A stretch of 64,000 bases of DNA, taken from positions 310,001-374,000 of the forward strand of contig NZ_AULZ01000002.1 of NCBI RefSeq assembly GCF_000422545.1, written 5' to 3'. Below are positions 1 through 64,000 of this stretch, piece by piece (the stretch's first letter is position 1; every line of letters starts with the position of its first letter). Origin of the DNA: Desulfocurvibacter africanus subsp. africanus DSM 2603. GTDB lineage: Bacteria; Desulfobacterota; Desulfovibrionia; Desulfovibrionales; Desulfovibrionaceae. The notes below the pieces were generated by a model. That model made no database searches, had not been told where the DNA came from, and saw only the letters and a program-made list of their open reading frames with translations. The translations under genes and the position numbers were made by a program.

Positions 1-2106
1 TTCAAGGTCAACGAGGACATCGTCATTCCCCTGGAGGGCGTGCCGGTCTTTTCCGACTTCCTGGAAGATTTGAACCTCTATTACATGGCGTATGCCTACC
101 GCCTGGCCCTGCAGGAGGCCGGCAAGCTGCCTGGCCTGGACCTCAAGGACAAGTCCCTGGACCAGGAGATGATCACGTCCATGAAGATTCTGCGCGGGCA
201 GCTCTCGGCCAAGGACATGACCGAGCAGGAGCTTGAGATCCGCGCGGCGCTGTTCTTCCAGGACCTGGAGAATCGTTATCCCAAGCTAAAGGAGCGGCTG
301 GCCCAGGTCCTACACGACATGCGCGCCACGCGCATTGTCCTGGCCAGCCACATGCACGCGGGCGACGGCAACTGCCACGTGAACATTCCGGTCAACTCCA
401 ACGACCCGCAGATGCTCGCTCTGGCTTACGAGGCAGCCGGCAAGGTCTTCGAGAAAGTCTTGTTCATGGGCGGCGGCGTGTCCGGCGAGCACGGCATCGG
501 CATCACCAAGATCGCCTTTCTGCAGGAAGAGAAGATGGAGGCCCTGCGACGCTACAAGGCCGTGGTGGACCCCAAGGGCATCATCAATCCAGGCAAGCTC
601 GTCACGCGCGAGATGGCCGTGGAGCCCTACACCTTCTCCTTCAACCGGCTCATCCAGGATCTGGCCAAGACCGCCTTGCCCGACAAGGAGCGGCTTATCA
701 AGCTCCTGTCCGACATCCAGGTCTGCACGCGCTGCGGCAAGTGCAAGCAGGTCTGCCCCATGTACTACCCGGAGAAGGGCCTGCTCTATCATCCGCGCAA
801 CAAGAACATGACCATCGGCGCCCTGGTGGAGGCCGTCTACTACAGCCAGATGCATGAAGGCCGTCCCGAGCAGCGACTGCTGGACAGCCTGCGCCGGCTC
901 ACGGAGCACTGCACGGCCTGCGGCCGCTGCGCGAGCTGCCCGGTGAAGATCAACAGCGCCGACGTGACCCTGTTCATGCGCGCGTTCCTGGATGAGAAAA
1001 AGGCCGGCGGTCATCCCATCAAAACCAACGTGCTGGGCTGGCTGGCAAAGGAGCCCGAGATTCGGGCGCCCATGGCCGCCAAGGCCGCGGCCGTGGGCCA
1101 GAACCTGCAGAACCGCATGGTCGGGCTTATGCCTCCGCGCTGGCGCGATCGGCTGGCCAACCCGCTCTTTTCCGGCAAGGGGCCGGAAGTCGACTTCCGC
1201 AACCTGGCCGAAAGCCTGCACCTGAATCGGGGCTCCATCTTTGCGCCAGAGTCCCTGGAGGACGGCCGCGATGTGCCAGAGGCGGTCTTCTATTTCCCCG
1301 GCTGCGGCGCGTCGCTCTTCTCGCGCTCCATCGGCATGGCCTCGCTCTACCTGCTCATCCGCTCGGGAGTGAGCGTAATCCTGCCGCCCAAGCATCTGTG
1401 CTGCGGCTATCCGCTGCTCTCCCAGGGCATGGAGGAGGCCTATCTGGTCAACCAGGACCGCAACCTGCCGGTCATTCGCTCGGCCCTGCGCGAGGCCAAG
1501 CAACTCGGCTTCTTTGCCAACACGGTGCTGACCTCCTGCGGCACCTGCCGCGAGTCCCTGCAGAAGTACGGCGTCGAGATGATCTTCGGCCTGAATGTGC
1601 GCCATCTGGATGTGACCCAGTACCTGCTGGGTAAGCTGAGCCTGAAGGGCAAGGCGACCGGTCCGCTGCTCTACCATTCCGCCTGCCACGCCGAGTGGAA
1701 CGGCTTGGCCCCGGCCAAGTCCGGCGAGGCCTACCGCAAGGGTCTGGCCGAGCTTACCGGAACCAAAGTGCATCTTTCGCCTGGGTGCTGCGGCGAATCG
1801 GGCCTGGGAGCCATGACCTCTCCGGCCATTTACAACAAGCTGCGCGGACGCAAGCAGGTCCAACTGGCCGAGGACCTGGAAGGCTGCGCCGATTGCCAGG
1901 TCGTGGTCGGCTGTCCCTCATGCAAGATGGGCATTTCCCGCTGCCTGCTGGGCATGGAAGGGCAGGCCGCCCGGCGCGAGGTGCTGCACGCGGTGGAATA
2001 CCTGGCCAGACTTGCCGGCGGACCCGACTGGCGTACGCAGCTCCTGAAGAGCCTGGCAAAGGACCCGGAGCGTCGCGGCCTGCGCATCGTCAGGAACCTG
2101 GATTAA
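1..2106 (+). CDS. FAD-linked oxidase / 4Fe-4S / CCG-domain oxidoreductase, C-terminal part (5' end outside window)
   Basis: The frame is open from base 1, so this is the C-terminal ~700 residues of a larger protein. The first ~200 residues match the C-terminal FAD-oxidase (GlcD/DLD type) fold, with a conserved HMHAGDGNCH segment and GEHGIG. Two 4Fe-4S motifs follow: CTRCGKCKQVCP at about 724-759 and CTACGRCASCP at about 910-942, the second with one spacer residue fewer than the usual CxxCxxCxxxCP. Two CCG (heterodisulfide-reductase-type) repeats come next, around CCGYP (about 1402) and CCGES (about 1788). Known family: fused D-lactate or glycolate dehydrogenases of sulfate reducers, about 1,200 residues long (DUF3683 type). 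Probable role is cytoplasmic oxidation of a 2-hydroxyacid with electrons passed to Fe-S partners. The substrate cannot be told from sequence. Confidence 0.88.
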   Translation, partial: FKVNEDIVIPLEGVPVFSDFLEDLNLYYMAYAYRLALQEAGKLPGLDLKDKSLDQEMITSMKILRGQLSAKDMTEQELEIRAALFFQDLENRYPKLKERLAQVLHDMRATRIVLASHMHAGDGNCHVNIPVNSNDPQMLALAYEAAGKVFEKVLFMGGGVSGEHGIGITKIAFLQEEKMEALRRYKAVVDPKGIINPGKLVTREMAVEPYTFSFNRLIQDLAKTALPDKERLIKLLSDIQVCTRCGKCKQVCPMYYPEKGLLYHPRNKNMTIGALVEAVYYSQMHEGRPEQRLLDSLRRLTEHCTACGRCASCPVKINSADVTLFMRAFLDEKKAGGHPIKTNVLGWLAKEPEIRAPMAAKAAAVGQNLQNRMVGLMPPRWRDRLANPLFSGKGPEVDFRNLAESLHLNRGSIFAPESLEDGRDVPEAVFYFPGCGASLFSRSIGMASLYLLIRSGVSVILPPKHLCCGYPLLSQGMEEAYLVNQDRNLPVIRSALREAKQLGFFANTVLTSCGTCRESLQKYGVEMIFGLNVRHLDVTQYLLGKLSLKGKATGPLLYHSACHAEWNGLAPAKSGEAYRKGLAELTGTKVHLSPGCCGESGLGAMTSPAIYNKLRGRKQVQLAEDLEGCADCQVVVGCPSCKMGISRCLLGMEGQAARREVLHAVEYLARLAGGPDWRTQLLKSLAKDPERRGLRIVRNLD

Positions 2107-2127
2107 ACTTCGTCTTTAAAGTGCCGT

Positions 2128-2149
2128 GAGGAGGGCGTCAGCCCTCCTC
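2128..2149 (+). terminator. Hairpin after the FAD oxidase
   Basis: A perfect 9-bp stem (GAGGAGGGC / GCCCTCCTC) with a GTCA loop lies 22 bases after the stop codon. No T-run follows, so it is a weak candidate for intrinsic termination. Confidence 0.5.
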
Positions 2150-2340
2150 GCACGCACTCCCACCGCCAGGGTGCAACGACTCCCGCGCGGTATAATTCCT
2201 TGCTCCGTTTACCATTACCCGTCCGGGAACCGGCCTGCAAAGTCGACGTGCGTTCCGTGTTAGCTCTGCCGCGAGTTGCGGCATGGCACGCGCATCGTTT
2301 TGCGCGCCTTTAACATGAAGGAGGCCGTCCCGTGACTCTT

Positions 2341-2467
2341 AGAGCATTTTGCTTTTGAAAATGCTCTGTAAGCCATGCGTCGGCATGGCTTACCGCGAGC
2401 TCCGGCGTAGGCGCAACTCACTTGCGCCGTCAACGCCGGAGCGGGCGTCTTAAAAGCAATCTGCTCT
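2341..2467. repeat. Composite palindromic element with nested hairpins
   Basis: About 127 bases made almost entirely of inverted repeats. Hairpin 1: AGAGCATTTT/AAAATGCTCT (2341-2367). Hairpin 2: GTAAGCCATGC/GCATGGCTTAC, an 11-bp stem with a 4-nt loop (2368-2393). Hairpin 3: GCTCCGGCGT/ACGCCGGAGC (2399-2442) enclosing GGCGCAA/TTGCGCC. The two ends also pair with each other (AGAGCA...GCTTTT with AAAAGC...TGCTCT), so the unit can fold as one cruciform. It lies in the 500-base gap (2107-2608) before the PhnD-like gene. I saw no second copy in this window. It resembles REP/MITE-like intergenic elements or a structured leader RNA. Confidence 0.6.
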
Positions 2468-2608
2468 AGTTTCCGAACGAGACTTTGGGGACAGCTGGTA
2501 AGCGTAGCGTTCCAGCTATTATGCCCATGGCGGAATAGACGCATGGAGGGAGCAAAACGTGCGGGACGCATGCTAGGAAAAAGGAACGCAATGGAGTAGG
2601 ATTGAGCC

Positions 2609-3553
2609 ATGCACAAGAACAGGGTGCCGGACTGGACGAGCGGAATGGTTTTTGCCCTCGCCGTTGCGTTGGTGGCGATCCTTGTAGCCTGCTCCGAGGA
2701 GGAGTCGGTCGTGCGCGTGGACTTCTCCAAGCGCGAGGAAGTGACCATTCCCAAGCCGCGGGAGGACCTGACCTACGCCTACTTGCCCCAATATTCGCCG
2801 GCCGTGTCCTACCTGCGCCACCACCGCATGGTCGAGTACCTGGCCAAGGCCACGGGGCTGTCCATCCGCCAGGTATTCCCCTCGTCTTTCGAGGAGCACA
2901 TGTCGTTGTTCGGCCAGGGCCGCATCGACATCTCCTATACAAATCCCTTCGTGTACATAAAGATAGCTGACCGCTATGGGGCCAAGGCCTTCGCCCGCAT
3001 CGTCGAGCCCTCGGGCAACGACACTTTCAGCGGACAGGTCATCACCCGCGCGGACAACACGGATATCGAAACCCTGGAAGACTGTCGGGGCAAGCGCTGG
3101 ATCGCCACGGACGAATCCTCCGCCGGCGGCTACCTCTTTCCTCTTGGCCTGTTCTGGGACCATGGCATCCGCAAGGCGGACTTCGCCGAGGTCAATTTCG
3201 CAGGAGGCAACCAGGAACGCGTGGTCTACGCGGTATACTCCGGCGAGTACGACATCGGGACCATTCGCACCGGGACTCTGGACATCACCCGCAATCGCAT
3301 TCCAATTCGGGAAATCCGGGTCGTCGCCGAGAGCCCGGCCTATCCGTCCTGGGCCTATGCCACACGCGGCGGCATGGACCAGCGAACCGTGGAAAAAATC
3401 AGGGCGGCCATGACGGCTTTGGCCTCTGACAACCCCGAGCACCGCGCCATCCTTGCGCCCGCCGGCATCGTGCGCATCGTGCCGGCCCAGGACAGGGACT
3501 TTGATCCGGTACGCGCTCTCATGGCCAAGATCAGCGGGGAGCTGGAGGAGTAG
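2609..3553 (+). CDS. PhnD-like phosphate/phosphonate-type periplasmic binding lipoprotein
   Basis: 314 aa. The N-terminus has a hydrophobic stretch ending in a lipobox-like VAC followed by acidic residues, so it is probably a lipoprotein facing the periplasm. The rest is a type-2 periplasmic binding fold of the PhnD/TctC-like class (YLPQYSP early; YTNPFVYIKIA and DESSAGGYLFP in the middle). An AGGA ribosome-binding site lies upstream of the ATG. No ABC permease or ATPase gene is adjacent. Instead the next gene starts 2 bases after the stop and encodes a histidine kinase, so the likely job is to present a ligand to that sensor rather than to an importer (inference). The ligand is unknown. Confidence 0.8.
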   Translation: MHKNRVPDWTSGMVFALAVALVAILVACSEEESVVRVDFSKREEVTIPKPREDLTYAYLPQYSPAVSYLRHHRMVEYLAKATGLSIRQVFPSSFEEHMSLFGQGRIDISYTNPFVYIKIADRYGAKAFARIVEPSGNDTFSGQVITRADNTDIETLEDCRGKRWIATDESSAGGYLFPLGLFWDHGIRKADFAEVNFAGGNQERVVYAVYSGEYDIGTIRTGTLDITRNRIPIREIRVVAESPAYPSWAYATRGGMDQRTVEKIRAAMTALASDNPEHRAILAPAGIVRIVPAQDRDFDPVRALMAKISGELEE

Positions 3554-3555
3554 CC

Positions 3556-5646
<2,091 letters not shown>

Positions 5647-5798
5647 GCGCGCCGGGAGCCTGATAGGCCTGCCTTACCCAGGAAGGCAGGAAATGGAACG
5701 CAGATTTGGAACCCAGCCGCGGAACGCCGTTAGCGTCTTTGTATTGTCATTTCCTTATTCCTTTCGTAGACTCACCTGTCTAAGTTAAGAGTATCCCC

Positions 5799-5814
5799 CT
5801 TGCATCGATGCAAG
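5799..5814. promoter_or_regulatory. 16-bp perfect palindrome upstream of the GGDEF-EAL gene
   Basis: CTTGCATCGATGCAAG is a perfect dyad lying 122 bases before the ATG of the CHASE4-GGDEF-EAL gene, in a 289-base gap that otherwise shows nothing recognisable. It is compatible with a dimeric repressor or activator site. No factor can be named. Confidence 0.35.
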
Positions 5815-5935
5815 ATGCACGTTGCGAGCATGCTCCCATACGTGGTTCGCTCGGGCTTGGTCATAATGCGTCCGTTTTGCGCCGCTTATTCTTCCCCCCT
5901 CTGGCGTTCACGGCGATCGAGAGCACGTCATACGC

Positions 5936-8900
5936 ATGAACCTGCGTCTCAGACTCTTCCTCATAATTCTGGCGGCCTTTCTCGGGCTGGCAGGCACCTA
6001 TGCGCTGGTTTCCAGGCATATCGTCCTCGAGAGCTTCGCTTCGCTGGAACAGAAGATCGCCGGCGAGAACGCCAAGCGTGCCGCCAACATCATCGGCACC
6101 GAGGCGGAATACCTCGATAGGCTCGTGAAGGACTGGGCCTGGTGGGATGACACCTGCGAGTTCGTGGCGACCCGCGACGAGGCGTACGTGCGCTCCGCAC
6201 TGCCCAAGGAAACCTTTATCGATCAGCAGCTCAACGCCATCGTGATCTACGATCTTCAGGGTGCCATGGTCTGGGGCAGGTTCTTCGACCTGGAGACAAG
6301 CGCCTGGGCCCCGGTGCCGGAAACCCTGAATACAGTACTGACAAAGCATCCGGAGCTTTTGCGCCCCGCCTCCGAAAGCACTGTCCACGCCGGCATGATC
6401 GTGCTGGATGGCAAATCATTCATCTTTTCCTGCAGACCCATCTTGACCAGCGAGAACGCCGGCCCGCCGCGTGGGGTCATGCTAATTGGCCGTTACTTGA
6501 CCGAGGATCTGTTGGCCAGCATGGGCGAACGTGTAGACTTGGGCATGCGCCTGCTGCCCCTTGAAGGCCAACAGTCTGCGGAGTTGTCAGGAATCATGGA
6601 AGTCCTGGCGGGTACGACGGCCAAATGGCGGCATTCAACCGATGGAAACCTGTTGCGCACGATTCTGCGCATGGATGGCTATTTCGGCGGCCCGGCCGCC
6701 TTCGTGCTCATCGAAGCTCCCAGGGAGATTCATGTCCTGGGCAAGGCCGCGTTCGGCAATAGTCTGGTGGGCCTTTGCGTGGGCGGTTTGCTGCTCCTGG
6801 GCGTGGTCTACGCGCTCCTGGAGCAGCGTATCACCTCGCGGGTGGTCCGACTGAGCCAGATTGCCGATACGGCCTTAAAGGACGACGAAGGCAAACTGGC
6901 TCATTTGTCCGGCTCGGATGAGTTGGCGGCCGTCTCGCGCAAGATCGGCGCCATGATGGACAGCCTGCGCGAGAGCAGAGGCTTTTTATCCACAATGCTC
7001 GACAGCCTGGATGCCGGCGTGGTGCTAATCGATCCGCATGAGCGCGTGATCGTGGAGGCCAATAGCCGTGCGGCCTGGCTCGCGGGAGTGCCCGCAGGCC
7101 AGATCGTGGGGCGTTCGTGCTTCGAACTGTTCTGCACGTCCCATGTTGCCGCATGCCCGTTTCTTGCCGGGGCCATTCGGCCGGGCGAGCCCATGGTGCG
7201 CGTGCTCGAAGGGCCGAACGGCGTCAGCCGCAGCATTCTCAAGACCGTCACTCGGGTTTCCCGCGAGGGTAAGGAATACCTCCTGGAGACGTTCCTCGAC
7301 GTGACCGAGCATGAGCGCACCAAGCAGGCCTTGGCCGAGAGCGAACTGCTCTACCGGACCATCTTCATGAACTCCGGCGCGGCCAGCCTGCTTTTGAACG
7401 AGCAGGGCTTGGGGACCATGGCCAACGAGGGATTCTTCGAATTGACCGGCCTGAGGCCTGAAGCGGTTCAGGCCGGCTTGCATTGGGAGGACCTGTTCCC
7501 GGCCGAGGAAGTAGCGAACATTCAAGCCCTGGCCGGGACGGTAGGAACTTCCGGCAAGGCCTTGTGCCTGGAAGCGACGCTTGCGCATGCGAGCGGAAAG
7601 CCCCATAGCGTGTACCTGACCTTGGCCCGCGTGCCGGGCTCGGATCGCGGCGTGCTGTCCATGGTGGATCTCACCGAGCAGCGGCGCTACCAACACGAGC
7701 TGTATAACAAGGCCTATTTCGACCAGCTTACCGGATTGCCCAATCGCACCATGTTCTCCATGCGTCTGGAGGCGGCCATTGTCCGCGCCCGCAGGGAAGG
7801 CGGCGGACTCGCGATCATGCTTCTGGACCTGGACGACTTCAAGAACGTCAACGACACCATGGGCCACTTGGCCGGCGACGAGATGCTGCGCAAGGCCGGC
7901 AAGCGCGTGAATCAGGCCGTGCGCAAGGACGACCTCGTGGCCAGATTGGGCGGGGACGAGTTCGTGGTTCTGGTGGAGAGACCCCACGACGAGAATTTGC
8001 TCCAGCGCATGGCCGCACGACTGGTGCGCGCCTTTGCCGAACCCTTCCATTTGGGCGACCGCGAGATATTCGCCAGCACCAGTGTGGGCGTCGCCCGCTT
8101 TCCCCAGGATGGGAACGATGCCGAGGCCGTGCTCAAGAACGCCGACTTGGCCATGTACGAGGCCAAGAACTCGGGTAAGCATGCCTACAGGCTTTTCTCC
8201 GGCGAAATGAACGCGCGCCTGCTGCGCAAGGTTAATCTGGAAGCCGAGCTGCGCAAGTCCATTAGTCAGCGGCGTTTCGTGCTGCGCTATCAGCCTATCG
8301 TGGATGTCGCCAGCCGTAGCATAGTGGGCATGGAGGCCTTGCTGCGCTGGATCGATGAGAGCGGTCGCGTGGTTCCGCCCTCGCAGTTCATGCCCGAGGC
8401 CGAGGAATGCGGCCTGGTGGTGCAGATGGATCGCCTGGCCTTGGAGATAGCCTGCCGCGAGACCCTGCGCTGGACTAACGGCGGCGAGGTCCCGCTAAAG
8501 CTGTCCGTGAATCTGTCGGCACAGCATTTCGCGCTCGGCGGCGTGGAGAGCATGGTCACCGAGGTGCTCGCGGCCACGGGTTTCCCGGCTTCCAGGCTGG
8601 GCCTGGAAATCACCGAAACCGCGCTCATTAAGGATCTGAAGAGCGCCACGGCGCCCGTGCTACAGGCTTTGAGCGCCAAGGGCGTCAGCATTTCCCTGGA
8701 CGACTTCGGCACGGGCTATTCCTCGCTGGCCTACCTCAAGCATTTGCCCATCAGCGTACTCAAGATCGACCGCCTGTTCGTAAGCGATATAGGTACGCCA
8801 GGCAGTGACGGTTCGGTGCTCGTGCGCGGCATGATTTCCCTGGCCGAGAGCCTGGGCTTGGCCGTAGTGGCCGAGGGCGTGGAGACCGAGGAGCAATTGG

Positions 8901-9058
8901 CTTTCCTGCGCAGCCAGAGCTGCGCCCTGGCCCAGGGGTTTCTGTTCGCGCCTCCGCTGACCGCCCAGGCCTTCATGGACCTGTTATCCCAGGGCCTGCC
9001 TGCGCCATCCGGCTTGGAGGGCACCGACGATCTGTCTCCGGCCGAACAGCCCGCCTGA
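5936..9058 (+). CDS. CHASE4-HAMP-PAS-PAS-GGDEF-EAL c-di-GMP turnover protein
   Basis: 1,040 aa. There is an N-terminal membrane segment (about residues 5-25), then a periplasmic CHASE4-type sensor (WAWWDDTCEFV near residue 65) and a second membrane segment near 280. HAMP and two PAS-like regions (about 345-585) follow. The GGDEF motif is intact at residues 672-676 (LGGDEFVVL), so cyclase activity is possible. In the EAL domain MEALLRW (near 800), EITETALI, DDFGTGYSS and VVAEGVE keep the metal-binding residues, so phosphodiesterase activity is also likely. A bifunctional membrane enzyme tuned by an external signal is the simplest reading. Which activity dominates cannot be told. Confidence 0.92.
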   Translation: MNLRLRLFLIILAAFLGLAGTYALVSRHIVLESFASLEQKIAGENAKRAANIIGTEAEYLDRLVKDWAWWDDTCEFVATRDEAYVRSALPKETFIDQQLNAIVIYDLQGAMVWGRFFDLETSAWAPVPETLNTVLTKHPELLRPASESTVHAGMIVLDGKSFIFSCRPILTSENAGPPRGVMLIGRYLTEDLLASMGERVDLGMRLLPLEGQQSAELSGIMEVLAGTTAKWRHSTDGNLLRTILRMDGYFGGPAAFVLIEAPREIHVLGKAAFGNSLVGLCVGGLLLLGVVYALLEQRITSRVVRLSQIADTALKDDEGKLAHLSGSDELAAVSRKIGAMMDSLRESRGFLSTMLDSLDAGVVLIDPHERVIVEANSRAAWLAGVPAGQIVGRSCFELFCTSHVAACPFLAGAIRPGEPMVRVLEGPNGVSRSILKTVTRVSREGKEYLLETFLDVTEHERTKQALAESELLYRTIFMNSGAASLLLNEQGLGTMANEGFFELTGLRPEAVQAGLHWEDLFPAEEVANIQALAGTVGTSGKALCLEATLAHASGKPHSVYLTLARVPGSDRGVLSMVDLTEQRRYQHELYNKAYFDQLTGLPNRTMFSMRLEAAIVRARREGGGLAIMLLDLDDFKNVNDTMGHLAGDEMLRKAGKRVNQAVRKDDLVARLGGDEFVVLVERPHDENLLQRMAARLVRAFAEPFHLGDREIFASTSVGVARFPQDGNDAEAVLKNADLAMYEAKNSGKHAYRLFSGEMNARLLRKVNLEAELRKSISQRRFVLRYQPIVDVASRSIVGMEALLRWIDESGRVVPPSQFMPEAEECGLVVQMDRLALEIACRETLRWTNGGEVPLKLSVNLSAQHFALGGVESMVTEVLAATGFPASRLGLEITETALIKDLKSATAPVLQALSAKGVSISLDDFGTGYSSLAYLKHLPISVLKIDRLFVSDIGTPGSDGSVLVRGMISLAESLGLAVVAEGVETEEQLAFLRSQSCALAQGFLFAPPLTAQAFMDLLSQGLPAPSGLEGTDDLSPAEQPA

Positions 9059-9301
9059 AATGCCTGTGGCTTAGATGCAGCGGAAGGTCGCGAAACCGCG
9101 AGTCTTGCGCATGGATTCCGCCGCTGAATCATGCTAAGGTTTTTTAGACCATGCCGGACCATTCGGCCATATTCTACCCACTCACCTGAGGGTCCCGGCC
9201 GCTGGAGCGAGCTTGGGGGCGGTATCGCCCCATAGTCGGCCGGCTGCCGTTGGCGCGGAGCCCCACGAGATCGGGGCCGCATGCCCATAAGAGGAAATAC
9301 C

Positions 9302-9667
9302 ATGAGCAAGATCATCGTGCTGGACGACGTGGCCGACGCTGGACGCATGGTGCAGCGCATACTGGAGCGCAAGGGTCATGAGGTGCATCCTTTCACCGAC
9401 GAGGAGCAGGCCTTGGCTCATCTACGTGAGCAAGGCGCGGACGTGGCCATCCTGGACATCAAGCTCAAGCGCATGAGCGGCATCGAAGTGCTTGACGAGA
9501 TACGTCGCATCTCTCCGGATACCAAGGTCATCATGCTTACGGGCTATCCCACCCTGGAAACCGCGCGTCAGGCCCAGCAGCTCGGCGCATTCGAATACTG
9601 CATCAAGCCCATCGATAAAGACGAGCTGGAAGAGAAGGTGGCCGTGGCCCTCGGCAGCTCGGGATAA
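9302..9667 (+). CDS. Single-domain response regulator (CheY-like receiver)
   Basis: 121 aa. The ATG at 9302 is chosen over an in-frame upstream ATG at 9281 because GAGGAA precedes it at good spacing. Receiver residues are all present: acidic pair D8-D9, phospho-acceptor D52 (AILDIKLKRMSG), T80 (MLTGYPT) and K102 (YCIKPID). There is no output domain. It lies 10 bases before the PEP-synthase-like gene and is probably co-transcribed with it, so it may relay a signal to or from that protein (inference). Confidence 0.9.
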   Translation: MSKIIVLDDVADAGRMVQRILERKGHEVHPFTDEEQALAHLREQGADVAILDIKLKRMSGIEVLDEIRRISPDTKVIMLTGYPTLETARQAQQLGAFEYCIKPIDKDELEEKVAVALGSSG

Positions 9668-9677
9668 GGGAAAGAGG

Positions 9678-12275
9678 GTGCTCGGCCAGCTCTTCCGCCA
9701 CTGGACCTACCAACTCTTCGCGCCCGGCGCGCTGCTGCGTGAGCGTTATGATTCCTTCCGCCGGCTGCTGGAGGATGACAAACGCTGCCTGGAACTGATC
9801 ACTGCCCTGGAGGAGATCCGCTATGGCCAGGTGCAGGCCGACTGGGCCAAGCTGGAAAGCTTGTTGCGCGCCCTGACCTGGTCCGTGGGCAGCCTCGCGC
9901 GCCATCTGGTGGCCATGAATCCCGGCCAGTACATGGATTTGGAGCCGAGCCTGCGCGACCTGTTGGCACGGCTGGAGCCTTTGGCCCGACTTCCCACGCT
10001 GTACGCCGGGCCACCTTACGTGCTGCCTCTGGAGCAGGTTGTTGGCGCTCGGGATCAGGCGGGCGGCAAGGCCTGGCATCTGGGCCGCGTGCTTGTCGAC
10101 GTGGGCCTGCCCGTGCCTCCGGGATTCGTCGTGACCACCTCGGCCTTCTTCGCCTTCCTTGAACATAACGATCTGGCTCCGCGCCTGGACGAACTGCTGT
10201 CGCGGGTGCGCTTGGACGAGCCCGAGCGGCTGGACGCCCTTTGCGCCGAAATGCAGGACATGGTGCTCGGCGGCGCGCTGCCACCGGCAGTGGAGCAGGC
10301 CCTGTCCGAAGCCGTGGCGGGCCTGACCGCCGGGGTGGCCGCGCCGAGGCTGGCCGTGCGCTCCAGCGCCGTCGGCGAGGACGCGAGCGAGATCGCCTGC
10401 GGCGGCGACGACTCAGGCGTGTCCTTTGCTGGCCAGTACGAGAGCGAGTTGGGCGTGGTGCCCGCCGATGTCCGACAAGCCTGGCTGCGTGTGCTGGCCA
10501 GCAAGTATGCCCCGCGTGCCGTGGCCTACCGCGTGCGTTACGGCCTGGCCGACCGTGAAGCGCCCATGGCCGTGCTGGTGCTGGCCATGGTTCAGGCCAA
10601 GTCCAGCGGAGTGGTCTACAGCCTGGATCCGGTCGCGGAAGGCCGGCGGGAGCGCATCGGCATTTACGCGGTGCCGGGCTTGGGTGAGCGGCTGGTCGGC
10701 GGCTCCAGCGTGCCGGACATGTTCTACCTTTCGCGCACGGACAATCCGGTTCTTCTCAAATCCGTGGCCCAGCGCCGCGTGCAGGAGGGCGTGCCGGGCC
10801 GCTCCACGGCCGTTCTGGATCTCCCTTCGATCAAGACCTTGGCCGATTGGGCCATGGTCCTGGAGCGGATCTTCGGCTGTCCCCAAGACGTGGAGTGGTG
10901 CCAGGATGACGAAGGCGAGATGTATGTGATTCAGTCCCGGCCCTTGCAGGCTGCAAGCGCGTTTGGAGAGCGTGCGCAGCCGCAGGCGGACGAGGGCGGC
11001 CGCGCCCAGGCCGCCGACTTTGCCGAGTCTGCCGAAGAGTTTGCCGAGGGGTTGGCCAAAAGCCATGCCGTGCTCTTTCGTGGCGGCCTGATGGCCGCGG
11101 GCGGCGTGGCTCTGGGCCGGGTGCATCTGCTGCGAGATGACGAACCGCTGCGTTCGGTGCCCGGCGGCACGGTGCTCGTGTGCGGTACCCTTTCGCCCGA
11201 TCTGGTCAGTCTGCTTGGCCGCGTCAAGGCCGTCGTGGCCGAGCGGGGCAGCCGGGCCAGCCATTTCGCCTCCGTGGCCCGCGAGTTCGGCCTGCCCGTG
11301 CTGGTGGGCGCCGTGGGCGCGCGCACGATGCTCAGACCGGGCCAGGCCGTGACCGTGGACGCCGAAAGTCGCATGATCTATGAGGGCAGCGTGGAAGGTC
11401 TGCGCGAGGCGGCGCAGTCGCGCGCGCCGCGCCGCTCCTCGCCCATGGCCCGCAGGCTGGAGGCGATCATGCCGCTTGTCTCGCCGCTCACGCTCACGGA
11501 TCCGCAGTCCCCGCGTTTCACCCCGCGTTTTTGCAGCTCGCTGCACGATATCGTGCGTTTCTGCCACGAGAAGGGCGTGGCCGAGATGTTTTCCCTGGTT
11601 GACCGGGGCGGGCGTGGTCTTGCTCGGGCCAAACGGCTGCGCACGGGAGTGCCCATGGACTTCTATGTGCTGGATCTGCACGGCGGCACACGGGCCAAGG
11701 CCTCGGGCAAGGCCGAGATCGGCCCGAGCGACTTGGCCAGCCGGCCCATGCTCGCCCTGTGGCAAGGCCTGACCCACCAGGATGTGGTCTGGGCCAAGGG
11801 ACTCAAGCATCTGGATTGGGAGGCTTTCGATCAGGTCAGCGCCGGGGTGGGCGTGCTGGGCTCCAAGGAGTTGGCCAGCTACGCCGTGCTCTCGGACGAT
11901 TACCTGCACGCCATGGTGCGCTTCGGTTACCATTTCGCCGTGGTGGACGCCCTGTGCTGCGAGCGAGAGGACGCCAACTACGTGGCCTTCCGCTTCAAGG
12001 GCGGCGGAGCGGATTTCGAACACCGGCTGCTGCGTCTGGCCTTTATCGCCGAGGTGCTGCAACGCGCGGGCTTTGTATCAACCTCGCGCAGCGACCTGCT
12101 GGACGCACGCTACAGCCGCCAGGACGAGCAAAAGTGCTTGCAGCGGCTGACCCTTCTGGGCATTATCCTCGGGCAAACGCGGCTTATGGACATGGCCATG
12201 ACCGGTCAAACCCAAGTTGAGGCCATGGTCGAAGAGTTTTGGAAGCGTTATGGCACCGATATGAACGCATTATAG
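9678..12275 (+). CDS. PEP synthase / pyruvate-phosphate-dikinase-like protein lacking the catalytic barrel
   Basis: About 865 aa from GTG 9678, which follows GGGAAAGAG closely; the open frame extends upstream only over the receiver gene. An N-terminal stretch of ~120 residues of unknown type precedes a PPDK_N-type nucleotide-grasp domain (AWHLGRVL, LAVRSSAVGEDASE, FAGQYES, SSGVVYSLDP). A swivelling phosphohistidine domain follows, with RASHFASVAREFGLPVLVG; H529 is the expected phospho-carrier. The last ~300 residues do not show the PEP/pyruvate TIM-barrel signature. It could therefore be a phosphotransfer protein acting on something other than pyruvate, or a regulatory relative such as those partnered with receivers. 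Confidence 0.75.
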   Translation: MLGQLFRHWTYQLFAPGALLRERYDSFRRLLEDDKRCLELITALEEIRYGQVQADWAKLESLLRALTWSVGSLARHLVAMNPGQYMDLEPSLRDLLARLEPLARLPTLYAGPPYVLPLEQVVGARDQAGGKAWHLGRVLVDVGLPVPPGFVVTTSAFFAFLEHNDLAPRLDELLSRVRLDEPERLDALCAEMQDMVLGGALPPAVEQALSEAVAGLTAGVAAPRLAVRSSAVGEDASEIACGGDDSGVSFAGQYESELGVVPADVRQAWLRVLASKYAPRAVAYRVRYGLADREAPMAVLVLAMVQAKSSGVVYSLDPVAEGRRERIGIYAVPGLGERLVGGSSVPDMFYLSRTDNPVLLKSVAQRRVQEGVPGRSTAVLDLPSIKTLADWAMVLERIFGCPQDVEWCQDDEGEMYVIQSRPLQAASAFGERAQPQADEGGRAQAADFAESAEEFAEGLAKSHAVLFRGGLMAAGGVALGRVHLLRDDEPLRSVPGGTVLVCGTLSPDLVSLLGRVKAVVAERGSRASHFASVAREFGLPVLVGAVGARTMLRPGQAVTVDAESRMIYEGSVEGLREAAQSRAPRRSSPMARRLEAIMPLVSPLTLTDPQSPRFTPRFCSSLHDIVRFCHEKGVAEMFSLVDRGGRGLARAKRLRTGVPMDFYVLDLHGGTRAKASGKAEIGPSDLASRPMLALWQGLTHQDVVWAKGLKHLDWEAFDQVSAGVGVLGSKELASYAVLSDDYLHAMVRFGYHFAVVDALCCEREDANYVAFRFKGGGADFEHRLLRLAFIAEVLQRAGFVSTSRSDLLDARYSRQDEQKCLQRLTLLGIILGQTRLMDMAMTGQTQVEAMVEEFWKRYGTDMNAL

Positions 12276-12307
12276 AATTCCTTTTATCACCCCTATGAGA
12301 AACCATC

Positions 12308-12847
12308 ATGAACGAAAAGAGAGTCATCTGGATTGTGGACGGGTCCTATCTGCTCAAGGCGCCCAAAGGTAAATTCGACTATCTGAAACTCAAGGACACG
12401 CTGGAAGATCTGAACGGTTGTCCCTTCTACGAAAGCTATTTCCTGGATTCGACCCTGGATCCCTCCGACGCACAGAACGCCTTCTATACCTGGCTCAAGA
12501 CCGCGCCGCCCAAGGGCCCCAAGATGCGCGTGCGCCTGTACAAGGTGAAGACCCTGAGTTTCCGCTGCCCGAACGGCGAATACGTGGAGCGCCACGTGCA
12601 GAAGGGCGTGGACGTGGGCATCACCACGCTGCTCATCCGTCTGGCCACGCAGGGCATGTACGACCGGCTGGTGCTGTCCACCGGCGACGGCGACTTCGAG
12701 GACGCCATCTCCTACATCAAGGAAGACCTGCACAAGGAATTCTGGCTGGCCGGGTTCACGGATACTATTTCGGCTGACTTGCAGTGCTATGCGGACAGGG
12801 TAGTGTGGTTGGACGATCATTGGGAGAGGATACGCAAGGTGGAGTAG
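12308..12847 (+). CDS. NYN (PIN-like) domain protein, LabA/DUF88 type
   Basis: 179 aa. IWIVDGSYLL with Asp11 and STGDGDFEDAISYIKE near residue 120 are the two acidic motifs of NYN-family metal-dependent ribonucleases. The end (CYADRVVWLDD) closes the Rossmann-like PIN fold. Predicted cytoplasmic RNA nuclease or RNA-binding protein; the target is unknown. It ends one base before the ADP-ribosylglycohydrolase gene, so the two form a coupled pair. Confidence 0.8.
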   Translation: MNEKRVIWIVDGSYLLKAPKGKFDYLKLKDTLEDLNGCPFYESYFLDSTLDPSDAQNAFYTWLKTAPPKGPKMRVRLYKVKTLSFRCPNGEYVERHVQKGVDVGITTLLIRLATQGMYDRLVLSTGDGDFEDAISYIKEDLHKEFWLAGFTDTISADLQCYADRVVWLDDHWERIRKVE

Positions 12848-12848
12848 C

Positions 12849-13667
12849 ATGCTCGGCGCAATTCTCGGCGACATGATCGGCTCCCGCTTCGAGGGACGCC
12901 CCCACAAGTCGATTGAGTTCGAACTCTTTACGTTCGCCTCCCGCTTCACCGACGACACGGTGCTGACCTGCGCCACGGCCGAGGCTCTGCTCGGCTGTGA
13001 TAGGGGCGATGCATCCTGCGTCGCCCCGTATGCCGTCAAGTACCGCGAGTTCTGCCGCGCCTATCCTTCCGCCGGCTACGGCGGCAGCTTCATCTCCTGG
13101 TGTGCTTCCGACGACGCTGGCCCGTACGGCTCCTTCGGCAACGGCTCGGCCATGCGCGTGTCGCCCGTGGGCTGGTGGTTCGACAATCTGGAGACGGTCC
13201 TGGCCCAGGCCGAGGCCAGCGCCAGCGCATCGCACAATCATCCCGAGGGCATCAAGGGCGCGCAGGCCGTTGCTGGCGCGATCTTTCTCGCGCGTACCGG
13301 CTCTTCCAAGGCCGACATCCGCGCCTTCATCTCCTCCCGCTTCGGCTACAACCTGGACCGCACGCTTGCCGCTATCCGCCCGACGTACCACTTCGACGTG
13401 ACCTGCCAGGGTTCGGTGCCCGAGGCCATTATCGCCTTCCTGGAAGCGGACAGCCTCGAATCCGCCATTCGCAACGCCGTGTCCCTGGGTGGCGACGCGG
13501 ACACGCAGGGGGCCATGGCCGGGTCCATCACCGAGGCCTTTTACCATCCCACGGGCAACATTCCGGCGCCCTTGCGCGATGCTGCCATGGCCCGGCTGGA
13601 CGAACGGTTGGCGGATGTCGTACGGCGATTCTCGGCCCGGATGGGCCGTTCCATCATAGCAGATTGA
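12849..13667 (+). CDS. ADP-ribosylglycohydrolase (DraG/ARH family)
   Basis: 272 aa, the usual length. The binuclear-metal ligands of the family are visible: GDMIGSRFEG and FTDDTVLT near the N-terminus and GGDADTQGAMAG near residue 215. SHNHPEGIKGAQAV and GNGSAMRV are further family motifs. Predicted to remove ADP-ribose from protein or nucleic-acid targets in the cytoplasm. GGTGGAG upstream supports the ATG. No DraT or nitrogenase gene is nearby, so a nitrogenase role is not supported here. The 3' end overlaps the convergent reductase gene by 14 bases. Confidence 0.88.
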   Translation: MLGAILGDMIGSRFEGRPHKSIEFELFTFASRFTDDTVLTCATAEALLGCDRGDASCVAPYAVKYREFCRAYPSAGYGGSFISWCASDDAGPYGSFGNGSAMRVSPVGWWFDNLETVLAQAEASASASHNHPEGIKGAQAVAGAIFLARTGSSKADIRAFISSRFGYNLDRTLAAIRPTYHFDVTCQGSVPEAIIAFLEADSLESAIRNAVSLGGDADTQGAMAGSITEAFYHPTGNIPAPLRDAAMARLDERLADVVRRFSARMGRSIIAD

Positions 13668-15078
13668 AATCCTCGACCACGAACTGGCCGGCCGGTACGC
13701 CCATGCGCCTGAACTGACTGATGAGCGAATCGACCATGGGCGTGGGACCGCAGAGATAAATATCCTTGTCCAGTACGCCGCCGGGCACGCGATCGGCGAT
13801 GTACCGCGCGTCGATGCGGCCCTGTTTGGAGCTCAGGTACAGCTCGTAGCGGTGGCCGCGCTTCTCCAAGTTCTCGAAGCCGTGGAACTGGCTGAGGACG
13901 ACCTCCTGCCTGATGTCATCGTCGAAGCTGGCTTCATGCTCCTCGCGGCAGACGTAGAACAGGAACACGCGGGGGCTTTCCCAGGTCTTGATGATCTCGG
14001 GGTGCATCCTGCGAAGTTCGCCGGACACGCTTTCCGCGCTCAACCGTTCCTCGGAGTGCAGGGCCACGTGCCACATGCCTAGAAAGGGCGTGATGCCGAT
14101 GCCGCCGCCGATGAACACGCAGTCGCGCCCGCCGGCCAGGAACTGGTCGCTGAAGCGGCCGTAGGGGCCGTACACGTCGACCGGGTCGCCCTTGGTCAGA
14201 GCCTCGATGCTTCGTGTGTGGTCGCCGGTCTGCTTGATGCCGAGCTTGAATTCGGCCCCCAGACTGTAGCCACAGGCGATGGAGTAGGGATGTGGCTCGG
14301 GCGATATGCCTGGCTTGCGGACCACGAGGTAGACGAACTGGCTTGGCTTGAAGTCCATCTTTTTTCCCTTGGGCGCGAAGGTCAGCTCCAGGATGTCCGC
14401 TATCTTTTCGACGCGCGAAACCGCATAGCGATAGTGCGGGCCGAGGAAACGGTAGAGGAAGCGGATGTACACAAAGCTCGCCGCTGCGATGGCCAGAAGT
14501 GCGTACATCAACGCGCGCAGGAGTGGATACGCCGCGATGTCCGCGTCCAAGAACCATATGTGCGCGATGACCAGCAGCAGGACCAGGCCGAACCACTCGT
14601 GGCTGTGCTTCCAGATGTGGTAGGGCGGCTTGATCCACAGGGTCAGCGTCACCAGGCCGGCCATGAGCATGAGTGTGATGATGCCGAGATTATGCCCGAC
14701 CAGGTACGGATTGCCAACGAGCTTCTGGAACCACAGGTATTCGAGAAAAGCTGGCAGGTCGGGCAGCCTGTGTGCTGCAAGACATAGCGGATGGATCAGG
14801 ATTATGTAGAAGGACCAGCGTCCAAGACGCTTGTGCACTTGATAGACCTTGTCCAGCCCGCCGAAATAGTCCTCGATCGGCCGCCAGCGCGTGGACAGCG
14901 CGATGCACCAGCACATGAGCACTGTGGCCGTGAGGGATGCCGCCTTGGCCGGGTACTTGAACGGATCGTCGAACCAGTCCTGGAAGAACCATTTGCTGCC
15001 CAGCCATAGGGCCTGCGTTAGAATGACGCTCAGGATGACGGGCGTGTAACGCTGCGAGGACTTGGAAATGGTCAGCAT
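13654..15078 (-). CDS. Ferric-reductase-like membrane flavoprotein (FRD TM domain + FNR-type FAD/NAD domains)
   Basis: About 474 aa from ATG 15078; a TTG two codons earlier is possible. The N-terminal ~220 residues carry six or so hydrophobic helices with paired histidines (IHPLCLAAHR; HSHEWFGLVLLLVIAH) expected to bind haem. The C-terminal half is an FNR module with an FAD-binding region (EPHPYSIA), flavin/NAD signatures GGGIGITPFLG and YLCGPTPMVDS. Same architecture as NADPH-oxidase/FRE family proteins. It probably moves electrons across the cytoplasmic membrane to an unknown acceptor. It stands alone, convergent to the ADP-ribosylglycohydrolase gene. Confidence 0.85.
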   Translation of the reverse strand: MLTISKSSQRYTPVILSVILTQALWLGSKWFFQDWFDDPFKYPAKAASLTATVLMCWCIALSTRWRPIEDYFGGLDKVYQVHKRLGRWSFYIILIHPLCLAAHRLPDLPAFLEYLWFQKLVGNPYLVGHNLGIITLMLMAGLVTLTLWIKPPYHIWKHSHEWFGLVLLLVIAHIWFLDADIAAYPLLRALMYALLAIAAASFVYIRFLYRFLGPHYRYAVSRVEKIADILELTFAPKGKKMDFKPSQFVYLVVRKPGISPEPHPYSIACGYSLGAEFKLGIKQTGDHTRSIEALTKGDPVDVYGPYGRFSDQFLAGGRDCVFIGGGIGITPFLGMWHVALHSEERLSAESVSGELRRMHPEIIKTWESPRVFLFYVCREEHEASFDDDIRQEVVLSQFHGFENLEKRGHRYELYLSSKQGRIDARYIADRVPGGVLDKDIYLCGPTPMVDSLISQFRRMGVPAGQFVVEDFNLL

Positions 15079-15256
15079 GCCCAAGGAATAGCGTCATTGC
15101 GATCGGACCACAAGAAAGGGCGCGAAAGGTTCCCGTCGCTCCCGTGCGAGCCCGCCCGGTTTGCGTTGCCTATTGGCGGTCAGGCGGCCGTTGTCGCAAG
15201 CTTGTCGCTGATTCCCCTGTGTTGCAACCTGCGCCGAAGTGCATATATCTCAGCCC

Positions 15257-16348
15257 ATGGCCAGCCACTACAAAGTCAACTGGGTGACCGATTCCCTCGC
15301 CGTGGGCTCCGCGCCCATGAACCATGACGACCTGGGCGCTCTAAAGGACCAGGGCATCACGGCGATCCTCAACCTGTGCGCCGAGTTTTGCGATCTGCAC
15401 TGGATCGAGTCGGAAGCGGGCTTCGAAACCTACTATCTGCCCATTCCGGACGAGCAGGCCCCGGATTTGCCGGAGCTTGAAAAGGCCCTGGACTGGCTGG
15501 ACGAGGTCATCTACCTGGGCAAGAGGGCGCTCATCCACTGCCGTCACGGCATCGGCCGCACGGGCACGGTGCTCAATGCCTACCTGCTGCGCAAGGGCCT
15601 GGGCTCCAAGCTGGCCAACCGCACGCTCAAACCCCTCAAGTCCAAGCCCGTCAATTTCAACCAGTGGTGGTTCATCCGCAAGTACGGCCAGCGCGAGAAG
15701 CCTTTGACCCTGCGCGAGCCCATGCTCGAAGTGCGGCACATGGTGGACCTGGTTCCGTTCCTGGCCGAGCACGAGCAAATCCTGGCCGCCCTGGACAGCC
15801 AGCTCGGCGAGGAAGAGCGCTTGTGCGGCCGCGAGCACGCCGGATGCTGCCGCGATCTGGTAGAAGTTCCCTTGGCCGAGGCGGTGTATGTGAAGCACGC
15901 CATGACCGAGCTTCTGTCACGTACCAGCCGTGAGATGTGCGTGAAGCAAGCCGTGGAGGCCACGCGCGCCGTGCGCCAGGCGCGTAGCTCCTGCGGGGGC
16001 CAACGCTTCGGGCCGGAGGTGCGGACGGCCTATCGGGCGGCCGAAGTGCTCTGTCCGTTGAATGAATATGGGGAGTGTTTGATCTTCGAGCGCAGGCCCA
16101 TGGCCTGCCGAGCCTTCGATCTGCCGAGTGAGCAGCGTGACGAGTTGCTGGCCCTGGCCGAGGCGCGCTCGCGGGACATCTCGGCGCGGCTTCTGGCGTC
16201 CTATGCCGGCAGCACGAACGGCCTTACGCCCCCGCGCTTCACCTTGCCGGAGGTGGTTTCAGGCAAGTTCGTGCAGGAGTTCTTCCACATGCTGTCCAGC
16301 CCCGAGGCGCAGGAGCAGGCAGGTGATAAGGCGGAGGGCCGGCCCTAG
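15257..16348 (+). CDS. Dual-specificity-type phosphatase fused to a YkgJ-like Cys-cluster domain
   Basis: About 363 aa from ATG 15257; a GTG at 15239 is also in frame, and neither has a clear ribosome-binding site. The N-terminal ~160 residues are a cysteine phosphatase: HCRHGIGRTG matches the HCxxGxGRT/S P-loop with Cys95 as nucleophile. The C-terminal ~190 residues hold spaced cysteines (CGREHAGCC, CPLNEYGEC, MACRAFD), which match the YkgJ CxxCxxxCC metal-binding family. The fusion is unusual. It could be a tyrosine phosphatase with a metal- or redox-sensing tail. It overlaps the convergent pseudo-receiver-TPR gene by four bases. Confidence 0.75.
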   Translation: MASHYKVNWVTDSLAVGSAPMNHDDLGALKDQGITAILNLCAEFCDLHWIESEAGFETYYLPIPDEQAPDLPELEKALDWLDEVIYLGKRALIHCRHGIGRTGTVLNAYLLRKGLGSKLANRTLKPLKSKPVNFNQWWFIRKYGQREKPLTLREPMLEVRHMVDLVPFLAEHEQILAALDSQLGEEERLCGREHAGCCRDLVEVPLAEAVYVKHAMTELLSRTSREMCVKQAVEATRAVRQARSSCGGQRFGPEVRTAYRAAEVLCPLNEYGECLIFERRPMACRAFDLPSEQRDELLALAEARSRDISARLLASYAGSTNGLTPPRFTLPEVVSGKFVQEFFHMLSSPEAQEQAGDKAEGRP

Positions 16349-17766
16349 CCCTGTTGAGCCTTCTGCGCCGCCGCGGCCTTGGCAGCCGCGGCCATCTCCG
16401 TGGCCAAGACCCTGAGCTTGGCCAGGGCCCCTTGGGCGTCTTCGTTTTGCGGATTGAGCTTAAGAGCCATGGTCAGGTACTTGCCCGATTTCTGAACCTG
16501 CTTCACCCGTAGGAATGCGTAGCCAATGTTGTAGCTGACGATGTCGTTGTCCTCGCCGAGCGTGGGGTCCAGACGAGTGGCTTCGTCCATGTGCTCGGCC
16601 GCATGTGCGAAATCTTCGCCATCGGTGTAGGCCAGCGACATGTTGTAGTGCAGGTTGGCTTCGTTCGGCGCGATCGTGAGGGCCGACATGTAGTTTTTGA
16701 CGGCTTCCTGCCACTTGCCCTGGTTACGCAGGGCGATGCCCAGGGTATTGAAGGTCTCCATGTCGGACTTGGAGATCATGTTGCGCTTGGTGCGCAGGCT
16801 GTGCGTCAGGTATTTTTCGGCCAGCTTGGCGTTCTTCTGGGTCAGGTACTCGCCAATGTTCTTGGACACGCTGGCCACGCGGGTCTTGGCATCCCGGTTG
16901 GTCAGGCGCACCACCTGGTCGAAGACCTCCTCGGCCTTCTCGAAGTTGCCCAGGTTGGCGTTGATGCGGCCGATGGACATCTTGCGATCGATGTTGAGCG
17001 GCGAGAGTTGGTCGAGCTGGTCCAGGTACACGAGCTCGCGTTGATCGTCACCCTCTTCGTTGTAGTAATCGGCCAGCTTCTTGAGCGGTTCCAGATACAT
17101 CTCGGCCATGTCGCTGGCTTGGCGATAGGCCACCAGGGCATCCTTGCGCTTGCCGAGGGCTTTTAGCGAGTCGCCCTTGAGCATGAGGCCGGCCGGGGAG
17201 TTGGGCTTGACCTCCAGAACCTTGGTGGCGATCTTGAGGGCCTTCTCGTACTCCTTGAGGAACATGAGCTTCTTGCCGCGTTCGATGAGGGCCACGAGTT
17301 GCGTGGGCGGCTTGACCGTGAAGGCGATCTTCTCCACGAGCTGATCGATGGAAATAGGCTTGGTGATGCAGGAGTTGGCGCCCATTTCCAGGAACAGGAT
17401 GAGATGCTCCTTGGCGATCTCCGTGGTCAGCACGAGGATGAAGATGTCCGGGATGTTGGCGCGCAGAAATTTGATGAAATCTGCGTTGGATACGCTGTCG
17501 GTCTCGCGTTCCACGAAGATGAGCGGCTTGTTGCGGTTCTTGATGACCTCCTTGAGCTCCCTGATGAGGTGCTCCCGGCCACTGAAGCTGCGCACCGCCC
17601 CAGCGCGCAGGGCCAAATGCTTGTAGGCCGCTCCGCGCAAATTGTTGACGAATACCGAATCGTCGGACAAGGCTAGGAACACGCCGCCCTGCTGCTCGAC
17701 GAATTCGCGCACGGTCTTTTCATGCAGACGTTGCTGCTGTAAAAACTTGGTGTTTGTTGTTGTCAT
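16345..17766 (-). CDS. Pseudo-receiver domain fused to TPR repeats
   Basis: 473 aa. Residues ~25-150 align with a CheY-like receiver, but the phospho-acceptor region reads PLIFVERETDS, with no aspartate at the expected place. The conserved CITKPIS lysine is kept. Residues ~160-460 are TPR repeats (for example ALKIATKVLEVKPNSPAGLMLKGDS). The end is Ala/Lys rich. Predicted to be a cytoplasmic scaffold whose receiver is not phosphorylated in the normal way. Comparable REC-TPR proteins are common in Desulfovibrionales. Confidence 0.8.
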   Translation of the reverse strand: MTTTNTKFLQQQRLHEKTVREFVEQQGGVFLALSDDSVFVNNLRGAAYKHLALRAGAVRSFSGREHLIRELKEVIKNRNKPLIFVERETDSVSNADFIKFLRANIPDIFILVLTTEIAKEHLILFLEMGANSCITKPISIDQLVEKIAFTVKPPTQLVALIERGKKLMFLKEYEKALKIATKVLEVKPNSPAGLMLKGDSLKALGKRKDALVAYRQASDMAEMYLEPLKKLADYYNEEGDDQRELVYLDQLDQLSPLNIDRKMSIGRINANLGNFEKAEEVFDQVVRLTNRDAKTRVASVSKNIGEYLTQKNAKLAEKYLTHSLRTKRNMISKSDMETFNTLGIALRNQGKWQEAVKNYMSALTIAPNEANLHYNMSLAYTDGEDFAHAAEHMDEATRLDPTLGEDNDIVSYNIGYAFLRVKQVQKSGKYLTMALKLNPQNEDAQGALAKLRVLATEMAAAAKAAAAQKAQQG

Positions 17767-17844
17767 CTTGCGTCGTATGTAACGGATGATTCCGGCAGGG
17801 ACTGCCAGGAACGAGTGGCTGTAAGATGGTTTTTTTCCGGCCGC

Positions 17845-17880
17845 GTGTCAAATGACACTTATGTGGATGTGTTGATCCAC
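17845..17880. promoter_or_regulatory. Two adjacent dyads in a divergent promoter region
   Basis: GTGTCA-AA-TGACAC (17845-17858) is followed at once by GTGGAT-N6-ATCCAC (17863-17880). Both lie between the divergently transcribed REC-TPR gene (minus, starts 17766) and the small TPR gene (plus, starts 17934). Such spacing suits an operator controlling both genes. No regulator can be named. Confidence 0.4.
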
Positions 17881-17933
17881 CCATCTTCAAGAACGCACCG
17901 CGCTCGACGCAGCGTAGCTGTAAGGAGGGCTTT

Positions 17934-18467
17934 GTGAAGGAAACGCATGATGCTAAGGGCCTGAGCGGAGCCAAAGTATCCCGGCGCGGTTTGCTCCTGG
18001 GACTGGTCAATCGCTTTCGTGGCCCCGAAGAGGCCGGAGGGCAGGTTACAGGCATCGCGCCCGAGTCACTGCAGGCCGATGCACTGGCCGGAAGCGGCGA
18101 ATACGCACAGGCCGCAGCCGCCTACCGCTGTATCCTGGAACAGTCGCCCGAGGCTCACGATATCCGAGCCAAGCTCGGCTGGTGCCTGTATAAAGCCGGC
18201 AGGATCGTTCAGGCCAAGGTCGAGTTGCAGCGAGTGCTGCGCAAGGCCGAGAGCCGTCTTGCTTCGCTATACCTGGGCCTGTGCCTGACTCGCGAAGGCA
18301 AGCTGGAAGCTGCCTTAAAGGCTTGGCAAAACTATTTCAACCCGGATGAACCGGAGATCATGCGCGAGATCAATCTGATCCGGGCGCGGCTTGAGTCGGG
18401 GCAAACCCTGGAGCCGCAGGCGGCCGCCGATCAAGTGGAGGCCGCGGCTGACCGCAGCAAGGCTTAA
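17934..18467 (+). CDS. Small TPR protein
   Basis: 177 aa from a GTG start with a strong AAGGAGGG site. The N-terminus has SRRGLLLGLVNRF, which recalls a twin-arginine motif but lacks a full hydrophobic core, so export is doubtful. The body has about three TPR-like helix pairs (DALAGSGEYAQAAAAYRCIL, then LGWCLYKAGRIVQAKVELQ). No enzyme motif is present. Similar short TPR proteins accompany Fe-S or formate/hydrogenase clusters in sulfate reducers, but nothing of the kind is adjacent here. Confidence 0.7.
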   Translation: MKETHDAKGLSGAKVSRRGLLLGLVNRFRGPEEAGGQVTGIAPESLQADALAGSGEYAQAAAAYRCILEQSPEAHDIRAKLGWCLYKAGRIVQAKVELQRVLRKAESRLASLYLGLCLTREGKLEAALKAWQNYFNPDEPEIMREINLIRARLESGQTLEPQAAADQVEAAADRSKA

Positions 18468-18526
18468 AGGGAATTGGCGTCGTGGCCGGGGCTCCAGTGC
18501 TTTGGGCGTTTGCCTGCCTCGGCATC

Positions 18527-19429
18527 TTACGCTTGGGTCGCTGGCGTCTGCGTGCTGCGGGTTCCAAGGTATATGGCCCCAAGGGCCAGGGCCGCACCGG
18601 CAAGATCCGTGAGACGCAGGGGCCGGGCGAAGAAGAGCACGTCCCAGACAAAGGACAGGGTAGGCTGCAGGAGAATGAACAGGCCGGCCGCCGAAACCGT
18701 GACCCGCGGCAGGCCGCGAGAGATGAGCAGCCAGCCGCCGCCCTGGCAGAGCACTCCGTAGGCCAGGAGCACTCCGCCGCTACGCAGGTCCGGTATGGCT
18801 AGTGATTCGCCCTGCAGGAGCATGACCCCGAACATGGGCACGACGCTCAACAGGCTCACGGCGGCGATGCCCGCCACCTGAGCCGCATGGCCCTGGCTGG
18901 ATTGCACCCGGCGCAGGGTGATGAGATATGCTCCGTAGAATACGGCGGTGATCAAGCCTTCGATCACTCCCAGCCTGTACTCGAAGCCTTGGCTTCGCCA
19001 ATCCGTGCCCACCAGTAGGAATACGCCAAGCATGGCCATGAGCACCGCTGCAAAAAAGCGCAGTCCAGGTCGCTCTCGGAAGAACAGGATTCCCGCGACG
19101 GCGAGGACAAAGACCTGGAAATTGCCGAGCACCGTGGCCAGTCCCGGTCCCACGTGGTGGATGGAGCGGTGCCAGAAGGCCAGGTCCAAGGCGAAGAGCA
19201 CGGCCGCGAGCAGCACCAGCCCCAGCCGGCCGCCACTAGGCAAGCTGAGCCGCCCGCCGACGAGGGCCGCAAGGCTCAGCGCCAAGCCGCCGAATAGCAG
19301 ACGGTAGAAGCCAGCCGTGGCTGGGCCCACCCCCGAAATTTTCACGAAGACCGGAGCGAAGCTGATGAGGACTGCCCCAGCCATTAGGGGCAATCCGGTC
19401 AGCCCGCTCTTTTCGGTTTTGCTGCGCAT
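18527..19429 (-). CDS. EamA/DMT-family transporter
   Basis: About 300 aa. The frame is open further upstream, but ATG 19429 is preceded by GGAG at six bases and begins MRSKTEKSG just before the first membrane helix. Ten predicted helices form two EamA repeats (first GAVLISFAPVFVKISG; second VIEGLITAVFYGAYLITLRR), the standard 10-TMS drug/metabolite-transporter layout. Substrate unknown, export likely. The 3' end faces the small TPR gene. Confidence 0.85.
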   Translation of the reverse strand: MRSKTEKSGLTGLPLMAGAVLISFAPVFVKISGVGPATAGFYRLLFGGLALSLAALVGGRLSLPSGGRLGLVLLAAVLFALDLAFWHRSIHHVGPGLATVLGNFQVFVLAVAGILFFRERPGLRFFAAVLMAMLGVFLLVGTDWRSQGFEYRLGVIEGLITAVFYGAYLITLRRVQSSQGHAAQVAGIAAVSLLSVVPMFGVMLLQGESLAIPDLRSGGVLLAYGVLCQGGGWLLISRGLPRVTVSAAGLFILLQPTLSFVWDVLFFARPLRLTDLAGAALALGAIYLGTRSTQTPATQA

Positions 19430-19616
19430 GCATGTCTCCATATCAGCGTACGACGGCCGAGGTCGTCGTGGAAATAATTGTCCAGGGCTCGGATAATGCT
19501 CACAAGGTGTGGAGTGGGAGAATGCTTCATACGTTGCGGGATGAAAAGCCCTTGAAGGTATCCCTGACGGGTACGCAAGAGAAGGGCTAAGCAAGCCGCA
19601 GGGCCAAGGAGGCCAA

Positions 19617-19862
19617 ATGCTCTATCTCCTGTTCATGCTCGTCATCGGTGCGCTGGCCGGCTGGCTGGCCGGGAAGATTATGCGCGGCGGCGGCTTCGGA
19701 CTGCCGAAGAACATCCTTCTGGGCATCGCCGGCGCCTTCATCGGCGGCATTCTGTTCCGCCTTGTGGGCTTCAGACCTTTCGGCCCCATTGGCGCTCTGA
19801 TTTCGGCGACGGTAGGCGCCGTGCTCCTGCTATGGATTGTGGGCCGATTCCGACGAGGCTAG
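19617..19862 (+). CDS. GlsB/YeaQ/YmgE family small membrane protein
   Basis: 81 aa with three hydrophobic helices and the family glycine pattern (GALAGWLAGKIMRGGG, GIAGAFIGG, SATVGAVLLLWIVG). Known family: transglycosylase-associated or stress-induced inner-membrane proteins with no defined activity. AAGGAGG precedes the ATG. Confidence 0.85.
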   Translation: MLYLLFMLVIGALAGWLAGKIMRGGGFGLPKNILLGIAGAFIGGILFRLVGFRPFGPIGALISATVGAVLLLWIVGRFRRG

Positions 19863-19897
19863 CTTGCCTCCGATCAGATCGGCATCTATCCTGGTTC

Positions 19898-20209
19898 ATG
19901 CGCCCTTGCGACCTTTGCGGCCGGCCGGAACTGACCACACGCCACCACCTCTTTCCGCGCAGCCTGCACCGCAGGCTAAAGCGCAAGAAGGACGCTCGCG
20001 CCCAGGATCTACGAGAGATCGTGGATCTGTGCGCTCCTTGCCATATCCGCATCCACCAGATTTTCAGCGAAAAAGAGCTGGCCAGCGAGTATAACAGCCT
20101 GGAGCGGCTCTTGGCTGATACGCGCGTCCAGAACTGGCTATGCTGGATTCGCCGCAAGCCCTCGGGGTTTCGGCCAAGGACGAATAGCTGGAAGGCCAGG
20201 CGCGGATGA
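19898..20209 (+). CDS. HNH endonuclease domain protein
   Basis: About 103 aa from ATG 19898; the longer open frame overlaps the previous gene and is not needed. CDLCGR, TTRHHLFPRSLHRR and LCAPCHIRIHQIF give the zinc-binding cysteines and the H...N/H core of an HNH nuclease. It lies 35 bases after the YeaQ-like gene. Stand-alone HNH proteins of this size occur widely in bacteria and phages; no partner is visible, so the target is unknown. Confidence 0.7.
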   Translation: MRPCDLCGRPELTTRHHLFPRSLHRRLKRKKDARAQDLREIVDLCAPCHIRIHQIFSEKELASEYNSLERLLADTRVQNWLCWIRRKPSGFRPRTNSWKARRG

Positions 20210-20250
20210 CCCAACAGTGCAGTCCATGGACAGGCAAGACGGCCGGCGAA

Positions 20251-20769
20251 TCAGCTATGCTCGCCTCTTCTGTAGGCCACGAGCGCCTTGCTTACGGTTT
20301 CGAGCATCTCCACCAGCAGCTTGTGGTCGGACGAATTGACGCCGCTCATGATGGACGCAACCGAGCCGTAGAACTCGGGCATGATCTCGTCCATGGCCTT
20401 GCGGCCTTTGGCAGTCATGCGCACGCGCATCTTGCGCCGATCCTCGGAGTGGATGCCGCGTTCCACCAGCCCAGCCGATTCCAGGCCGTCCACCAGACCG
20501 GTCATGGTCGCCCGGGATACGCCAAGGGCCTTGGCCAACTGAGTCGGCGTGAATGGTTCTTCGGGTGTGCGGTTCATCAAGCCCAGCACCATGAACCGGC
20601 CCTGGGAGAGCTTGCATTCGACTAGGAAATCCTCAAAAGCTGCGTTCATATCCGTTCCGCAACGCGCGAGCACCAGGCAGGCCCTGAATGAATCAGGGTC
20701 CATCTGCGGATAGCGTTTGGACAGCTTTTGTAGAATTTCTTCCGAGGGAATCTCGGGAGTGTACAGCAC
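20251..20769 (-). CDS. MarR-family transcriptional regulator
   Basis: 172 aa from a GTG start. The winged helix-turn-helix is clear (TPTQLAKALGVSRATMTGLVDGLESAGLVER, then DRRKMRVRMTAKGR). The N-terminal extension of ~40 residues resembles the transcriptional regulators that carry an extra dimer helix. No obvious target gene is adjacent. A long inverted repeat about 120 bases upstream (20887-20943) may matter for its own control. Confidence 0.88.
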   Translation of the reverse strand: MLYTPEIPSEEILQKLSKRYPQMDPDSFRACLVLARCGTDMNAAFEDFLVECKLSQGRFMVLGLMNRTPEEPFTPTQLAKALGVSRATMTGLVDGLESAGLVERGIHSEDRRKMRVRMTAKGRKAMDEIMPEFYGSVASIMSGVNSSDHKLLVEMLETVSKALVAYRRGEHS

Positions 20770-20886
20770 CGCGACCTGACCTCCGGGTTGACAGCATGGG
20801 ATAAGGCGAACGGCGAGTACCTGTTGGAAGCTCGCATGCCACTTATTTGTGCGCCTGTGGCTTTAATTTTCGCAAATTGAATAATT

Positions 20887-20943
20887 AACGCAACAAATTT
20901 CAACGGCAGGCGGAATACTAACTGCCGCTGAAGTTGTTGCGTT
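20887..20943. promoter_or_regulatory. Long imperfect inverted repeat between the MarR gene and a lipoprotein gene
   Basis: AACGCAACAA plus TTCAACGGCAG on the left pairs with CTGCCGCTGAA plus TTGTTGCGTT on the right, about 21 bp in all with a 12-base loop. It is 25 bases after the stop of the minus-strand lipoprotein gene, so it may be its terminator, and AT-rich sequence follows. It is also ~120 bases upstream of the MarR start and could be an operator. Both readings are open. Confidence 0.5.
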
Positions 20944-20968
20944 GTAGAAAACCGCCTATCCGGTCGGC

Positions 20969-21469
20969 TCAGACGCCTTTTTCAAGGCTCCATTGACTGG
21001 TTTCTTCCCGGCAGGCCGAGCCCGAGAAGGACTGCCCCGTGGTTCCGTCCTGGGTCATGCTCAATTCGAAATCACGGCAGCGGCGGTCGTTCACGCTTCT
21101 GTACTCGCCAGGAATGAGAGAATAGGCGCGGCCGGTATCAAAGTTGCGCCAGCCCATGGCCTCGCCCTGCGGATTGTGCTCCAGGCCGTAGTTGATGGCC
21201 TTGAGGTCCGTCAGATCCGCCTGGGACTGCAGCCAAATCCGCATGCCCTCGGAGAGTTGGGCCGATGCGGGCACAGACAGCGCGCTGCCCTCGGTGACCA
21301 CCTTGGCGGGCGGCTGTTCTCGACTCAAGGCTCCAGGCGAGCCCTGGACCCAGACGCCGCCTCCTCCGCTACCTCCGCCTATGCCCACACCTATGCCGGC
21401 CGTGCTCCCGGAGCAGGCAGTCAGAACCGTAAGCGCCAGTATCGCCACTGAGCGTTCAAACCGCAGCAT
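20969..21469 (-). CDS. Surface-antigen-like lipoprotein (RT0821/Lpp0805 type)
   Basis: About 166 aa from ATG 21469, chosen because a lipoprotein signal follows at once (LALTVLTAC; Cys +1 of the lipobox). A glycine-rich linker comes next. The C-terminal ~70 residues (RRCRDFELSMTQDG, GSACREETSQW) match the C-terminal domain seen in 17-kDa-antigen and RT0821/Lpp0805-type surface proteins. Predicted outer-membrane-anchored envelope protein of unknown function. Confidence 0.65.
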   Translation of the reverse strand: MLRFERSVAILALTVLTACSGSTAGIGVGIGGGSGGGGVWVQGSPGALSREQPPAKVVTEGSALSVPASAQLSEGMRIWLQSQADLTDLKAINYGLEHNPQGEAMGWRNFDTGRAYSLIPGEYRSVNDRRCRDFELSMTQDGTTGQSFSGSACREETSQWSLEKGV

Positions 21470-21677
21470 GCCGCAACCCCCTTTATTACAAAGGCCATGG
21501 TAGCCGCAGTGGTGAAAGAGGGCAAATTCAAGTTGAGAATAAGCGACAAAGGCGTCGGCACGGTTGCCGCTAAATACCACCCTGCCTGCCGTGCACCCAG
21601 GGCGCATTCTCCATGCGCACGCAAGTCCTTGATACTAGGCAGCCGGCGGATGGCTTCGCTGCCCAAGAAGGCGCGGG

Positions 21678-21704
21678 CGAGCCGAAAGCCGGGCTTTCGG
21701 CTCG
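21678..21704 (-). terminator. Terminator after the outer-membrane-like protein
   Basis: A perfect 12-bp stem (CGAGCCGAAAGC / GCTTTCGGCTCG, 3-base loop) sits 58 bases after the stop of the minus-strand gene. An outer pair, CCCAAGAA/TTCTTGGG, extends it. Confidence 0.7.
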
Positions 21705-21761
21705 TGATTATTCTTGGGATGCCCTCGGTGAGTATCCTGGCTCATTCTGAGGACACCATGG

Positions 21762-22442
21762 CTAGAAGCTGATGGCGAAGCCGACCATGACCACCGGGTA
21801 CCACTTCCAGGAGGACAGGTCGTCCTCCATGTCGTCCTCCTCGCTTTCGATGGACGCGGCAAGCGCCGCATTATCGCGTGCCCTGGGAGAGCTCAGGTCC
21901 ACTCGCGGGGAGCCCTGGTAAAGCACGCCCATATCGGCGGTGAAGGAGAATGGCAGCAGGCCCGGACTCGTGCCCCAACCGATTCCCACGTACGGAGCGA
22001 TGTCATTGAAATCCACGTCGGCATCGAGTCTGTCCACATTACTTGCCGTATAGTCCGTTCCGCCGATGGTCACTGTCTCGGTGGGCTTGGCTTCCAGCGA
22101 GAAGTTGTTGGCGTTGTAGAACGCTCCGGCGGACACACGGAAGGAGCCGCCCACGGGCGAGATGCCTAGGGGATGGATGTCAAGCAGGGCTCCGGCGGTG
22201 AAGGAATTCATGCCGAAGTCGTACTCGATCCCGGAAACCTTCTTGTCGTCGATCGTCCATTTGAAGCCCTGTACGACTCCACGAAGCTTGATGAAGTCAG
22301 TGAACTCGATTCCAGCCTCGGCGCCCGCGCCCAAGGTGCCGATTCGGGGGCCGATGAAAACGTCCAGGCACCAGGCCTGGGCGGGCAGAAGCGTGCCGAG
22401 AAGGAAGAGGAATACCGTCAGCCGTGCGTAGCCCTTGCCCAT
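21762..22442 (-). CDS. Exported beta-rich outer-membrane-like protein
   Basis: About 226 aa from ATG 22442, which has AGGAG at good spacing. The upstream in-frame codons are rejected because a clean signal peptide starts here (LTVFLFLLGTLLPAQAWC). The mature part alternates hydrophobic and polar residues with Gly/Asp turns (GPRIGTLGAGAEAGIEF, DFNDIAPYVGIGWGTSPG) and ends in an aromatic residue (VGFAISF), typical of a porin-like beta-barrel. No specific family is recognised. Confidence 0.6.
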   Translation of the reverse strand: MGKGYARLTVFLFLLGTLLPAQAWCLDVFIGPRIGTLGAGAEAGIEFTDFIKLRGVVQGFKWTIDDKKVSGIEYDFGMNSFTAGALLDIHPLGISPVGGSFRVSAGAFYNANNFSLEAKPTETVTIGGTDYTASNVDRLDADVDFNDIAPYVGIGWGTSPGLLPFSFTADMGVLYQGSPRVDLSSPRARDNAALAASIESEEDDMEDDLSSWKWYPVVMVGFAISF

Positions 22443-23180
22443 ATGCTGCTCCTTTGCAATGGAGTTTTCCGTGCCTGCTGCCATGACGGCTGTAATCCAT
22501 GGGGCTGTCATCAATTCCACGCAATGTGGATGCAGAAAGAGGCTCATGGTTGATCAGCGCCCTGGATAGCGTGGTTCAAAAAACAATTGTTGCAGTTTGG
22601 TTTTAATTTTTAAACTTTTGCAAGCCTTATGCCTTTCGTATCACACGGAGGACGAGTCGCACCTGTCTCAAGCGATATGAATGACGTGCATGAAGTGATA
22701 TAGACTTATGCTGTATGTGAACCAGCGAGCTGGTTTTATGGCGTGCAGGCATTACTTATAAGGTATCAGAATGCGTTTGTAGCTTGTTCAGCAGTATTCA
22801 TTACATGCGCAGTATGTAACACGTTGTCCCTGAAAGGATGGCGGGCATGCGAATAGCTCGATTCGCAATAAGCAGGATACTGACCACCATTAAAATCATA
22901 CGCTTGCATACTTAACAGCCTGCAAGTCGTGATGGCCTTTACGGGTATCTCGGCCGCATCACGATCCGCAAACAGGTGGTCCCGGCAATTCTCGGGGTAA
23001 TCCGAGCGGGGCATCTGCTCTGCCTGTATGGCCACGTGACAATTCGGGAACATGCGCCTTCCCGGCGGAATCGCAGAAGAAGAAAAATGCCTCCAGCCTT
23101 TGCCCCAGCGCCATGGAGTGCTAAAATCGTGTATCCCTGAAAACGCTATCAAGCTGAGCGCGAGCGCTCGGAGAACATTT
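22443..23180. other. 738-base gap between the OM protein and kinase genes
   Basis: Bases 22560-22760 are AT-rich and hold no ORF of note. From 22766 to about 23190 the minus strand has an open frame (up to 168 codons, ending TEQATNAF-like) with fairly natural codon use and six cysteines in its second half. It has no recognisable domain and it runs into the divergent kinase gene. It may be a real cysteine-bearing protein, a decayed gene or chance. I give it low weight and do not call a start. Confidence 0.3.
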
Positions 23181-25031
23181 ATGCATAGCATTCCACTTCT
23201 GGAGGAAGGCGTCATTCTCGGGGGCCGCTGGAGGCTCTTGGGACATATCGCCACCGGCGGCAAGGGCATCATCTATCTGGCTGAGCACTGTGAGCTGGGC
23301 CGCAAGGCCGCGGTGAAGATGATCTCGCCCGAGTTCCTGCGCAGCGTGGAGGACTCGGGCGAAGCTGGAACCGAGGTGGAGCGCTTCCGGCGTGAGATGC
23401 GCATCATGGCCCAGATACGCCATCCCAATGTGGTTCAGGTCTTCGATCAGGGTACGCTGGAGCTGTCTGGCCGCGACTATGATTACTACGTCATGGAGTA
23501 CGTGCCCGGCCCGACCATGCGTCAGTCCATGTCCGAGGCTGGTTTCGGCCGAGACGAGGACGGCCTGCGCCGCTGGCTGGTCGAGGTATTCCTGCCGCTC
23601 TTGTCCGGAGTCGAGGCCCTGCACGCCATGGGAGTGCTGCACCGCGACCTCAAGCCGGAAAACGTGCTTCTGGATGACGGCACGCCGCGTATCGCCGACT
23701 TCGGTTTGGCCGGAGCGCGCTTCGCGCCAGTGGTCACGCGCAGCCACCACGTCATCGGCACCATCTTCTACATGGCCCCGGAGCAGTTCACGGATCTGCA
23801 GCTCGCCGATGCGCGCATGGAAGTATACGCCTTGGGCAAGATTCTTTACGAGGCTGCGGCCGGCCGTATGCGCAGGGACACAAGCTTCATCATGGAAACG
23901 GCGCGATTGCCGCAGGCGGATGGCGATCTGCTGCGCGGGTTGGACCGCATCGTGCGGCGAGCCACGGCCAAGGATGTCGGTGAGCGCATTCCCGGCGTGC
24001 GCGAACTGCGAGCAGAGTTGGAAGCCTTGCCGCTGACTCCCGCGCGGCGCATGGCGGATAAAGTGCCTGCGGATACCAGGCCGCAGCGGCAGTGGTGGCC
24101 TGCCGTGGCTCTTGCCGCGCTGGTTTTGGTGCTGGCAGTGATGACAATGCGGCATTCCGGTCCGGCCCCACTGAATCCGATCGCGAGTGCGCCCCAGGTC
24201 GAAGAGCCGATTGGAGACCTGCGGGTATCGGCTGACGAAAAACCGGCAAGCCTCGGCGATGGGCTGCCCATAACCTTGGCCGCGAAAGATGGCGGCCTCC
24301 TGCGGCTCGTCCCGACCGGGAATGTCGTGGTGAGCGAAGAGCAAGGCGCAGATAGGCGAGTAAGTTTGCCCGCCTTTTATCTGGGCAGTACCGAGGTGAC
24401 CAACCTGCAATTCGTGGAGTTTCTGAACAGCAGTCTGAGCCGCGTGGAGGTGCGTGATGGCGCGGTGGTCCACGGCGAACAGATCTGGCTCCAGCTCGGC
24501 GAGGTGCTCGACGGTGTGGAACCCATCATCTTTGCAGGGGGGGAATTCCGTATCGGCGATCCGTCCCTGGCTGCCAACCCCGTGGTGCGTGTGACGGCCA
24601 GCGGTGCCGCGGCATACGCCGCCCACTATGGTCAGCGGCTGCCCACGGCCGAGGAGTGGGCCTTGGCCGCAGGGGCATTACCGGAGCCAAATCGGATCGG
24701 TGGGGAGCCCGACGAGGAAGGACAAGTCCAACTGCCCGTGGGTTTGCCGCCCGAGAACGGTTTGGGCTTGCGCGGCCTGGACGGCAATGTGCGCGAGTGG
24801 GCCGCGTGCGATGCCGCACTCGGAGCGACAGAGAATCAGGCTTTCGTGGTCATGGGCGACACCGGAGCCCTGGAAGGCAAGGGCCTCAAGCGAGGCGGCC
24901 TTGTCGGCAGACAGGAACTCCACGATTGCGCGCCTCTGCCGCGCCAGCCCTGGGAAGCCTTCGAGGACGTGGGCTTCCGCACGGCCATGAGTGCGCCGCG
25001 CCAAGACTCTGCAGCTTCGCCGGTCGGGTGA
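23181..25031 (+). CDS. Ser/Thr protein kinase with a C-terminal formylglycine-generating-enzyme-like domain
   Basis: About 616 aa from ATG 23181 (GGAG just upstream). Kinase domain at ~15-290: P-loop region LGHIATGGKGIIYLAE, AVKMIS lysine, catalytic HRDLKPENV, DFG as IADFGLAG, and APEQF. A single membrane helix lies near residue 315 (PAVALAALVLVLAV). The C-terminal ~250 residues resemble the FGE-sulfatase/SUMF1 fold (FYLGSTEVTNLQFVEFLN, RLPTAEEWALAAGA, GLDGNVREWAACD, DVGFRTA). The FGE-like part would lie outside the membrane, where it may serve as a sensor rather than an enzyme; its active-site cysteines are not obvious. Confidence 0.87.
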   Translation: MHSIPLLEEGVILGGRWRLLGHIATGGKGIIYLAEHCELGRKAAVKMISPEFLRSVEDSGEAGTEVERFRREMRIMAQIRHPNVVQVFDQGTLELSGRDYDYYVMEYVPGPTMRQSMSEAGFGRDEDGLRRWLVEVFLPLLSGVEALHAMGVLHRDLKPENVLLDDGTPRIADFGLAGARFAPVVTRSHHVIGTIFYMAPEQFTDLQLADARMEVYALGKILYEAAAGRMRRDTSFIMETARLPQADGDLLRGLDRIVRRATAKDVGERIPGVRELRAELEALPLTPARRMADKVPADTRPQRQWWPAVALAALVLVLAVMTMRHSGPAPLNPIASAPQVEEPIGDLRVSADEKPASLGDGLPITLAAKDGGLLRLVPTGNVVVSEEQGADRRVSLPAFYLGSTEVTNLQFVEFLNSSLSRVEVRDGAVVHGEQIWLQLGEVLDGVEPIIFAGGEFRIGDPSLAANPVVRVTASGAAAYAAHYGQRLPTAEEWALAAGALPEPNRIGGEPDEEGQVQLPVGLPPENGLGLRGLDGNVREWAACDAALGATENQAFVVMGDTGALEGKGLKRGGLVGRQELHDCAPLPRQPWEAFEDVGFRTAMSAPRQDSAASPVG

Positions 25032-25037
25032 CGGCGG

Positions 25038-26006
25038 CTACTCCACGCGCATCCCGAGCCGCTCGGCATCCTTGCGGTCTTCTTCCGCATCGCCGCCGTG
25101 GACGGTCAGCAGGTCGCCGACCATGATGCCGCTGGCCCCCGCCATGAGCAGTTCGGCGCGCCGTTGCCCAAAGACTTGAACTCGGCCTCCGCAGATGCGG
25201 ATATGGCGGTCCGGGAGCAGGAAACGGTATACAGCCACAATGCGCAGAGCCTCCTCGGGAGCAAGGAGCGGTTGTTCGCCGAGCGGTGTGCCGGGGATGG
25301 GTACCAGGAAGTTAATGGGCACGGACCAAACCCCGAGTTCGCGCAGCAGCAATGCCAGGTCCACGCGGTCCGCCCAGGATTCGCCCAGGCCGAAGATGCC
25401 TCCACTGCAGACGTTCAGGCCCAGGGCCACGGCGTCGCGCACGGTGCGCACGTCCTCGGCGTAGGCGTGCGTGGTGCAAATGCGTGGAAAAAAGCTGCCC
25501 GATGTTTCCAGGTTGTGATGCAGGCAAGCCAGACCGGCCTCTTGCAGGCGGAGCAGTTCCTGCTGATCGAGCAGGCCGATGGACACTCCGGGCAGCATGT
25601 CCAGGGCGCGCAGTTCGGCCACGCTGGCCACGATTGCCGCGAACTCCTCCGGTCGTGGCCGCATGCCGCTGGTTACGATGGCGAAGCGGCGCGCGCCCTT
25701 GTCCAGTGCATGACGCGCCGCCTCACGGATGCCCTCGCGGCCTATGAAGGCGTGCGTCCGTGCTCCCGTGCGGTAGTGGCCGGCCTGAGCGCAGAAGGTG
25801 CAATCCTGTTCGCAGCGCCCGCTCTTGGCGTTGACGATGGCGCAAAAGCCCAGCGTTTTGCCCAGGGAGTGTTCCTTGATGCGCTGGGCCCAGGCGCACA
25901 GTTCCGGCAGGCGTTCCAGAGGCAGGTTCACGAGGAAATCTATCTCTTCGGCATGCGGCAGAAGCCCTTCCAGAGCCTTGCCGCCTATGACATCAAGCGT
26001 ATTCAT
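25038..26006 (-). CDS. bioB: Biotin synthase (radical SAM)
   Basis: 322 aa. The radical-SAM cluster is Cys65, Cys69 and Cys72 (GRCEQDCTFCAQ). HHNLETSGSFF, CSGGIFGLGE and the C-terminal GASGIMVGDLLT segment are BioB features. It converts dethiobiotin to biotin by sulfur insertion. No other bio gene is adjacent. A TetR-family regulator gene lies 108 bases upstream on the same strand and may control it (inference). Confidence 0.88.
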   Translation of the reverse strand: MNTLDVIGGKALEGLLPHAEEIDFLVNLPLERLPELCAWAQRIKEHSLGKTLGFCAIVNAKSGRCEQDCTFCAQAGHYRTGARTHAFIGREGIREAARHALDKGARRFAIVTSGMRPRPEEFAAIVASVAELRALDMLPGVSIGLLDQQELLRLQEAGLACLHHNLETSGSFFPRICTTHAYAEDVRTVRDAVALGLNVCSGGIFGLGESWADRVDLALLLRELGVWSVPINFLVPIPGTPLGEQPLLAPEEALRIVAVYRFLLPDRHIRICGGRVQVFGQRRAELLMAGASGIMVGDLLTVHGGDAEEDRKDAERLGMRVE

Positions 26007-26114
26007 GATGTTCCGTGCAATCTCGAAGCGAGTATTTGGGACAGGGGGTTATTCACACAGGGATGCTTGGTTCCTGCAATTCATCGCAAGCGGACTTGGC
26101 GTGCCTCGCAAAGC

Positions 26115-26741
26115 TCAGGTACGGGCCAAGGAACAACGAAAAATGTGTTCGATGGCTCGCTCCACGCGAAGCCAATCCTCGTCCGCGCGCAAGTCCAGGC
26201 CTCCGAAAAAGTCTCCGACCCTTGAACGAACGGTAAGGAAATGCACTGCCCCGGCCACCAGGGCCACGAGCACCGACAAGTCCACGTCCTCGGGCGGATC
26301 GTCACGCATGTACTCGAAGAATTCCAAGGCAGTGCGCTCACGGCCTTGTTCAATGACGCGCGTGTAGGCGTTACGCTCGCGTCCTTCCCAGGACAAGATG
26401 TCCAGGGTGCGGGGCCGCCGGCGTATGGCGCGCATGTAGCGCTTGAAGAATTCGGCCATGAGAGCGTGGGGCGGCAGCCTGCGCAAGGCCTCCTCATCCC
26501 CGGCCACCAGTTCCTCGACCGTGGGCCAGAAATCAGGGCTGACCCGGAACGCTGCCAGCAGACCCTTAAGGCCGTGGAAGTGCTTGTAGAGCAGACGGCG
26601 CTCCACTCCCGCCTCGGCGCAGACCTTCTCTTCCGTGAGGCCCTTGAAGCCTTCGCGCGCCAAGACTTCGCCCGCGGCTCCGACGAGTCTCTCGCGGGTC
26701 AAATCCGCGTCACAGAGCGGTATGACCTTGCGCCTAGTCAT
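26115..26741 (-). CDS. TetR-family transcriptional regulator
   Basis: About 208 aa from ATG 26741; the longer frame upstream lacks family similarity. The N-terminal HTH is clear (LTEEKVCAEAGVERRLLYKHFHGLKGLL). The rest is the variable ligand-binding, dimerising half. It lies upstream of bioB in the same direction. A dyad at 26947-26966 lies 206 bases before its start. Ligand unknown. Confidence 0.85.
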   Translation of the reverse strand: MTRRKVIPLCDADLTRERLVGAAGEVLAREGFKGLTEEKVCAEAGVERRLLYKHFHGLKGLLAAFRVSPDFWPTVEELVAGDEEALRRLPPHALMAEFFKRYMRAIRRRPRTLDILSWEGRERNAYTRVIEQGRERTALEFFEYMRDDPPEDVDLSVLVALVAGAVHFLTVRSRVGDFFGGLDLRADEDWLRVERAIEHIFRCSLART

Positions 26742-26946
26742 GAACACATTCTCGTTATCCTGCAACTCGCCCGGATTCCCTGAGCAGCGGCCATGACGGC
26801 GGCTGAGCGTCGATCCATGCATTCAAAGCGCTCGCCGCCCGTGCATATACGTGTGCCATGCTTTCCCAGCCGAGGAAAGTGGTGAAACCACAGGCTCCAG
26901 GCTATGGTCTGGGTCGGACCGCAGTCCCATCGGGCAGCCCCGCATC

Positions 26947-26966
26947 ACATATGATTAAGCATATGT
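26947..26966. promoter_or_regulatory. Dyad ACATATG-N6-CATATGT
   Basis: Perfect 7-base arms with a 6-base spacer, between the minus-strand TetR gene and the plus-strand LPS-kinase-like gene. TetR-type operators have this scale, so autoregulation is possible but unproven. Confidence 0.35.
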
Positions 26967-26985
26967 CTGAAAAACGATTGGAAGC

Positions 26986-27025
26986 GGATTGGCCGTGCAC
27001 GCTGTGGATTAGCCGTGCATGCTGT
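26986..27025. repeat. Tandem 20-base direct repeat, two copies
   Basis: Copy 1 begins GGATTGGCCGTGCAC and copy 2 GGATTAGCCGTGCAT. Both end GCTGT, with two mismatches overall. Non-coding. Possibly a binding site or a chance duplication. Confidence 0.5.
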
Positions 27026-27243
27026 AGTAATGGGGAGCGTTTTTAGATTAGTGTTAGGCTGGTTATTTTTTTTGTTCTTAATAATGCTTCGAAATCAGTC
27101 TATAAGGTATCCTAAAAGGTCAGGTCAGCTACACTATCTCTTTGCAGAGATTCGTAATTAAGGTATCGTGCAGGCCGCTTTTAACGACCAGCCCTATGTA
27201 ATAGGGCGATGCATGTTTCCACTGTCTTAAGAGGCAAATATTT

Positions 27244-28170
27244 ATGAAAAATTATCCGGCCTACCCCTCTATTGCAGGCGTTTTCCTGACAAAAGTTTTG
27301 ACCCATTTTCGACCGCAACGCCTGCGCCTTCCCTTGAGTCATGATGGATACTCGCGCAACCTGCTTTTGCCTGTCGCCGGTCAGTCCGAAATCGCCTGCG
27401 CTGCGGTGGATAGTTTGGACCGGGCCTGCCGCGCTCCAAAAGTGCGCGAAAAACTGCGGCGCATCTGTAAACGTCAAGCCGTGCAAGACCTGCGCATAAG
27501 TGTTCAGGACAAAGAATACTTTGCCAAGTATTACAATTACAAGGATATTCCAAGAATACTTGAAGGTTTGGGCTGGTTCGCGGACGCCGAGCGCAACTTC
27601 CATAATCACTGCTACTTGCACGCCGCGGGCTTGCCCGTGCCACGCCCTTTGGGGCTGCTGCGCGAGTGCTCGCACGGACTTCTGCGTCGGGCCATGTTGT
27701 TCACGGAGCGCATAGAGGGCGCGACGGAATTCAAGCAGTTCATCGTCGGTCTGGAAACCCTGTCGGCGAGGCAGCGCCTACGTTTCTATACCGAGCTGGG
27801 CAAGGCGCTTGGCCGATTGCATCGCTTCGGAGCATACACCGAGGACACGGACAAGAATCTCATGGTGCGCGCCAAGGGTGAAGGCTTTGAATTCTTCTTC
27901 ATCGACTTCGACAACTCCTACCCCTGGCGCGTGGCCACATTGCGTCGGACCCTCAAATCTGTCGGGAAATATTTTCCACGGAAAATCAATCACCGGCAGG
28001 AAGAGCGTCAAGCATTCCTCGATTCCTACTTGCGGGAGCGAGGGAAGCCTGCTTGGCGGGCGATCCTGAGTGAGCGTCTCAATGTAAGCCCCAGCAGTAC
28101 AAGTTCTGCGGCAATGCAGACCGCCCCGGACGCGCCAGAGTCAGCGGAGAAGCAGAGAAAGGCGGCCTGA
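27244..28170 (+). CDS. LPS-kinase (InaA/Kdo-kinase)-like protein
   Basis: 308 aa. The middle has a protein-kinase-like core: YFAKYYNYKDI with a candidate ATP-binding lysine, AERNFHNHCYLHAAGLPVPRPLG, LGRLHRFGAYTEDTDKNLMV in place of the catalytic loop, and FFFIDFDNSYPW as the metal-binding DFG equivalent. This pattern belongs to the lipopolysaccharide kinase (Kdo/WaaP/InaA) superfamily. The first ~90 residues and last ~30 are not assigned. Probably phosphorylates a core sugar of LPS at the inner membrane. No LPS gene is adjacent. Confidence 0.72.
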   Translation: MKNYPAYPSIAGVFLTKVLTHFRPQRLRLPLSHDGYSRNLLLPVAGQSEIACAAVDSLDRACRAPKVREKLRRICKRQAVQDLRISVQDKEYFAKYYNYKDIPRILEGLGWFADAERNFHNHCYLHAAGLPVPRPLGLLRECSHGLLRRAMLFTERIEGATEFKQFIVGLETLSARQRLRFYTELGKALGRLHRFGAYTEDTDKNLMVRAKGEGFEFFFIDFDNSYPWRVATLRRTLKSVGKYFPRKINHRQEERQAFLDSYLRERGKPAWRAILSERLNVSPSSTSSAAMQTAPDAPESAEKQRKAA

Positions 28171-28295
28171 AACTAAGGCCTGCTGTGAGAGGGCGATGCG
28201 TTGTTAGGTCAGCATGACAGGTGCCCTATCTGCACTGGCCTGCATCTGTCTACGGAAAGGCAGGCTGGCAGCAGGTCAGGTTAGAGCGATTCGGA

Positions 28296-29237
28296 TCATT
28301 TCTTACGCAAGCGTTTCCAGGCCACGGGAGCAAGCAGAGCCGCGCCTAGGAGCAGGCCGTGGAACAGCGTGCGCGTATCACCCAGGAAATGAGCGTGGCT
28401 CAGGAGCGATTCAAGCCCGAGTACGGCCAGGATTGGGCGTACCGGATTTCCAGGCCCGCCGATAACGAGGTAGAGCAGGGTCTTGAGGGACAGCTCCAGG
28501 TCGAATTCGCCGGGTGAGATAAAGCCGCCGTAGGGCGCGTACACGGCGCCAGCCAAGGCTGACAGAGCCGCTCCAAGGCCAAAGGACAGGGAGCGTACAG
28601 CTGGGCGGCGAATGCCGCAGGCCGCCGCGGCCATGGGATCGGACTTGCAGGCCAGCAGGGCGCGCCCAAGGCGGCTGTGGCGCAGGGCCAGAAAGAGGTA
28701 CAGCCCCCCGGCGAGCAGGGCCAGGAATACGTAGTAGTGCGCGATGTCTCCGCGCAGATTCAGGCCGAGTATGGATAGCGGCGTGGTCACGAGCATGCCG
28801 TCGGGACCACCGGTGATGGAGGACAGGCTTACGGCCAGATTGGTGAAAATGAGCGAGAGGCCCAGGGTAGCCATGGCCAGAAAACCTTCGCCAAGTTTCT
28901 CCATGGGATAGCTCAAGCCAAAACCGATTCCCCAGGCCGATAGAGCCACACAGGCAAGGATGAGAGGCGAGGCCTCCGGCCAAGCCTGATGCGCCAAAAC
29001 CGAAAAATAGGCACCCAGCCCACAGAAGGCGCCTTGAGCCAGAGACGCCTGTCCGCCCAGCCCCAAGCAGAAATTAAGCGCCAGTACGTTCAGGGCCAGC
29101 AGAAGGTGCTGATTGAGACCCAGGAGTTCGTAATCGGGCACGAATGGTCCCAGGACGGCCAGGGTCAGCACGAGCAGCGCGCAATGCTTCAATCCCAGGG
29201 AAGCGGCTCGTTTAATGGCTTGGGGTTGGGCGGGCAT
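28296..29237 (-). CDS. Branched-chain amino-acid-type ABC transporter permease (LivM-like)
   Basis: 313 aa, nine or so membrane helices with the LivM-type motif region AQGAFCGLGAYFS and GGLLSIxGPDGML-like sequence (SSITGGPDGMLVTTP). It begins two bases after the LivH-like stop, so the two permeases are coupled. The ATPases (LivG/LivF) and binding protein are not within the window on this side; they may be elsewhere. Substrate cannot be given. Confidence 0.85.
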   Translation of the reverse strand: MPAQPQAIKRAASLGLKHCALLVLTLAVLGPFVPDYELLGLNQHLLLALNVLALNFCLGLGGQASLAQGAFCGLGAYFSVLAHQAWPEASPLILACVALSAWGIGFGLSYPMEKLGEGFLAMATLGLSLIFTNLAVSLSSITGGPDGMLVTTPLSILGLNLRGDIAHYYVFLALLAGGLYLFLALRHSRLGRALLACKSDPMAAAACGIRRPAVRSLSFGLGAALSALAGAVYAPYGGFISPGEFDLELSLKTLLYLVIGGPGNPVRPILAVLGLESLLSHAHFLGDTRTLFHGLLLGAALLAPVAWKRLRKK

Positions 29238-29239
29238 GA

Positions 29240-30136
29240 TCAGGCGCGTTCCTCGTGGCTGGTCATGGGCATGAGCAGCATGAGACCGATGAGCAGGCTG
29301 AAGCTCAAGGCCTCCTTGAGTTCGGCCGAGACGAGCAGCACCAGGGCGGCTTCCAGCAGGCCCAGGCCCAGACCGCCCAGGAAAACCCGCGACAGGGATG
29401 AGTAGCCGCCGATGGTCGCAGCCACGAAGCCCTTGAGGCCCAGGCCCAAGCCCATGTCATAGCGCAGCATGGTCTGGGGCCCTACGGCCATGCCGGCCAT
29501 GCAGGCCAGCACGCCGGCCAGGGCGAAGGCCAACGCGTGGCTGGCCTTGGGGTTGATGCCCTGGAGCCGCGCGGCCAAGGGATTCATGGACACGGCACGG
29601 ATGGCCCTTCCGCGGCGGGTGTGGCGTAGAAAAAAGGACAGGGCCGCGCCGCTGGCCAAGGCCAGGACCATGGCAGTGACAGTATCCCTGCCGAAATACA
29701 GCGAGCCGAGTCGTACCTCGGGCATGGGCAGGAGCTGAGCGAGCAGAAGAGGCTTCTTGCCCCAGACAAGGATTGCCAAGCCCTGCCAGACCAGGCTGGC
29801 GGCCACGGTGAGCATGAGTTGCCGCAGAGGGCTTTGTGACATGGCCAAGCCCAGGGTGGTGGCGTACAGGAAATGGCCCAACAGGAAACCCCATATGGAG
29901 GCTGCCGCCAAAGCCAGAAAAGGATTCAGCTCCATGGCCTGGGTTAGACTGAAGAGGCCCAGTCCGCCCAGGAGAAGCAACTCGCCCTGGGCGAAGTTGA
30001 TGAGTCGGCTGGAGTTGTAAATGAGTGCGAAGCCGATGGCCATGAGCCCGTAGACGGAACCCAAGGCCAAGCCGGAATTTATGATCTGGGCGAAATAGAG
30101 CAGCAGCACGGCTGGGGTATGGTTCGGGCCCGGCAT
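29240..30136 (-). CDS. Branched-chain amino-acid-type ABC transporter permease (LivH-like)
   Basis: About 298 aa from ATG 30136, the position that best fits LivH length (INSGLALGSVYGLMAIGFALIYNSS follows at residue 18). RLINFAQGELLLLGG and GGLGLGLLEAALVLL are LivH features. There is no Shine-Dalgarno sequence, and the ATG lies inside a 12-bp GC hairpin (30123-30149) which is also the likely terminator of the upstream gene. GTG 30109 is a second choice. It pairs with the LivM-like gene to form a permease dimer. Confidence 0.82.
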   Translation of the reverse strand: MPGPNHTPAVLLLYFAQIINSGLALGSVYGLMAIGFALIYNSSRLINFAQGELLLLGGLGLFSLTQAMELNPFLALAAASIWGFLLGHFLYATTLGLAMSQSPLRQLMLTVAASLVWQGLAILVWGKKPLLLAQLLPMPEVRLGSLYFGRDTVTAMVLALASGAALSFFLRHTRRGRAIRAVSMNPLAARLQGINPKASHALAFALAGVLACMAGMAVGPQTMLRYDMGLGLGLKGFVAATIGGYSSLSRVFLGGLGLGLLEAALVLLVSAELKEALSFSLLIGLMLLMPMTSHEERA

Positions 30137-30149
30137 GGCCGGGCCCGAA
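30123..30149 (-). terminator. Strong GC hairpin after the FG-GAP gene, spanning the livH-like start
   Basis: TTCGGGCCCGGC / GCCGGGCCCGAA, a perfect 12-bp stem with a 3-base loop, begins seven bases after the stop of the minus-strand FG-GAP gene. No T-run follows. The proposed ATG of the LivH-like gene is in the loop and first stem base. Confidence 0.65.
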
Positions 30150-30155
30150 ATTTCG

Positions 30156-31745
30156 CTAGTTGGCCATATCGTAAATAATGAGCAGGCTGCGCGCACTGCC
30201 CAGGCCGGGCGTGGTGGTCACCAGCACGCACAGGTTCTGCTTGCCGTTATTATGGGCATCGGCCATGCGGTAAGCCATGACCGTGCCTTTGATCCTGGGT
30301 GTCTTCCACAAGGTCGTCATGCCCACGCCATCCCAGCGCAGGGCGTGGATCTCTCCCTGGGAGAAAGCCCGGTAACGCTCGAAGAATTGTGCCGCAACCG
30401 AGATGTTCAGATTGACCAGCAGTTCATGCTCGCCATTGCCGTCGGAATCCACAGTGGCCATGGGCATGGGTATGAAATAAAACCACTGTTCTCGGTTGCG
30501 TTCCTGTGTGCGGCCCATTCCCGGCACGGCCATCTTGTCGAACTCCAGACTGACGCTGGTGCCGTTGTATTCTTCCTCGCCCTTGGATTGCAAGCTGCCC
30601 GTGGAATTGAAGGTGCGCAGATGCTCGTCATCATCAATGACCGCAATTTTATAGTCCGCTCCCATGGGCAGATAGGCCATGTTGAAGAGGTTGCCTTTCG
30701 TGGGCGTGAGCAGCTTGACGCCCACGCGCGGCTCAGGGCCTTCCAGGCTGACCTGGCGCACTCCGGCGCGGTCGAAGAGATCATTGGTACCTTGATCCTG
30801 GCAAACGAGCACCTTGCGGTACAGCGGGGGGAAACGCATGACATTCAGGTGCAGCTTGATGTTGTCCCTTACAATAACCAGTTTGCCATCTCGCCAGCCG
30901 ACTACGAAGGACAAGGGACGTTCATCGCGCCAGCCCGAGAATACGAGCTCTTCCTTGCCGTCTCCGTCGATGTCGAACAAGTTCATGGCCAGCATCAGGG
31001 AGCGCTTGGGAAGCGCAAAGCTCACCACGGGTTTCAGCTCGCCTTCCTCAATGCGCAAGAGGTGCGCCCGGCTCTGCTCGGCTAGGACCACTTCCTTGCG
31101 GCCATCGCCGTCCACGTCGCCTACATCCATGAACTCAGCGGTGAACGGATAGCTACGGCTGCGCCAGACGCCGCCTTGGTCACTGGTGGATTCGTACTGG
31201 AAGAGCGGGTTGGCTTTGTCCTGAGCGCTCTGCCCGCCAGCAATGGGGCTTGCGGCGGTTTTACCCTCGCTCTGGGCAGTTGCCTCCGCGGGGCGTTCGA
31301 AAAGAGAACTGTTGATCTCGCGGGCCATGGCTTCCAGGCCGGGAATGAGTTCGCTCAGCGGCATGCTGCCCTGCCTGGTCAGGGTGCGGCCATCCTTGCC
31401 CGCGACATTGACGTCCAGGCTGGCGTTGTCGCCCAATATGGTCGTGCTGCCCCAGACCAGATAATCGATATCCAGGGACTTCAGAGCCTGTTCGGCTTGA
31501 TCGGCCGAGGCCACGGCCAAGGGGAGGGAACGCTTGAGCTTCGCCGAATCCATGGGCTCCAATTTGCCTGCCCATGTTAGTCGGGAAACGAGCATGGACT
31601 GGATGCCGGGGCCGAGATAGGCGTACTTGTCCGGGCCGTGCACGCCGAAGATGGCCACGGCGAACTGCTGGGGCTGCTGGGCGGACAGATTTGCCGGGAA
31701 GATAAGCAAAGCCAAGGTCATAATGGCCAGAAGACGCAGATGCAT
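30156..31745 (-). CDS. Exported FG-GAP/VCBS beta-propeller protein with TolB-N-like front domain
   Basis: About 529 aa from ATG 31745, which has GGAGG upstream and starts a clean signal peptide (MALLIFPANLSAQ-like, cleaved near AQQ). Residues ~25-160 (GPGIQSMLVSRLTWAGKL, DIDYLVWGSTTILGDNASLDV) resemble the TolB/CsgG-type N-terminal fold of envelope proteins. From ~185 on, repeated Asp-rich calcium-binding motifs (DVGDVDGDGRKEVV, DIDGDGKEEL, DSDGNGEHELLV) form FG-GAP/VCBS propeller blades. Predicted periplasmic or outer-membrane protein; function unknown. Confidence 0.72.
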   Translation of the reverse strand: MHLRLLAIMTLALLIFPANLSAQQPQQFAVAIFGVHGPDKYAYLGPGIQSMLVSRLTWAGKLEPMDSAKLKRSLPLAVASADQAEQALKSLDIDYLVWGSTTILGDNASLDVNVAGKDGRTLTRQGSMPLSELIPGLEAMAREINSSLFERPAEATAQSEGKTAASPIAGGQSAQDKANPLFQYESTSDQGGVWRSRSYPFTAEFMDVGDVDGDGRKEVVLAEQSRAHLLRIEEGELKPVVSFALPKRSLMLAMNLFDIDGDGKEELVFSGWRDERPLSFVVGWRDGKLVIVRDNIKLHLNVMRFPPLYRKVLVCQDQGTNDLFDRAGVRQVSLEGPEPRVGVKLLTPTKGNLFNMAYLPMGADYKIAVIDDDEHLRTFNSTGSLQSKGEEEYNGTSVSLEFDKMAVPGMGRTQERNREQWFYFIPMPMATVDSDGNGEHELLVNLNISVAAQFFERYRAFSQGEIHALRWDGVGMTTLWKTPRIKGTVMAYRMADAHNNGKQNLCVLVTTTPGLGSARSLLIIYDMAN

Positions 31746-31813
31746 TGGTGAAATCCTCCGCTCTATGGGCACGGGCCAGAGGCCTTGCCTCGGGATCAGG
31801 TTTTCGGATTGTA

Positions 31814-32278
31814 TCAGGATTGCACGATGAACTTGGCCTGTTCGCCCCGAACCGTGCCATGTACTTGGGCTTCTGGGACCAGTCCGGTTACTACCAGGGA
31901 CAGCTCCTCGGTTAGTGCCGCCACGGCCTCGGGCTTGGCCAGTTCACCGGTCACGCGCAGGCATTCCTGCATGTCGTCGCCCCCTAGGTCGGGGCCTACC
32001 CATACGGCGGCACGCCAAGCCAGGGGTTCGCTGAGGCTCAGGTACAGAAGCATGGCTCCGTAGAGCCGATCCTCGAGGCTGGCCTGGGGCTGGCGTAGGC
32101 TGGCAAACTTTTCGGGCAGGTCGTCGTAAGGCGTGTTCATTACGCGTTCAAGGCGGTCCAGGGCGGCGGCGTGCGCAGACGCCGGTGTGCCTTCCAGCGC
32201 CGCCAGCAGAGCGGCGAAGAGGGCCGCGCGTTGGATGCGACAGGAGCGGCCTTGGGGCAGCGCCCTTTCAAGGGGCAT
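31814..32278 (-). CDS. Hypothetical protein, mostly helical
   Basis: 154 aa with an AAGGAG site upstream of the ATG. No motif is recognised. It is Ala/Leu rich with a likely helical N-terminal half, DDLPEKFASLRQPQ in the middle and a beta-like C-terminus (LSLVVTGLVPEAQVHGTV). It is 68 bases upstream of the FG-GAP gene on the same strand and may share its promoter. Confidence 0.6.
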   Translation of the reverse strand: MPLERALPQGRSCRIQRAALFAALLAALEGTPASAHAAALDRLERVMNTPYDDLPEKFASLRQPQASLEDRLYGAMLLYLSLSEPLAWRAAVWVGPDLGGDDMQECLRVTGELAKPEAVAALTEELSLVVTGLVPEAQVHGTVRGEQAKFIVQS

Positions 32279-32433
32279 GGATTCTCCTTACGGCTGAGTA
32301 AATCCAAGGACGAAAGACTTGTATCCTCTCCACGCCTTGGAAGCAACAGCCTAGGACATGCGCGGATAAGAGCGGCCACCCCGTGAAGGGGCGGCCGTCA
32401 TTTTGTCGCCCGGCACGCGAGCGGCTAAATGCC

Positions 32434-32640
32434 TCACGAGCCGCCCGCGTAGCCGATGCTGATCTTCCCGTCCTCCAAGATGATAGGCACCCGGCGCTGT
32501 CCGGCCGAAAACTTGAGCATTTCGTCGAGTTTGGCCTGATCCTGTTGCACGTCTACGTACTCGGCTTTACCGCCATAGGCCGACCTGGCCTGATCGGTGT
32601 AGGGTCAACCGGACTTGCCGTAGATACGTACTTTGGGCAT
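32434..32640 (-). CDS. Uxx-star-type selenoprotein (glutaredoxin-like, UGA-encoded Sec12)
   Basis: 68 aa read through an in-frame TGA at 32605-32607 (codon 12), so ordinary ORF finding misses it. It starts at ATG 32640 behind AGGAGG. The sequence around the TGA is KSG-U-PYTDQAR, placing selenocysteine where glutaredoxins have the CPYC/T cysteine. The C-terminal part (QRRVPIILEDGKISIGYAGG) keeps the cis-Pro and GG of the thioredoxin fold. A hairpin just after the TGA (32569-32598) has the size, distance and AGGUC-type loop of a bacterial SECIS. Known family: UXX-star selenoproteins of deltaproteobacteria and clostridia. Read as a normal gene it would stop at 11 codons. Probable thiol/selenol redox protein; partner unknown. 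Confidence 0.85.
32569..32598 (-). promoter_or_regulatory. Bacterial SECIS-like hairpin
   Basis: Starting six bases after the TGA codon: lower stem ACCG/CGGT, internal loop, upper stem AGGCC/GGCCT, apical loop AGGTC. The fdhF SECIS also has an AGGUC-like loop recognised by SelB. It is part of the coding sequence. Confidence 0.65.
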
Positions 32641-32943
32641 ACCCGTAACCTCCTAATACGTATTTAAATGCTTAAATGCCTAGCCCACCAAATTATCATA
32701 GTTGGCGATGGTGTCCACGGGCAAGCCTCACTCGTTGGGGTTCCCTGGCGGACGGATTGACATGGCGCATGGAATCAGGTCTAAGAAAATCCATTCCAGA
32801 AACGACATGAGCGCAAGCCTGAGCACGCATTATGCATATGCGTGTAGCAAGGGAGTCATTCGACAATGTCATGCCCGACGTTGGAAATGATTCTACCATG
32901 GTTTAGCGGAGAGCATATCATTGGGCATTGCACGGAGTAGAAC
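32641..32943. other. 303-base gap upstream of the selenoprotein
   Basis: No ORF or RNA gene is supported. Bases 32651-32695 are AT-rich (TATTTAAATGCTTAAATG) and probably hold the selenoprotein promoter. The right end carries the GGAG site of the TPR gene at 32944. Confidence 0.5.
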
Positions 32944-33816
32944 ATGAGCGAAGAGTTCAAGGAAGTAATTCGACATATCAACCGCGCCAAGGCGTATGTC
33001 AACAAGTTCGAGGCCATCCGCACAATGCAGTGTATAGTGGATGCACTCGAATTGCTTATGAAGTCCAACAGCATTTTCGGACGGGAGAGATTCGAGCTGG
33101 AAATCCTGTTGGGTGAGGTTCTACGAACGCTCGCTTCCATGGACGAGATGCGCAATATATTTCCAAAAGGCTTATCTTACAAAAAAGGTCAGGAGAAGAC
33201 TCTACACGGCATCCTGACCAAGGTGCTAAAGACCATAAGCGAAGCCATTGAAAAGGCGGAGATCGATAAGTTCCGCAAGCGTAAGAACGAGATAGACCGC
33301 TATATGCTTCAAGGCCAAAAGCTTCTGGATGAAAAAAATTTTATCGAGGCACGCAAGGTTTTGCGTAGGACTCAGGAGCTCTTCGCCGACGAGCCCGGCA
33401 TCAACCAGGATATCGGCCAGCGCCTTTTCAAGGCCGGCCTGGCCCCGGAAGCCCTGGAGTTTTTCGAAGCAGCCATCCGCCAGGACAACCGCGATCCACG
33501 GCCCTATTCATATATGATCAACGTGCAGGAGTCCCTCGGCGAGTTGGAAAAGGCCGAGCACTACGTCAAGGAAGCCTTCAAGAACTTTGGCGGCAACGAG
33601 CGCATCTACCTGCGCATGGCCCAACTGGCCGTCAAGCTGCGCAAGTGGGACGAGGCCTTTGACGCGGCGCAGCAGGTCCTGGAGCTCAATCCCTATTCCC
33701 AGGAGGCCATGGAGGTCATGAAGCAGGCTAAGCCGCGCGTATTCGGCCGCGGAGCCGATGGGCAGGCCGCAGGCGGACAGGGGGGGAGTGGACAGCCCAT
33801 AAAGTTCGACATTTAG
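32944..33816 (+). CDS. TPR-repeat protein
   Basis: 290 aa, ATG behind GGAGTAG. The N-terminal ~130 residues are a helical domain rich in charged residues (KAYVNKFEAIRTMQCIVDAL). From ~130 to 265 there are four TPR-like units (GQKLLDEKNFIEARKVLRR, GLAPEALEFFEAAIRQDNRDP, GELEKAEHYVKEAFKNF, RKWDEAFDAAQQVLELNP). The tail is Gly/Gln rich. No signal peptide. Likely a cytoplasmic scaffold with an unassigned partner. Confidence 0.8.
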   Translation: MSEEFKEVIRHINRAKAYVNKFEAIRTMQCIVDALELLMKSNSIFGRERFELEILLGEVLRTLASMDEMRNIFPKGLSYKKGQEKTLHGILTKVLKTISEAIEKAEIDKFRKRKNEIDRYMLQGQKLLDEKNFIEARKVLRRTQELFADEPGINQDIGQRLFKAGLAPEALEFFEAAIRQDNRDPRPYSYMINVQESLGELEKAEHYVKEAFKNFGGNERIYLRMAQLAVKLRKWDEAFDAAQQVLELNPYSQEAMEVMKQAKPRVFGRGADGQAAGGQGGSGQPIKFDI

Positions 33817-33943
33817 CCCGTCCTTGCGGGCTGCATGCCTTCTCTTCTTTCCTACATGTGCGTATAGCCGAGTCCAGGCGCGGTCGGCGCATGCCTTGCC
33901 GTCGCCTGCGTTTTTTCATGTCCTTGCCCAACAGGAGTAGAGC

Positions 33944-34633
33944 ATGCGCATGCATTTCCTTGAGCACGCTCCCTACGGCGGCGGAGCGTACATTGAGCAG
34001 TGGGCCGTCGAGAAGGGCTTCGACATCTCACGCACGAAGCTGCACGAAGGAGAGGCCCTGCCTTCGTCGCGCGAGTACGATGCTCTGGTCCTCATGGGCG
34101 GCCCCATGAGTGTGAACGATGATTTCAAATACCCCTGGCTCAAGGCCGAGAAAGAACACATCTCCAAGGCCGTGGCCCAGGGACGGCACGTGTTGGGTCT
34201 CTGCTTTGGGGCGCAGATTCTGGCCCAGGCCCTGGGAGCGTGGGTTGGACGCTCGCCGTTGCCAGAAGTGGGCTGGCAGACCGTGCAACTGACGCCCTAC
34301 GCCTCGTGCACGCGTTATCTTGCCGATTTCCCGCCGGAGTTCATCGCCCTTCAGTGGCACTATGACGCTTTCGAGTTGCCCCGCCATGCCGTGCTTCTGG
34401 CCGAAAGCGGGACATGCGCCCAGGCTTTCGCCCTGGGCGAACAGGTTTTGGGCCTGCAGTTCCACCTGGAGGCAACCAGGACAAGCCTGGAGCGCCTAGT
34501 CGCCGATCTCGGTGGCTCTCTTGTCCCGAAGGCCACGGTGCAGGACGCACCAACCATTCTTAATTTGGCTGACGAGCATCTGCCAACCCTCAACCGCCTG
34601 TGCCGCAGTCTGTGCGACAGGTTTTTCAGGTAA
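33944..34633 (+). CDS. Class-I glutamine amidotransferase (GMP-synthase-like)
   Basis: 229 aa. The catalytic triad is visible: nucleophile Cys87 in LGLCFGAQ, His in LQFHLEAT and the following Glu. MGGPMSVND is the oxyanion-strand region. It is a stand-alone GATase1 like those acting on small molecules or detoxification of glutamyl compounds. It ends three bases before a PNPOx-like gene, so they are co-transcribed. Confidence 0.85.
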   Translation: MRMHFLEHAPYGGGAYIEQWAVEKGFDISRTKLHEGEALPSSREYDALVLMGGPMSVNDDFKYPWLKAEKEHISKAVAQGRHVLGLCFGAQILAQALGAWVGRSPLPEVGWQTVQLTPYASCTRYLADFPPEFIALQWHYDAFELPRHAVLLAESGTCAQAFALGEQVLGLQFHLEATRTSLERLVADLGGSLVPKATVQDAPTILNLADEHLPTLNRLCRSLCDRFFR

Positions 34634-34636
34634 GCC

Positions 34637-35125
34637 ATGCGACGCAAGGACCGTGAGATCACCGATAAGGCCGAGCTGGAATCTCTTTTGCGCCAAGGCC
34701 GCGTTTGCCACTTGGCCATGTGCGGGCAATCCGGACAAGATTCGTCCGAAGTGGGCAGCCCCTATGTGCTGCCGGTGAACTACGGCTATGCCGACGGCGC
34801 GCTGTACGTCCACGGGGCGTCCAAGGGGCGCAAGGCCGACATCCTGCGCTCCAACCCGCGCGTGGCGTTCAGCATCCTACTCTCGGAAGAGTTGAAGGCC
34901 GCAGGCGACGGCTGCGAATGGACCACTTATTATGTGAGTCTATGCGGCGAGGGCCGGGCCGAGGTCATCGAGAAGGGTGAGGACAAAGCCATGGCTCTGA
35001 CAAAGTTCATGGAACACTACGCGCCTGGGCCGCATGAGCTGCCGGCCGCGGCCGTGGCAGGCACGATGGTCGTGCGCATAGCCATCGAAAGTCTGAGCGG
35101 CAAGCGCAATCCCGGCAGCAGATAG
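34637..35125 (+). CDS. Pyridoxamine-5'-phosphate-oxidase-family flavoprotein (NimA-like)
   Basis: 162 aa. MRRKDREITDKAELESLLRQGRVCHLAM is the N-terminal signature of NimA/PNPOx-like split-barrel proteins; YVLPVNYGYADGALYVHGASKGRK and AFSIL follow. Expected to bind FMN or a related flavin as a dimer. Coupled to the glutamine amidotransferase gene (3-base gap). Substrate not known; this family includes nitroimidazole reductases and general stress proteins. Confidence 0.8.
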   Translation: MRRKDREITDKAELESLLRQGRVCHLAMCGQSGQDSSEVGSPYVLPVNYGYADGALYVHGASKGRKADILRSNPRVAFSILLSEELKAAGDGCEWTTYYVSLCGEGRAEVIEKGEDKAMALTKFMEHYAPGPHELPAAAVAGTMVVRIAIESLSGKRNPGSR

Positions 35126-35217
35126 GATCCAGAATCCCGGGCAAGCCGTCCACCGAAGCTGGAAGGCCCACAACCAAAGCAGTTCGCAAGGCTGATGACC
35201 GAAGCCATGAACGAGAA

Positions 35218-35249
35218 AAAAGCCCGGCAGGATTTCCTGCCGGGCTTTT
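35218..35249. terminator. Bidirectional rho-independent terminator
   Basis: A perfect 14-bp stem AAAAGCCCGGCAGG / CCTGCCGGGCTTTT with a 4-base loop. A-run on the left and T-run on the right let it act on both strands: for the GATase/PNPOx operon and for galE from the other side. Confidence 0.9.
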
Positions 35250-35387
35250 ATGCATTATCGCTTTGCGTTTTCCTGACCGCATCTCGCCGTCTTTTGGCTT
35301 GACCCAACTACGCTCGTCTTGTTTGAGCGTGCTGTCCATGTCTCCGGCCTTTACGGACCGCTCAGGTTGGCCGGGAAGCGTATGTGA

Positions 35388-36368
35388 TCAGGCTCTGGAA
35401 TGCCACTTCCAAGCAGTCGAAAGGATGCGTTCTATCTCGATGTTCTGAGGCTTCCACCCGAATTCCGACTTGATGCGCGCGGAGCTGCCGACGAGCCGCG
35501 CGGGATCGCCGGGCCTGCGCTTGTCCTCGATGACCGGGATAGCTCTGCCCGTCACCTGGCGAGCCGTCTCGATGATCTCCCGCACGGAGTAACCCTGCTC
35601 ATTACCGAGATTGAATACGCCGCCCTTTTCTCCGGCGAGCAGGTATTCCAGGGCCAGGATATGGGCATCCGCCAGGTCAGTGACGTGGATGTAGTCGCGT
35701 ATGCACGTGCCGTCCGGCGTATCGTAATCCGTGCCGAATATCTTAATGGGCTTATCCGGCTCCAGGGCCGCCCTGAGCACCAGTGGGATCAGGTGCGTTT
35801 CCGGGTCATGCCATTCGCCGACTTCGGCCTCGGGGTCCGCGCCGGCGGCGTTGAAGTAGCGCAGGCTCACGTACTTGAAGCCATAGGCCTGGGCATAATC
35901 GGCCAGGATGTTCTCCACCATGAGCTTGCCCCGGCCATAGGGATTGATGGGCGCCTGCGGGTGGTCCTCGGGGATGGGAATGGCCTGCGGATTGCCGTAC
36001 GTCGCACAGGTGGAGGAGAATATGAGCTTGTCGACCCCGGCTTCGCGCATGGTCTGCAGGAGATTCAGGGTATAGGCCACATTGTTGAGATAGTATTTCT
36101 GCGGGTCGGTGACCGATTCGCCGACATAGGCGAAGGCGGCGAAATGCATGACCGCCTTGATGGGGTAGGTCTTGAAGACGAGCTTCAACTGAAGCGGATC
36201 GGCGATATCGCCGAGCACGAATTCACCCCATTTTGCGAACTCACGGTGGCCGTAGACGAGATTATCCAGCACGACCACGTCGTAGCCCCGCCGGTGCAGT
36301 TCCTTGCAGGCGTGCGAGCCGATATATCCCGCGCCTCCGACGACCAGCACGCAGGCCTTAGAACCCAT
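35388..36368 (-). CDS. galE: UDP-glucose 4-epimerase
   Basis: 326 aa, extended SDR. NAD-binding GGAGYIGSH at the N-terminus, catalytic Ser-Thr (SSTCATYG) and YxxxK (YGRGK). LRYFNAAGA and [11 protein letters not shown] are GalE features. It interconverts UDP-glucose and UDP-galactose, or the GlcNAc pair, for surface polysaccharide. It overlaps the end of the UDP-xylose-synthase-like gene by 11 bases, forming an NDP-sugar operon. Confidence 0.9.
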
Positions 36369-37311
36369 TGCGGACGATCTCCTCGAAGTAGACGATGGTT
36401 CGGGCGAGACCGTCGTGCAGGGGGATCTTGGGCTCCCAGCCTAGGACCTCTCTGGCCTTGGTGATGTTGGGCTTGCGTTGGGTCGGGTCGTCCGTGGGCA
36501 GAGGCCGGAAATCGATCTTGGATTTGGAGCCGGTCATGCGGATGACCTGCTCGGCGAGTTCCAGGATGGTGAACTCGCCGGGGTTGCCTAGGTTGACGGG
36601 GCCGGTGACTTCGTCGGGCGTGTTCATGAAACGCACGAAGGCCTCGATGAGGTCGGAAACAAAGCAGAAGGAGCGCGTCTGAGATCCGTCGCCGTAGACC
36701 GTCAGGGGCTCGCCCTTGAGGGCCTGCACGATGAAGTTAGAGACCACCCGTCCATCGTTGGGGTGCATGCGCGGCCCGTATGTGTTGAAGATCCGGGCCA
36801 CCTTGATGCGCAGCTTGTGCTGGCGGTGGTAGTCGAAGAAGAGCGTCTCGGCGCAGCGCTTGCCCTCGTCGTAGCAAGCGCGCCGGCCGATGGGGTTCAC
36901 GTTGCCCCAGTAGGATTCCTCCTGGGGGTGAATCTTCGGATCGCCGTAAACCTCGGAAGTGGAGGCCTGGAATATCTTGGCTCTGGTGCGTTTGGCCAGA
37001 CCGAGCATGTTGATGGCTCCGTGCACCGAGGTCTTGGTCGTCTGCACTGGATCGGTCTGGTAGTGGATGGGCGAGGCTGGACAGGCCAGATTGTAGATCT
37101 CGTCCACCTCGATGTAGAGCGGGAAGGTCACGTCATGACGGATGAGTTCAAAATATGGGTTGCCCAGAAGGTGAGCTATGTTCGACTTGCTCGAGCAGAA
37201 GAAGTTGTCCACGCAGACGACTTCGTGGCCCTCGCTCAACAGGCGCTCGCAGAGGTGCGAGCCGAGAAAGCCGGAACCGCCCGTTATGAGAATCCGTTTA
37301 CGCAGGTGCAT
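36358..37311 (-). CDS. UDP-glucuronate decarboxylase (UDP-xylose synthase)-like SDR
   Basis: About 317 aa from ATG 37311; an upstream frame start lacks homology. [16 protein letters not shown] begins the NAD fold. [29 protein letters not shown] and the catalytic YDEGK are typical UXS features. [20 protein letters not shown] is also diagnostic. It would make UDP-xylose for cell-surface sugar. Paired with galE in one operon. Confidence 0.88.
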
Positions 37312-37773
37312 GCAGGTAAGCCTTTTTTGAGTGATTATGCCGGCCTTGTGCAAATGCCACAATGATAATGGCCTGAAGGCTCCAGAGTTCAACGAAACTC
37401 AACTTGCCAGCAGAATGGAACCTGCCGGGAGTATCTTCACTCGGTTTGCCGGGCTGTCTCGCACGGCGCACGGTCCGAGGGTGTCTTGAAAAACTTTACG
37501 GCTGTTTTACGGAGTATTCAAGCCATTCAGACGTTTCGAGCCTTGAATTCCAGGCAAGGCACGCATGCGTTCGCGTATCATCGGCGCAAGCTCAACAAGG
37601 GCTTGGGACTGCCAGTGCCTACGGTCAGCCGCCTCGAAGCGCTGTGCCGAGGTTCTCAGGAATTCCCAAAGCTAATCACTGCCGGAGAGTCCTGCCTGAA
37701 TTTCACGCTGTGACTCTTAACGGCAGGCACAGGCAAACGCAATAGGACCGCCCAATACCCCCTCGGCCAGCTT
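37312..37773. other. 462-base gap between two minus-strand genes
   Basis: No RNA gene. Short plus-strand frames exist (e.g. 37486-37713) but have no homology and no clear ribosome-binding site. Probably holds the promoter of the UXS-galE operon near its left end. Confidence 0.5.
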
Positions 37774-39246
37774 TCAGTTCACGTCCTTGAGCGCGATATT
37801 GCCGCCCCGTGCCTTGCCCGCGTACATGGCCGCGTCGGCGCGCAGGACCATGGCGTCAAGGCTGTCTCCGGCGGAATACTCCGTCAGGCCGCAGCAAAGC
37901 GTGACTTTACGTCTGGGGTCATCCTTTATCGCCTCTGGCCCAGCCAAATCAGCCTCGAACATAATCGCACGGATGCGCTCGGTGATGCCCATGGCATCCG
38001 CGAGGGTGCTTTCGGTCAGGACAACAAATTCGTCTCCGCCCCAACGCGCCAGCAAGTCCGTAGGCCTGATGGCGGAAGAAATGATGCGCGTGATGCGGAT
38101 CAAGAGCTGATCGCCAGCCAGGTGTCCGAGCTGGTCGTTCACTGGTTTGAATTTGTCCAGGTCCAAAAGAACCAAGCTGAGAGGGCGATTGTAGCGTTCA
38201 TGGGTGTAGACGGCGTTCTGGAAGACAAACTCCAGACGCCGGCGGTTGGCCGCGCCCGTCAACTCGTCCGTGGTGGCTAGCGCCTCAACGCGACGCTGGT
38301 AGACATTGATGGTCGTCAGGGTCAGGGCGATGATGACTACCGAAGAACCAATGCCTATGAGGATAGTATGTATGAAGTTCCTGCGAGCCGCGGCAAGCGC
38401 CTTGCCCTCGTCCTGCTCGACGAAGATGATCCAGTCCAACTCAGGCACATAACGCACGGTAAGGAATATGTTTTTCCCTCTACGCGTGAACTGAAAGTTT
38501 TGAGGCTCGACCCTGGTCTTCAAGATGGCCTTAGCCAGGGAAGATATTCCTTCCATGTCCCGGATATTCGCCTTGTCGATCAGCTGCTTGTCCGAGTGTA
38601 CTTGCACGATGCCGTAAGCATCCACGAGATAGATGGAACGGTCGTACTTCTCCTGATAGTCCATGATGAGCCGAGCCACGGAATCGACCTGCAACCCGAC
38701 GCCGGTCACTCCCAGCAACTCGCCGGTACTGTCCACCAATCTGCAATTCACGAAAACGGTGAGCACGTTATCGGACGCTTCGTCCGTATCCACGTCGAGA
38801 TCGTACTCCTTGCCGGAGACGATGAAACGGTAGAACCAGACATCATGGGCATCGTAGCGCGAAATTTCTTTATGGAACCCCTTGAAGTGGTAGTAGCGAC
38901 GGGTCTTGGCGGAAACGAAGAACGTGGAGAAATAATCGTAACGATCCCGTAATTGTCCGAGATAACGTGTGATCTTGTCGAGATCCCGCTCGTCATTCAG
39001 TGCCCAATCCTTGAGGAAGGAATCCGAGCCCATGCTGGTGGAGACGGTAATGGGGCGCGTAAGCACCGACGACAGTTCGGAATAGATATTGTCGCGGGTC
39101 AGGGGCAGATCGTTCTGTATGATCTCATGCTGCACGGAGGCCTTGGTGATCTTGTAATTCAGGACGCTGATGCCGACAAACGAAATGGCCAGGATAAGCG
39201 CGAGAACAAAGAGCAACCGATTCCGCGTATTGAACGCCTTTTTCAT
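37774..39246 (-). CDS. Diguanylate cyclase with Cache sensor domain
   Basis: 490 aa. TM1 at about 10-32, then a periplasmic dCache-type domain (DSFLKDWALNDERDLDKITRYL, FFVSAKTRRYYHFKG) to about 285, TM2 near 290-315, and a GGDEF domain with intact RWGGDEFVVLTE. No EAL partner. ELTGAANRRRLE precedes it. Predicted c-di-GMP synthase controlled by a small extracellular ligand. It is the second GGDEF protein of the window. Confidence 0.92.
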   Translation of the reverse strand: MKKAFNTRNRLLFVLALILAISFVGISVLNYKITKASVQHEIIQNDLPLTRDNIYSELSSVLTRPITVSTSMGSDSFLKDWALNDERDLDKITRYLGQLRDRYDYFSTFFVSAKTRRYYHFKGFHKEISRYDAHDVWFYRFIVSGKEYDLDVDTDEASDNVLTVFVNCRLVDSTGELLGVTGVGLQVDSVARLIMDYQEKYDRSIYLVDAYGIVQVHSDKQLIDKANIRDMEGISSLAKAILKTRVEPQNFQFTRRGKNIFLTVRYVPELDWIIFVEQDEGKALAAARRNFIHTILIGIGSSVVIIALTLTTINVYQRRVEALATTDELTGAANRRRLEFVFQNAVYTHERYNRPLSLVLLDLDKFKPVNDQLGHLAGDQLLIRITRIISSAIRPTDLLARWGGDEFVVLTESTLADAMGITERIRAIMFEADLAGPEAIKDDPRRKVTLCCGLTEYSAGDSLDAMVLRADAAMYAGKARGGNIALKDVN

Positions 39247-39488
39247 GCCTGCAGCCTACTTCCTTGTGGCAGGATCAAAAGTGAACATGATCGAAATGCG
39301 CGTATGGCGCGGCGTTGGCACTCCCTTCCGCTGGCTAGTGGAAAAGAGTCCGCAAATGCCTCCAGATCTGCGAGGAATATTTGGAGATGGGGTGCCGGAC
39401 AGGACACCACTGGGCTTACGGATTCGTAGCCATTACCCCGAGCTATGCATCACCCTTACTTACCAACAATGTATTGAAACTGGAAGAA

Positions 39489-39767
39489 ATGGATTTTCAA
39501 CCAAAGCCATTGCCTGCCTTATACATGGAGCCCATGCAGGATTTCATACGGGAATCTAAGGAAAGGGTTGGAGATGCTGATCAAGGCGAACACGATGCGG
39601 CATGGATGCTCCTTGTAGGCGGGGTAAGTGGCCGAAGTGCGGACGAACTGACTGATTTTCTTGGAGCTCACAATTCTCGAGGTGGTCTCCAGATTCGGGC
39701 GTGGCGTTTCATGCTGGTAGACCATTCACAAATGGCAAAGCGACATGCGCTCGAAGGCTTTATTTAA
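39489..39767 (+). CDS. Small hypothetical protein
   Basis: 92 aa from ATG 39489; GGAAG lies very close upstream. The rest of the 39247-39926 gap holds nothing else. No motif is recognised. Codon use is only moderately convincing. It may be a decayed gene. Confidence 0.3.
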   Translation: MDFQPKPLPALYMEPMQDFIRESKERVGDADQGEHDAAWMLLVGGVSGRSADELTDFLGAHNSRGGLQIRAWRFMLVDHSQMAKRHALEGFI

Positions 39768-39926
39768 AAAGAGGCAAGAATCAGCCGGTTCATCATATTC
39801 TTTATTATAGTTGGTCGGTGTGATGCGCTCTTTTGGGGGGCCTCATGGAAAGCTGGTTGTGCTTTGCCTGGGTCGGGACAAGAGAATAGAAAATGGGAAA
39901 TATCACGACATCCTCGAGTGGTATGC

Positions 39927-40904
39927 ATGAATGCAATGAAAGTGTTTGCCCTTAACGCCACCGGTAGCTTTGGGGGACAGGTCGCCGAAGCGCTTGGGAT
40001 CAAGCTCGCTCCTCATGAGGAGCGTGATTTTGAAGATGGCGAGCACAAAGCCAGGCCGCTGGTGAGTGTCCGTGGTCAAGACGTATACGTGCTGCAAAGC
40101 CTGCATGGAGGCCCTGAGCAGAGCGCCAATGACAAGCTCTGCCGCCTCCTATTCTTTGCCGGAGCTCTGCGGGAGAGCGGCGCGGCAAGAATCACTGCCC
40201 TGGTCCCATACCTTGCCTATGCACGCAAGGATCGTCAGACCAAGGCGCGGGACCCAGTGACAAGCAAGTACATGGCTCTGGTCCTTGAATCGGTAGGCAT
40301 AGATAGAATCGTCACACTTGAGGTCCACAATATTGTCGCTTTCCAGAACGCATTCCGCATCCAGGCGCTGCATCTGGATACCAGAAGCCTGTTTGCCGCT
40401 CATGTGCAGGACACCATGGGCCAAGCGCATATTGTAGTTGTCTCGCCAGATCCTGGCGGAGTTAAACGCTCTCAACTCTTCCGCGAAACTTTGGAAAATC
40501 GCCTGCGCAGAGATATAGGCTCTGCCTACCTGGCGAAGCGCCGCAGCGCAGGCATTGTCTCGGGAACGCATTTGGCTGGCGAGGTGAGCGGGGCTACCGT
40601 GCTCATCCTCGATGATCTCATCAGCACCGGCGGAACAATGATCCGGGCCGCTGAAATCTGTCTTGAACATGGCGCCGCGAGTGTGGTCGCCTATGCCGCC
40701 CACGGCCTTTTCGTCGAGGACGCCAGCACCGCCATGCTCAGCTCTAGTCTGGGTCGGGTGGTGATCACCGATACGGTTCCCCCATTTCGCCTGGATGCCG
40801 CAGCCCGCGAGCGGGTTGAGGTGCTCAGTGCTGCCCCGCTGTTCGCGAAGGCGATCAGCAGACTGCACGACGACGGCTCCATGGCGGAACTCACGGAAGG
40901 GTAA
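39927..40904 (+). CDS. Divergent ribose-phosphate pyrophosphokinase (PRPP synthetase)
   Basis: About 325 aa from ATG 39927, chosen because MKVFALNATGSFGG starts the fold. Family signatures: FEDGEH in place of the usual FxDGE(I/T), YARKDRQTKARDPVTSK as the flexible-loop Lys/Arg segment, LEVHN, and the PRPP loop LILDDLISTGGT. It makes 5-phosphoribosyl-1-pyrophosphate from ribose-5-phosphate and ATP. The sequence is diverged from the housekeeping enzyme, so it is more likely an accessory form. It converges on an APH-like gene and overlaps it by 14 bases. Confidence 0.8.
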   Translation: MNAMKVFALNATGSFGGQVAEALGIKLAPHEERDFEDGEHKARPLVSVRGQDVYVLQSLHGGPEQSANDKLCRLLFFAGALRESGAARITALVPYLAYARKDRQTKARDPVTSKYMALVLESVGIDRIVTLEVHNIVAFQNAFRIQALHLDTRSLFAAHVQDTMGQAHIVVVSPDPGGVKRSQLFRETLENRLRRDIGSAYLAKRRSAGIVSGTHLAGEVSGATVLILDDLISTGGTMIRAAEICLEHGAASVVAYAAHGLFVEDASTAMLSSSLGRVVITDTVPPFRLDAAARERVEVLSAAPLFAKAISRLHDDGSMAELTEG

Positions 40905-41967
40905 GCCCATTGCAGGCTTTCTCCGCCGCCTCCAGGTAGCGTCTTGCGAGCTTTGGCCAGTGCTCCGGAGAGCGAGGCTGGGGTTCGGTCAGATGCGCAA
41001 GTGCAAGCCGCGCTCTCAGGCAGGCGTGGAACATCGTATAGAATGCGATGAGATCTTCGCCCGGATGGTCCGCAAGCTTGTCTTCAACTTTCTGTCGCAA
41101 GGTCCTGCCTATCCAACTTGCTCCAAGCAGCGAGCATTCCAGACCGAGATAGGCGATATCGTCGCAGGGGTCGACAAGGCGAAGAAAGCGGTTGAACTCC
41201 AGGCAGTCAATGACCGCTGGCGGTTCTATCAAGCAGATATGCTCGGGTTTCAGGTCCCCGTGGCCATCAACGATTCGCCCCTGCCGGACACGCTCCTTAA
41301 GCTTTTCCTGCTTGCGCTCCAGAAAAGTCTCGATTGTCGTTGTGATCTCATGCAGCCGAGCCCCATCAAAGATGTTGCCAAAGCGCCGGAACAACTCCAC
41401 GTTCAAGCCCTGCTGGGAGCGAAACCGCTCGAAGTACGTATCCGCATCCAGACTCACAGGCTCAAGGCCTGCATAGAAATCGGCCAGCAGCGTGCCCACG
41501 CGCTCGATGTCTTGCGGCGTCAGCAGGCCATGGACGATGATATGATCCAGCATCTTCTCCGCGGGTAGCCGGCGCATGCGCACGAGCCAATCCACGACAT
41601 CGCCGGTGCCGGCCAAGGCAAGCCGGCCTGACGGCTCCAAGGTCAAAGCGACGACCCCCAGATATACGTCCGGCGATAGGCGACGGTTGAGGCGAACCTC
41701 ATCGCGGCAATCAGCCTCGCGCGCATCAAGCGTGCTGAAATTCAGGAAAGGATATTTGACCGGCTTCTTGAGCTTGTAGACCTCGCGGTCCGTGAGGAAG
41801 ACCAAGGCCATATGGGTCTCCACCACGCTGACCCCCACGGGGCGTGGGTCATAAGCGTCTGGAGAACGGAGGAAGCGGACTTTGCTGTCCAGGTCTACGC
41901 CGCATTCCGAACCCCTGGAAGCGCAACGGTGGTTCTGGACCTTGTTATTGTGAGCGGCCTTGGCCAT
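40891..41967 (-). CDS. Aminoglycoside-phosphotransferase-fold kinase (COG2187 N-terminal type)
   Basis: About 358 aa from ATG 41967. KLKKPVKYPFLNFSTLDAR early, then VDGHGDLKPEHICL as the catalytic HGD motif and VIDCLEFNRFLRLVDPCDDIAYL as the metal-binding IDxxEF region. In many bacteria this fold is fused to a C-terminal AAA/gluconate-kinase-like domain, absent here. It is not likely to be a drug-resistance enzyme. The gene is the last before the island boundary. Confidence 0.75.
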   Translation of the reverse strand: MAKAAHNNKVQNHRCASRGSECGVDLDSKVRFLRSPDAYDPRPVGVSVVETHMALVFLTDREVYKLKKPVKYPFLNFSTLDAREADCRDEVRLNRRLSPDVYLGVVALTLEPSGRLALAGTGDVVDWLVRMRRLPAEKMLDHIIVHGLLTPQDIERVGTLLADFYAGLEPVSLDADTYFERFRSQQGLNVELFRRFGNIFDGARLHEITTTIETFLERKQEKLKERVRQGRIVDGHGDLKPEHICLIEPPAVIDCLEFNRFLRLVDPCDDIAYLGLECSLLGASWIGRTLRQKVEDKLADHPGEDLIAFYTMFHACLRARLALAHLTEPQPRSPEHWPKLARRYLEAAEKACNGLTLP

Positions 41968-42219
41968 TTTGCATCCGTTGAAGCTGCATCCGCGCCGGCG
42001 ACTCCACGCGTGTGCGTTCATCCACCTGAACACAGGAGCGCTTCCCATACTTGCTCGGAACACTGATTTTCAAGTCAGTCCGCATGCGGAACCGCCTCGC
42101 CTTCGAAATAGCGCATGACCAGCCAAGGCACGCCTTGGCAGCTTCTCCTGAAGCTCCTGACACCCTTGAGCATAGGCGATTTGTCCTGAGTGTAAACCTG
42201 CCAATTTAGGAACAAGAAA

Positions 42220-42249
42220 AAGGGCCTATGGTTTTCACCGTAGGCCCTT
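42220..42249 (-). terminator. Terminator of the tRNA-Phe gene
   Basis: Read on the minus strand: AAGGGCCTA ... TAGGCCCTT with a TTTTCTTG run after it. It sits nine bases past the CCA end of the tRNA-Phe fragment. Confidence 0.85.
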
Positions 42250-42258
42250 GAATTCTTG

Positions 42259-42307
42259 TGGTGCCGCGACACAGATTTGAACTGCGGACACGGGGATTTT
42301 CAGTCCC
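42259..42307 (-). tRNA. 3' part of tRNA-Phe (GAA): left attachment site of an integrated element
   Basis: Minus strand, partial. CCA end at 42259-42261; acceptor 3' strand, T-arm (CGCAG-TTCAAAT-CTGTG, pairs perfectly), variable loop GTGTC, the anticodon loop CTGAAAA with anticodon GAA, and the 3' side of the anticodon stem. Identity stops near position 28; no D-arm or 5' acceptor strand follows. The recombinase gene begins ~180 bases inside. An intact tRNA-Phe is expected at the other end of the element, beyond base 64000. This is inference from the geometry. Confidence 0.85.
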
Positions 42308-42483
42308 TCAAAATGAACCTTCCCGCGTCATCCCTAAGATGCCCGATTTGGCTAAATTTTCCTTGCTACAAGCCACTTTCTGGCCTACTCATGTCTCCCG
42401 AACCGTCACGAATTTACCCATCCTTTCCCTCAAAAAGTGGGGACAGGGTGGGGACAAAAATCGGTGCCGCTGGAGGCTTCTTC

Positions 42484-43725
42484 ATGGCGAAGTGGATTAC
42501 CTCGACCAAGTTCAAGGGATTGCGTTGGCGACTACACCCCACACGCAAGCATGGCGTGCAGCCGGATAAATATTTCACCCTGCGCTATCAGAAAGGAGGT
42601 GTGCGTGAGGAGGAGGGGTTAGGATGGGCTTCGGAAGGCTGGACCGAGGCCAGGGCCGGCTTGGTACTGGAACGCCTCAGGGCTGGGGCACGTACGGGCG
42701 AGGGATTTGCCCGCCTTGCGGATCAACGTGCTGCTGCCGAAGCTAAGCGTGAGGAAGAGGAGCGCAACAAGGTTCTCCAGGAGCGTGAGCGGGTTACCGT
42801 CAAGGAGTGGTTCGAGAGTGACTTCCTGCCTTCGTCCGGCGACACGATCAAGGCCGAGTCGCACCGCAAGCAACAGGAGCACTTTACCAACTGGATTGAG
42901 CCCTGCCTTGGCCGCCTACCCATGAAGGATGTCAAACCCTTCCATCTAGAGGGGCTGCGTTCCTCCATGTTGAAGAAAGGTAAAAAGCCGCGCACGGTCC
43001 AATATGTCATGGCGACCTTTCGTCGAGCTTGGAATGCCGCACAAATCGCCGGTCTGGTGTCGGGACTCAACCCCGTGAAAGGCGTGGCTTTGCCTCGCGT
43101 GGACAATGAGCGACGTCGCTACCTGTCTCGGGAAGAGGCCCGTCTTCTCCTTGATGAGCTTCTTCGTAGGAGTCCCACGACCTACGGACTGGCTTTGGTT
43201 TCCCTGCACACAGGCATGCGCTTCTCCGAGGTCGCCAGCCTGTCATGGGGCTGCGTAGATCTCGCCGGAGGGCGGCTGCACATCCTCCGGACCAAGGGCG
43301 GAAGGGATCGATCAGTTCCCATGACCATGGAACTGAAAACTTACTTATCTGGCTTGGAGCGAGGTGAGCCTTCGGATCTGCTCTTCAAGAGCAGTACCGG
43401 AGAGCGCATCGAGCAAGTGCCTTCCACATTCGCGCGAGCCTTGGAAGCTGTGGGTATTAATCGCGGGGTTACTGATCCAAAGATGCGCTTCAGCTTCCAC
43501 GGGTTGAGGCACACGGCTGCGTCTTGGCTCATAGAAGCGGGCTGCGACCTCTATACTTGCCAAAGACTCCTTGGGCACTCAACTCCGACAGTTACTACCC
43601 GCTACGCCCACGTTTCGGATGGACAACTGGAAGCGGCGGTCAGGGCAATGGAAGCCAGGGGCCAAGAGAAGGACGAATCCCATGCGCAAGTGATTTCATT
43701 CGCCACGAGGAAGGACAAAATTTGA
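42484..43725 (+). CDS. Tyrosine recombinase (site-specific integrase)
   Basis: About 413 aa from ATG 42484 (GGAGG 7 bases upstream); the open frame runs back into the tRNA fragment but is non-coding there. N-terminal arm/core-binding region to ~200, then the catalytic domain: Arg in HTGMRFSEVASL, Lys in TKGG, HGLRH, LLGHS and Tyr in TTRYAHVS, i.e. the full R-K-H-R-H-Y set. It is next to the tRNA-Phe half-site and is expected to have inserted the element there and to be able to excise it. No excisionase was seen. Confidence 0.93.
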   Translation: MAKWITSTKFKGLRWRLHPTRKHGVQPDKYFTLRYQKGGVREEEGLGWASEGWTEARAGLVLERLRAGARTGEGFARLADQRAAAEAKREEEERNKVLQERERVTVKEWFESDFLPSSGDTIKAESHRKQQEHFTNWIEPCLGRLPMKDVKPFHLEGLRSSMLKKGKKPRTVQYVMATFRRAWNAAQIAGLVSGLNPVKGVALPRVDNERRRYLSREEARLLLDELLRRSPTTYGLALVSLHTGMRFSEVASLSWGCVDLAGGRLHILRTKGGRDRSVPMTMELKTYLSGLERGEPSDLLFKSSTGERIEQVPSTFARALEAVGINRGVTDPKMRFSFHGLRHTAASWLIEAGCDLYTCQRLLGHSTPTVTTRYAHVSDGQLEAAVRAMEARGQEKDESHAQVISFATRKDKI

Positions 43726-43833
43726 TCTAACGACAGCAATAGCGGCAGAATCACCCCCCTGGAATGCTTTGGTCTTGCAGCGGACTCGTTTGAGGACTAT
43801 ATTTAGTCACGAACAAGCAAGCGAGGTTTTTCC

Positions 43834-44109
43834 ATGAAGTTTTCAAGTCAAATCAAGCCGATCAGCTACCTTAAGGCCCATGCCGCCGAGATAATTCGCG
43901 GCCTGCCGGAACAGGGTCAGCCACTTGTCATAACCCAGAATGGCGAGGCCAAGGCGGTGATCCAGGATGTCGCCAGCTACGAACAGACCCAAGAAACCTT
44001 GGCACTGCTCAAAATTCTTGCTCTTGGGAATCGTCAGATCGAGGAGGGTAAGGTCAGACCGGCTGGGGAAGTGATCCAGCGCCTGCGCGAGCGGGCAGGG
44101 CAGCGCTGA
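43834..44109 (+). CDS. Phd/YefM-family antitoxin
   Basis: 91 aa. SYLKAHAAEIIRGLPEQGQPLVITQNGEAKAVIQDVASYEQ is the Phd/YefM fold. Expected to bind DNA as a dimer, repress its own operon and neutralise the neighbouring toxin with its C-terminal tail. The stop shares one base with the toxin start (TGATGG). Confidence 0.88.
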   Translation: MKFSSQIKPISYLKAHAAEIIRGLPEQGQPLVITQNGEAKAVIQDVASYEQTQETLALLKILALGNRQIEEGKVRPAGEVIQRLRERAGQR

Positions 44110-44435
44110 TGGCTTTCGAGGTCCTGCTGACCGAGGATGCGGCCCGCGACCTGGAGGACCTTCACGGCTACATTTCCGCCCATGATTCGCCAGAGTCTGC
44201 CGAGTACGTCCTGGAGCAGATTGAAAAAGCCTCCCTCAGTCTGGCTCAGTTGCCGGAACGAGGCGCATATCCCAAAGAGCTTGCCTCCTTGGGTATCAAG
44301 CAGTACCGAGAGGTATTCTTCAAGCCGTACCGCATCATCTACCAAGTGCTGGGAGAGCGGGTATACGTCATGCTGATCGCTGACGGACGCAGGGACATGC
44401 AAACATTGCTTCAGCGTCGACTCCTGGAGGGCTGA
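44109..44435 (+). CDS. RelE/ParE-family toxin
   Basis: 108 aa. DAARDLEDLHGYISAHDSPESAEYVLEQIEKA, YREVFFKPYRIIYQVL and VYVMLIADGRRDMQTLL are the RelE/ParE motifs. Either an mRNA interferase or a gyrase inhibitor; the sequence alone does not decide. Pairs with the Phd-like antitoxin, near the integrase, so it probably stabilises the element. Confidence 0.88.
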   Translation: MAFEVLLTEDAARDLEDLHGYISAHDSPESAEYVLEQIEKASLSLAQLPERGAYPKELASLGIKQYREVFFKPYRIIYQVLGERVYVMLIADGRRDMQTLLQRRLLEG

Positions 44436-44524
44436 CCAACGGTAACCCTAGAAAGCAAGCTCTTGCATGGGGTAAAGGAGCGAGAAGTTCCCCAAATCCC
44501 GATTTAGGATAAGAATTGCTAATG

Positions 44525-44562
44525 AAAGCGGGCAGCTTCCGATTTGGTAGTTGCCCGCTTTT
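44525..44562 (+). terminator. Terminator of the toxin-antitoxin operon
   Basis: AAAGCGGGCA / TGCCCGCTTT stem with a longer loop, then a short T-run, about 90 bases after the toxin stop. Confidence 0.7.
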
Positions 44563-44610
44563 GATGGTAAAACCAGCTCTCCTCCTAAGTTCCCAGAACC
44601 TGAGGAGAAC

Positions 44611-44937
44611 ATGGAAGATATCCAAAAGGCCCTGGCAGAGCGCGTGCGCCAACTCAGAAAGCGAGCAAAATTCACGCAGGAGGCGTTGGCTGAGAGAGCA
44701 GAGCTGTCCATTCAGCACATAAGCGACTTGGAACGCGGGAGGGGAAATCCCACGCTTCAAAGTTTGGAGCGCTTGGCAACTGCGTTGGATGTAAGGCTTT
44801 GGGATTTAATCGAGGTTGGGGAATACGTCATGGGGGAAGAAGAACTTGAAGAAGAAGTTGTGTTGCTGTTTAGACGACTTGATAGAGCAAAGAAAATTGC
44901 AGCAGTTAGGGTGTTGAAGGCTGTTTTTGAGAAATAG
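44611..44937 (+). CDS. XRE-family helix-turn-helix regulator
   Basis: About 108 aa from ATG 44611 (GAGGAGA upstream); an in-frame ATG at 44551 lies within the terminator. QLRKRAKFTQEALAERAELSIQHISDLERGRGNPTLQSLERLATAL is a full Cro/CI-type HTH. The C-terminal third is a short acidic helix. It could control the element or the restriction system, as C-proteins do, but it is 590 bases from hsdM with an IS remnant in between. Confidence 0.83.
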   Translation: MEDIQKALAERVRQLRKRAKFTQEALAERAELSIQHISDLERGRGNPTLQSLERLATALDVRLWDLIEVGEYVMGEEELEEEVVLLFRRLDRAKKIAAVRVLKAVFEK

Positions 44938-44995
44938 TAATACTGATCACTTCTGAAATTCTCCGAAGATAGATCTTTTATATGGTAATTTCTGA

Positions 44996-45292
44996 CTGGA
45001 GTTGCCCCCCCGCTAAACCGGACACTCAGCGGTTTTCAAAGAGAGGATGAATTTTCTAGGCGGATTTCATCCGCAGGCCCTTGTGGGGATGTTCCTCGTT
45101 GTAGTCCTCAAACCAGTCCGCAAGCTGAGCAAGGACGATTCTCGCGTCCGGGCGGTCAAGGACGTACAAGTAATCGCGTTTGAAGGTTTTCACGAACGCC
45201 TCGGCCATGCCGTTGCTTTGCGGGCTGCGGACAGGAGTAAACCGACAGACCATACCAGGAGATATCATATGTCGGGTTCGTCGCATTTTCAA
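44996..45292 (-). pseudogene. IS3-family transposase remnant (C-terminal end and terminal repeat)
   Basis: Minus strand 45056-45292 encodes RFTPVRSPQSNGMAEAFVKTF and WFEDYNEEHPHKGLR, the last ~65 residues of an IS3-type OrfB (DDE domain, the final Glu is in NGMAEAF). The N-terminal part is absent; sequence beyond about 45260 does not fit. Bases 44996-45040, with GTTGCCCCCCCGCTAAACCGGAC, look like the IS right end. Truncated and surely inactive. Confidence 0.75.
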
Positions 45293-45531
45293 AGCGATGA
45301 TTGTCCTTTGTGTCTTCTGTTTAACCGCCCCTGAAGAGGGGTAATTGCTGCATTAACAGCTTGTAATCAAAGAGATTTAGGTATATCAGTTGTGCGAATA
45401 GTAAATGCACTTTAAATTTCGGTTCATTTTGAGCTTAAACAAATATCCAGATACATTGCCAGAATAGATTGAAACGAAAATAATTGTCCGGCTGCCCTTG
45501 ATCATTAAGCGAAGCTTTGGAGTGACTATAC

Positions 45532-47646
45532 ATGGCGCAACTAGAACATATAGAGGCAATCGAAAAGAGGCTGTGGACCGCCGCCGACACCATGCGGGCC
45601 AACTCGAACTACGCCAGCAACGAATACTTTCTGCCCGTCATGGGCCTCATCTTTCTTCGACATGCCTACAGCCGGTTCTTGATGGTGAAAGATGAGATCG
45701 TGGCGAACCTGCCCTCTCGTGGCGGCAAAACCAGGCCGCTGACCAAGGAAGACTTCTCGCAAAAGAGCTCCATCTTCCTCCAGCCCAAGGCGCAGTTCGA
45801 CACTTTGGTGGCGCTCACGGACAGCGACGACAGGGCCAAGGCCATCATCGAGGCCATGGAATCCATCGAATCCGACTACGAGAGCCTGCGCGGCGTCCTG
45901 CCCAAGAACGAATATCAGGAGTTGGACAACAAGGTCCTGGGGCAGTTGCTGAGGACCTTGAACCCGGATGAGTTAAAGCGGGTGAAGGGCGATGTCTTTG
46001 GCCGAATCTACGAATATTTCCTGACACAGTTCGCCGACCAGAAGGCGCACGACGGCGGTGAATTCTTCACGCCCATTTCCCTTGTGTCCTTGATCGCCAA
46101 CATTCTGGAGCCTAGCCACGGCACCGTCCTGGATCCCGCCTGCGGCTCCGGGGGCATGTTCGTGCAAAGCGCCCGCGTGGTTGAGCGGCAGCACCAGAAC
46201 CCCAACGAGAGACTGACCTTCCGGGGCCTGGAAAAGAACGCCACCACCATCAGGCTGGCCAAGATGAACTTGGCTGTGCATGGCCTGGAAGGCGACATCC
46301 AGAAGGCCATCACCTACTACGAAGACCCGCACGAACTGCTCGGCAAGACCGAGTACGTCATGGCCAACCCGCCTTTCAACGTGGATGAGATAGACGCGGA
46401 AAAGGTCAAAATCGATCCAAGGATTCCGTTCGGCCTGCCGGGAGTGAACAAGAAGGGCAAGGTCTCCAACGGCAACTATATCTGGATCAGCTATTTCTAC
46501 AGCTACCTGAACGAGACCGGACGCGCTGGCTTTGTCATGTCCTCCCAGGCCTCCAGTGCTGGCCGGGATGAAGCCAAGGTCCGCCAGAAGCTCGTGGAGA
46601 CCGGCGATGTGGACGCCATGGTCGCGATCCGCTCGAACTTTTTCTACACACGCACCGTGCCGTGCGAACTGTGGTTCCTGAACCGCGCCAAGCCGGAAGA
46701 GCACAAGGACAAGGTGCTCATGATCGACGCGCGGAACATCTATCGCAAGGTCACGCGCAAGATTTACGACTTCAGCCCCGAGCAGGAGCAGAACATCCTG
46801 GCCATTGTCTGGCTCTATCGAGGGCAGGAAGAGAAATACCTCGATTTGGTCGCCGGGTATTGCCAGCGGCTACTTGGCGAGGCCGAAGGCTGCTTCACCG
46901 GTCAGGGAGAGAATGGCGATTCCATAGAACCTCTTCCCGAATTTACAGCGTCCCTGGATGCGCTCCTTGCCGCCATTAAGCCCTTTGTGAAGACACTTGC
47001 TGCGGACGCCGCCCATGCTGAACCGCTCAAGGAATACGAGACCGCATTGGCGGCCTTCCGTGACGATGTGAACGGCTTCAAAGCCGCCATCGACGAACAA
47101 GTGGAAGCATGGAAGACTCAGGACACCAGCAATGGCAAGTTGAAGCAGGCCGTTGAGCGCCTTGCGCCGATGGCCGAAACAAGCCGGGATTTGGTCAAGC
47201 AGACAGACCTGCTCTACAAGCTGGCCTGCCGCCTCATCGAGACCTGTGAAACCGAATGCGCGGCCCGTGACAATGACGCCTGGGCCAGCCGGGAGATCAC
47301 CCGCGCCCGCAAAGCGGCGGATCAGGCGCGGCAACTGGCCGTGGAACAACTCAAGCTGGTTCGCTACTTCCACCGGCATGCGCGCTGGCTGACCGAACGT
47401 TTCCCTGAAGCAAAACTCCGAGATGTGGAGGGATTGGTCAAGCTCGTGGACCGCGCCGAGATCAAGGCCAACGACTGGAGTCTGACGCCGGGACGGTATG
47501 TCGGCGTGGCCCCGGCAGAGGTGGACGAGGATTTCGATTTTGAAGAAGCCCTCCGGGACATCCATGTGGAGCTGGAGGATTTGAACGCCGAGGCCGCACA
47601 ACTCGCAGCGACCATCAAGAAGAATTTTGAGGAGCTAGGAGTATGA
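45532..47646 (+). CDS. hsdM: Type I restriction-modification DNA methyltransferase subunit
   Basis: 704 aa, GGAGTGA upstream. N-terminal HsdM helical domain, then the N6-adenine methylase core: SAM-binding DPACGSGGMFVQ and catalytic NPPFNVDEI, plus SQASSAGRDEAKVRQ. The C-terminal ~250 residues are largely coiled coil (ETALAAFRDDVNGFKAAIDEQVEAW), longer than the compact HsdM, as in the subclass with a ~1,080-residue HsdR. Overlaps hsdS by four bases. Methylates the specific site to protect host DNA. Confidence 0.93.
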   Translation: MAQLEHIEAIEKRLWTAADTMRANSNYASNEYFLPVMGLIFLRHAYSRFLMVKDEIVANLPSRGGKTRPLTKEDFSQKSSIFLQPKAQFDTLVALTDSDDRAKAIIEAMESIESDYESLRGVLPKNEYQELDNKVLGQLLRTLNPDELKRVKGDVFGRIYEYFLTQFADQKAHDGGEFFTPISLVSLIANILEPSHGTVLDPACGSGGMFVQSARVVERQHQNPNERLTFRGLEKNATTIRLAKMNLAVHGLEGDIQKAITYYEDPHELLGKTEYVMANPPFNVDEIDAEKVKIDPRIPFGLPGVNKKGKVSNGNYIWISYFYSYLNETGRAGFVMSSQASSAGRDEAKVRQKLVETGDVDAMVAIRSNFFYTRTVPCELWFLNRAKPEEHKDKVLMIDARNIYRKVTRKIYDFSPEQEQNILAIVWLYRGQEEKYLDLVAGYCQRLLGEAEGCFTGQGENGDSIEPLPEFTASLDALLAAIKPFVKTLAADAAHAEPLKEYETALAAFRDDVNGFKAAIDEQVEAWKTQDTSNGKLKQAVERLAPMAETSRDLVKQTDLLYKLACRLIETCETECAARDNDAWASREITRARKAADQARQLAVEQLKLVRYFHRHARWLTERFPEAKLRDVEGLVKLVDRAEIKANDWSLTPGRYVGVAPAEVDEDFDFEEALRDIHVELEDLNAEAAQLAATIKKNFEELGV

Positions 47647-48785
47647 GTTGGACAACTGTACAGCTAGGAGACTTTATAACCCTCAAAAGAGGGTATGATC
47701 TCCCAGAGAGATCAAGAGTAGCTGGAAGTATTCCAATTGTATCTTCTTCTGGAATTACCGGAACACACAATGAAGCAAAAGTTGATGGCCCTGGAGTTGT
47801 AACAGGACGATACGGCACACTTGGTGAGGTGTTTTACATTGATGAGCCGTTCTGGCCGCTGAACACAGCATTATACGTTCAAGATTTCAAAGGAAATCAG
47901 CGTCGCTTTGTGAGCTATTTCTTGAAGTCTATTTTAGGTGGAACACAGAGCGACAAAGCCGCTGTACCCGGTGTCAATCGAAATGATTTACACGCCCGTA
48001 AGGTACTCGTTACAAAAGATTTACAAGAGCAAGCAACTATTTCCTCCATTCTTGCCTCCTACGACGACCTCATCGAAAACAACCGCCGCCGCATCCAGTT
48101 GCTCGAAGAGTCGGCGCGGCTACTCTACAAGGAATGGTTCGTGCGGCTTCGCTTCCCCGGTCATGAGCACGTCAATGTTGTGGATGGCGTGCCGGAGGGG
48201 TGGGAGAAGAAAGAGCTAGGAAGTATATGTACGCTGAGAGCTGGCGGCTCCTTCAAGACGAAATATCAAGGAAATGACGAAGGAGATCTTCCATTCATCA
48301 AAGTTCGGGACATGAATGGTGCTGGAAATTCTGTACATATAACCGGCGCTGACAACTGGGTTACAAACGATGAATGCTATGCATTCAAAGGAAAGCCTTT
48401 TCCTGTCGGCACGATAGTGTTTGCAAAAATTGGGGAAGCGCTCAGGAAGAATAGAATCCGAGCACTCTCTCGCGACACTCTGATTGACAACAACATGATG
48501 GGGGCGATCCCAAAGGACAAGATTTCAACATCGTTTTTGTACATCCTTCTATCATCTTATGATTTCAATAGTAATGCAAGCGGTGCTGCTGTTCCTTTCC
48601 TATCAGCTAAAGTGCTTGCAGCAGAACGATTTCTAGTGCCTAAGAAGTCCATCAGGCTACAGTTTGACGATTTTGTTTCCCCAGTCTTTCAACAAATCTT
48701 GGACCTCCAGCTCCAATCAGTTGAAGCAGCCAAAGCCCGTGACCTCCTTCTTCCCCGGCTCATGAATGGCGAGGTGGCGGTATGA
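47643..48785 (+). CDS. hsdS: Type I restriction-modification specificity subunit
   Basis: 380 aa. Two target-recognition domains separated by the conserved helical spacer (IENNRRRIQLLEESARLLYKEWF) and closed by a second helix (AKARDLLLPRLMNGEVAV). The order TRD1-CR-TRD2-CR is complete. Codon use differs from hsdM in the TRDs and is more AT-rich, as expected of swapped recognition modules. It determines the DNA target of HsdM and HsdR. Overlaps both neighbours by four bases. Confidence 0.92.
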   Translation: MSWTTVQLGDFITLKRGYDLPERSRVAGSIPIVSSSGITGTHNEAKVDGPGVVTGRYGTLGEVFYIDEPFWPLNTALYVQDFKGNQRRFVSYFLKSILGGTQSDKAAVPGVNRNDLHARKVLVTKDLQEQATISSILASYDDLIENNRRRIQLLEESARLLYKEWFVRLRFPGHEHVNVVDGVPEGWEKKELGSICTLRAGGSFKTKYQGNDEGDLPFIKVRDMNGAGNSVHITGADNWVTNDECYAFKGKPFPVGTIVFAKIGEALRKNRIRALSRDTLIDNNMMGAIPKDKISTSFLYILLSSYDFNSNASGAAVPFLSAKVLAAERFLVPKKSIRLQFDDFVSPVFQQILDLQLQSVEAAKARDLLLPRLMNGEVAV

Positions 48786-49615
48786 GCAGCCTGAAGGTGA
48801 TCGAGAAAAGGGTCTTTGAAGACCTCTTCGGCATGGCGAGCGGCTATGTCCTTGATTTCTCGAACAACACCTTTGCGGACTTCTTCCGTGATACCGCCAA
48901 GATCGACATCTACGCAGATAAATACGCTTTCAACGGTGACTCCAAGGCCAAACGTTTACGGGCATTTTGGGAGACTGAGCCGGACGCATTGGTCGGCAAG
49001 GTTCTAAACGGATTGTTGGAGATATGGCGGTACACTACCTCAAACACTGAGAAGGCAGCTGACTCACCGCAATACAAACGTGCGATGGATATTGTTGCCC
49101 GGCTGTCCGGTAAACAAGTAGAACAAGTGCCCACGGAGCAGGAATTCCTGCATCAACAATATCAGAACATCTCGATCAAAAATCTGTCCATAGACCCGAA
49201 CTTGATACCGGTGCTTGAGAGCCGCCTGACCGAGGCGCAACACTGCCTGAAAGCCGCGCCACTCGCGACCATTTTTCTATGCGGGAGCATCTTGGAAGGC
49301 ATCCTGCTGGGTGTCGCTTTGCAAAGGCCAAAGGAATTCAATCAAGCTACCAGCGCACCAAAGGACAAAAACAAAAACAACACGGTCAAGCAATTCCACG
49401 AATGGTCACTGGCGCAGTTTATCGAAGTCGCCTACGGGCTGAAGCTTCTGAAACTAGACGTTAAAAAGTTCAGCCACGAGTTGCGGGATTTCCGCAATTA
49501 CATCCACCCTTACCAACAACTCGCATCAAAATTCGAACCCGATAAGCATACGGCTGAAATCTGCCTGCAAGTTCTGAAAGCGGCCATCGCCGATTTGTCA
49601 GGAGGCCGGAAATGA
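48782..49615 (+). CDS. HEPN-like/Abi-type protein embedded in the restriction locus
   Basis: 277 aa, starting in the ATGA overlap with hsdS and so co-translated. The N-terminal ~80 residues (DLFGMASGYVLDFSNNTFADFF) resemble the N-terminal domains found in AbiJ-like abortive-infection proteins. The last ~90 residues are helical, with a RDFRNYIH motif that fits the Rx4-6H active site of HEPN RNases, and IFLCGSILEGILLGVAL as a core helix. Genes like this often sit beside Type I systems. A role as an RNase that fires when restriction fails is inference. Confidence 0.6.
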   Translation: MSSLKVIEKRVFEDLFGMASGYVLDFSNNTFADFFRDTAKIDIYADKYAFNGDSKAKRLRAFWETEPDALVGKVLNGLLEIWRYTTSNTEKAADSPQYKRAMDIVARLSGKQVEQVPTEQEFLHQQYQNISIKNLSIDPNLIPVLESRLTEAQHCLKAAPLATIFLCGSILEGILLGVALQRPKEFNQATSAPKDKNKNNTVKQFHEWSLAQFIEVAYGLKLLKLDVKKFSHELRDFRNYIHPYQQLASKFEPDKHTAEICLQVLKAAIADLSGGRK

Positions 49616-49685
49616 TAGCAATTTTACAAGGGACGGCGAATATATCAGTACGCCCGCAGGGAAACCCTGGCTGGGAGGTTGATCA

Positions 49686-50768
49686 ATGACGTCAACCTTC
49701 CCTATGCTCAAACCAAAGTCTATTGCAGCAAGTGCAAGCGACGTTGCAACAGGGCGACTAATTCCCCCAATCGACAGAATAAAGCTCTTTAGTGATTCAG
49801 AATGGGAAGATTTTGTTCTGGAATGGGCAGACTCCCTGCGAGACAAGTACGAACTCGTGGAACGTTGCGGTGGTGCGGGAGACATGGGAAGGGACGTCAT
49901 CGCTTTCGCCTCTTCTGAGGATGGTTCGGAGGTATGGGACAACTACCAATGCAAGCATTATGACCATCCTTTGACGCCAACTGATATTTGGCTCGAACTC
50001 GGCAAACTCGTTTATTATACCTATACCGGCGAATTCAGTTATCCTCGGAAATATTATTTCGTCGCCCCCCAGGCGGCTGGCACTACCTTGGCCAACCTAC
50101 TTCGCCGACCGGATAGATTGCGGCAGCAGCTTTTGGAGAAGTGGGACCAATACTGCAAAAAGAAAATCACCAAGAAGACCGAAGTTCCGCTTGATGACGC
50201 CATAACTGGATATATTAACGGACTGGATTTTAGCATCATCGGCTACCTCCCGCCCTTGCGAATAATCGAGCAGCACGCAACGACGCGATACCACATTAGC
50301 CGTTTCGGTGGTGGCCTTCCTGATCGTCCAGACGCTTCATCTCCTCCAGATAAGCCCGTTACCGAGGAGCTTGGTTATATCTCCAAGCTCATGGATGCAT
50401 ACGGCGATCACCTCAAAAGGGATGTCACTGCCCTGTCCGATATTGAGACCGAACAAGATTTGAAAGAGCACTGCGTTGACTCACGTATTCAATTTTATAG
50501 TGCCGAATCCTTGCGTTCCTTCTCCAGGGACTATTTGCCTCCTGGGGAGTTCCAAAAGCTCCAGGACGAAGTGCATGAAGGAATCAAGGATGACATCCGT
50601 GAAGATCACCCAAGCGGATACAAACGGTTACAGGCGGTGGTCAAAACCGCTCGTGGCCTACAAATTACGTCACATGCTCTGGTTAGCAAACTGACCATCA
50701 GGGATCGTGGCGGAATATGCCACCAGTTGGCCAATGACAAAGATGAAGTGCGGTGGGTAAAGAAATGA
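49686..50768 (+). CDS. ABC-three-component system effector with restriction-endonuclease-like N-terminus
   Basis: 360 aa, GGGAGG upstream. Residues ~35-95 contain CGGAGDMGRDVIAF and NYQCKHYD, an Mrr-like PD-(D/E)xK pattern (Asp70; Gln88-x-Lys90). The central part is a linker; the C-terminal ~130 residues (SKLMDAYGDHLKRDV, FYSAESLRSFSRDYLPPGEFQKLQDEV) match the C-terminal domain of ABC-3C effector proteins, which dock to the ATPase. Overlaps the next gene by 16 bases. Predicted DNA-cutting arm of an anti-invader system. Confidence 0.75.
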   Translation: MTSTFPMLKPKSIAASASDVATGRLIPPIDRIKLFSDSEWEDFVLEWADSLRDKYELVERCGGAGDMGRDVIAFASSEDGSEVWDNYQCKHYDHPLTPTDIWLELGKLVYYTYTGEFSYPRKYYFVAPQAAGTTLANLLRRPDRLRQQLLEKWDQYCKKKITKKTEVPLDDAITGYINGLDFSIIGYLPPLRIIEQHATTRYHISRFGGGLPDRPDASSPPDKPVTEELGYISKLMDAYGDHLKRDVTALSDIETEQDLKEHCVDSRIQFYSAESLRSFSRDYLPPGEFQKLQDEVHEGIKDDIREDHPSGYKRLQAVVKTARGLQITSHALVSKLTIRDRGGICHQLANDKDEVRWVKK

Positions 50769-51271
50769 TGGGCTATTCTAACCGCTTCATCGCCCCTTTC
50801 AATGGCCCCATAGAGATTGGGTTGAGGGCCATTTCTATTCTAAATGACGCATACCCGAGCGGCTATTCTCTTCAGCGCTTGATCATTTTCGATTATCTTT
50901 CAGTTCATTCGGACGACATTTCAGGCGGACCAGCAGGGTTGCACCCCAAGACACCTCATAGAAGTGGCGAATTGCTTGTGAGACGGGATGTTTTGCAAAA
51001 AGGCCTACTGCTTTATATGGGGCGCGGTTTGGCTGAACAACGATTCGAGATGAGCGGTGTCACATATGCCGCCACGGAAAGGACCGGGGCATTTCTCGAC
51101 GTGCTGGAAACAGAATATGTGTCAGACCTCAGACAGCGAACATGTTGGCTGGTCGATACTTTTCACAGAATAAGTGATGACGAGCTGAACTCCCTGGTGC
51201 AAGAAAACCTTGGGGCATGGGGAGCAGAGTTCGAAATGGAGTCTGTTCTGTGGATGGAGGATGAGATATGA
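50753..51271 (+). CDS. ABC-three-component system middle component
   Basis: 172 aa. It sits between the effector and the ATPase, overlapping the first by 16 bases and the second by four. RFIAPFNGPIEIGLRAISIL and SLQRLIIFDYLSVHSDD (winged-helix-like start), then GPAGLHPKTPHRSGELLVRRDVLQKGL, fit the MC-type middle components. It has no enzymatic motif; expected to link the effector to the ATPase. Confidence 0.72.
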   Translation: MGKEMMGYSNRFIAPFNGPIEIGLRAISILNDAYPSGYSLQRLIIFDYLSVHSDDISGGPAGLHPKTPHRSGELLVRRDVLQKGLLLYMGRGLAEQRFEMSGVTYAATERTGAFLDVLETEYVSDLRQRTCWLVDTFHRISDDELNSLVQENLGAWGAEFEMESVLWMEDEI

Positions 51272-53124
51272 GCCATCCTGGCTTTCGGTTAATCGAATTG
51301 AGGCTGACCGGAAAAGATGTCGAAGATGCAGAGGTCCGGTTTGAAAAAGGACTGAATGTCATTTGCGGACCATCGGACACAGGCAAGACCTTCATTTTGC
51401 AGTGTGTAAACTATGTTCTTGGCGGGAAAGATAAGCCAAAAGACATTGATGAAGCCGCAGCGTACGACACCATCCTTTTGACGATAGCAACATATCACGA
51501 CAATAAGCACTATACATTAAAGCGCAGCCTTCGTGGTGGTGCTATTGAAGTCACTCCTGACGAAGAAGAACCTATCGTTCTCAAAGCGCAGCACAGTAAG
51601 GACAAACAAGACTCCATATCCTATTTTTTGTTGCAGCTTTCAAGTCTTGAAAATAAACGGATAAGAAAGAACGCAGATGGAGTTACGCAATCTTTAAGCT
51701 TTCGTAACCTTATCCATCTTTCGCTAATTCCTGAAGAGCAGGTTATTAAAGAGGCGTCGCCGGTGCTGACAGGTCACCGGACTTCAAAGACGGCTGAGCT
51801 TTCTGTATTCAGGCTGCTACTAACTGGTGTTGACGACTCTTCAGTAGTCGATGCAAGTACGGACAAAGTCTCCAGAGTCCGAATCGAGTCAAAAAATGAA
51901 CTTCTTCAAGGGCTCATAGATAAAACTTCGGAAGAGTATGACGATTTAAAAGTGGTTGGAAGCTACGAAGAACTGTTGGACCAGATGGGACGGTTAGAGC
52001 AAAGCTATGACCTTACTTCTGACGCTCTGGATACAACCCAAGAATCTGTAACTGAGATGGAAAAGCTCAGAAGCACTTCTTGGGAGTATTTACGGCAAAC
52101 AGAATCCAGACTGAGTGTTCTTTCTGAACTGAGAAGCCGGTTTAGTGTACTGGAAAGGCAGTACATTTCTGATCTTCGCAGATTGGACTCAATCGCTGAG
52201 ACCGGAAGGCGGCTCACAGAAATGAACTTAGACCGTTGTTCGGTCTGTGGCTCTTCATCCGAGCACCACAAGTCGGAACATCAGGACGCTTTGATCAATC
52301 CCGAAGTAGTGTCCAAATCGTGTGTGGCAGAAGCGGTTAAACTTCGTTCGCTCCTAGCTGATTTGAAGACAACTCAGGTTGATGTGGAAGCAGAGATCAG
52401 AGAAAAGCGAGGGCTCAAAACTTCTCTAGAATCCGACCTGGAATCGGCCAGCAAGGAAATCCAAGGCACCCTCAAGCCTCAGCTAAAGCGGCTGCTCAAT
52501 GAGTACCGCGCAAGTCAAGAAAAGAAGGACTCGGTCAAGAAGGCCATTGAGCTGCAAGATCGTCTTCGTGAATATAAAGGCTTGGTTGAAGAGATTGCTC
52601 AAATAGAGAAATCAGAAGCTGAGGCATCTGGAGATAACGTTCTTCCTGCAAAGGGAATCGAAGAGTTTTCCCTTGAGGTCGAAAAGAGATTAAAAGCCTG
52701 GAACTTCCCCAATACCGGCCGAGTTACGTTTAGCGAAGCTGATTGGGACATTATGATTTCAGGCCGCCGTCGCGCCAGCCACGGTAAAGGCGTTCGAGCA
52801 ATTACACATGCGGCGCTTTCGTTGGGGCTTCTCAGCTATTGCAAGCACAAAGAGATGCCACATCCCAACTTCCTCATGATAGACTCCCCGTTAGTCGTGT
52901 ACAGGGAGCCAGACCTCAGCGACACGAGCATGGCGCTTGATGTGAAAGATTCTTTCTACACTGACGTTGCCTCGTCGTTTTCTGATGTTCAAGTCATCAT
53001 CCTGGAAAACGAAGACCCGCCGGCACATCTTATTGGCTCCGAAGGATTCAACCTCATTGCGTTTTCCAAAACAAATGAAGGACGATATGGATTCATTCCT
53101 GTCCATAAAGATACGACGGGATAA
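51268..53124 (+). CDS. ABC-three-component system ATPase (SMC/Rad50-like)
   Basis: 618 aa. Walker A GPSDTGKTF near residue 35; a long coiled-coil middle (LRSTSWEYLRQTESRLSVL to the 440s) with a CxxC hook-like SVCGSSSE; ABC signature ASHGKGVRAITHAALSLGL; Walker B PNFLMIDSPLV; C-terminal ILENEDPP. Rad50-type ABC fold, but smaller than SbcC/Rad50. Predicted to sense foreign DNA or replication state and license the nuclease arm. Confidence 0.83.
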   Translation: MSHPGFRLIELRLTGKDVEDAEVRFEKGLNVICGPSDTGKTFILQCVNYVLGGKDKPKDIDEAAAYDTILLTIATYHDNKHYTLKRSLRGGAIEVTPDEEEPIVLKAQHSKDKQDSISYFLLQLSSLENKRIRKNADGVTQSLSFRNLIHLSLIPEEQVIKEASPVLTGHRTSKTAELSVFRLLLTGVDDSSVVDASTDKVSRVRIESKNELLQGLIDKTSEEYDDLKVVGSYEELLDQMGRLEQSYDLTSDALDTTQESVTEMEKLRSTSWEYLRQTESRLSVLSELRSRFSVLERQYISDLRRLDSIAETGRRLTEMNLDRCSVCGSSSEHHKSEHQDALINPEVVSKSCVAEAVKLRSLLADLKTTQVDVEAEIREKRGLKTSLESDLESASKEIQGTLKPQLKRLLNEYRASQEKKDSVKKAIELQDRLREYKGLVEEIAQIEKSEAEASGDNVLPAKGIEEFSLEVEKRLKAWNFPNTGRVTFSEADWDIMISGRRRASHGKGVRAITHAALSLGLLSYCKHKEMPHPNFLMIDSPLVVYREPDLSDTSMALDVKDSFYTDVASSFSDVQVIILENEDPPAHLIGSEGFNLIAFSKTNEGRYGFIPVHKDTTG

Positions 53125-53200
53125 CTCAGAGGTTCATCACAATACTATATAACGAAGACACTCCTCTTTTTTAAATTGATGATTGACCTGAGATGTTAGA

Positions 53201-54928
53201 ATGAAACTACAAGATATAAAGATCAAAAATTTCCGTGGCATCCGCTCACTACATCTGACGCTTGACGAGTTAACGGTACTCATTGGGGAAAACAATGCCG
53301 GTAAGTCTACCGTGCTCGAAGCTCTCCGACTTGTGCTGACGCGTGGGGTTGGCTTTAGGAAGGATGGGCGGTTCACTGAATATGATTTTCACCTGAAAGA
53401 TAGTGCCGCAACGCCCCAGACGGCTGACCCCATTTCCATCATACTCCACTTCGCAGAGAAACATGAGGATGAATGGCCTGAGCCTGTTGTTCAACAAATG
53501 AGTGATGTAGCTCTCCCCGACGTGACCACAGGGCTTTACCATATCTGGTTGCAGGCTCAAGGTTCATTTCAAGTTGAGTCTGGCGTTTTTGAGACCAAAT
53601 GGGCTTTTTTGAATGCCGACGGGAATGAGCTAAACCTCAAGAACGCGACCCCGCACAATTTGGTTACGCGGTTTGTGCCACTATTTTTTCTCTCCGCGAT
53701 TCGTAATGCCTCCCAGGAGTTCGGGCAACGTGGTCAATTCTGGAGTGGATTTCTGAAATCTATCCAGTTGCCGGACGAGCAGCGGGAAGAAATCGAAGAA
53801 ATGCTCCAGCGAGTTAACGCCTCAGTGATTGGCGCAAATGAGGGACTGACTGAAGTCACGAATAAGATTGCCGAAGCAAGAAAGCTAGTGCCGTTAGATT
53901 CCGGTAATCCTGTTGTTCTTGAAGCTATTCCTACCCGAGTCTTCGATATGGTAGGTAAAATTCAGGTCCACCTGAAGTCTTGTTGTGGGGCAAAGCTGCC
54001 CTTGCACCGACACGGTGAAGGAACGCAAAGCCTCGCTGTGTTAATGCTCTTCGAGGCTTTCACCGTCGCCAATCTAGCCGAAGCTTATGCACCGGAGTCT
54101 GCGCCACTTCTTGCCTTAGAAGAACCTGAAGCCCATCTCCACCCTTCAGCGATTCGAGCATTTGGGGCATTTTTAAAGGAACTGACCGGGCAAATTCTCG
54201 TGACAAGTCATTCTGGCGATCTTGTTTCGAGGGTTCCGGTTACTGCAATCCGGCGGATTTATAAAGAAAATGGAGAGACAAAAGTAGGTTTGGTGCAAAC
54301 CGGTGATTTTACGGGTCGACAACTCCAAGCCCTTGACTATTGCATCCGTCTCGCAAGAGGACATTACCTATTTTCCCGCTGCTGGCTTCTGGTTGAAGGG
54401 GAATCTGATTATCATATCATGCCGTTACTTTTGGAAATAATGGGGCATTCTGCTGATGAGGTAAGCTTCTCTATCCTTGAGTACAGCCAAGTTATTGAAA
54501 AAGGGGAACCATTGATTCAATTTGCTAAATTGCTAGGTATTCAATGGTTCTTGATGGCCGATGGAGACGCAGAGGGAACAAACTACATCAATCGAGCAAA
54601 CAACCATCTTGACGCGGGGGAAAACATAGCTGATCGAGCCCAATCATTGGCCTACAACGACATTGAGCATGAATTCTGGCACAATGGATATCAAGCATTC
54701 ATTGAAAATATGGTGCCAGCCCACCGCAAAAGTTCAATAGCACAACGAGCAGCTGGTGATGTCGCGAAAGAAACGAAACTGACAATCAAGACCGCCATTG
54801 ATGAAGCAGGTGGCAAGCCTGCCTTTGCGCAAAAATTAGCAACTGAAATCCGACAACGTGGGGCGGGTACCATCCCACAAACACTCCAGGATATCATTGC
54901 TCGTATTGTCCAACTGGCTGGAGACTGA
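53201..54928 (+). CDS. OLD-family ATP-dependent nuclease, GajA-like
   Basis: 575 aa, close to the known GajA length (~580). ATPase: Walker A GENNAGKST (29-37) and LEEPEAHLHP (306-315). TOPRIM: Glu at ~399 in LLVEGESD and DGD at ~454 in MADGDAEGTNY, both metal-binding positions kept. HGEGTQSLAVL is the ABC-type signature. It ends five bases before a UvrD-like helicase gene, the arrangement that defines class 2 OLD and the Gabija system. Predicted site-specific nicking nuclease inhibited by nucleotide. Confidence 0.83.
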   Translation: MKLQDIKIKNFRGIRSLHLTLDELTVLIGENNAGKSTVLEALRLVLTRGVGFRKDGRFTEYDFHLKDSAATPQTADPISIILHFAEKHEDEWPEPVVQQMSDVALPDVTTGLYHIWLQAQGSFQVESGVFETKWAFLNADGNELNLKNATPHNLVTRFVPLFFLSAIRNASQEFGQRGQFWSGFLKSIQLPDEQREEIEEMLQRVNASVIGANEGLTEVTNKIAEARKLVPLDSGNPVVLEAIPTRVFDMVGKIQVHLKSCCGAKLPLHRHGEGTQSLAVLMLFEAFTVANLAEAYAPESAPLLALEEPEAHLHPSAIRAFGAFLKELTGQILVTSHSGDLVSRVPVTAIRRIYKENGETKVGLVQTGDFTGRQLQALDYCIRLARGHYLFSRCWLLVEGESDYHIMPLLLEIMGHSADEVSFSILEYSQVIEKGEPLIQFAKLLGIQWFLMADGDAEGTNYINRANNHLDAGENIADRAQSLAYNDIEHEFWHNGYQAFIENMVPAHRKSSIAQRAAGDVAKETKLTIKTAIDEAGGKPAFAQKLATEIRQRGAGTIPQTLQDIIARIVQLAGD

Positions 54929-54933
54929 AGACA

Positions 54934-56859
54934 ATGATTGATCTATCTACACTTAATGAAAACCAACGAGAGGCCGTGGTCTGGGATGAGGGCCCTCTCC
55001 TTGTGCTGGCAGGCCCAGGTTCAGGCAAAACACGAGTTCTGACTACTCGAATTGCTCGGATTCTAGAGGAATCAGCAGGACAGCATTTTCGAATTCTGGC
55101 GCTTACTTTCACCAATAAGGCCGCAGCCGAGATGCGTGGTAGGGTCGAAAAACTGGTGCCAAGTGAATTTGCCCGAGTACGTCTCACCACCTTCCATTCG
55201 TATGCGGCAGAATTGCTCCAGCAGCATGGAAACCATCTCGAATTTCGTCCAGATTTCCAAATATTATCAAATGATGCAGACCGAGAAGCGTTGCTTGATG
55301 ATGTCCTTGGGCAGCTCAGAAAAGACCTGACCTACTCGCTCCCCGAGCATTTCAAAGCTGGCCAGTTGCTCCCCGCAATCACACGACTCCTTGAACAGTG
55401 TGTCCCAATAGAGCAAGTAGAGGTGTTACTCCAACAGGCCAACGTGGAAAATGCCGCTCCATTGGCTCGGGTCTATACGGCTTACCGGGAAGCATTGCGG
55501 CGGACTAACTCTCTCGATTTTCCGAGCTTGATAGCCGAGTCACTTGACCTTCTTGGGAAATACCCTTTCCTTATTAAACACATCCGCAAGGTTTTTAAGC
55601 ATATCCTTGTTGATGAGTTTCAAGACACCAACCACTCTCAGTACCGGATTCTTTCGTACATAGCCCAGCCCGACCCGTCCACACTATTTGTCGTAGCTGA
55701 CGACGATCAGATTATTTACCAATGGAATGGCGCAAGCCCTAAAAGAATACAAGCCCTGCGCGATGACTTCGGCGTCGCCGAGTTGCAGTTGCCGGAAAAC
55801 TACCGATGCCCACCGATGGTCATAGAGCTGGCAAATGCCTTGATTGAAAAAAATATGAACCGGTCGGTGGGTAAAAAGCCATTAAAAGCAGTCAAACAAG
55901 GTGAAAGTGACAACATTGTAAGGATATTCCATTTCGACTCCTTGGACGAAGAAGCTGAATGGATTGCTCTCGATATTTCACAAAGAAGCCAAGAGGAGCA
56001 AGTAAACTGCGCGGTCCTTGCACGAACGAAAAAACTGCTTGATCTGATTGGTAGTAAGCTGGAGGAGGCCGGGCTTCCGGCATATTTTGCGGCCAGGAAG
56101 AATGAGTTCAAAAGCGCGCCGTTGAGGATGTTGCACTCCATCCTTCGATTAGTGAACTCAAAGGAAGATAAACAGTCGCTAGCACGTCTTTCAAAATCTT
56201 TTTACGAACTTGAAGGCATAAGCATCGAATTGGCTCCAGTACTTTCTCGAGCATCCGTAGACGGCAAGGATTTGCTCTATTCTTGGCTTGATGAAGTAAA
56301 GCTTCGTGACGTCCTTGAGGACCGTACACGACAACTGCTTTCAATAGACATCAAACCTCTATTAAATTCATTGAATTACCGAGCATTTGCGGACAAGCTA
56401 TTTGCCTGGGCAGAAGCATGTCAAACCGAGGCACACCCCGATGAAAATGCCTTCAACGAGTTCGAGGAAGAAAAGGATGTCTGGAGAATTCTGTTGGCCG
56501 AGATAACCAAAAAATTCGAAGGCACAGATGTTGGTCTTCACCAATTGCTCCATGAATTGGACCTTACCTCCAAAACACCGCCGAAACCCCAAGAAGCAAT
56601 TCCGTGTTTCACTATCCACGCTTCCAAAGGGATGGAGTTCGGCCATGTATATCTCATGGGGTTAGTTGAGGATCAGCTTCCAAGTTGGGCCGCCGTTAAA
56701 AAAGGTGACGACTCGCTAGAGATGCAAGAGGAACGTAGAAATTGTTTTGTCGCAATCACTCGTTCCCAAGAAAGTCTTACAATGACCTATTCATCTGAAG
56801 TTTTTGGATGGAGGAAGCAACCCTCCAGATTCCTAAGAGAGATGGGGATTGCGCTTTGA
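54934..56859 (+). CDS. UvrD/Rep-like superfamily 1 helicase, GajB-like
   Basis: 641 aa, a little longer than the ~500 of reference GajB. Motifs in order: Ia AGPGSGKT (residues 26-33), LTFTNKAAAEM, TTFHSYAAELL, II DEFQDTNHSQ (near 225), III ADDDQIIYQWNGA, NYRCPP, IV region ARTKKLLD, V TIHASKGMEF, VI ERRNCFVAITRS. All SF1 helicase motifs are present. It follows the OLD-family gene by five bases and precedes hsdR, whose proposed start is 17 bases downstream. Confidence 0.88.
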   Translation: MIDLSTLNENQREAVVWDEGPLLVLAGPGSGKTRVLTTRIARILEESAGQHFRILALTFTNKAAAEMRGRVEKLVPSEFARVRLTTFHSYAAELLQQHGNHLEFRPDFQILSNDADREALLDDVLGQLRKDLTYSLPEHFKAGQLLPAITRLLEQCVPIEQVEVLLQQANVENAAPLARVYTAYREALRRTNSLDFPSLIAESLDLLGKYPFLIKHIRKVFKHILVDEFQDTNHSQYRILSYIAQPDPSTLFVVADDDQIIYQWNGASPKRIQALRDDFGVAELQLPENYRCPPMVIELANALIEKNMNRSVGKKPLKAVKQGESDNIVRIFHFDSLDEEAEWIALDISQRSQEEQVNCAVLARTKKLLDLIGSKLEEAGLPAYFAARKNEFKSAPLRMLHSILRLVNSKEDKQSLARLSKSFYELEGISIELAPVLSRASVDGKDLLYSWLDEVKLRDVLEDRTRQLLSIDIKPLLNSLNYRAFADKLFAWAEACQTEAHPDENAFNEFEEEKDVWRILLAEITKKFEGTDVGLHQLLHELDLTSKTPPKPQEAIPCFTIHASKGMEFGHVYLMGLVEDQLPSWAAVKKGDDSLEMQEERRNCFVAITRSQESLTMTYSSEVFGWRKQPSRFLREMGIAL

Positions 56860-56875
56860 AGAAGGAGACCACGGT

Positions 56876-59800
56876 TTGACGCCCGTCTCAAAATATACCG
56901 AAGACACCCTCGTCCAGCAGACCACTGCCGCATACCTGGAATCCCAGCTCGGCTGGGACTCCGTATACGCATACAACACCGAAACCTATGGCCCTGACGG
57001 AACCTTGGGGCGGGATTCGGACAAAGAGGTCGTGCTTACTCGTTACCTGCGCGAGGCACTGGAGAAGCTCAATCCAGGCCTGCCTGACTCCGCCTATGAC
57101 GATGCTGTACGCAAAATCACCTCCACCGTGGCCAGCCAGACAATGCTGGCGACCAACCGCGAAAAATACGAACTCATCACAAACGGAGTACAAGTTACCT
57201 TTCGCAATGCTGACGGGGAGCGAGTTCGGGAACGGCTGAAGATTCTGGATTTTTCCGATCCCACAAACAACCATTTCCTTTGTGTGCGTGAGCTTTGGGT
57301 CAAGGGAGACCTCTACCGGCGGCGGGCGGATATCGTCGGTTTCGTCAACGGCCTTCCGTTGCTGTTCATGGAGCTGAAGAACGTCAGCAAAGATATTCGC
57401 GCGGCCTTTGAGCAGAACTTCATGGACTACAAGGACACAGTCCCCCACCTGTTTCATCACAACGCCATAGTCGTCCTGGCCAATGGGGTGGACGCCAAGC
57501 TCGGGTCGGTCTCCAGCAAGTTTGAGCATTTCAACGACTGGAAGCGGCTGGAGGAAGACGAGCCGGGAGTCGTGGACATGGAGACCTTGCTCAAGGGGGT
57601 TTGCGACAAGCGCAATCTCATTGACCTGATTGAAAATTTTATCCTCTTTGATGAGTCCGCAGGAGAGCCGCGAAAAATTCTGGCGAGGAACCATCAGTTC
57701 CTTGGCGTGAACCGGGCGATTGAAGCCGTCCAGGACAGAGAGAGCCGCCAGGGAAAACTTGGGGTGTTCTGGCACACGCAGGGCGCAGGGAAAAGCTACT
57801 CCATCGTCTTCTTCACCCGTAAGGTGCATCGCAAGCTCGGCGGCAATTTCACCTTTGTGGTGCTTACAGACCGGGAAGACCTCGACACACAGATATACAA
57901 GACGTTTGCCGGGTGTGGGGTGGTGGATAATGACCGCGACCCTTGCCGAGCTTCCAGCGGCCAGCACCTGAGCACCTTGTTGGCAGAGCACAAAGCCTAT
58001 GTCTTCTCCCTGATCCAGAAGTTCAACCAGGAAGTGGACCCCGAGAGCAGCTACACGGACAGAAACGATGTCATCGTCATCACGGACGAGGCCCACCGCA
58101 CGCAGTACGGCACCTTGGCCCTGAACCTGCGCAATGCACTGCCGCATGCCAGTTACATCGGGTTCACCGGCACCCCCCTGTTTTCCAGTGACGAAATTAC
58201 CAGGCGTGTGTTTGGGGATTACATTTCCACATACGATTTTCAGCGGGCCGTTGAAGACAAGGCGACTGTCCCCCTTTACTACGACGCCCGAGGCGACAAG
58301 CTCGGCCTGGCTGTCGGCGACCTCAACGAAAGGATTGCCGAGAAACTGGAGGAACTGGAGACTGGCGACATAGATGTGGAACAGCGGCTCGAAAAGGAAT
58401 TGAAACGGGACTACCATATCATCACGGCCGAGAAACGACTCGATCAGGTCGCACAGGATTTTGTCCTCCACTATTCGAGGGCGTGGGAAACCGGCAAGGT
58501 GATGTTGGTGTGCATCGACAAGATTACCTGCGTACGAATGCACGAGTTGATTCTCAAGAATTGGAACCAGCGCATAGCTGACCTTGAAACGGAACTGAAA
58601 TCGGCTGCGGATGAACAGGACGAACTCTACCGACGCAGGCTGATTCAGTGGATGAAAGAGACCGTTGCCGCCGTGGTGGTCAGCGAAGAACAGGGGGAAG
58701 TAGACAAGTTCAGCAAGTGGGGTCTGGACATCAAACCCCACCGGCGCCTGATCAAAGAGGGTATTGACCTTCCCGAGTCCATGAGGAACAAGCCGCAATT
58801 CAGAAACTTGCAGCGCCTGGAAGAAGCCTTCAAGGAAGAGGAGCATCCCTTCCGAATTGCCATTGTTTGCGCCATGTGGCTGACGGGCTTCGACGTTCCC
58901 AGCCTTTCAACTCTTTACTTGGACAAGCCTCTCAAGGCCCATACCCTGATGCAGGCCATCGCCCGTGCGAACAGAGTCAACGCAGGGAAGAACAACGGCC
59001 TTATCGTTGACTATTGCGGAATCCTGAAAAACCTCCGCAAAGCCCTGGCGACCTTTGCAGGACAAGGGGATACCGGACATGGTGGTGACGGTGGCGAGAT
59101 AGAACCAGCCAAGCCTGAAGAAGAGCTTCTCGCGGACCTGTCCGAGGCTATCGCTTTTGTTCGTGCTTTTCTGGAACAAGGCGGCGCTTCATTGGATGAT
59201 ATCATCAACAAGACTGGGTTTGAAAGGAATGCCGCCATTCTCAAAGCCAAGGAAGCAGCAAACGAAAATGACCAGACCCGTAAACGATTCGAGGTAATGT
59301 GCAGGGAGGTCTTCAAGAAGTTCAAAGCCTGCATCAATGTCAAAGGCGTGAACAGTCACCGGGCCGACTATGACGCCATCAACGTAGTTTACAAGAGCTT
59401 GCAGCAGGATCGGGAGCAGGCCGACATATCCGACATCATCCGCCGTCTCCACGAAGTGGTGGATGAGGCCATCGAGACGGACTCCTCCCAGGCTGGGCAT
59501 GAAGGCGATCCATATGACATCAGTAAAATCGATTTCGATAAGCTCAGGAAGGAATTTGAAAACAGCCCAAGGCAGCGTACAACGGTCCAGAGCCTGAAAG
59601 ACGCCATTGAACGGCGAGTAAACCGCCTTCTCTTGCAGAATCCTTTGCGAACCGACTTTCAGCAGCACTATGAGGGGATTGTTGCCGACTACAACCGGGA
59701 AAAGGACCGTGCAACTATCGAGAAGACCTTCGAAGCCTTGATCAAATTTGTGCAGGCTCTCAGTGAAGAGGAATCAAGAGCAGTTCGTGAAGGGCTCACA

Positions 59801-60124
59801 GAGGAATCCCTCGCCATATTTGATCTATTGAAAAAGGACGACCTTAGTAGGGACGACATCAAGCGGATTAAAACTGTGGCCGTTGATCTTCTGGATAATT
59901 TAAAGGCTGAAAAGCTGAAAATCGACAACTGGCGAGAAAAAGAAGCAACACGCGATGCCGTCCGGACTGCAATCACAAACTTTTTGTGGGACGAAGAAAC
60001 AGGTCTCCCTGTTAATTCCTATGACGAAAATGATGTTATCCAAAAAGCTGAAGACGTCTTTACCCATGTCTTCAGAGCATATCCGACAATACCTTCTCCA
60101 TATTTTTCCTCCCCATCAGCTTGA
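56876..60124 (+). CDS. hsdR: Type I restriction-modification endonuclease/translocase subunit
   Basis: About 1,082 aa from TTG 56876, preceded by AGGAG at ~8 bases; the TTG at 56849 is in frame but poorly placed. The product then starts MTPVSKYTED, the usual HsdR start. N-terminal PD-ExK nuclease domain (RRADIVGFVNG, LFMELKN), Walker A HTQGAGKSY (~300), DEAH-like ITDEAHRTQYG, FTGTPLF, and motif VI region QAIARANRVN. Cuts unmodified DNA after ATP-driven translocation together with HsdM/S. In most strains it would lie next to hsdS; here six genes intervene. Confidence 0.93.
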   Translation: MTPVSKYTEDTLVQQTTAAYLESQLGWDSVYAYNTETYGPDGTLGRDSDKEVVLTRYLREALEKLNPGLPDSAYDDAVRKITSTVASQTMLATNREKYELITNGVQVTFRNADGERVRERLKILDFSDPTNNHFLCVRELWVKGDLYRRRADIVGFVNGLPLLFMELKNVSKDIRAAFEQNFMDYKDTVPHLFHHNAIVVLANGVDAKLGSVSSKFEHFNDWKRLEEDEPGVVDMETLLKGVCDKRNLIDLIENFILFDESAGEPRKILARNHQFLGVNRAIEAVQDRESRQGKLGVFWHTQGAGKSYSIVFFTRKVHRKLGGNFTFVVLTDREDLDTQIYKTFAGCGVVDNDRDPCRASSGQHLSTLLAEHKAYVFSLIQKFNQEVDPESSYTDRNDVIVITDEAHRTQYGTLALNLRNALPHASYIGFTGTPLFSSDEITRRVFGDYISTYDFQRAVEDKATVPLYYDARGDKLGLAVGDLNERIAEKLEELETGDIDVEQRLEKELKRDYHIITAEKRLDQVAQDFVLHYSRAWETGKVMLVCIDKITCVRMHELILKNWNQRIADLETELKSAADEQDELYRRRLIQWMKETVAAVVVSEEQGEVDKFSKWGLDIKPHRRLIKEGIDLPESMRNKPQFRNLQRLEEAFKEEEHPFRIAIVCAMWLTGFDVPSLSTLYLDKPLKAHTLMQAIARANRVNAGKNNGLIVDYCGILKNLRKALATFAGQGDTGHGGDGGEIEPAKPEEELLADLSEAIAFVRAFLEQGGASLDDIINKTGFERNAAILKAKEAANENDQTRKRFEVMCREVFKKFKACINVKGVNSHRADYDAINVVYKSLQQDREQADISDIIRRLHEVVDEAIETDSSQAGHEGDPYDISKIDFDKLRKEFENSPRQRTTVQSLKDAIERRVNRLLLQNPLRTDFQQHYEGIVADYNREKDRATIEKTFEALIKFVQALSEEESRAVREGLTEESLAIFDLLKKDDLSRDDIKRIKTVAVDLLDNLKAEKLKIDNWREKEATRDAVRTAITNFLWDEETGLPVNSYDENDVIQKAEDVFTHVFRAYPTIPSPYFSSPSA

Positions 60125-60172
60125 AGCAGGTTAACACGACTCTGATGGAGTAAAATGCATAAGTCGGGTAAC

Positions 60173-60357
60173 CTACCAGACTTCCTCCACCTCAATCTCG
60201 CCCTTCAGCAATTCCTCGACCTTTCGTATAAACGCAAGGTTTTCTTCCGCCGCTGGTTTGACCTTTTCAATGCCCGATGCCTTCTTCCCGTCCTTCTCAT
60301 AATCCTCGCCCTTGCCCCCTTCCCAGGAAACTGGACCAGTTTTTGGGAAGAGGGCAA
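60173..60357 (-). other. Orphan open frame, coding-like C-terminal remnant
   Basis: On the minus strand a frame ending KGEIEVEEVW then TAG (60173-60175) has strong coding character (charged, helical: DGKKASGIEKVK, EENLAFIRKVEELL). There is no plausible start before the hairpin at 60358-60382. It may be the tail of a broken gene. Product unknown. Confidence 0.3.
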
Positions 60358-60382
60358 CCCCGACACCTTGAAGGTGCCGGGG
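60358..60382. terminator. Hairpin between hsdR and the minus-strand micro-ORFs
   Basis: CCCCGACACC / GGTGCCGGGG with a 5-base loop and one mismatch. It is 234 bases after hsdR and 11 bases past the stop of the 68-aa gene, so it more likely ends the latter. No T-run. Confidence 0.5.
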
Positions 60383-60392
60383 CGTTTCTGGT

Positions 60393-60599
60393 TTACTCCA
60401 CGGCTCTCACCTGCGCAGCCTCATTCGATTCAGCCGCACAGTGACCATCCTCCTCTTGGCAGTTCTCTGAGAGAGTATCGCCAGCTTTGTCATCGGCATT
60501 CGTTGGCACACCCGAGGTATCGTCGGACATAGCCGCTGCCGCAAGCAGTCCCAGCGCACCGGTTACACAGCCTCCTACAAAGACCCAGAGCTTATTCAT
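60393..60599 (-). CDS. Small membrane or exported protein
   Basis: 68 aa. AGAGG precedes the ATG. A single hydrophobic helix (MNKLWVFVGGCVTGALGLLAAAAM) is followed by a polar, acidic tail with two cysteines (ENCQEEDGHC). No family recognised. It follows a 23-codon ORF, 26 bases upstream. Confidence 0.55.
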   Translation of the reverse strand: MNKLWVFVGGCVTGALGLLAAAAMSDDTSGVPTNADDKAGDTLSENCQEEDGHCAAESNEAAQVRAVE

Positions 60600-60625
60600 G
60601 CGTATCCTCTTCCTTCCGTTTGTGT

Positions 60626-60697
60626 TCAGTCGTCGAGTTGCTCCCTGACGAGTTCAAGCACGCCGATGGCGATGGCGATGATTGGCCCCCAGCTCAT
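60626..60697 (-). CDS. 23-residue micro-ORF, hydrophobic
   Basis: ATG 60697 behind AGAGAGG: MSWGPIIAIAIGVLELVREQ plus DD, then TGA. A hydrophobic N-terminal helix with a charged tail, too short for ORF lists. It could be a small membrane protein or a leader. Operon-like spacing to the 68-aa gene. Confidence 0.4.
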   Translation of the reverse strand: MSWGPIIAIAIGVLELVREQLDD

Positions 60698-60867
60698 GGG
60701 CACCTCTCTTGGTTATTTGATCCCAGGCCACTTCCAAGACGCCTCAGGCAGCAAGCCCACATGAAGCATCCCGATGGCGGCATTTTGCAGATCTGCCATG
60801 GCAGGCATGGGCAGAATGGTAGCCAGCGCATAAATTCTCCTTGCTTGGCTAATGGTTCCTGAAAACA

Positions 60868-60894
60868 GAAGGGGGAGCACCAGGCTCCCCCTTC
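60868..60894 (-). terminator. Terminator after the VWA gene
   Basis: GAAGGGGGAG / CTCCCCCTTC, a perfect 10-bp stem, starts 37 bases after the stop of the minus-strand VWA gene; TGTTTTC follows on that strand. Confidence 0.8.
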
Positions 60895-60930
60895 TCAAGG
60901 TCGTATATGTCATGATGCTCGGCAGGCCGT

Positions 60931-62520
60931 TCACCTGCGCATGAGCGCTCCTTGCAGCATCTCGAACATGGCCGGGGCCAGGTCTCCAAGCGAGCTGATG
61001 CTCCGAGCCTTGCCCGGCAGAAGGCTTTCAATGCCTGTTGACCCTATGCCGATGCCATAGACCTCCATCCCAAGCCGATTGGCTTGCTCAGTCGCATCCA
61101 GCATGCACGGGACGGAATCCGGCTCCCCATCCGTCAGGATCAGGATGAGCTTGCGCTTCTCGGAGAGTAGCAGCATGTCTTGAAGCACCCACCACAGAGC
61201 CTCGCCCATGGGAGTGCTGCCCACGGGCCTGACCAGGACACGCTCATGGACGCGTTCCCCGTGCCTGATGATCTGCCCAATGGTCGCCCATGATCCTTTC
61301 CCCCCATGATCGTCCTGGACGAATCCGGCAGGGAACGCCGTCAGGGCCACGTTGATGGCGCAGGACTTAAGCGCCTTGGCCACGGCGAAGCAGGCCTTGG
61401 TCGCCAGTTGAAGCTGCTGGGCCATGGAAGATGAGCAGTCGAGCAGAATGTGGGCGGCGGTATCGATCCCCTGCCGCGTTCCTCTCCGCCTGAACACGCG
61501 CGGATCAGCCGTTGCGATGAGGTGGAGCCTGTGCGTGTCGAGCTTCCCCCTGCGACCCGTATGGTTTCTGACAAGTGTCGTGGTTTGCAGCAGCCCGAGC
61601 AGTCGCGTCTTCAGGGCTACCGAGGCCTGACGCACCTCCTTCAGTTCATCGTTTGATAGGGGGAAGGTCGGCTTGGGCCTGGGAGTCGCCACAGTCACGC
61701 ACTGGTCCGGATTGTCAGGAATCATCTGTCCCAGGGCCTCGGCCAGAATCGAGCCCATCTCCTTGGGAAGAGAATCAGTATCGGCGTGGAGCAAATCCCG
61801 AAGACACTTTCTGGCATCGTCCGGGTCAGTCTCGCCGTCATCTTGTCCCGAGTCTTCAGCCTGACCAGAACCGCCTGGCTTGGTCGTTTGAGACGGCTGC
61901 TCCGATTCCTGGGCAAGCAGAGCAGCCAGTTGCTTGGCATATGCAAAGCCGTCCCCGGTTGACCTGCATCCGGCACGTACCGCGTCCAGGATGAACTCCA
62001 TTTGTATTCTCAGTCCGGGAAAGTAGCCGTCGATCAACCACGCCAGGTCATCCCGCTGGAAGGCCAAGGCCGGCACGTCCCAGGAGCGCACCGTCATGAG
62101 CAGCCAATTCAGGACGTGCAGGGCTGGATTGCTGGTGGCGTCTGCTGCGTTTTCGCTTCCGAAGAGGTACTTAATCAGCCAGTTGAAGTTCTGGCGACAG
62201 CCTGGGAAGAGCGCAGCCAGCCTGTTCTCCACGCGCCAGTCCTCGATTGTGTTCCAGATGTGCATTTCAAGGGGTGTAAGCTCGGCCTCCTTGAGTGCTC
62301 CGAAGTCGGTCTCTCGCAGGTGGGCGGATTCGTGGTCGATGTAACCCCTGGCCAGATTTACGAGGATCTCCGGCGCATCCAGAGGCAGGGAGGGCAGATG
62401 GATGGCCTTGCCGTCGGTGTAGGCCACCTGGCCTCCTATCTCGACCTTCACCCCGTATTTCCGGCCAAGAACGCTCGCCACCAGGGGCAGCGAGCGCATG
62501 ACCGCTTTTGGATCGTGCAT
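60931..62520 (-). CDS. CobT-like VWA-domain protein
   Basis: About 529 aa from ATG 62520 (GGGAG at good spacing); the longer frame upstream overlaps the DUF3150 gene. The front half is helical with HESAHLRETDFGAL, resembling a minimal zinc-peptidase-like HExxH-type helix seen in CobT relatives (here HESAH), and an acidic linker (GQDDGETDPDDARK). The back half is a von Willebrand A domain with the MIDAS motif DCSSSM and TDGEPD. It follows the DUF3150 gene and, further upstream, an AAA ATPase. This trio is typical of phages and integrative elements; it is not cobalamin biosynthesis. Confidence 0.82.
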   Translation of the reverse strand: MHDPKAVMRSLPLVASVLGRKYGVKVEIGGQVAYTDGKAIHLPSLPLDAPEILVNLARGYIDHESAHLRETDFGALKEAELTPLEMHIWNTIEDWRVENRLAALFPGCRQNFNWLIKYLFGSENAADATSNPALHVLNWLLMTVRSWDVPALAFQRDDLAWLIDGYFPGLRIQMEFILDAVRAGCRSTGDGFAYAKQLAALLAQESEQPSQTTKPGGSGQAEDSGQDDGETDPDDARKCLRDLLHADTDSLPKEMGSILAEALGQMIPDNPDQCVTVATPRPKPTFPLSNDELKEVRQASVALKTRLLGLLQTTTLVRNHTGRRGKLDTHRLHLIATADPRVFRRRGTRQGIDTAAHILLDCSSSMAQQLQLATKACFAVAKALKSCAINVALTAFPAGFVQDDHGGKGSWATIGQIIRHGERVHERVLVRPVGSTPMGEALWWVLQDMLLLSEKRKLILILTDGEPDSVPCMLDATEQANRLGMEVYGIGIGSTGIESLLPGKARSISSLGDLAPAMFEMLQGALMRR

Positions 62521-62536
62521 GGTCGTCTCCCGCTTG

Positions 62537-63565
62537 TTACCAGAGCCCACAATTCGGCAGTACAGGCTGAGGCCGTGCATCCGGCAGGTCCTCGGGGAAG
62601 ACAGGGCCGTCGTCGGCATCAAGGATCTCGGCGATGTCCACGGGCATGTCTTGTCCCACGTCTTGTGGGACGGTGTTGGGACAAGAGGACACCTGAGCGC
62701 ATCCGCCGGCCAGGAGCCCGTCCAGGATGGCGGCAGGAGTGCAGCCTTCGATGATCTTCTGGCCGTGCTCAATGAGCGCCTGGGGATCGCGCAGCAAGGC
62801 CACGAGCCCCTGGAGCATGAGCAGACGTCCGCCCCGTATCATTCCTCTGCGGGGCAGGCTGGCAAAGGCGGTCTGGATGAGATCGGCAATAGGTGCCACA
62901 CGGGGTTCGATGAAGGTAAGCCCCGCAAGTTTTTGCTGAATGGTTCGAAGGGGTGAGAGCGCCTTGTGGGTCACCTCTAGCTTGCCGGCAAAGCTCTTGT
63001 GCCAAGCCTCGCTTGCGGACTTGGCCACCTCGTCGAAGAGCGTGTTACCTAACCCGCGCATCTCCTCCTTAAGTCCCTCGTCAATGGGCGTATTCGTCCC
63101 CGGCGGCATAATCCGGTAGACCTGCCACGTAAATCCCAGGCGGCTTCGAACGTAGTCGGCGCTGACTGTTGAGTCGGCGATGAGCTGTTCCCAGCCGGTA
63201 TGCCTGGAAATCCACTCCTGCACCGCTTGGTCATAGCGGGAGAGGAAGTCGGTCTTGGCGGCAGCGAACTCGCTTTGGATCTTGCGCAGTTCCTCCACGA
63301 GTCCTTCCGCCTTGTCCGCAGGTATGCCCCAGCCACCAAGAAAACGGACACCATGCCGATCAAGCAGGCTCACCGCGCGAGCCTTGAGCATGCCGAAGAC
63401 CTTAAGCTCCTCGGGATTGCAGACTCGCTTGCTGCCAAGAGAGGCCAGTTCCTCGGGCGGAAGCTCTGCGCCTCCGAAGTCGGCCGGGGTGAGCTTCCTG
63501 CGGGCTGTCCAGATGGTCACGTCCAGGTTGATGGCCATGAGGCAGTCGAGAATTCTGTCGGTCAT
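62537..63565 (-). CDS. DUF3150-family protein
   Basis: 342 aa. LMAINLDVTIWTARRKLTPADFG at the N-terminus is the DUF3150 signature; GVRFLGGWGIPADKAEGLVEEL is also conserved. Largely helical; no enzyme motif. AGGAGGAAG upstream of ATG. Encoded 16 bases before the VWA gene and after the AAA ATPase gene, as in other AAA/DUF3150/VWA sets. Function unknown. Confidence 0.82.
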   Translation of the reverse strand: MTDRILDCLMAINLDVTIWTARRKLTPADFGGAELPPEELASLGSKRVCNPEELKVFGMLKARAVSLLDRHGVRFLGGWGIPADKAEGLVEELRKIQSEFAAAKTDFLSRYDQAVQEWISRHTGWEQLIADSTVSADYVRSRLGFTWQVYRIMPPGTNTPIDEGLKEEMRGLGNTLFDEVAKSASEAWHKSFAGKLEVTHKALSPLRTIQQKLAGLTFIEPRVAPIADLIQTAFASLPRRGMIRGGRLLMLQGLVALLRDPQALIEHGQKIIEGCTPAAILDGLLAGGCAQVSSCPNTVPQDVGQDMPVDIAEILDADDGPVFPEDLPDARPQPVLPNCGLW

Positions 63566-63582
63566 GTCTTCCTCCTGAAAAC

Positions 63583-63612
63583 GAAGAGAGCCCCGAGTAA
63601 GGGGCTCTCTTC
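63583..63612 (-). terminator. Perfect hairpin between the AAA ATPase and DUF3150 genes
   Basis: GAAGAGAGCCCC / GGGGCTCTCTTC, a 12-bp stem with 6-base loop, then GTTTTC on the minus strand. It can end or attenuate transcription coming from the ATPase gene. Confidence 0.8.
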
Positions 63613-63651
63613 AGGTTTGTTTCTTACGAAGATCTGGTTGATGCATTGCGG

Positions 63652-64000
63652 CTAGCTCCCAATAGACATGGGGAATATGCGCTGCACAAGCTCGTGCAGG
63701 ACCGCCCTTGTCTCGCGTGTGGCCCGATATCCCAGAGCACGGTCCAGGGCATAGGACACGGGCTGGACACCCTGTCTGGCAAGCGGATGGAAACGGACCA
63801 TGAGGTCTGCCCAGCGAATCAGAGTGCGGGTCGAGAACGTCACTTCGATGCTGGAGCCGTAGCCTGCTCCGGCTTCACCCATGAACAGTCGGCGCACTTC
63901 GTTTGCGAACTCGACCATCTTCTTGCGGATCGCTTCTGGCAGGATGGGCGCACAGCTCTCAAGGAGCCTCTCCTCGGCTTCTGGTGCCGGGTAGCCCATC
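63652..64000 (-). CDS. MoxR/CobS-like AAA ATPase, C-terminal end (5' part outside window)
   Basis: The frame is open to the right edge. Residues visible: the helical lid (EAIRKKMVEFANEVRRLF), the sensor-2-like arginine region SSIEVTFSTRTLIRWADLMVRF, and an ending RALGYRATRETRAVLHELV. Matches the C-terminus of CobS/MoxR-type AAA+ proteins. Walker motifs lie beyond 64000. Partner of the DUF3150 and VWA proteins. Confidence 0.8.
   Translation of the reverse strand, partial: MGYPAPEAEERLLESCAPILPEAIRKKMVEFANEVRRLFMGEAGAGYGSSIEVTFSTRTLIRWADLMVRFHPLARQGVQPVSYALDRALGYRATRETRAVLHELVQRIFPMSIGS

Follow-up and report, generated by a model that had tools for sequence, protein, structure and literature searches.

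Bacterial SECIS hairpins present their apical loop about 16–37 nt past the UGA codon, with a G among the first two loop bases. Selenocysteine (Sec) close to a C-terminus is found in mammalian thioredoxin reductase, which carries a Gly-Cys-Sec-Gly tail and in which the partner of Sec is the neighbouring Cys. The closest described system to the gene treated here is UXX-star selenoprotein family 1, for which NCBI holds a curated model (NF041114, cut-off 72 bits) and which appears in Table 1 of a 2026 review (PMC13188914, accessible in part) as 'Distant Grx-like protein 1', with the motif UxxT and two Sec, citing Zhang and Gladyshev 2008. The same table has the names GUXX-star and UXPK-star, and the accessible part of the review suggests that the Sec of UXX-star and other families may serve as a metal-binding ligand. 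No entry attributable to the NF041114 family stands in the new-family table (Table 4) of the accessible part of Zhang and Gladyshev 2008 (PMC2398784), and the literature searched, in which one paper uses the name UXX-star, contained no paper joining a glutaredoxin-like selenoprotein, a C-terminal selenocysteine and Desulfovibrio. A preliminary description of this DNA had derived the name UXX-star from the N-terminal U-x-x-(T/S/C) motif; in our own reading it more probably denotes a C-terminal U-x-x-stop, a sense with which GUXX-star and UXPK-star would also agree. The name reportedly goes back to a paper by Haft and Tolstoy from 2025.

The window—the whole 64,000-nucleotide stretch of DNA analysed, from Desulfocurvibacter africanus subsp. 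africanus DSM 2603—holds a gene whose predicted product shares with the NF041114 family the full-length profile match, the U-x-x-T motif at residues 12–15, the U-x-x-stop tail and the two Sec, without any categorical difference. Compared with most two-Sec relatives of the same order, its tail loop (YAGGS) is one residue longer and its last residue is Ile. The profiles of UXX-star families 2 and 3 (NF041211, NF047338) and of the HUGP/GUXX-star fusion (NF045501) match the window protein as well, at 1e-8 to 1e-12, but it stays far under their cut-offs (47.8 vs 97, 41 vs 100, and 34.7 vs 325, respectively). With the PF00462 and YruB-type glutaredoxins (TIGR02196, TIGR02181; Clostridium cGrx1 and cGrx2) it has the glutaredoxin fold in common, whereas it carries Thr in place of the second active-site Cys, lacks the last helix and has a C-terminal Sec tail instead. 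The likeness to mammalian thioredoxin reductase, an unrelated protein, is an analogy at most and consists in a flexible tail whose Sec is separated from the C-terminus by one or two residues, Sec69 of the window protein being without an adjacent Cys.

The gene and its two in-frame TGA codons

The gene lies on the minus strand and comprises the following features, with coordinates given as positions in the window and the basis of each in brackets.

32425–32640, minus strand: coding sequence of the UXX-star family 1 selenoprotein, 71 aa with two predicted Sec codons (read-through product against NF041114)
32649–32654, minus strand: Shine-Dalgarno-like AGGAGG, 8 nt upstream of the ATG at 32640–32638 (direct reading)
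32605–32607, minus strand: TGA codon 12, read as Sec at the glutaredoxin active-site position, U-P-Y-T (homologue alignment)
32434–32436, minus strand: TGA codon 69, read as the second Sec (homologue alignment)
32425–32433, minus strand: C-terminal Gly-Ile and true stop TAG (32427–32425), the U-x-x-stop tail (in-frame reading, homologues)
32577–32591, minus strand: SECIS-like hairpin 1, stem AGGCC/GGCCT, loop AGGTC (fold, covariation and homologue hairpin counts)
32407–32423, minus strand: SECIS-like hairpin 2, stem CGCTCG/CGGGCG with one G-U, loop CGTGC (homologue hairpin counts and covariation)

The preliminary description had placed the start at ATG 32640 behind AGGAGG (32654–32649), had read the TGA at codon 12 (32607–32605), between KSG and PYTDQAR, as Sec, and had counted 56 sense codons from there to the TGA at 32436–32434. 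All of this stands, the reading of codon 12 being borne out by sequence and homologues alike. Its placing of the gene end at TGA 32434–32436, however, is wrong: this TGA is read here as a second Sec codon, the aligned codon being TGA in 103 of 103 readable copies, and the sequence beyond it continues in frame with GGC ATT TAG, so that TGA GGC ATT TAG forms the U-x-x-stop tail. With both TGA codons read as Sec, the product is MPKVRIYGKSGUPYTDQARSAYGGKAEYVDVQQDQAKLDEMLKFSAGQRRVPIILEDGKISIGYAGGSUGI, of 71 residues. Coding character beyond chance, likewise claimed earlier, is evident from the 68-residue form, which matches NF041114 at 98.4 bits (2e-28) and is already above the cut-off; the 69-residue form, with TGA69 counted as one residue, scores 102.6 bits, and in the profile search the 71-residue product scores 106 bits (8.8e-31) over positions 1–70 of the 70 in the profile. 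The family match in the organism's own genome (G000:C2:342431-342631) contains two TGA codons. The gene is real, and it encodes a small glutaredoxin-like protein that is predicted to use Sec twice. It had been called hidden, which is apt in that it is easily missed but overstates its novelty, given the curated NCBI model and the review entry: the family is known already, and what is new is this member and the corrected gene end.

Codons 12 and 69 and their hairpins among homologues

By profile search, the family occurs above the cut-off in 68 of 297 genomes of the order and in 100 of 395 genomes of the phylum. The profile alignment used for codon counts held 104 copies from 103 loci, drawn from the order set, five of seven further loci, and 30 phylum loci; since the latter are the best-scoring of the 100 phylum genomes above the cut-off, weak family members are under-represented among them. 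Two ordinary glutaredoxins (L098, L099) were left out of this alignment, three loci below the family cut-off (L002, L091, L092) were left out of the order count of 68 sequences, and one copy cut by a contig end (L096) was excluded at codon 69, which leaves 103 readable copies there. Among the relatives whose records have a public title are MAGs assigned to Candidatus Brocadiia, Pelotomaculum and Desulfovibrionaceae.

Every one of the 104 copies has Sec or Cys at codon 12 (Sec 58, all TGA; Cys 46, as TGC in 36 and TGT in 10), while codon 69 is TGA in all 103 readable copies and never Cys. A stop follows exactly three codons past codon 69 in 101 of the 103, the window included, the two exceptions being L084 and L129; among 266 ordinary TGA-ending ORFs of at least 200 aa, taken from both strands of the window and the loci with the gene status of each unchecked, only 12 have a stop at this distance. 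The order set taken alone, 68 sequences counting the window, divides at codon 12 into 31 with TGA and 37 with Cys, has TGA at codon 69 throughout (68/68) and shows the stop at +3 in 67/68; the pattern used for this count asked for U as well as Thr and therefore cannot alone exclude Cys forms at codon 69, a condition on U that the alignment of 104 copies dropped. Thr holds the fourth active-site place in 68 of 68 order sequences (the pattern requires it, and none failed) and is invariant in the 23 sequences of alignment A1. Two residues past Sec69, 55 of the 68 order sequences have Val, and because all four GTN codons are used for it, the sequence past TGA69 is kept as protein. On a tree of 68 columns, and poorly resolved, the state of codon 12 changes 12 times, at least four of these changes being forced by well-supported branches, and that of codon 69 not at all across copies.

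The stop that follows U-x-x is itself TGA in 46 of the 103 readable copies and TAA or TAG in the others; in those 46 copies one SECIS would serve two UGA codons nine bases apart, the first probably being Sec and the second, by homology with TAA and TAG, a stop. The rows nearest to the window on the tree come mostly from other families of the same phylum, the first being L119_1 at 69% identity, which might reflect transfer, though without a supporting branch. Two single loci deserve mention in their own right. L119 (G649:C16:100071-100271 and 100496-100696) has two complete UXX-star genes in tandem with two in-frame TGA codons each, one of the two being the row nearest to the window, and L047 (G042:C1:8635-8829) has a third in-frame TGA at the place of Gly8 (IIYUKNS), which more probably comes from damage or an error in sequencing than from a further Sec.

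The hairpin with an AGGTC loop that had been noted earlier is present (AGGCC-AGGTC-GGCCT), with an outer ACCG/CGGT stem beginning 6 nt past TGA12. Its loop begins 18 nt past TGA12, and that of the second SECIS-like hairpin (CGTGC; 32423–32407, outside the stretch covered by the preliminary description) begins 16 nt past TGA69, both in keeping with the SECIS loop rule. Hairpin 2 starts just past TAG, so this SECIS would lie in the 3' untranslated region, outside the reading frame, where no coding constraint acts on its stem; covariation is clearly visible in it. Single-sequence folding was rejected as proof of SECIS function (z of -0.63 and -0.78, not significant), and significance comes from comparison among homologues. 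Counted by a fixed rule (a stem with 5 or more pairs, of which no more than one may be G-U, a loop of 4–6 with G in its first two bases, loop start 12–26 nt past the codon), a hairpin lies past codon 69 in 94 of 103 copies against 8.4 expected from shuffles, and past codon 12 in 36 of the 58 TGA12 copies against 3.0, leaving 9 of 103 and 22 of 58, respectively, with no hairpin by this rule. Past codon 12 in the Cys12 copies, by contrast, the count is near chance (6 of 46, 4.1 expected), the two kinds of copy differing at 3e-7 by Fisher's test with relatedness ignored. A control stretch inside the gene has a hairpin in 6 of 68 sequences (4.6 expected), and the control TGA ends have one in 24 of 266.

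Covariation points the same way for both hairpins. For hairpin 1, across 41 sequences, 88.8% of cells are paired against 76.6% after shuffling and both-side changes number 26 against 6.5; for hairpin 2, across all 93 dereplicated sequences, the corresponding values are 88.3% against 70.6% and 100 against 28.1. One of five measures, a count of the pairs in which both sides have changed at all, shows no excess over shuffles, 312 and 199 of 500 being as high for hairpins 1 and 2. The first alignment of hairpin 2 (A3) held 58 of the 93 sequences, hand-chosen and without all five hairpin-less order sequences; RNAalifold gave the same six pairs on these 58, and pairing stood when all 93 were used (88.3% vs 87.1% on 58). 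MAFFT shifted hairpin 2 of the window itself out of register in both A3 and A6, and the window therefore adds no covariation support there; its loop CGTGC is common to 15 of 68 order sequences, window included. For hairpin 1 of the window, the rule-based search chose another stem of six pairs, and it is the five-pair AGGTC stem that aligns with relatives. An Rfam scan of the whole window returned no family at gathering score.

The genome has the machinery that such decoding would use, as the preliminary description had proposed to verify: contig C11 carries selA and selB, C2 carries selD, and the tRNA-Sec gene (selC), with anticodon TCA, is on C15. The selD gene (G000:C2:245108-246025, L020) has an in-frame TGA of its own, so that selenophosphate synthetase is itself probably a selenoprotein. 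Of the 297 order genomes, 247 have a selA match (E up to 1e-50), and 67 of the 68 order genomes with the family are also among the selA matches listed; the one absent from these matches is G287, which is 81% complete.

Two readings would deny the double decoding. If only codon 12 were Sec and the TGA at 32434–32436 a plain stop, this TGA would have its meaning in the standard code, and the 68-residue product would still pass NF041114 (98.4 bits vs 72); against this stand a codon 69 that is TGA in 103/103, a stop at +3 in 101/103 with a conserved residue between, the covarying SECIS-like hairpin past codon 69 and the two Sec given for the family in Table 1 of the accessible part of PMC13188914, and such a reading is very improbable. 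Two in-frame TGA codons within so short a gene might also be taken for damage in an ordinary glutaredoxin gene, whether in a pseudogene or through sequencing error, a view left with practically no probability because dozens of genomes have both TGA codons in the same places, hairpins accompany them, the remaining frame is intact, the ribosome site is good and selenocysteine genes are present; the homologues refute it. A sequencing error at 32605–32607 in particular, which had been named earlier as fatal to the proposal, is ruled out since the same TGA recurs in other genomes, and the homologues with Cys or Sec at codon 12 on which that proposal had also been made to depend make up the entire alignment. 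Judged by this comparison, identity as a UXX-star family 1 member together with the decoding of two Sec would be close to certain.

Fold, tail and proposed mechanism

The earlier assignment to the UXX-star selenoproteins, with a U-x-x-T motif and a glutaredoxin-like fold, is supported by NF041114, AlphaFold and Foldseek. AlphaFold gives a mean pLDDT of 88.7 and the elements E4-8, H13-25, E26-30, H35-44, E53-56 and E59-62, followed by the tail; its alignment contained only 6 sequences, mean pLDDT varies between 76 and 89 across the five models, and both Sec were treated as Cys. The best PDB matches by Foldseek are Clostridium cGrx2 (4tr1 and 4tr0, TM about 0.7 by query length), with cGrx1 (7c10) also found, and a sequence profile search against the PDB likewise returns glutaredoxins, the best being 2klx at 1.5e-7. 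In its 69-residue form the protein passes PF00462 (Glutaredoxin) weakly, at 30.7 bits against a cut-off of 22.9, and it is far below the cut-offs of TIGR02196 and TIGR02181. Residues are conserved across the whole fold (alignment A1). Two glutaredoxin traits are missing, in that the active site reads U12-P-Y-T15 instead of a dithiol CxxC or UxxC and the model has no C-terminal helix after the fourth strand. Two Sec, which Table 1 of the accessible part of PMC13188914 gives for the family, are predicted for the window protein too, though as a family rule this is loose, with Cys at codon 12 in 46 of 104 copies.

Relatives below the cut-off (20 regions, 15 of them with a frame readable by pattern) have a different layout: in 14 of the 15 the chain extends beyond the last strand and bears no Sec tail, and CxxC or UxxC is present in every one. 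The Sec tail therefore appears to replace the last helix of other glutaredoxins, and the resolving Cys is gone. One such relative from the phylum, L137 (G381:C10:56294-56500), combines CPYC with a C-terminal U-A-V-TGA tail, suggesting that a Sec tail may also occur with a dithiol motif.

In the mechanism proposed here, the ribosome would read both UGA codons as Sec, a step for which the comparison of homologues argues strongly, the intragenic SECIS hairpin serving codon 12 and the second hairpin, just past the stop, serving codon 69, with the SelA, SelB, SelC and SelD machinery of the genome. The product is predicted to adopt a glutaredoxin fold whose last element is the fourth strand, a tail of Gly-Gly-Ser-Sec-Gly-Ile taking the place of the last helix in the model. 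Sec12, which is Cys in many relatives, would be the active-site nucleophile; with Thr at the place of the resolving Cys of CxxC, the invariant Sec69 on its mobile tail would take over the resolving role, and a Sec12–Sec69 diselenide, or a Cys12–Sec69 selenenylsulfide in relatives, would close. Since Sec69 would form this bond with residue 12, the protein may work as a small reductase or redox carrier of the thiol/selenol type. Function is read here from sequence and model, and we give the redox mechanism an even chance; the explanation as a whole, a two-Sec UXX-star family 1 redoxin that uses its C-terminal Sec, is probable.

The gene neighbourhood offers little guidance. The seven ORFs nearby in the window were identified by Pfam as two ABC permeases, FG-GAP, TPR, GATase and pyridoxamine oxidase-like proteins, with one ORF (31814–32278, 154 aa) lacking a Pfam match, and Pfam gave no substrate hint among them. 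On the minus strand at 28296–31772, the FG-GAP repeat ORF (30156–31772) is followed by branched-chain amino-acid type permeases at 29240–30196 and 28296–29237, and the first permease and the FG-GAP frame overlap by 41 bases, provided that GTG at 30196 is the true start. The window gene is probably transcribed alone. A terminator scan near the gene found none, a GC-rich inverted repeat near 32396–32374 was seen by eye and is unscored, and a sigma-70-like promoter at 32724–32695 was set aside, one being found where 0.7 were expected. Elsewhere, neighbours vary between loci and the setting therefore differs by lineage. In the order, clustering of flanking ORFs shows a constant arrangement chiefly at loci from a single genus (g8), where the ORF beside the family gene is presumably polynucleotide phosphorylase. 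Among the 30 phylum loci, where each kind of neighbour gene was identified by a Pfam scan of one representative, eight from five families have a same-strand gene for nucleoside diphosphate kinase downstream (L102, L103, L104, L105, L109, L115, L116, L118), with an HhH-GPD base-excision repair gene upstream in seven of these eight and a protoglobin/PsiE-domain protein further on in seven; four other loci have a LOG/lysine-decarboxylase-like gene downstream. None of these conserved neighbours stands at the window, where clustering finds only ORFs antisense to the gene to be common with other loci. DNA repair and globin neighbours would fit oxidative stress, but this is weak guilt by association and does not raise the odds of the redox mechanism.

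Sec12 and Sec69 together could instead ligate a soft metal or metalloid (Hg, As, Cd or Cu), making the protein a scavenger or chaperone and no redox carrier. The suggestion of a metal-binding Sec in the accessible part of PMC13188914 favours such a role, and the absence of Cys at codon 69 from 103 copies would fit selection for selenolate affinity, whereas the fold and the U/C-P-Y/H-T motif are of the thiol-disulfide redoxin type and Pfam names no metal-resistance gene among the seven nearby window ORFs (one of them without a match) and six neighbour ORFs elsewhere; metal binding is on balance unlikely, if a serious competitor. Much less probable is a purely regulatory role, in which the double UGA would tie synthesis to selenium supply and the peptide or mRNA would sense selenium. 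Two UGA codons in a message of 71 codons should indeed make it highly sensitive to the supply of Sec-tRNA, and no same-strand gene directly abuts the window gene, yet the conserved residues across the fold and the Cys12 relatives that keep the tail point to an acting protein.

What the second selenocysteine means for the family

The invariance of Sec69 rather than Sec12 is not found stated in the accessible parts of PMC13188914 or PMC2398784. It leads to a tentative proposal, which we hold to be possible though somewhat doubtful in its entirety, that the heart of the family is the C-terminal and not the active-site Sec: helix and resolving Cys would have been lost and an obligate Sec tail gained, Sec12 and Sec69 would make up a redox or metal centre that Cys cannot replace, and in many species two UGA codons nine bases apart would stand under one SECIS, with Sec inserted at the first and translation ending at the second. 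For annotation, the corrected gene end means that a reader or gene finder accepting one recoded TGA can still truncate the gene at the second. The genes with a TGA three codons past Sec69 provide a natural test of the way in which SelB distinguishes a UGA meant for Sec from one meant as stop, the two being nine bases apart under a single hairpin, and since Sec69 is never replaced by Cys in 103 copies, the family suits asking what selenium does beyond sulfur.
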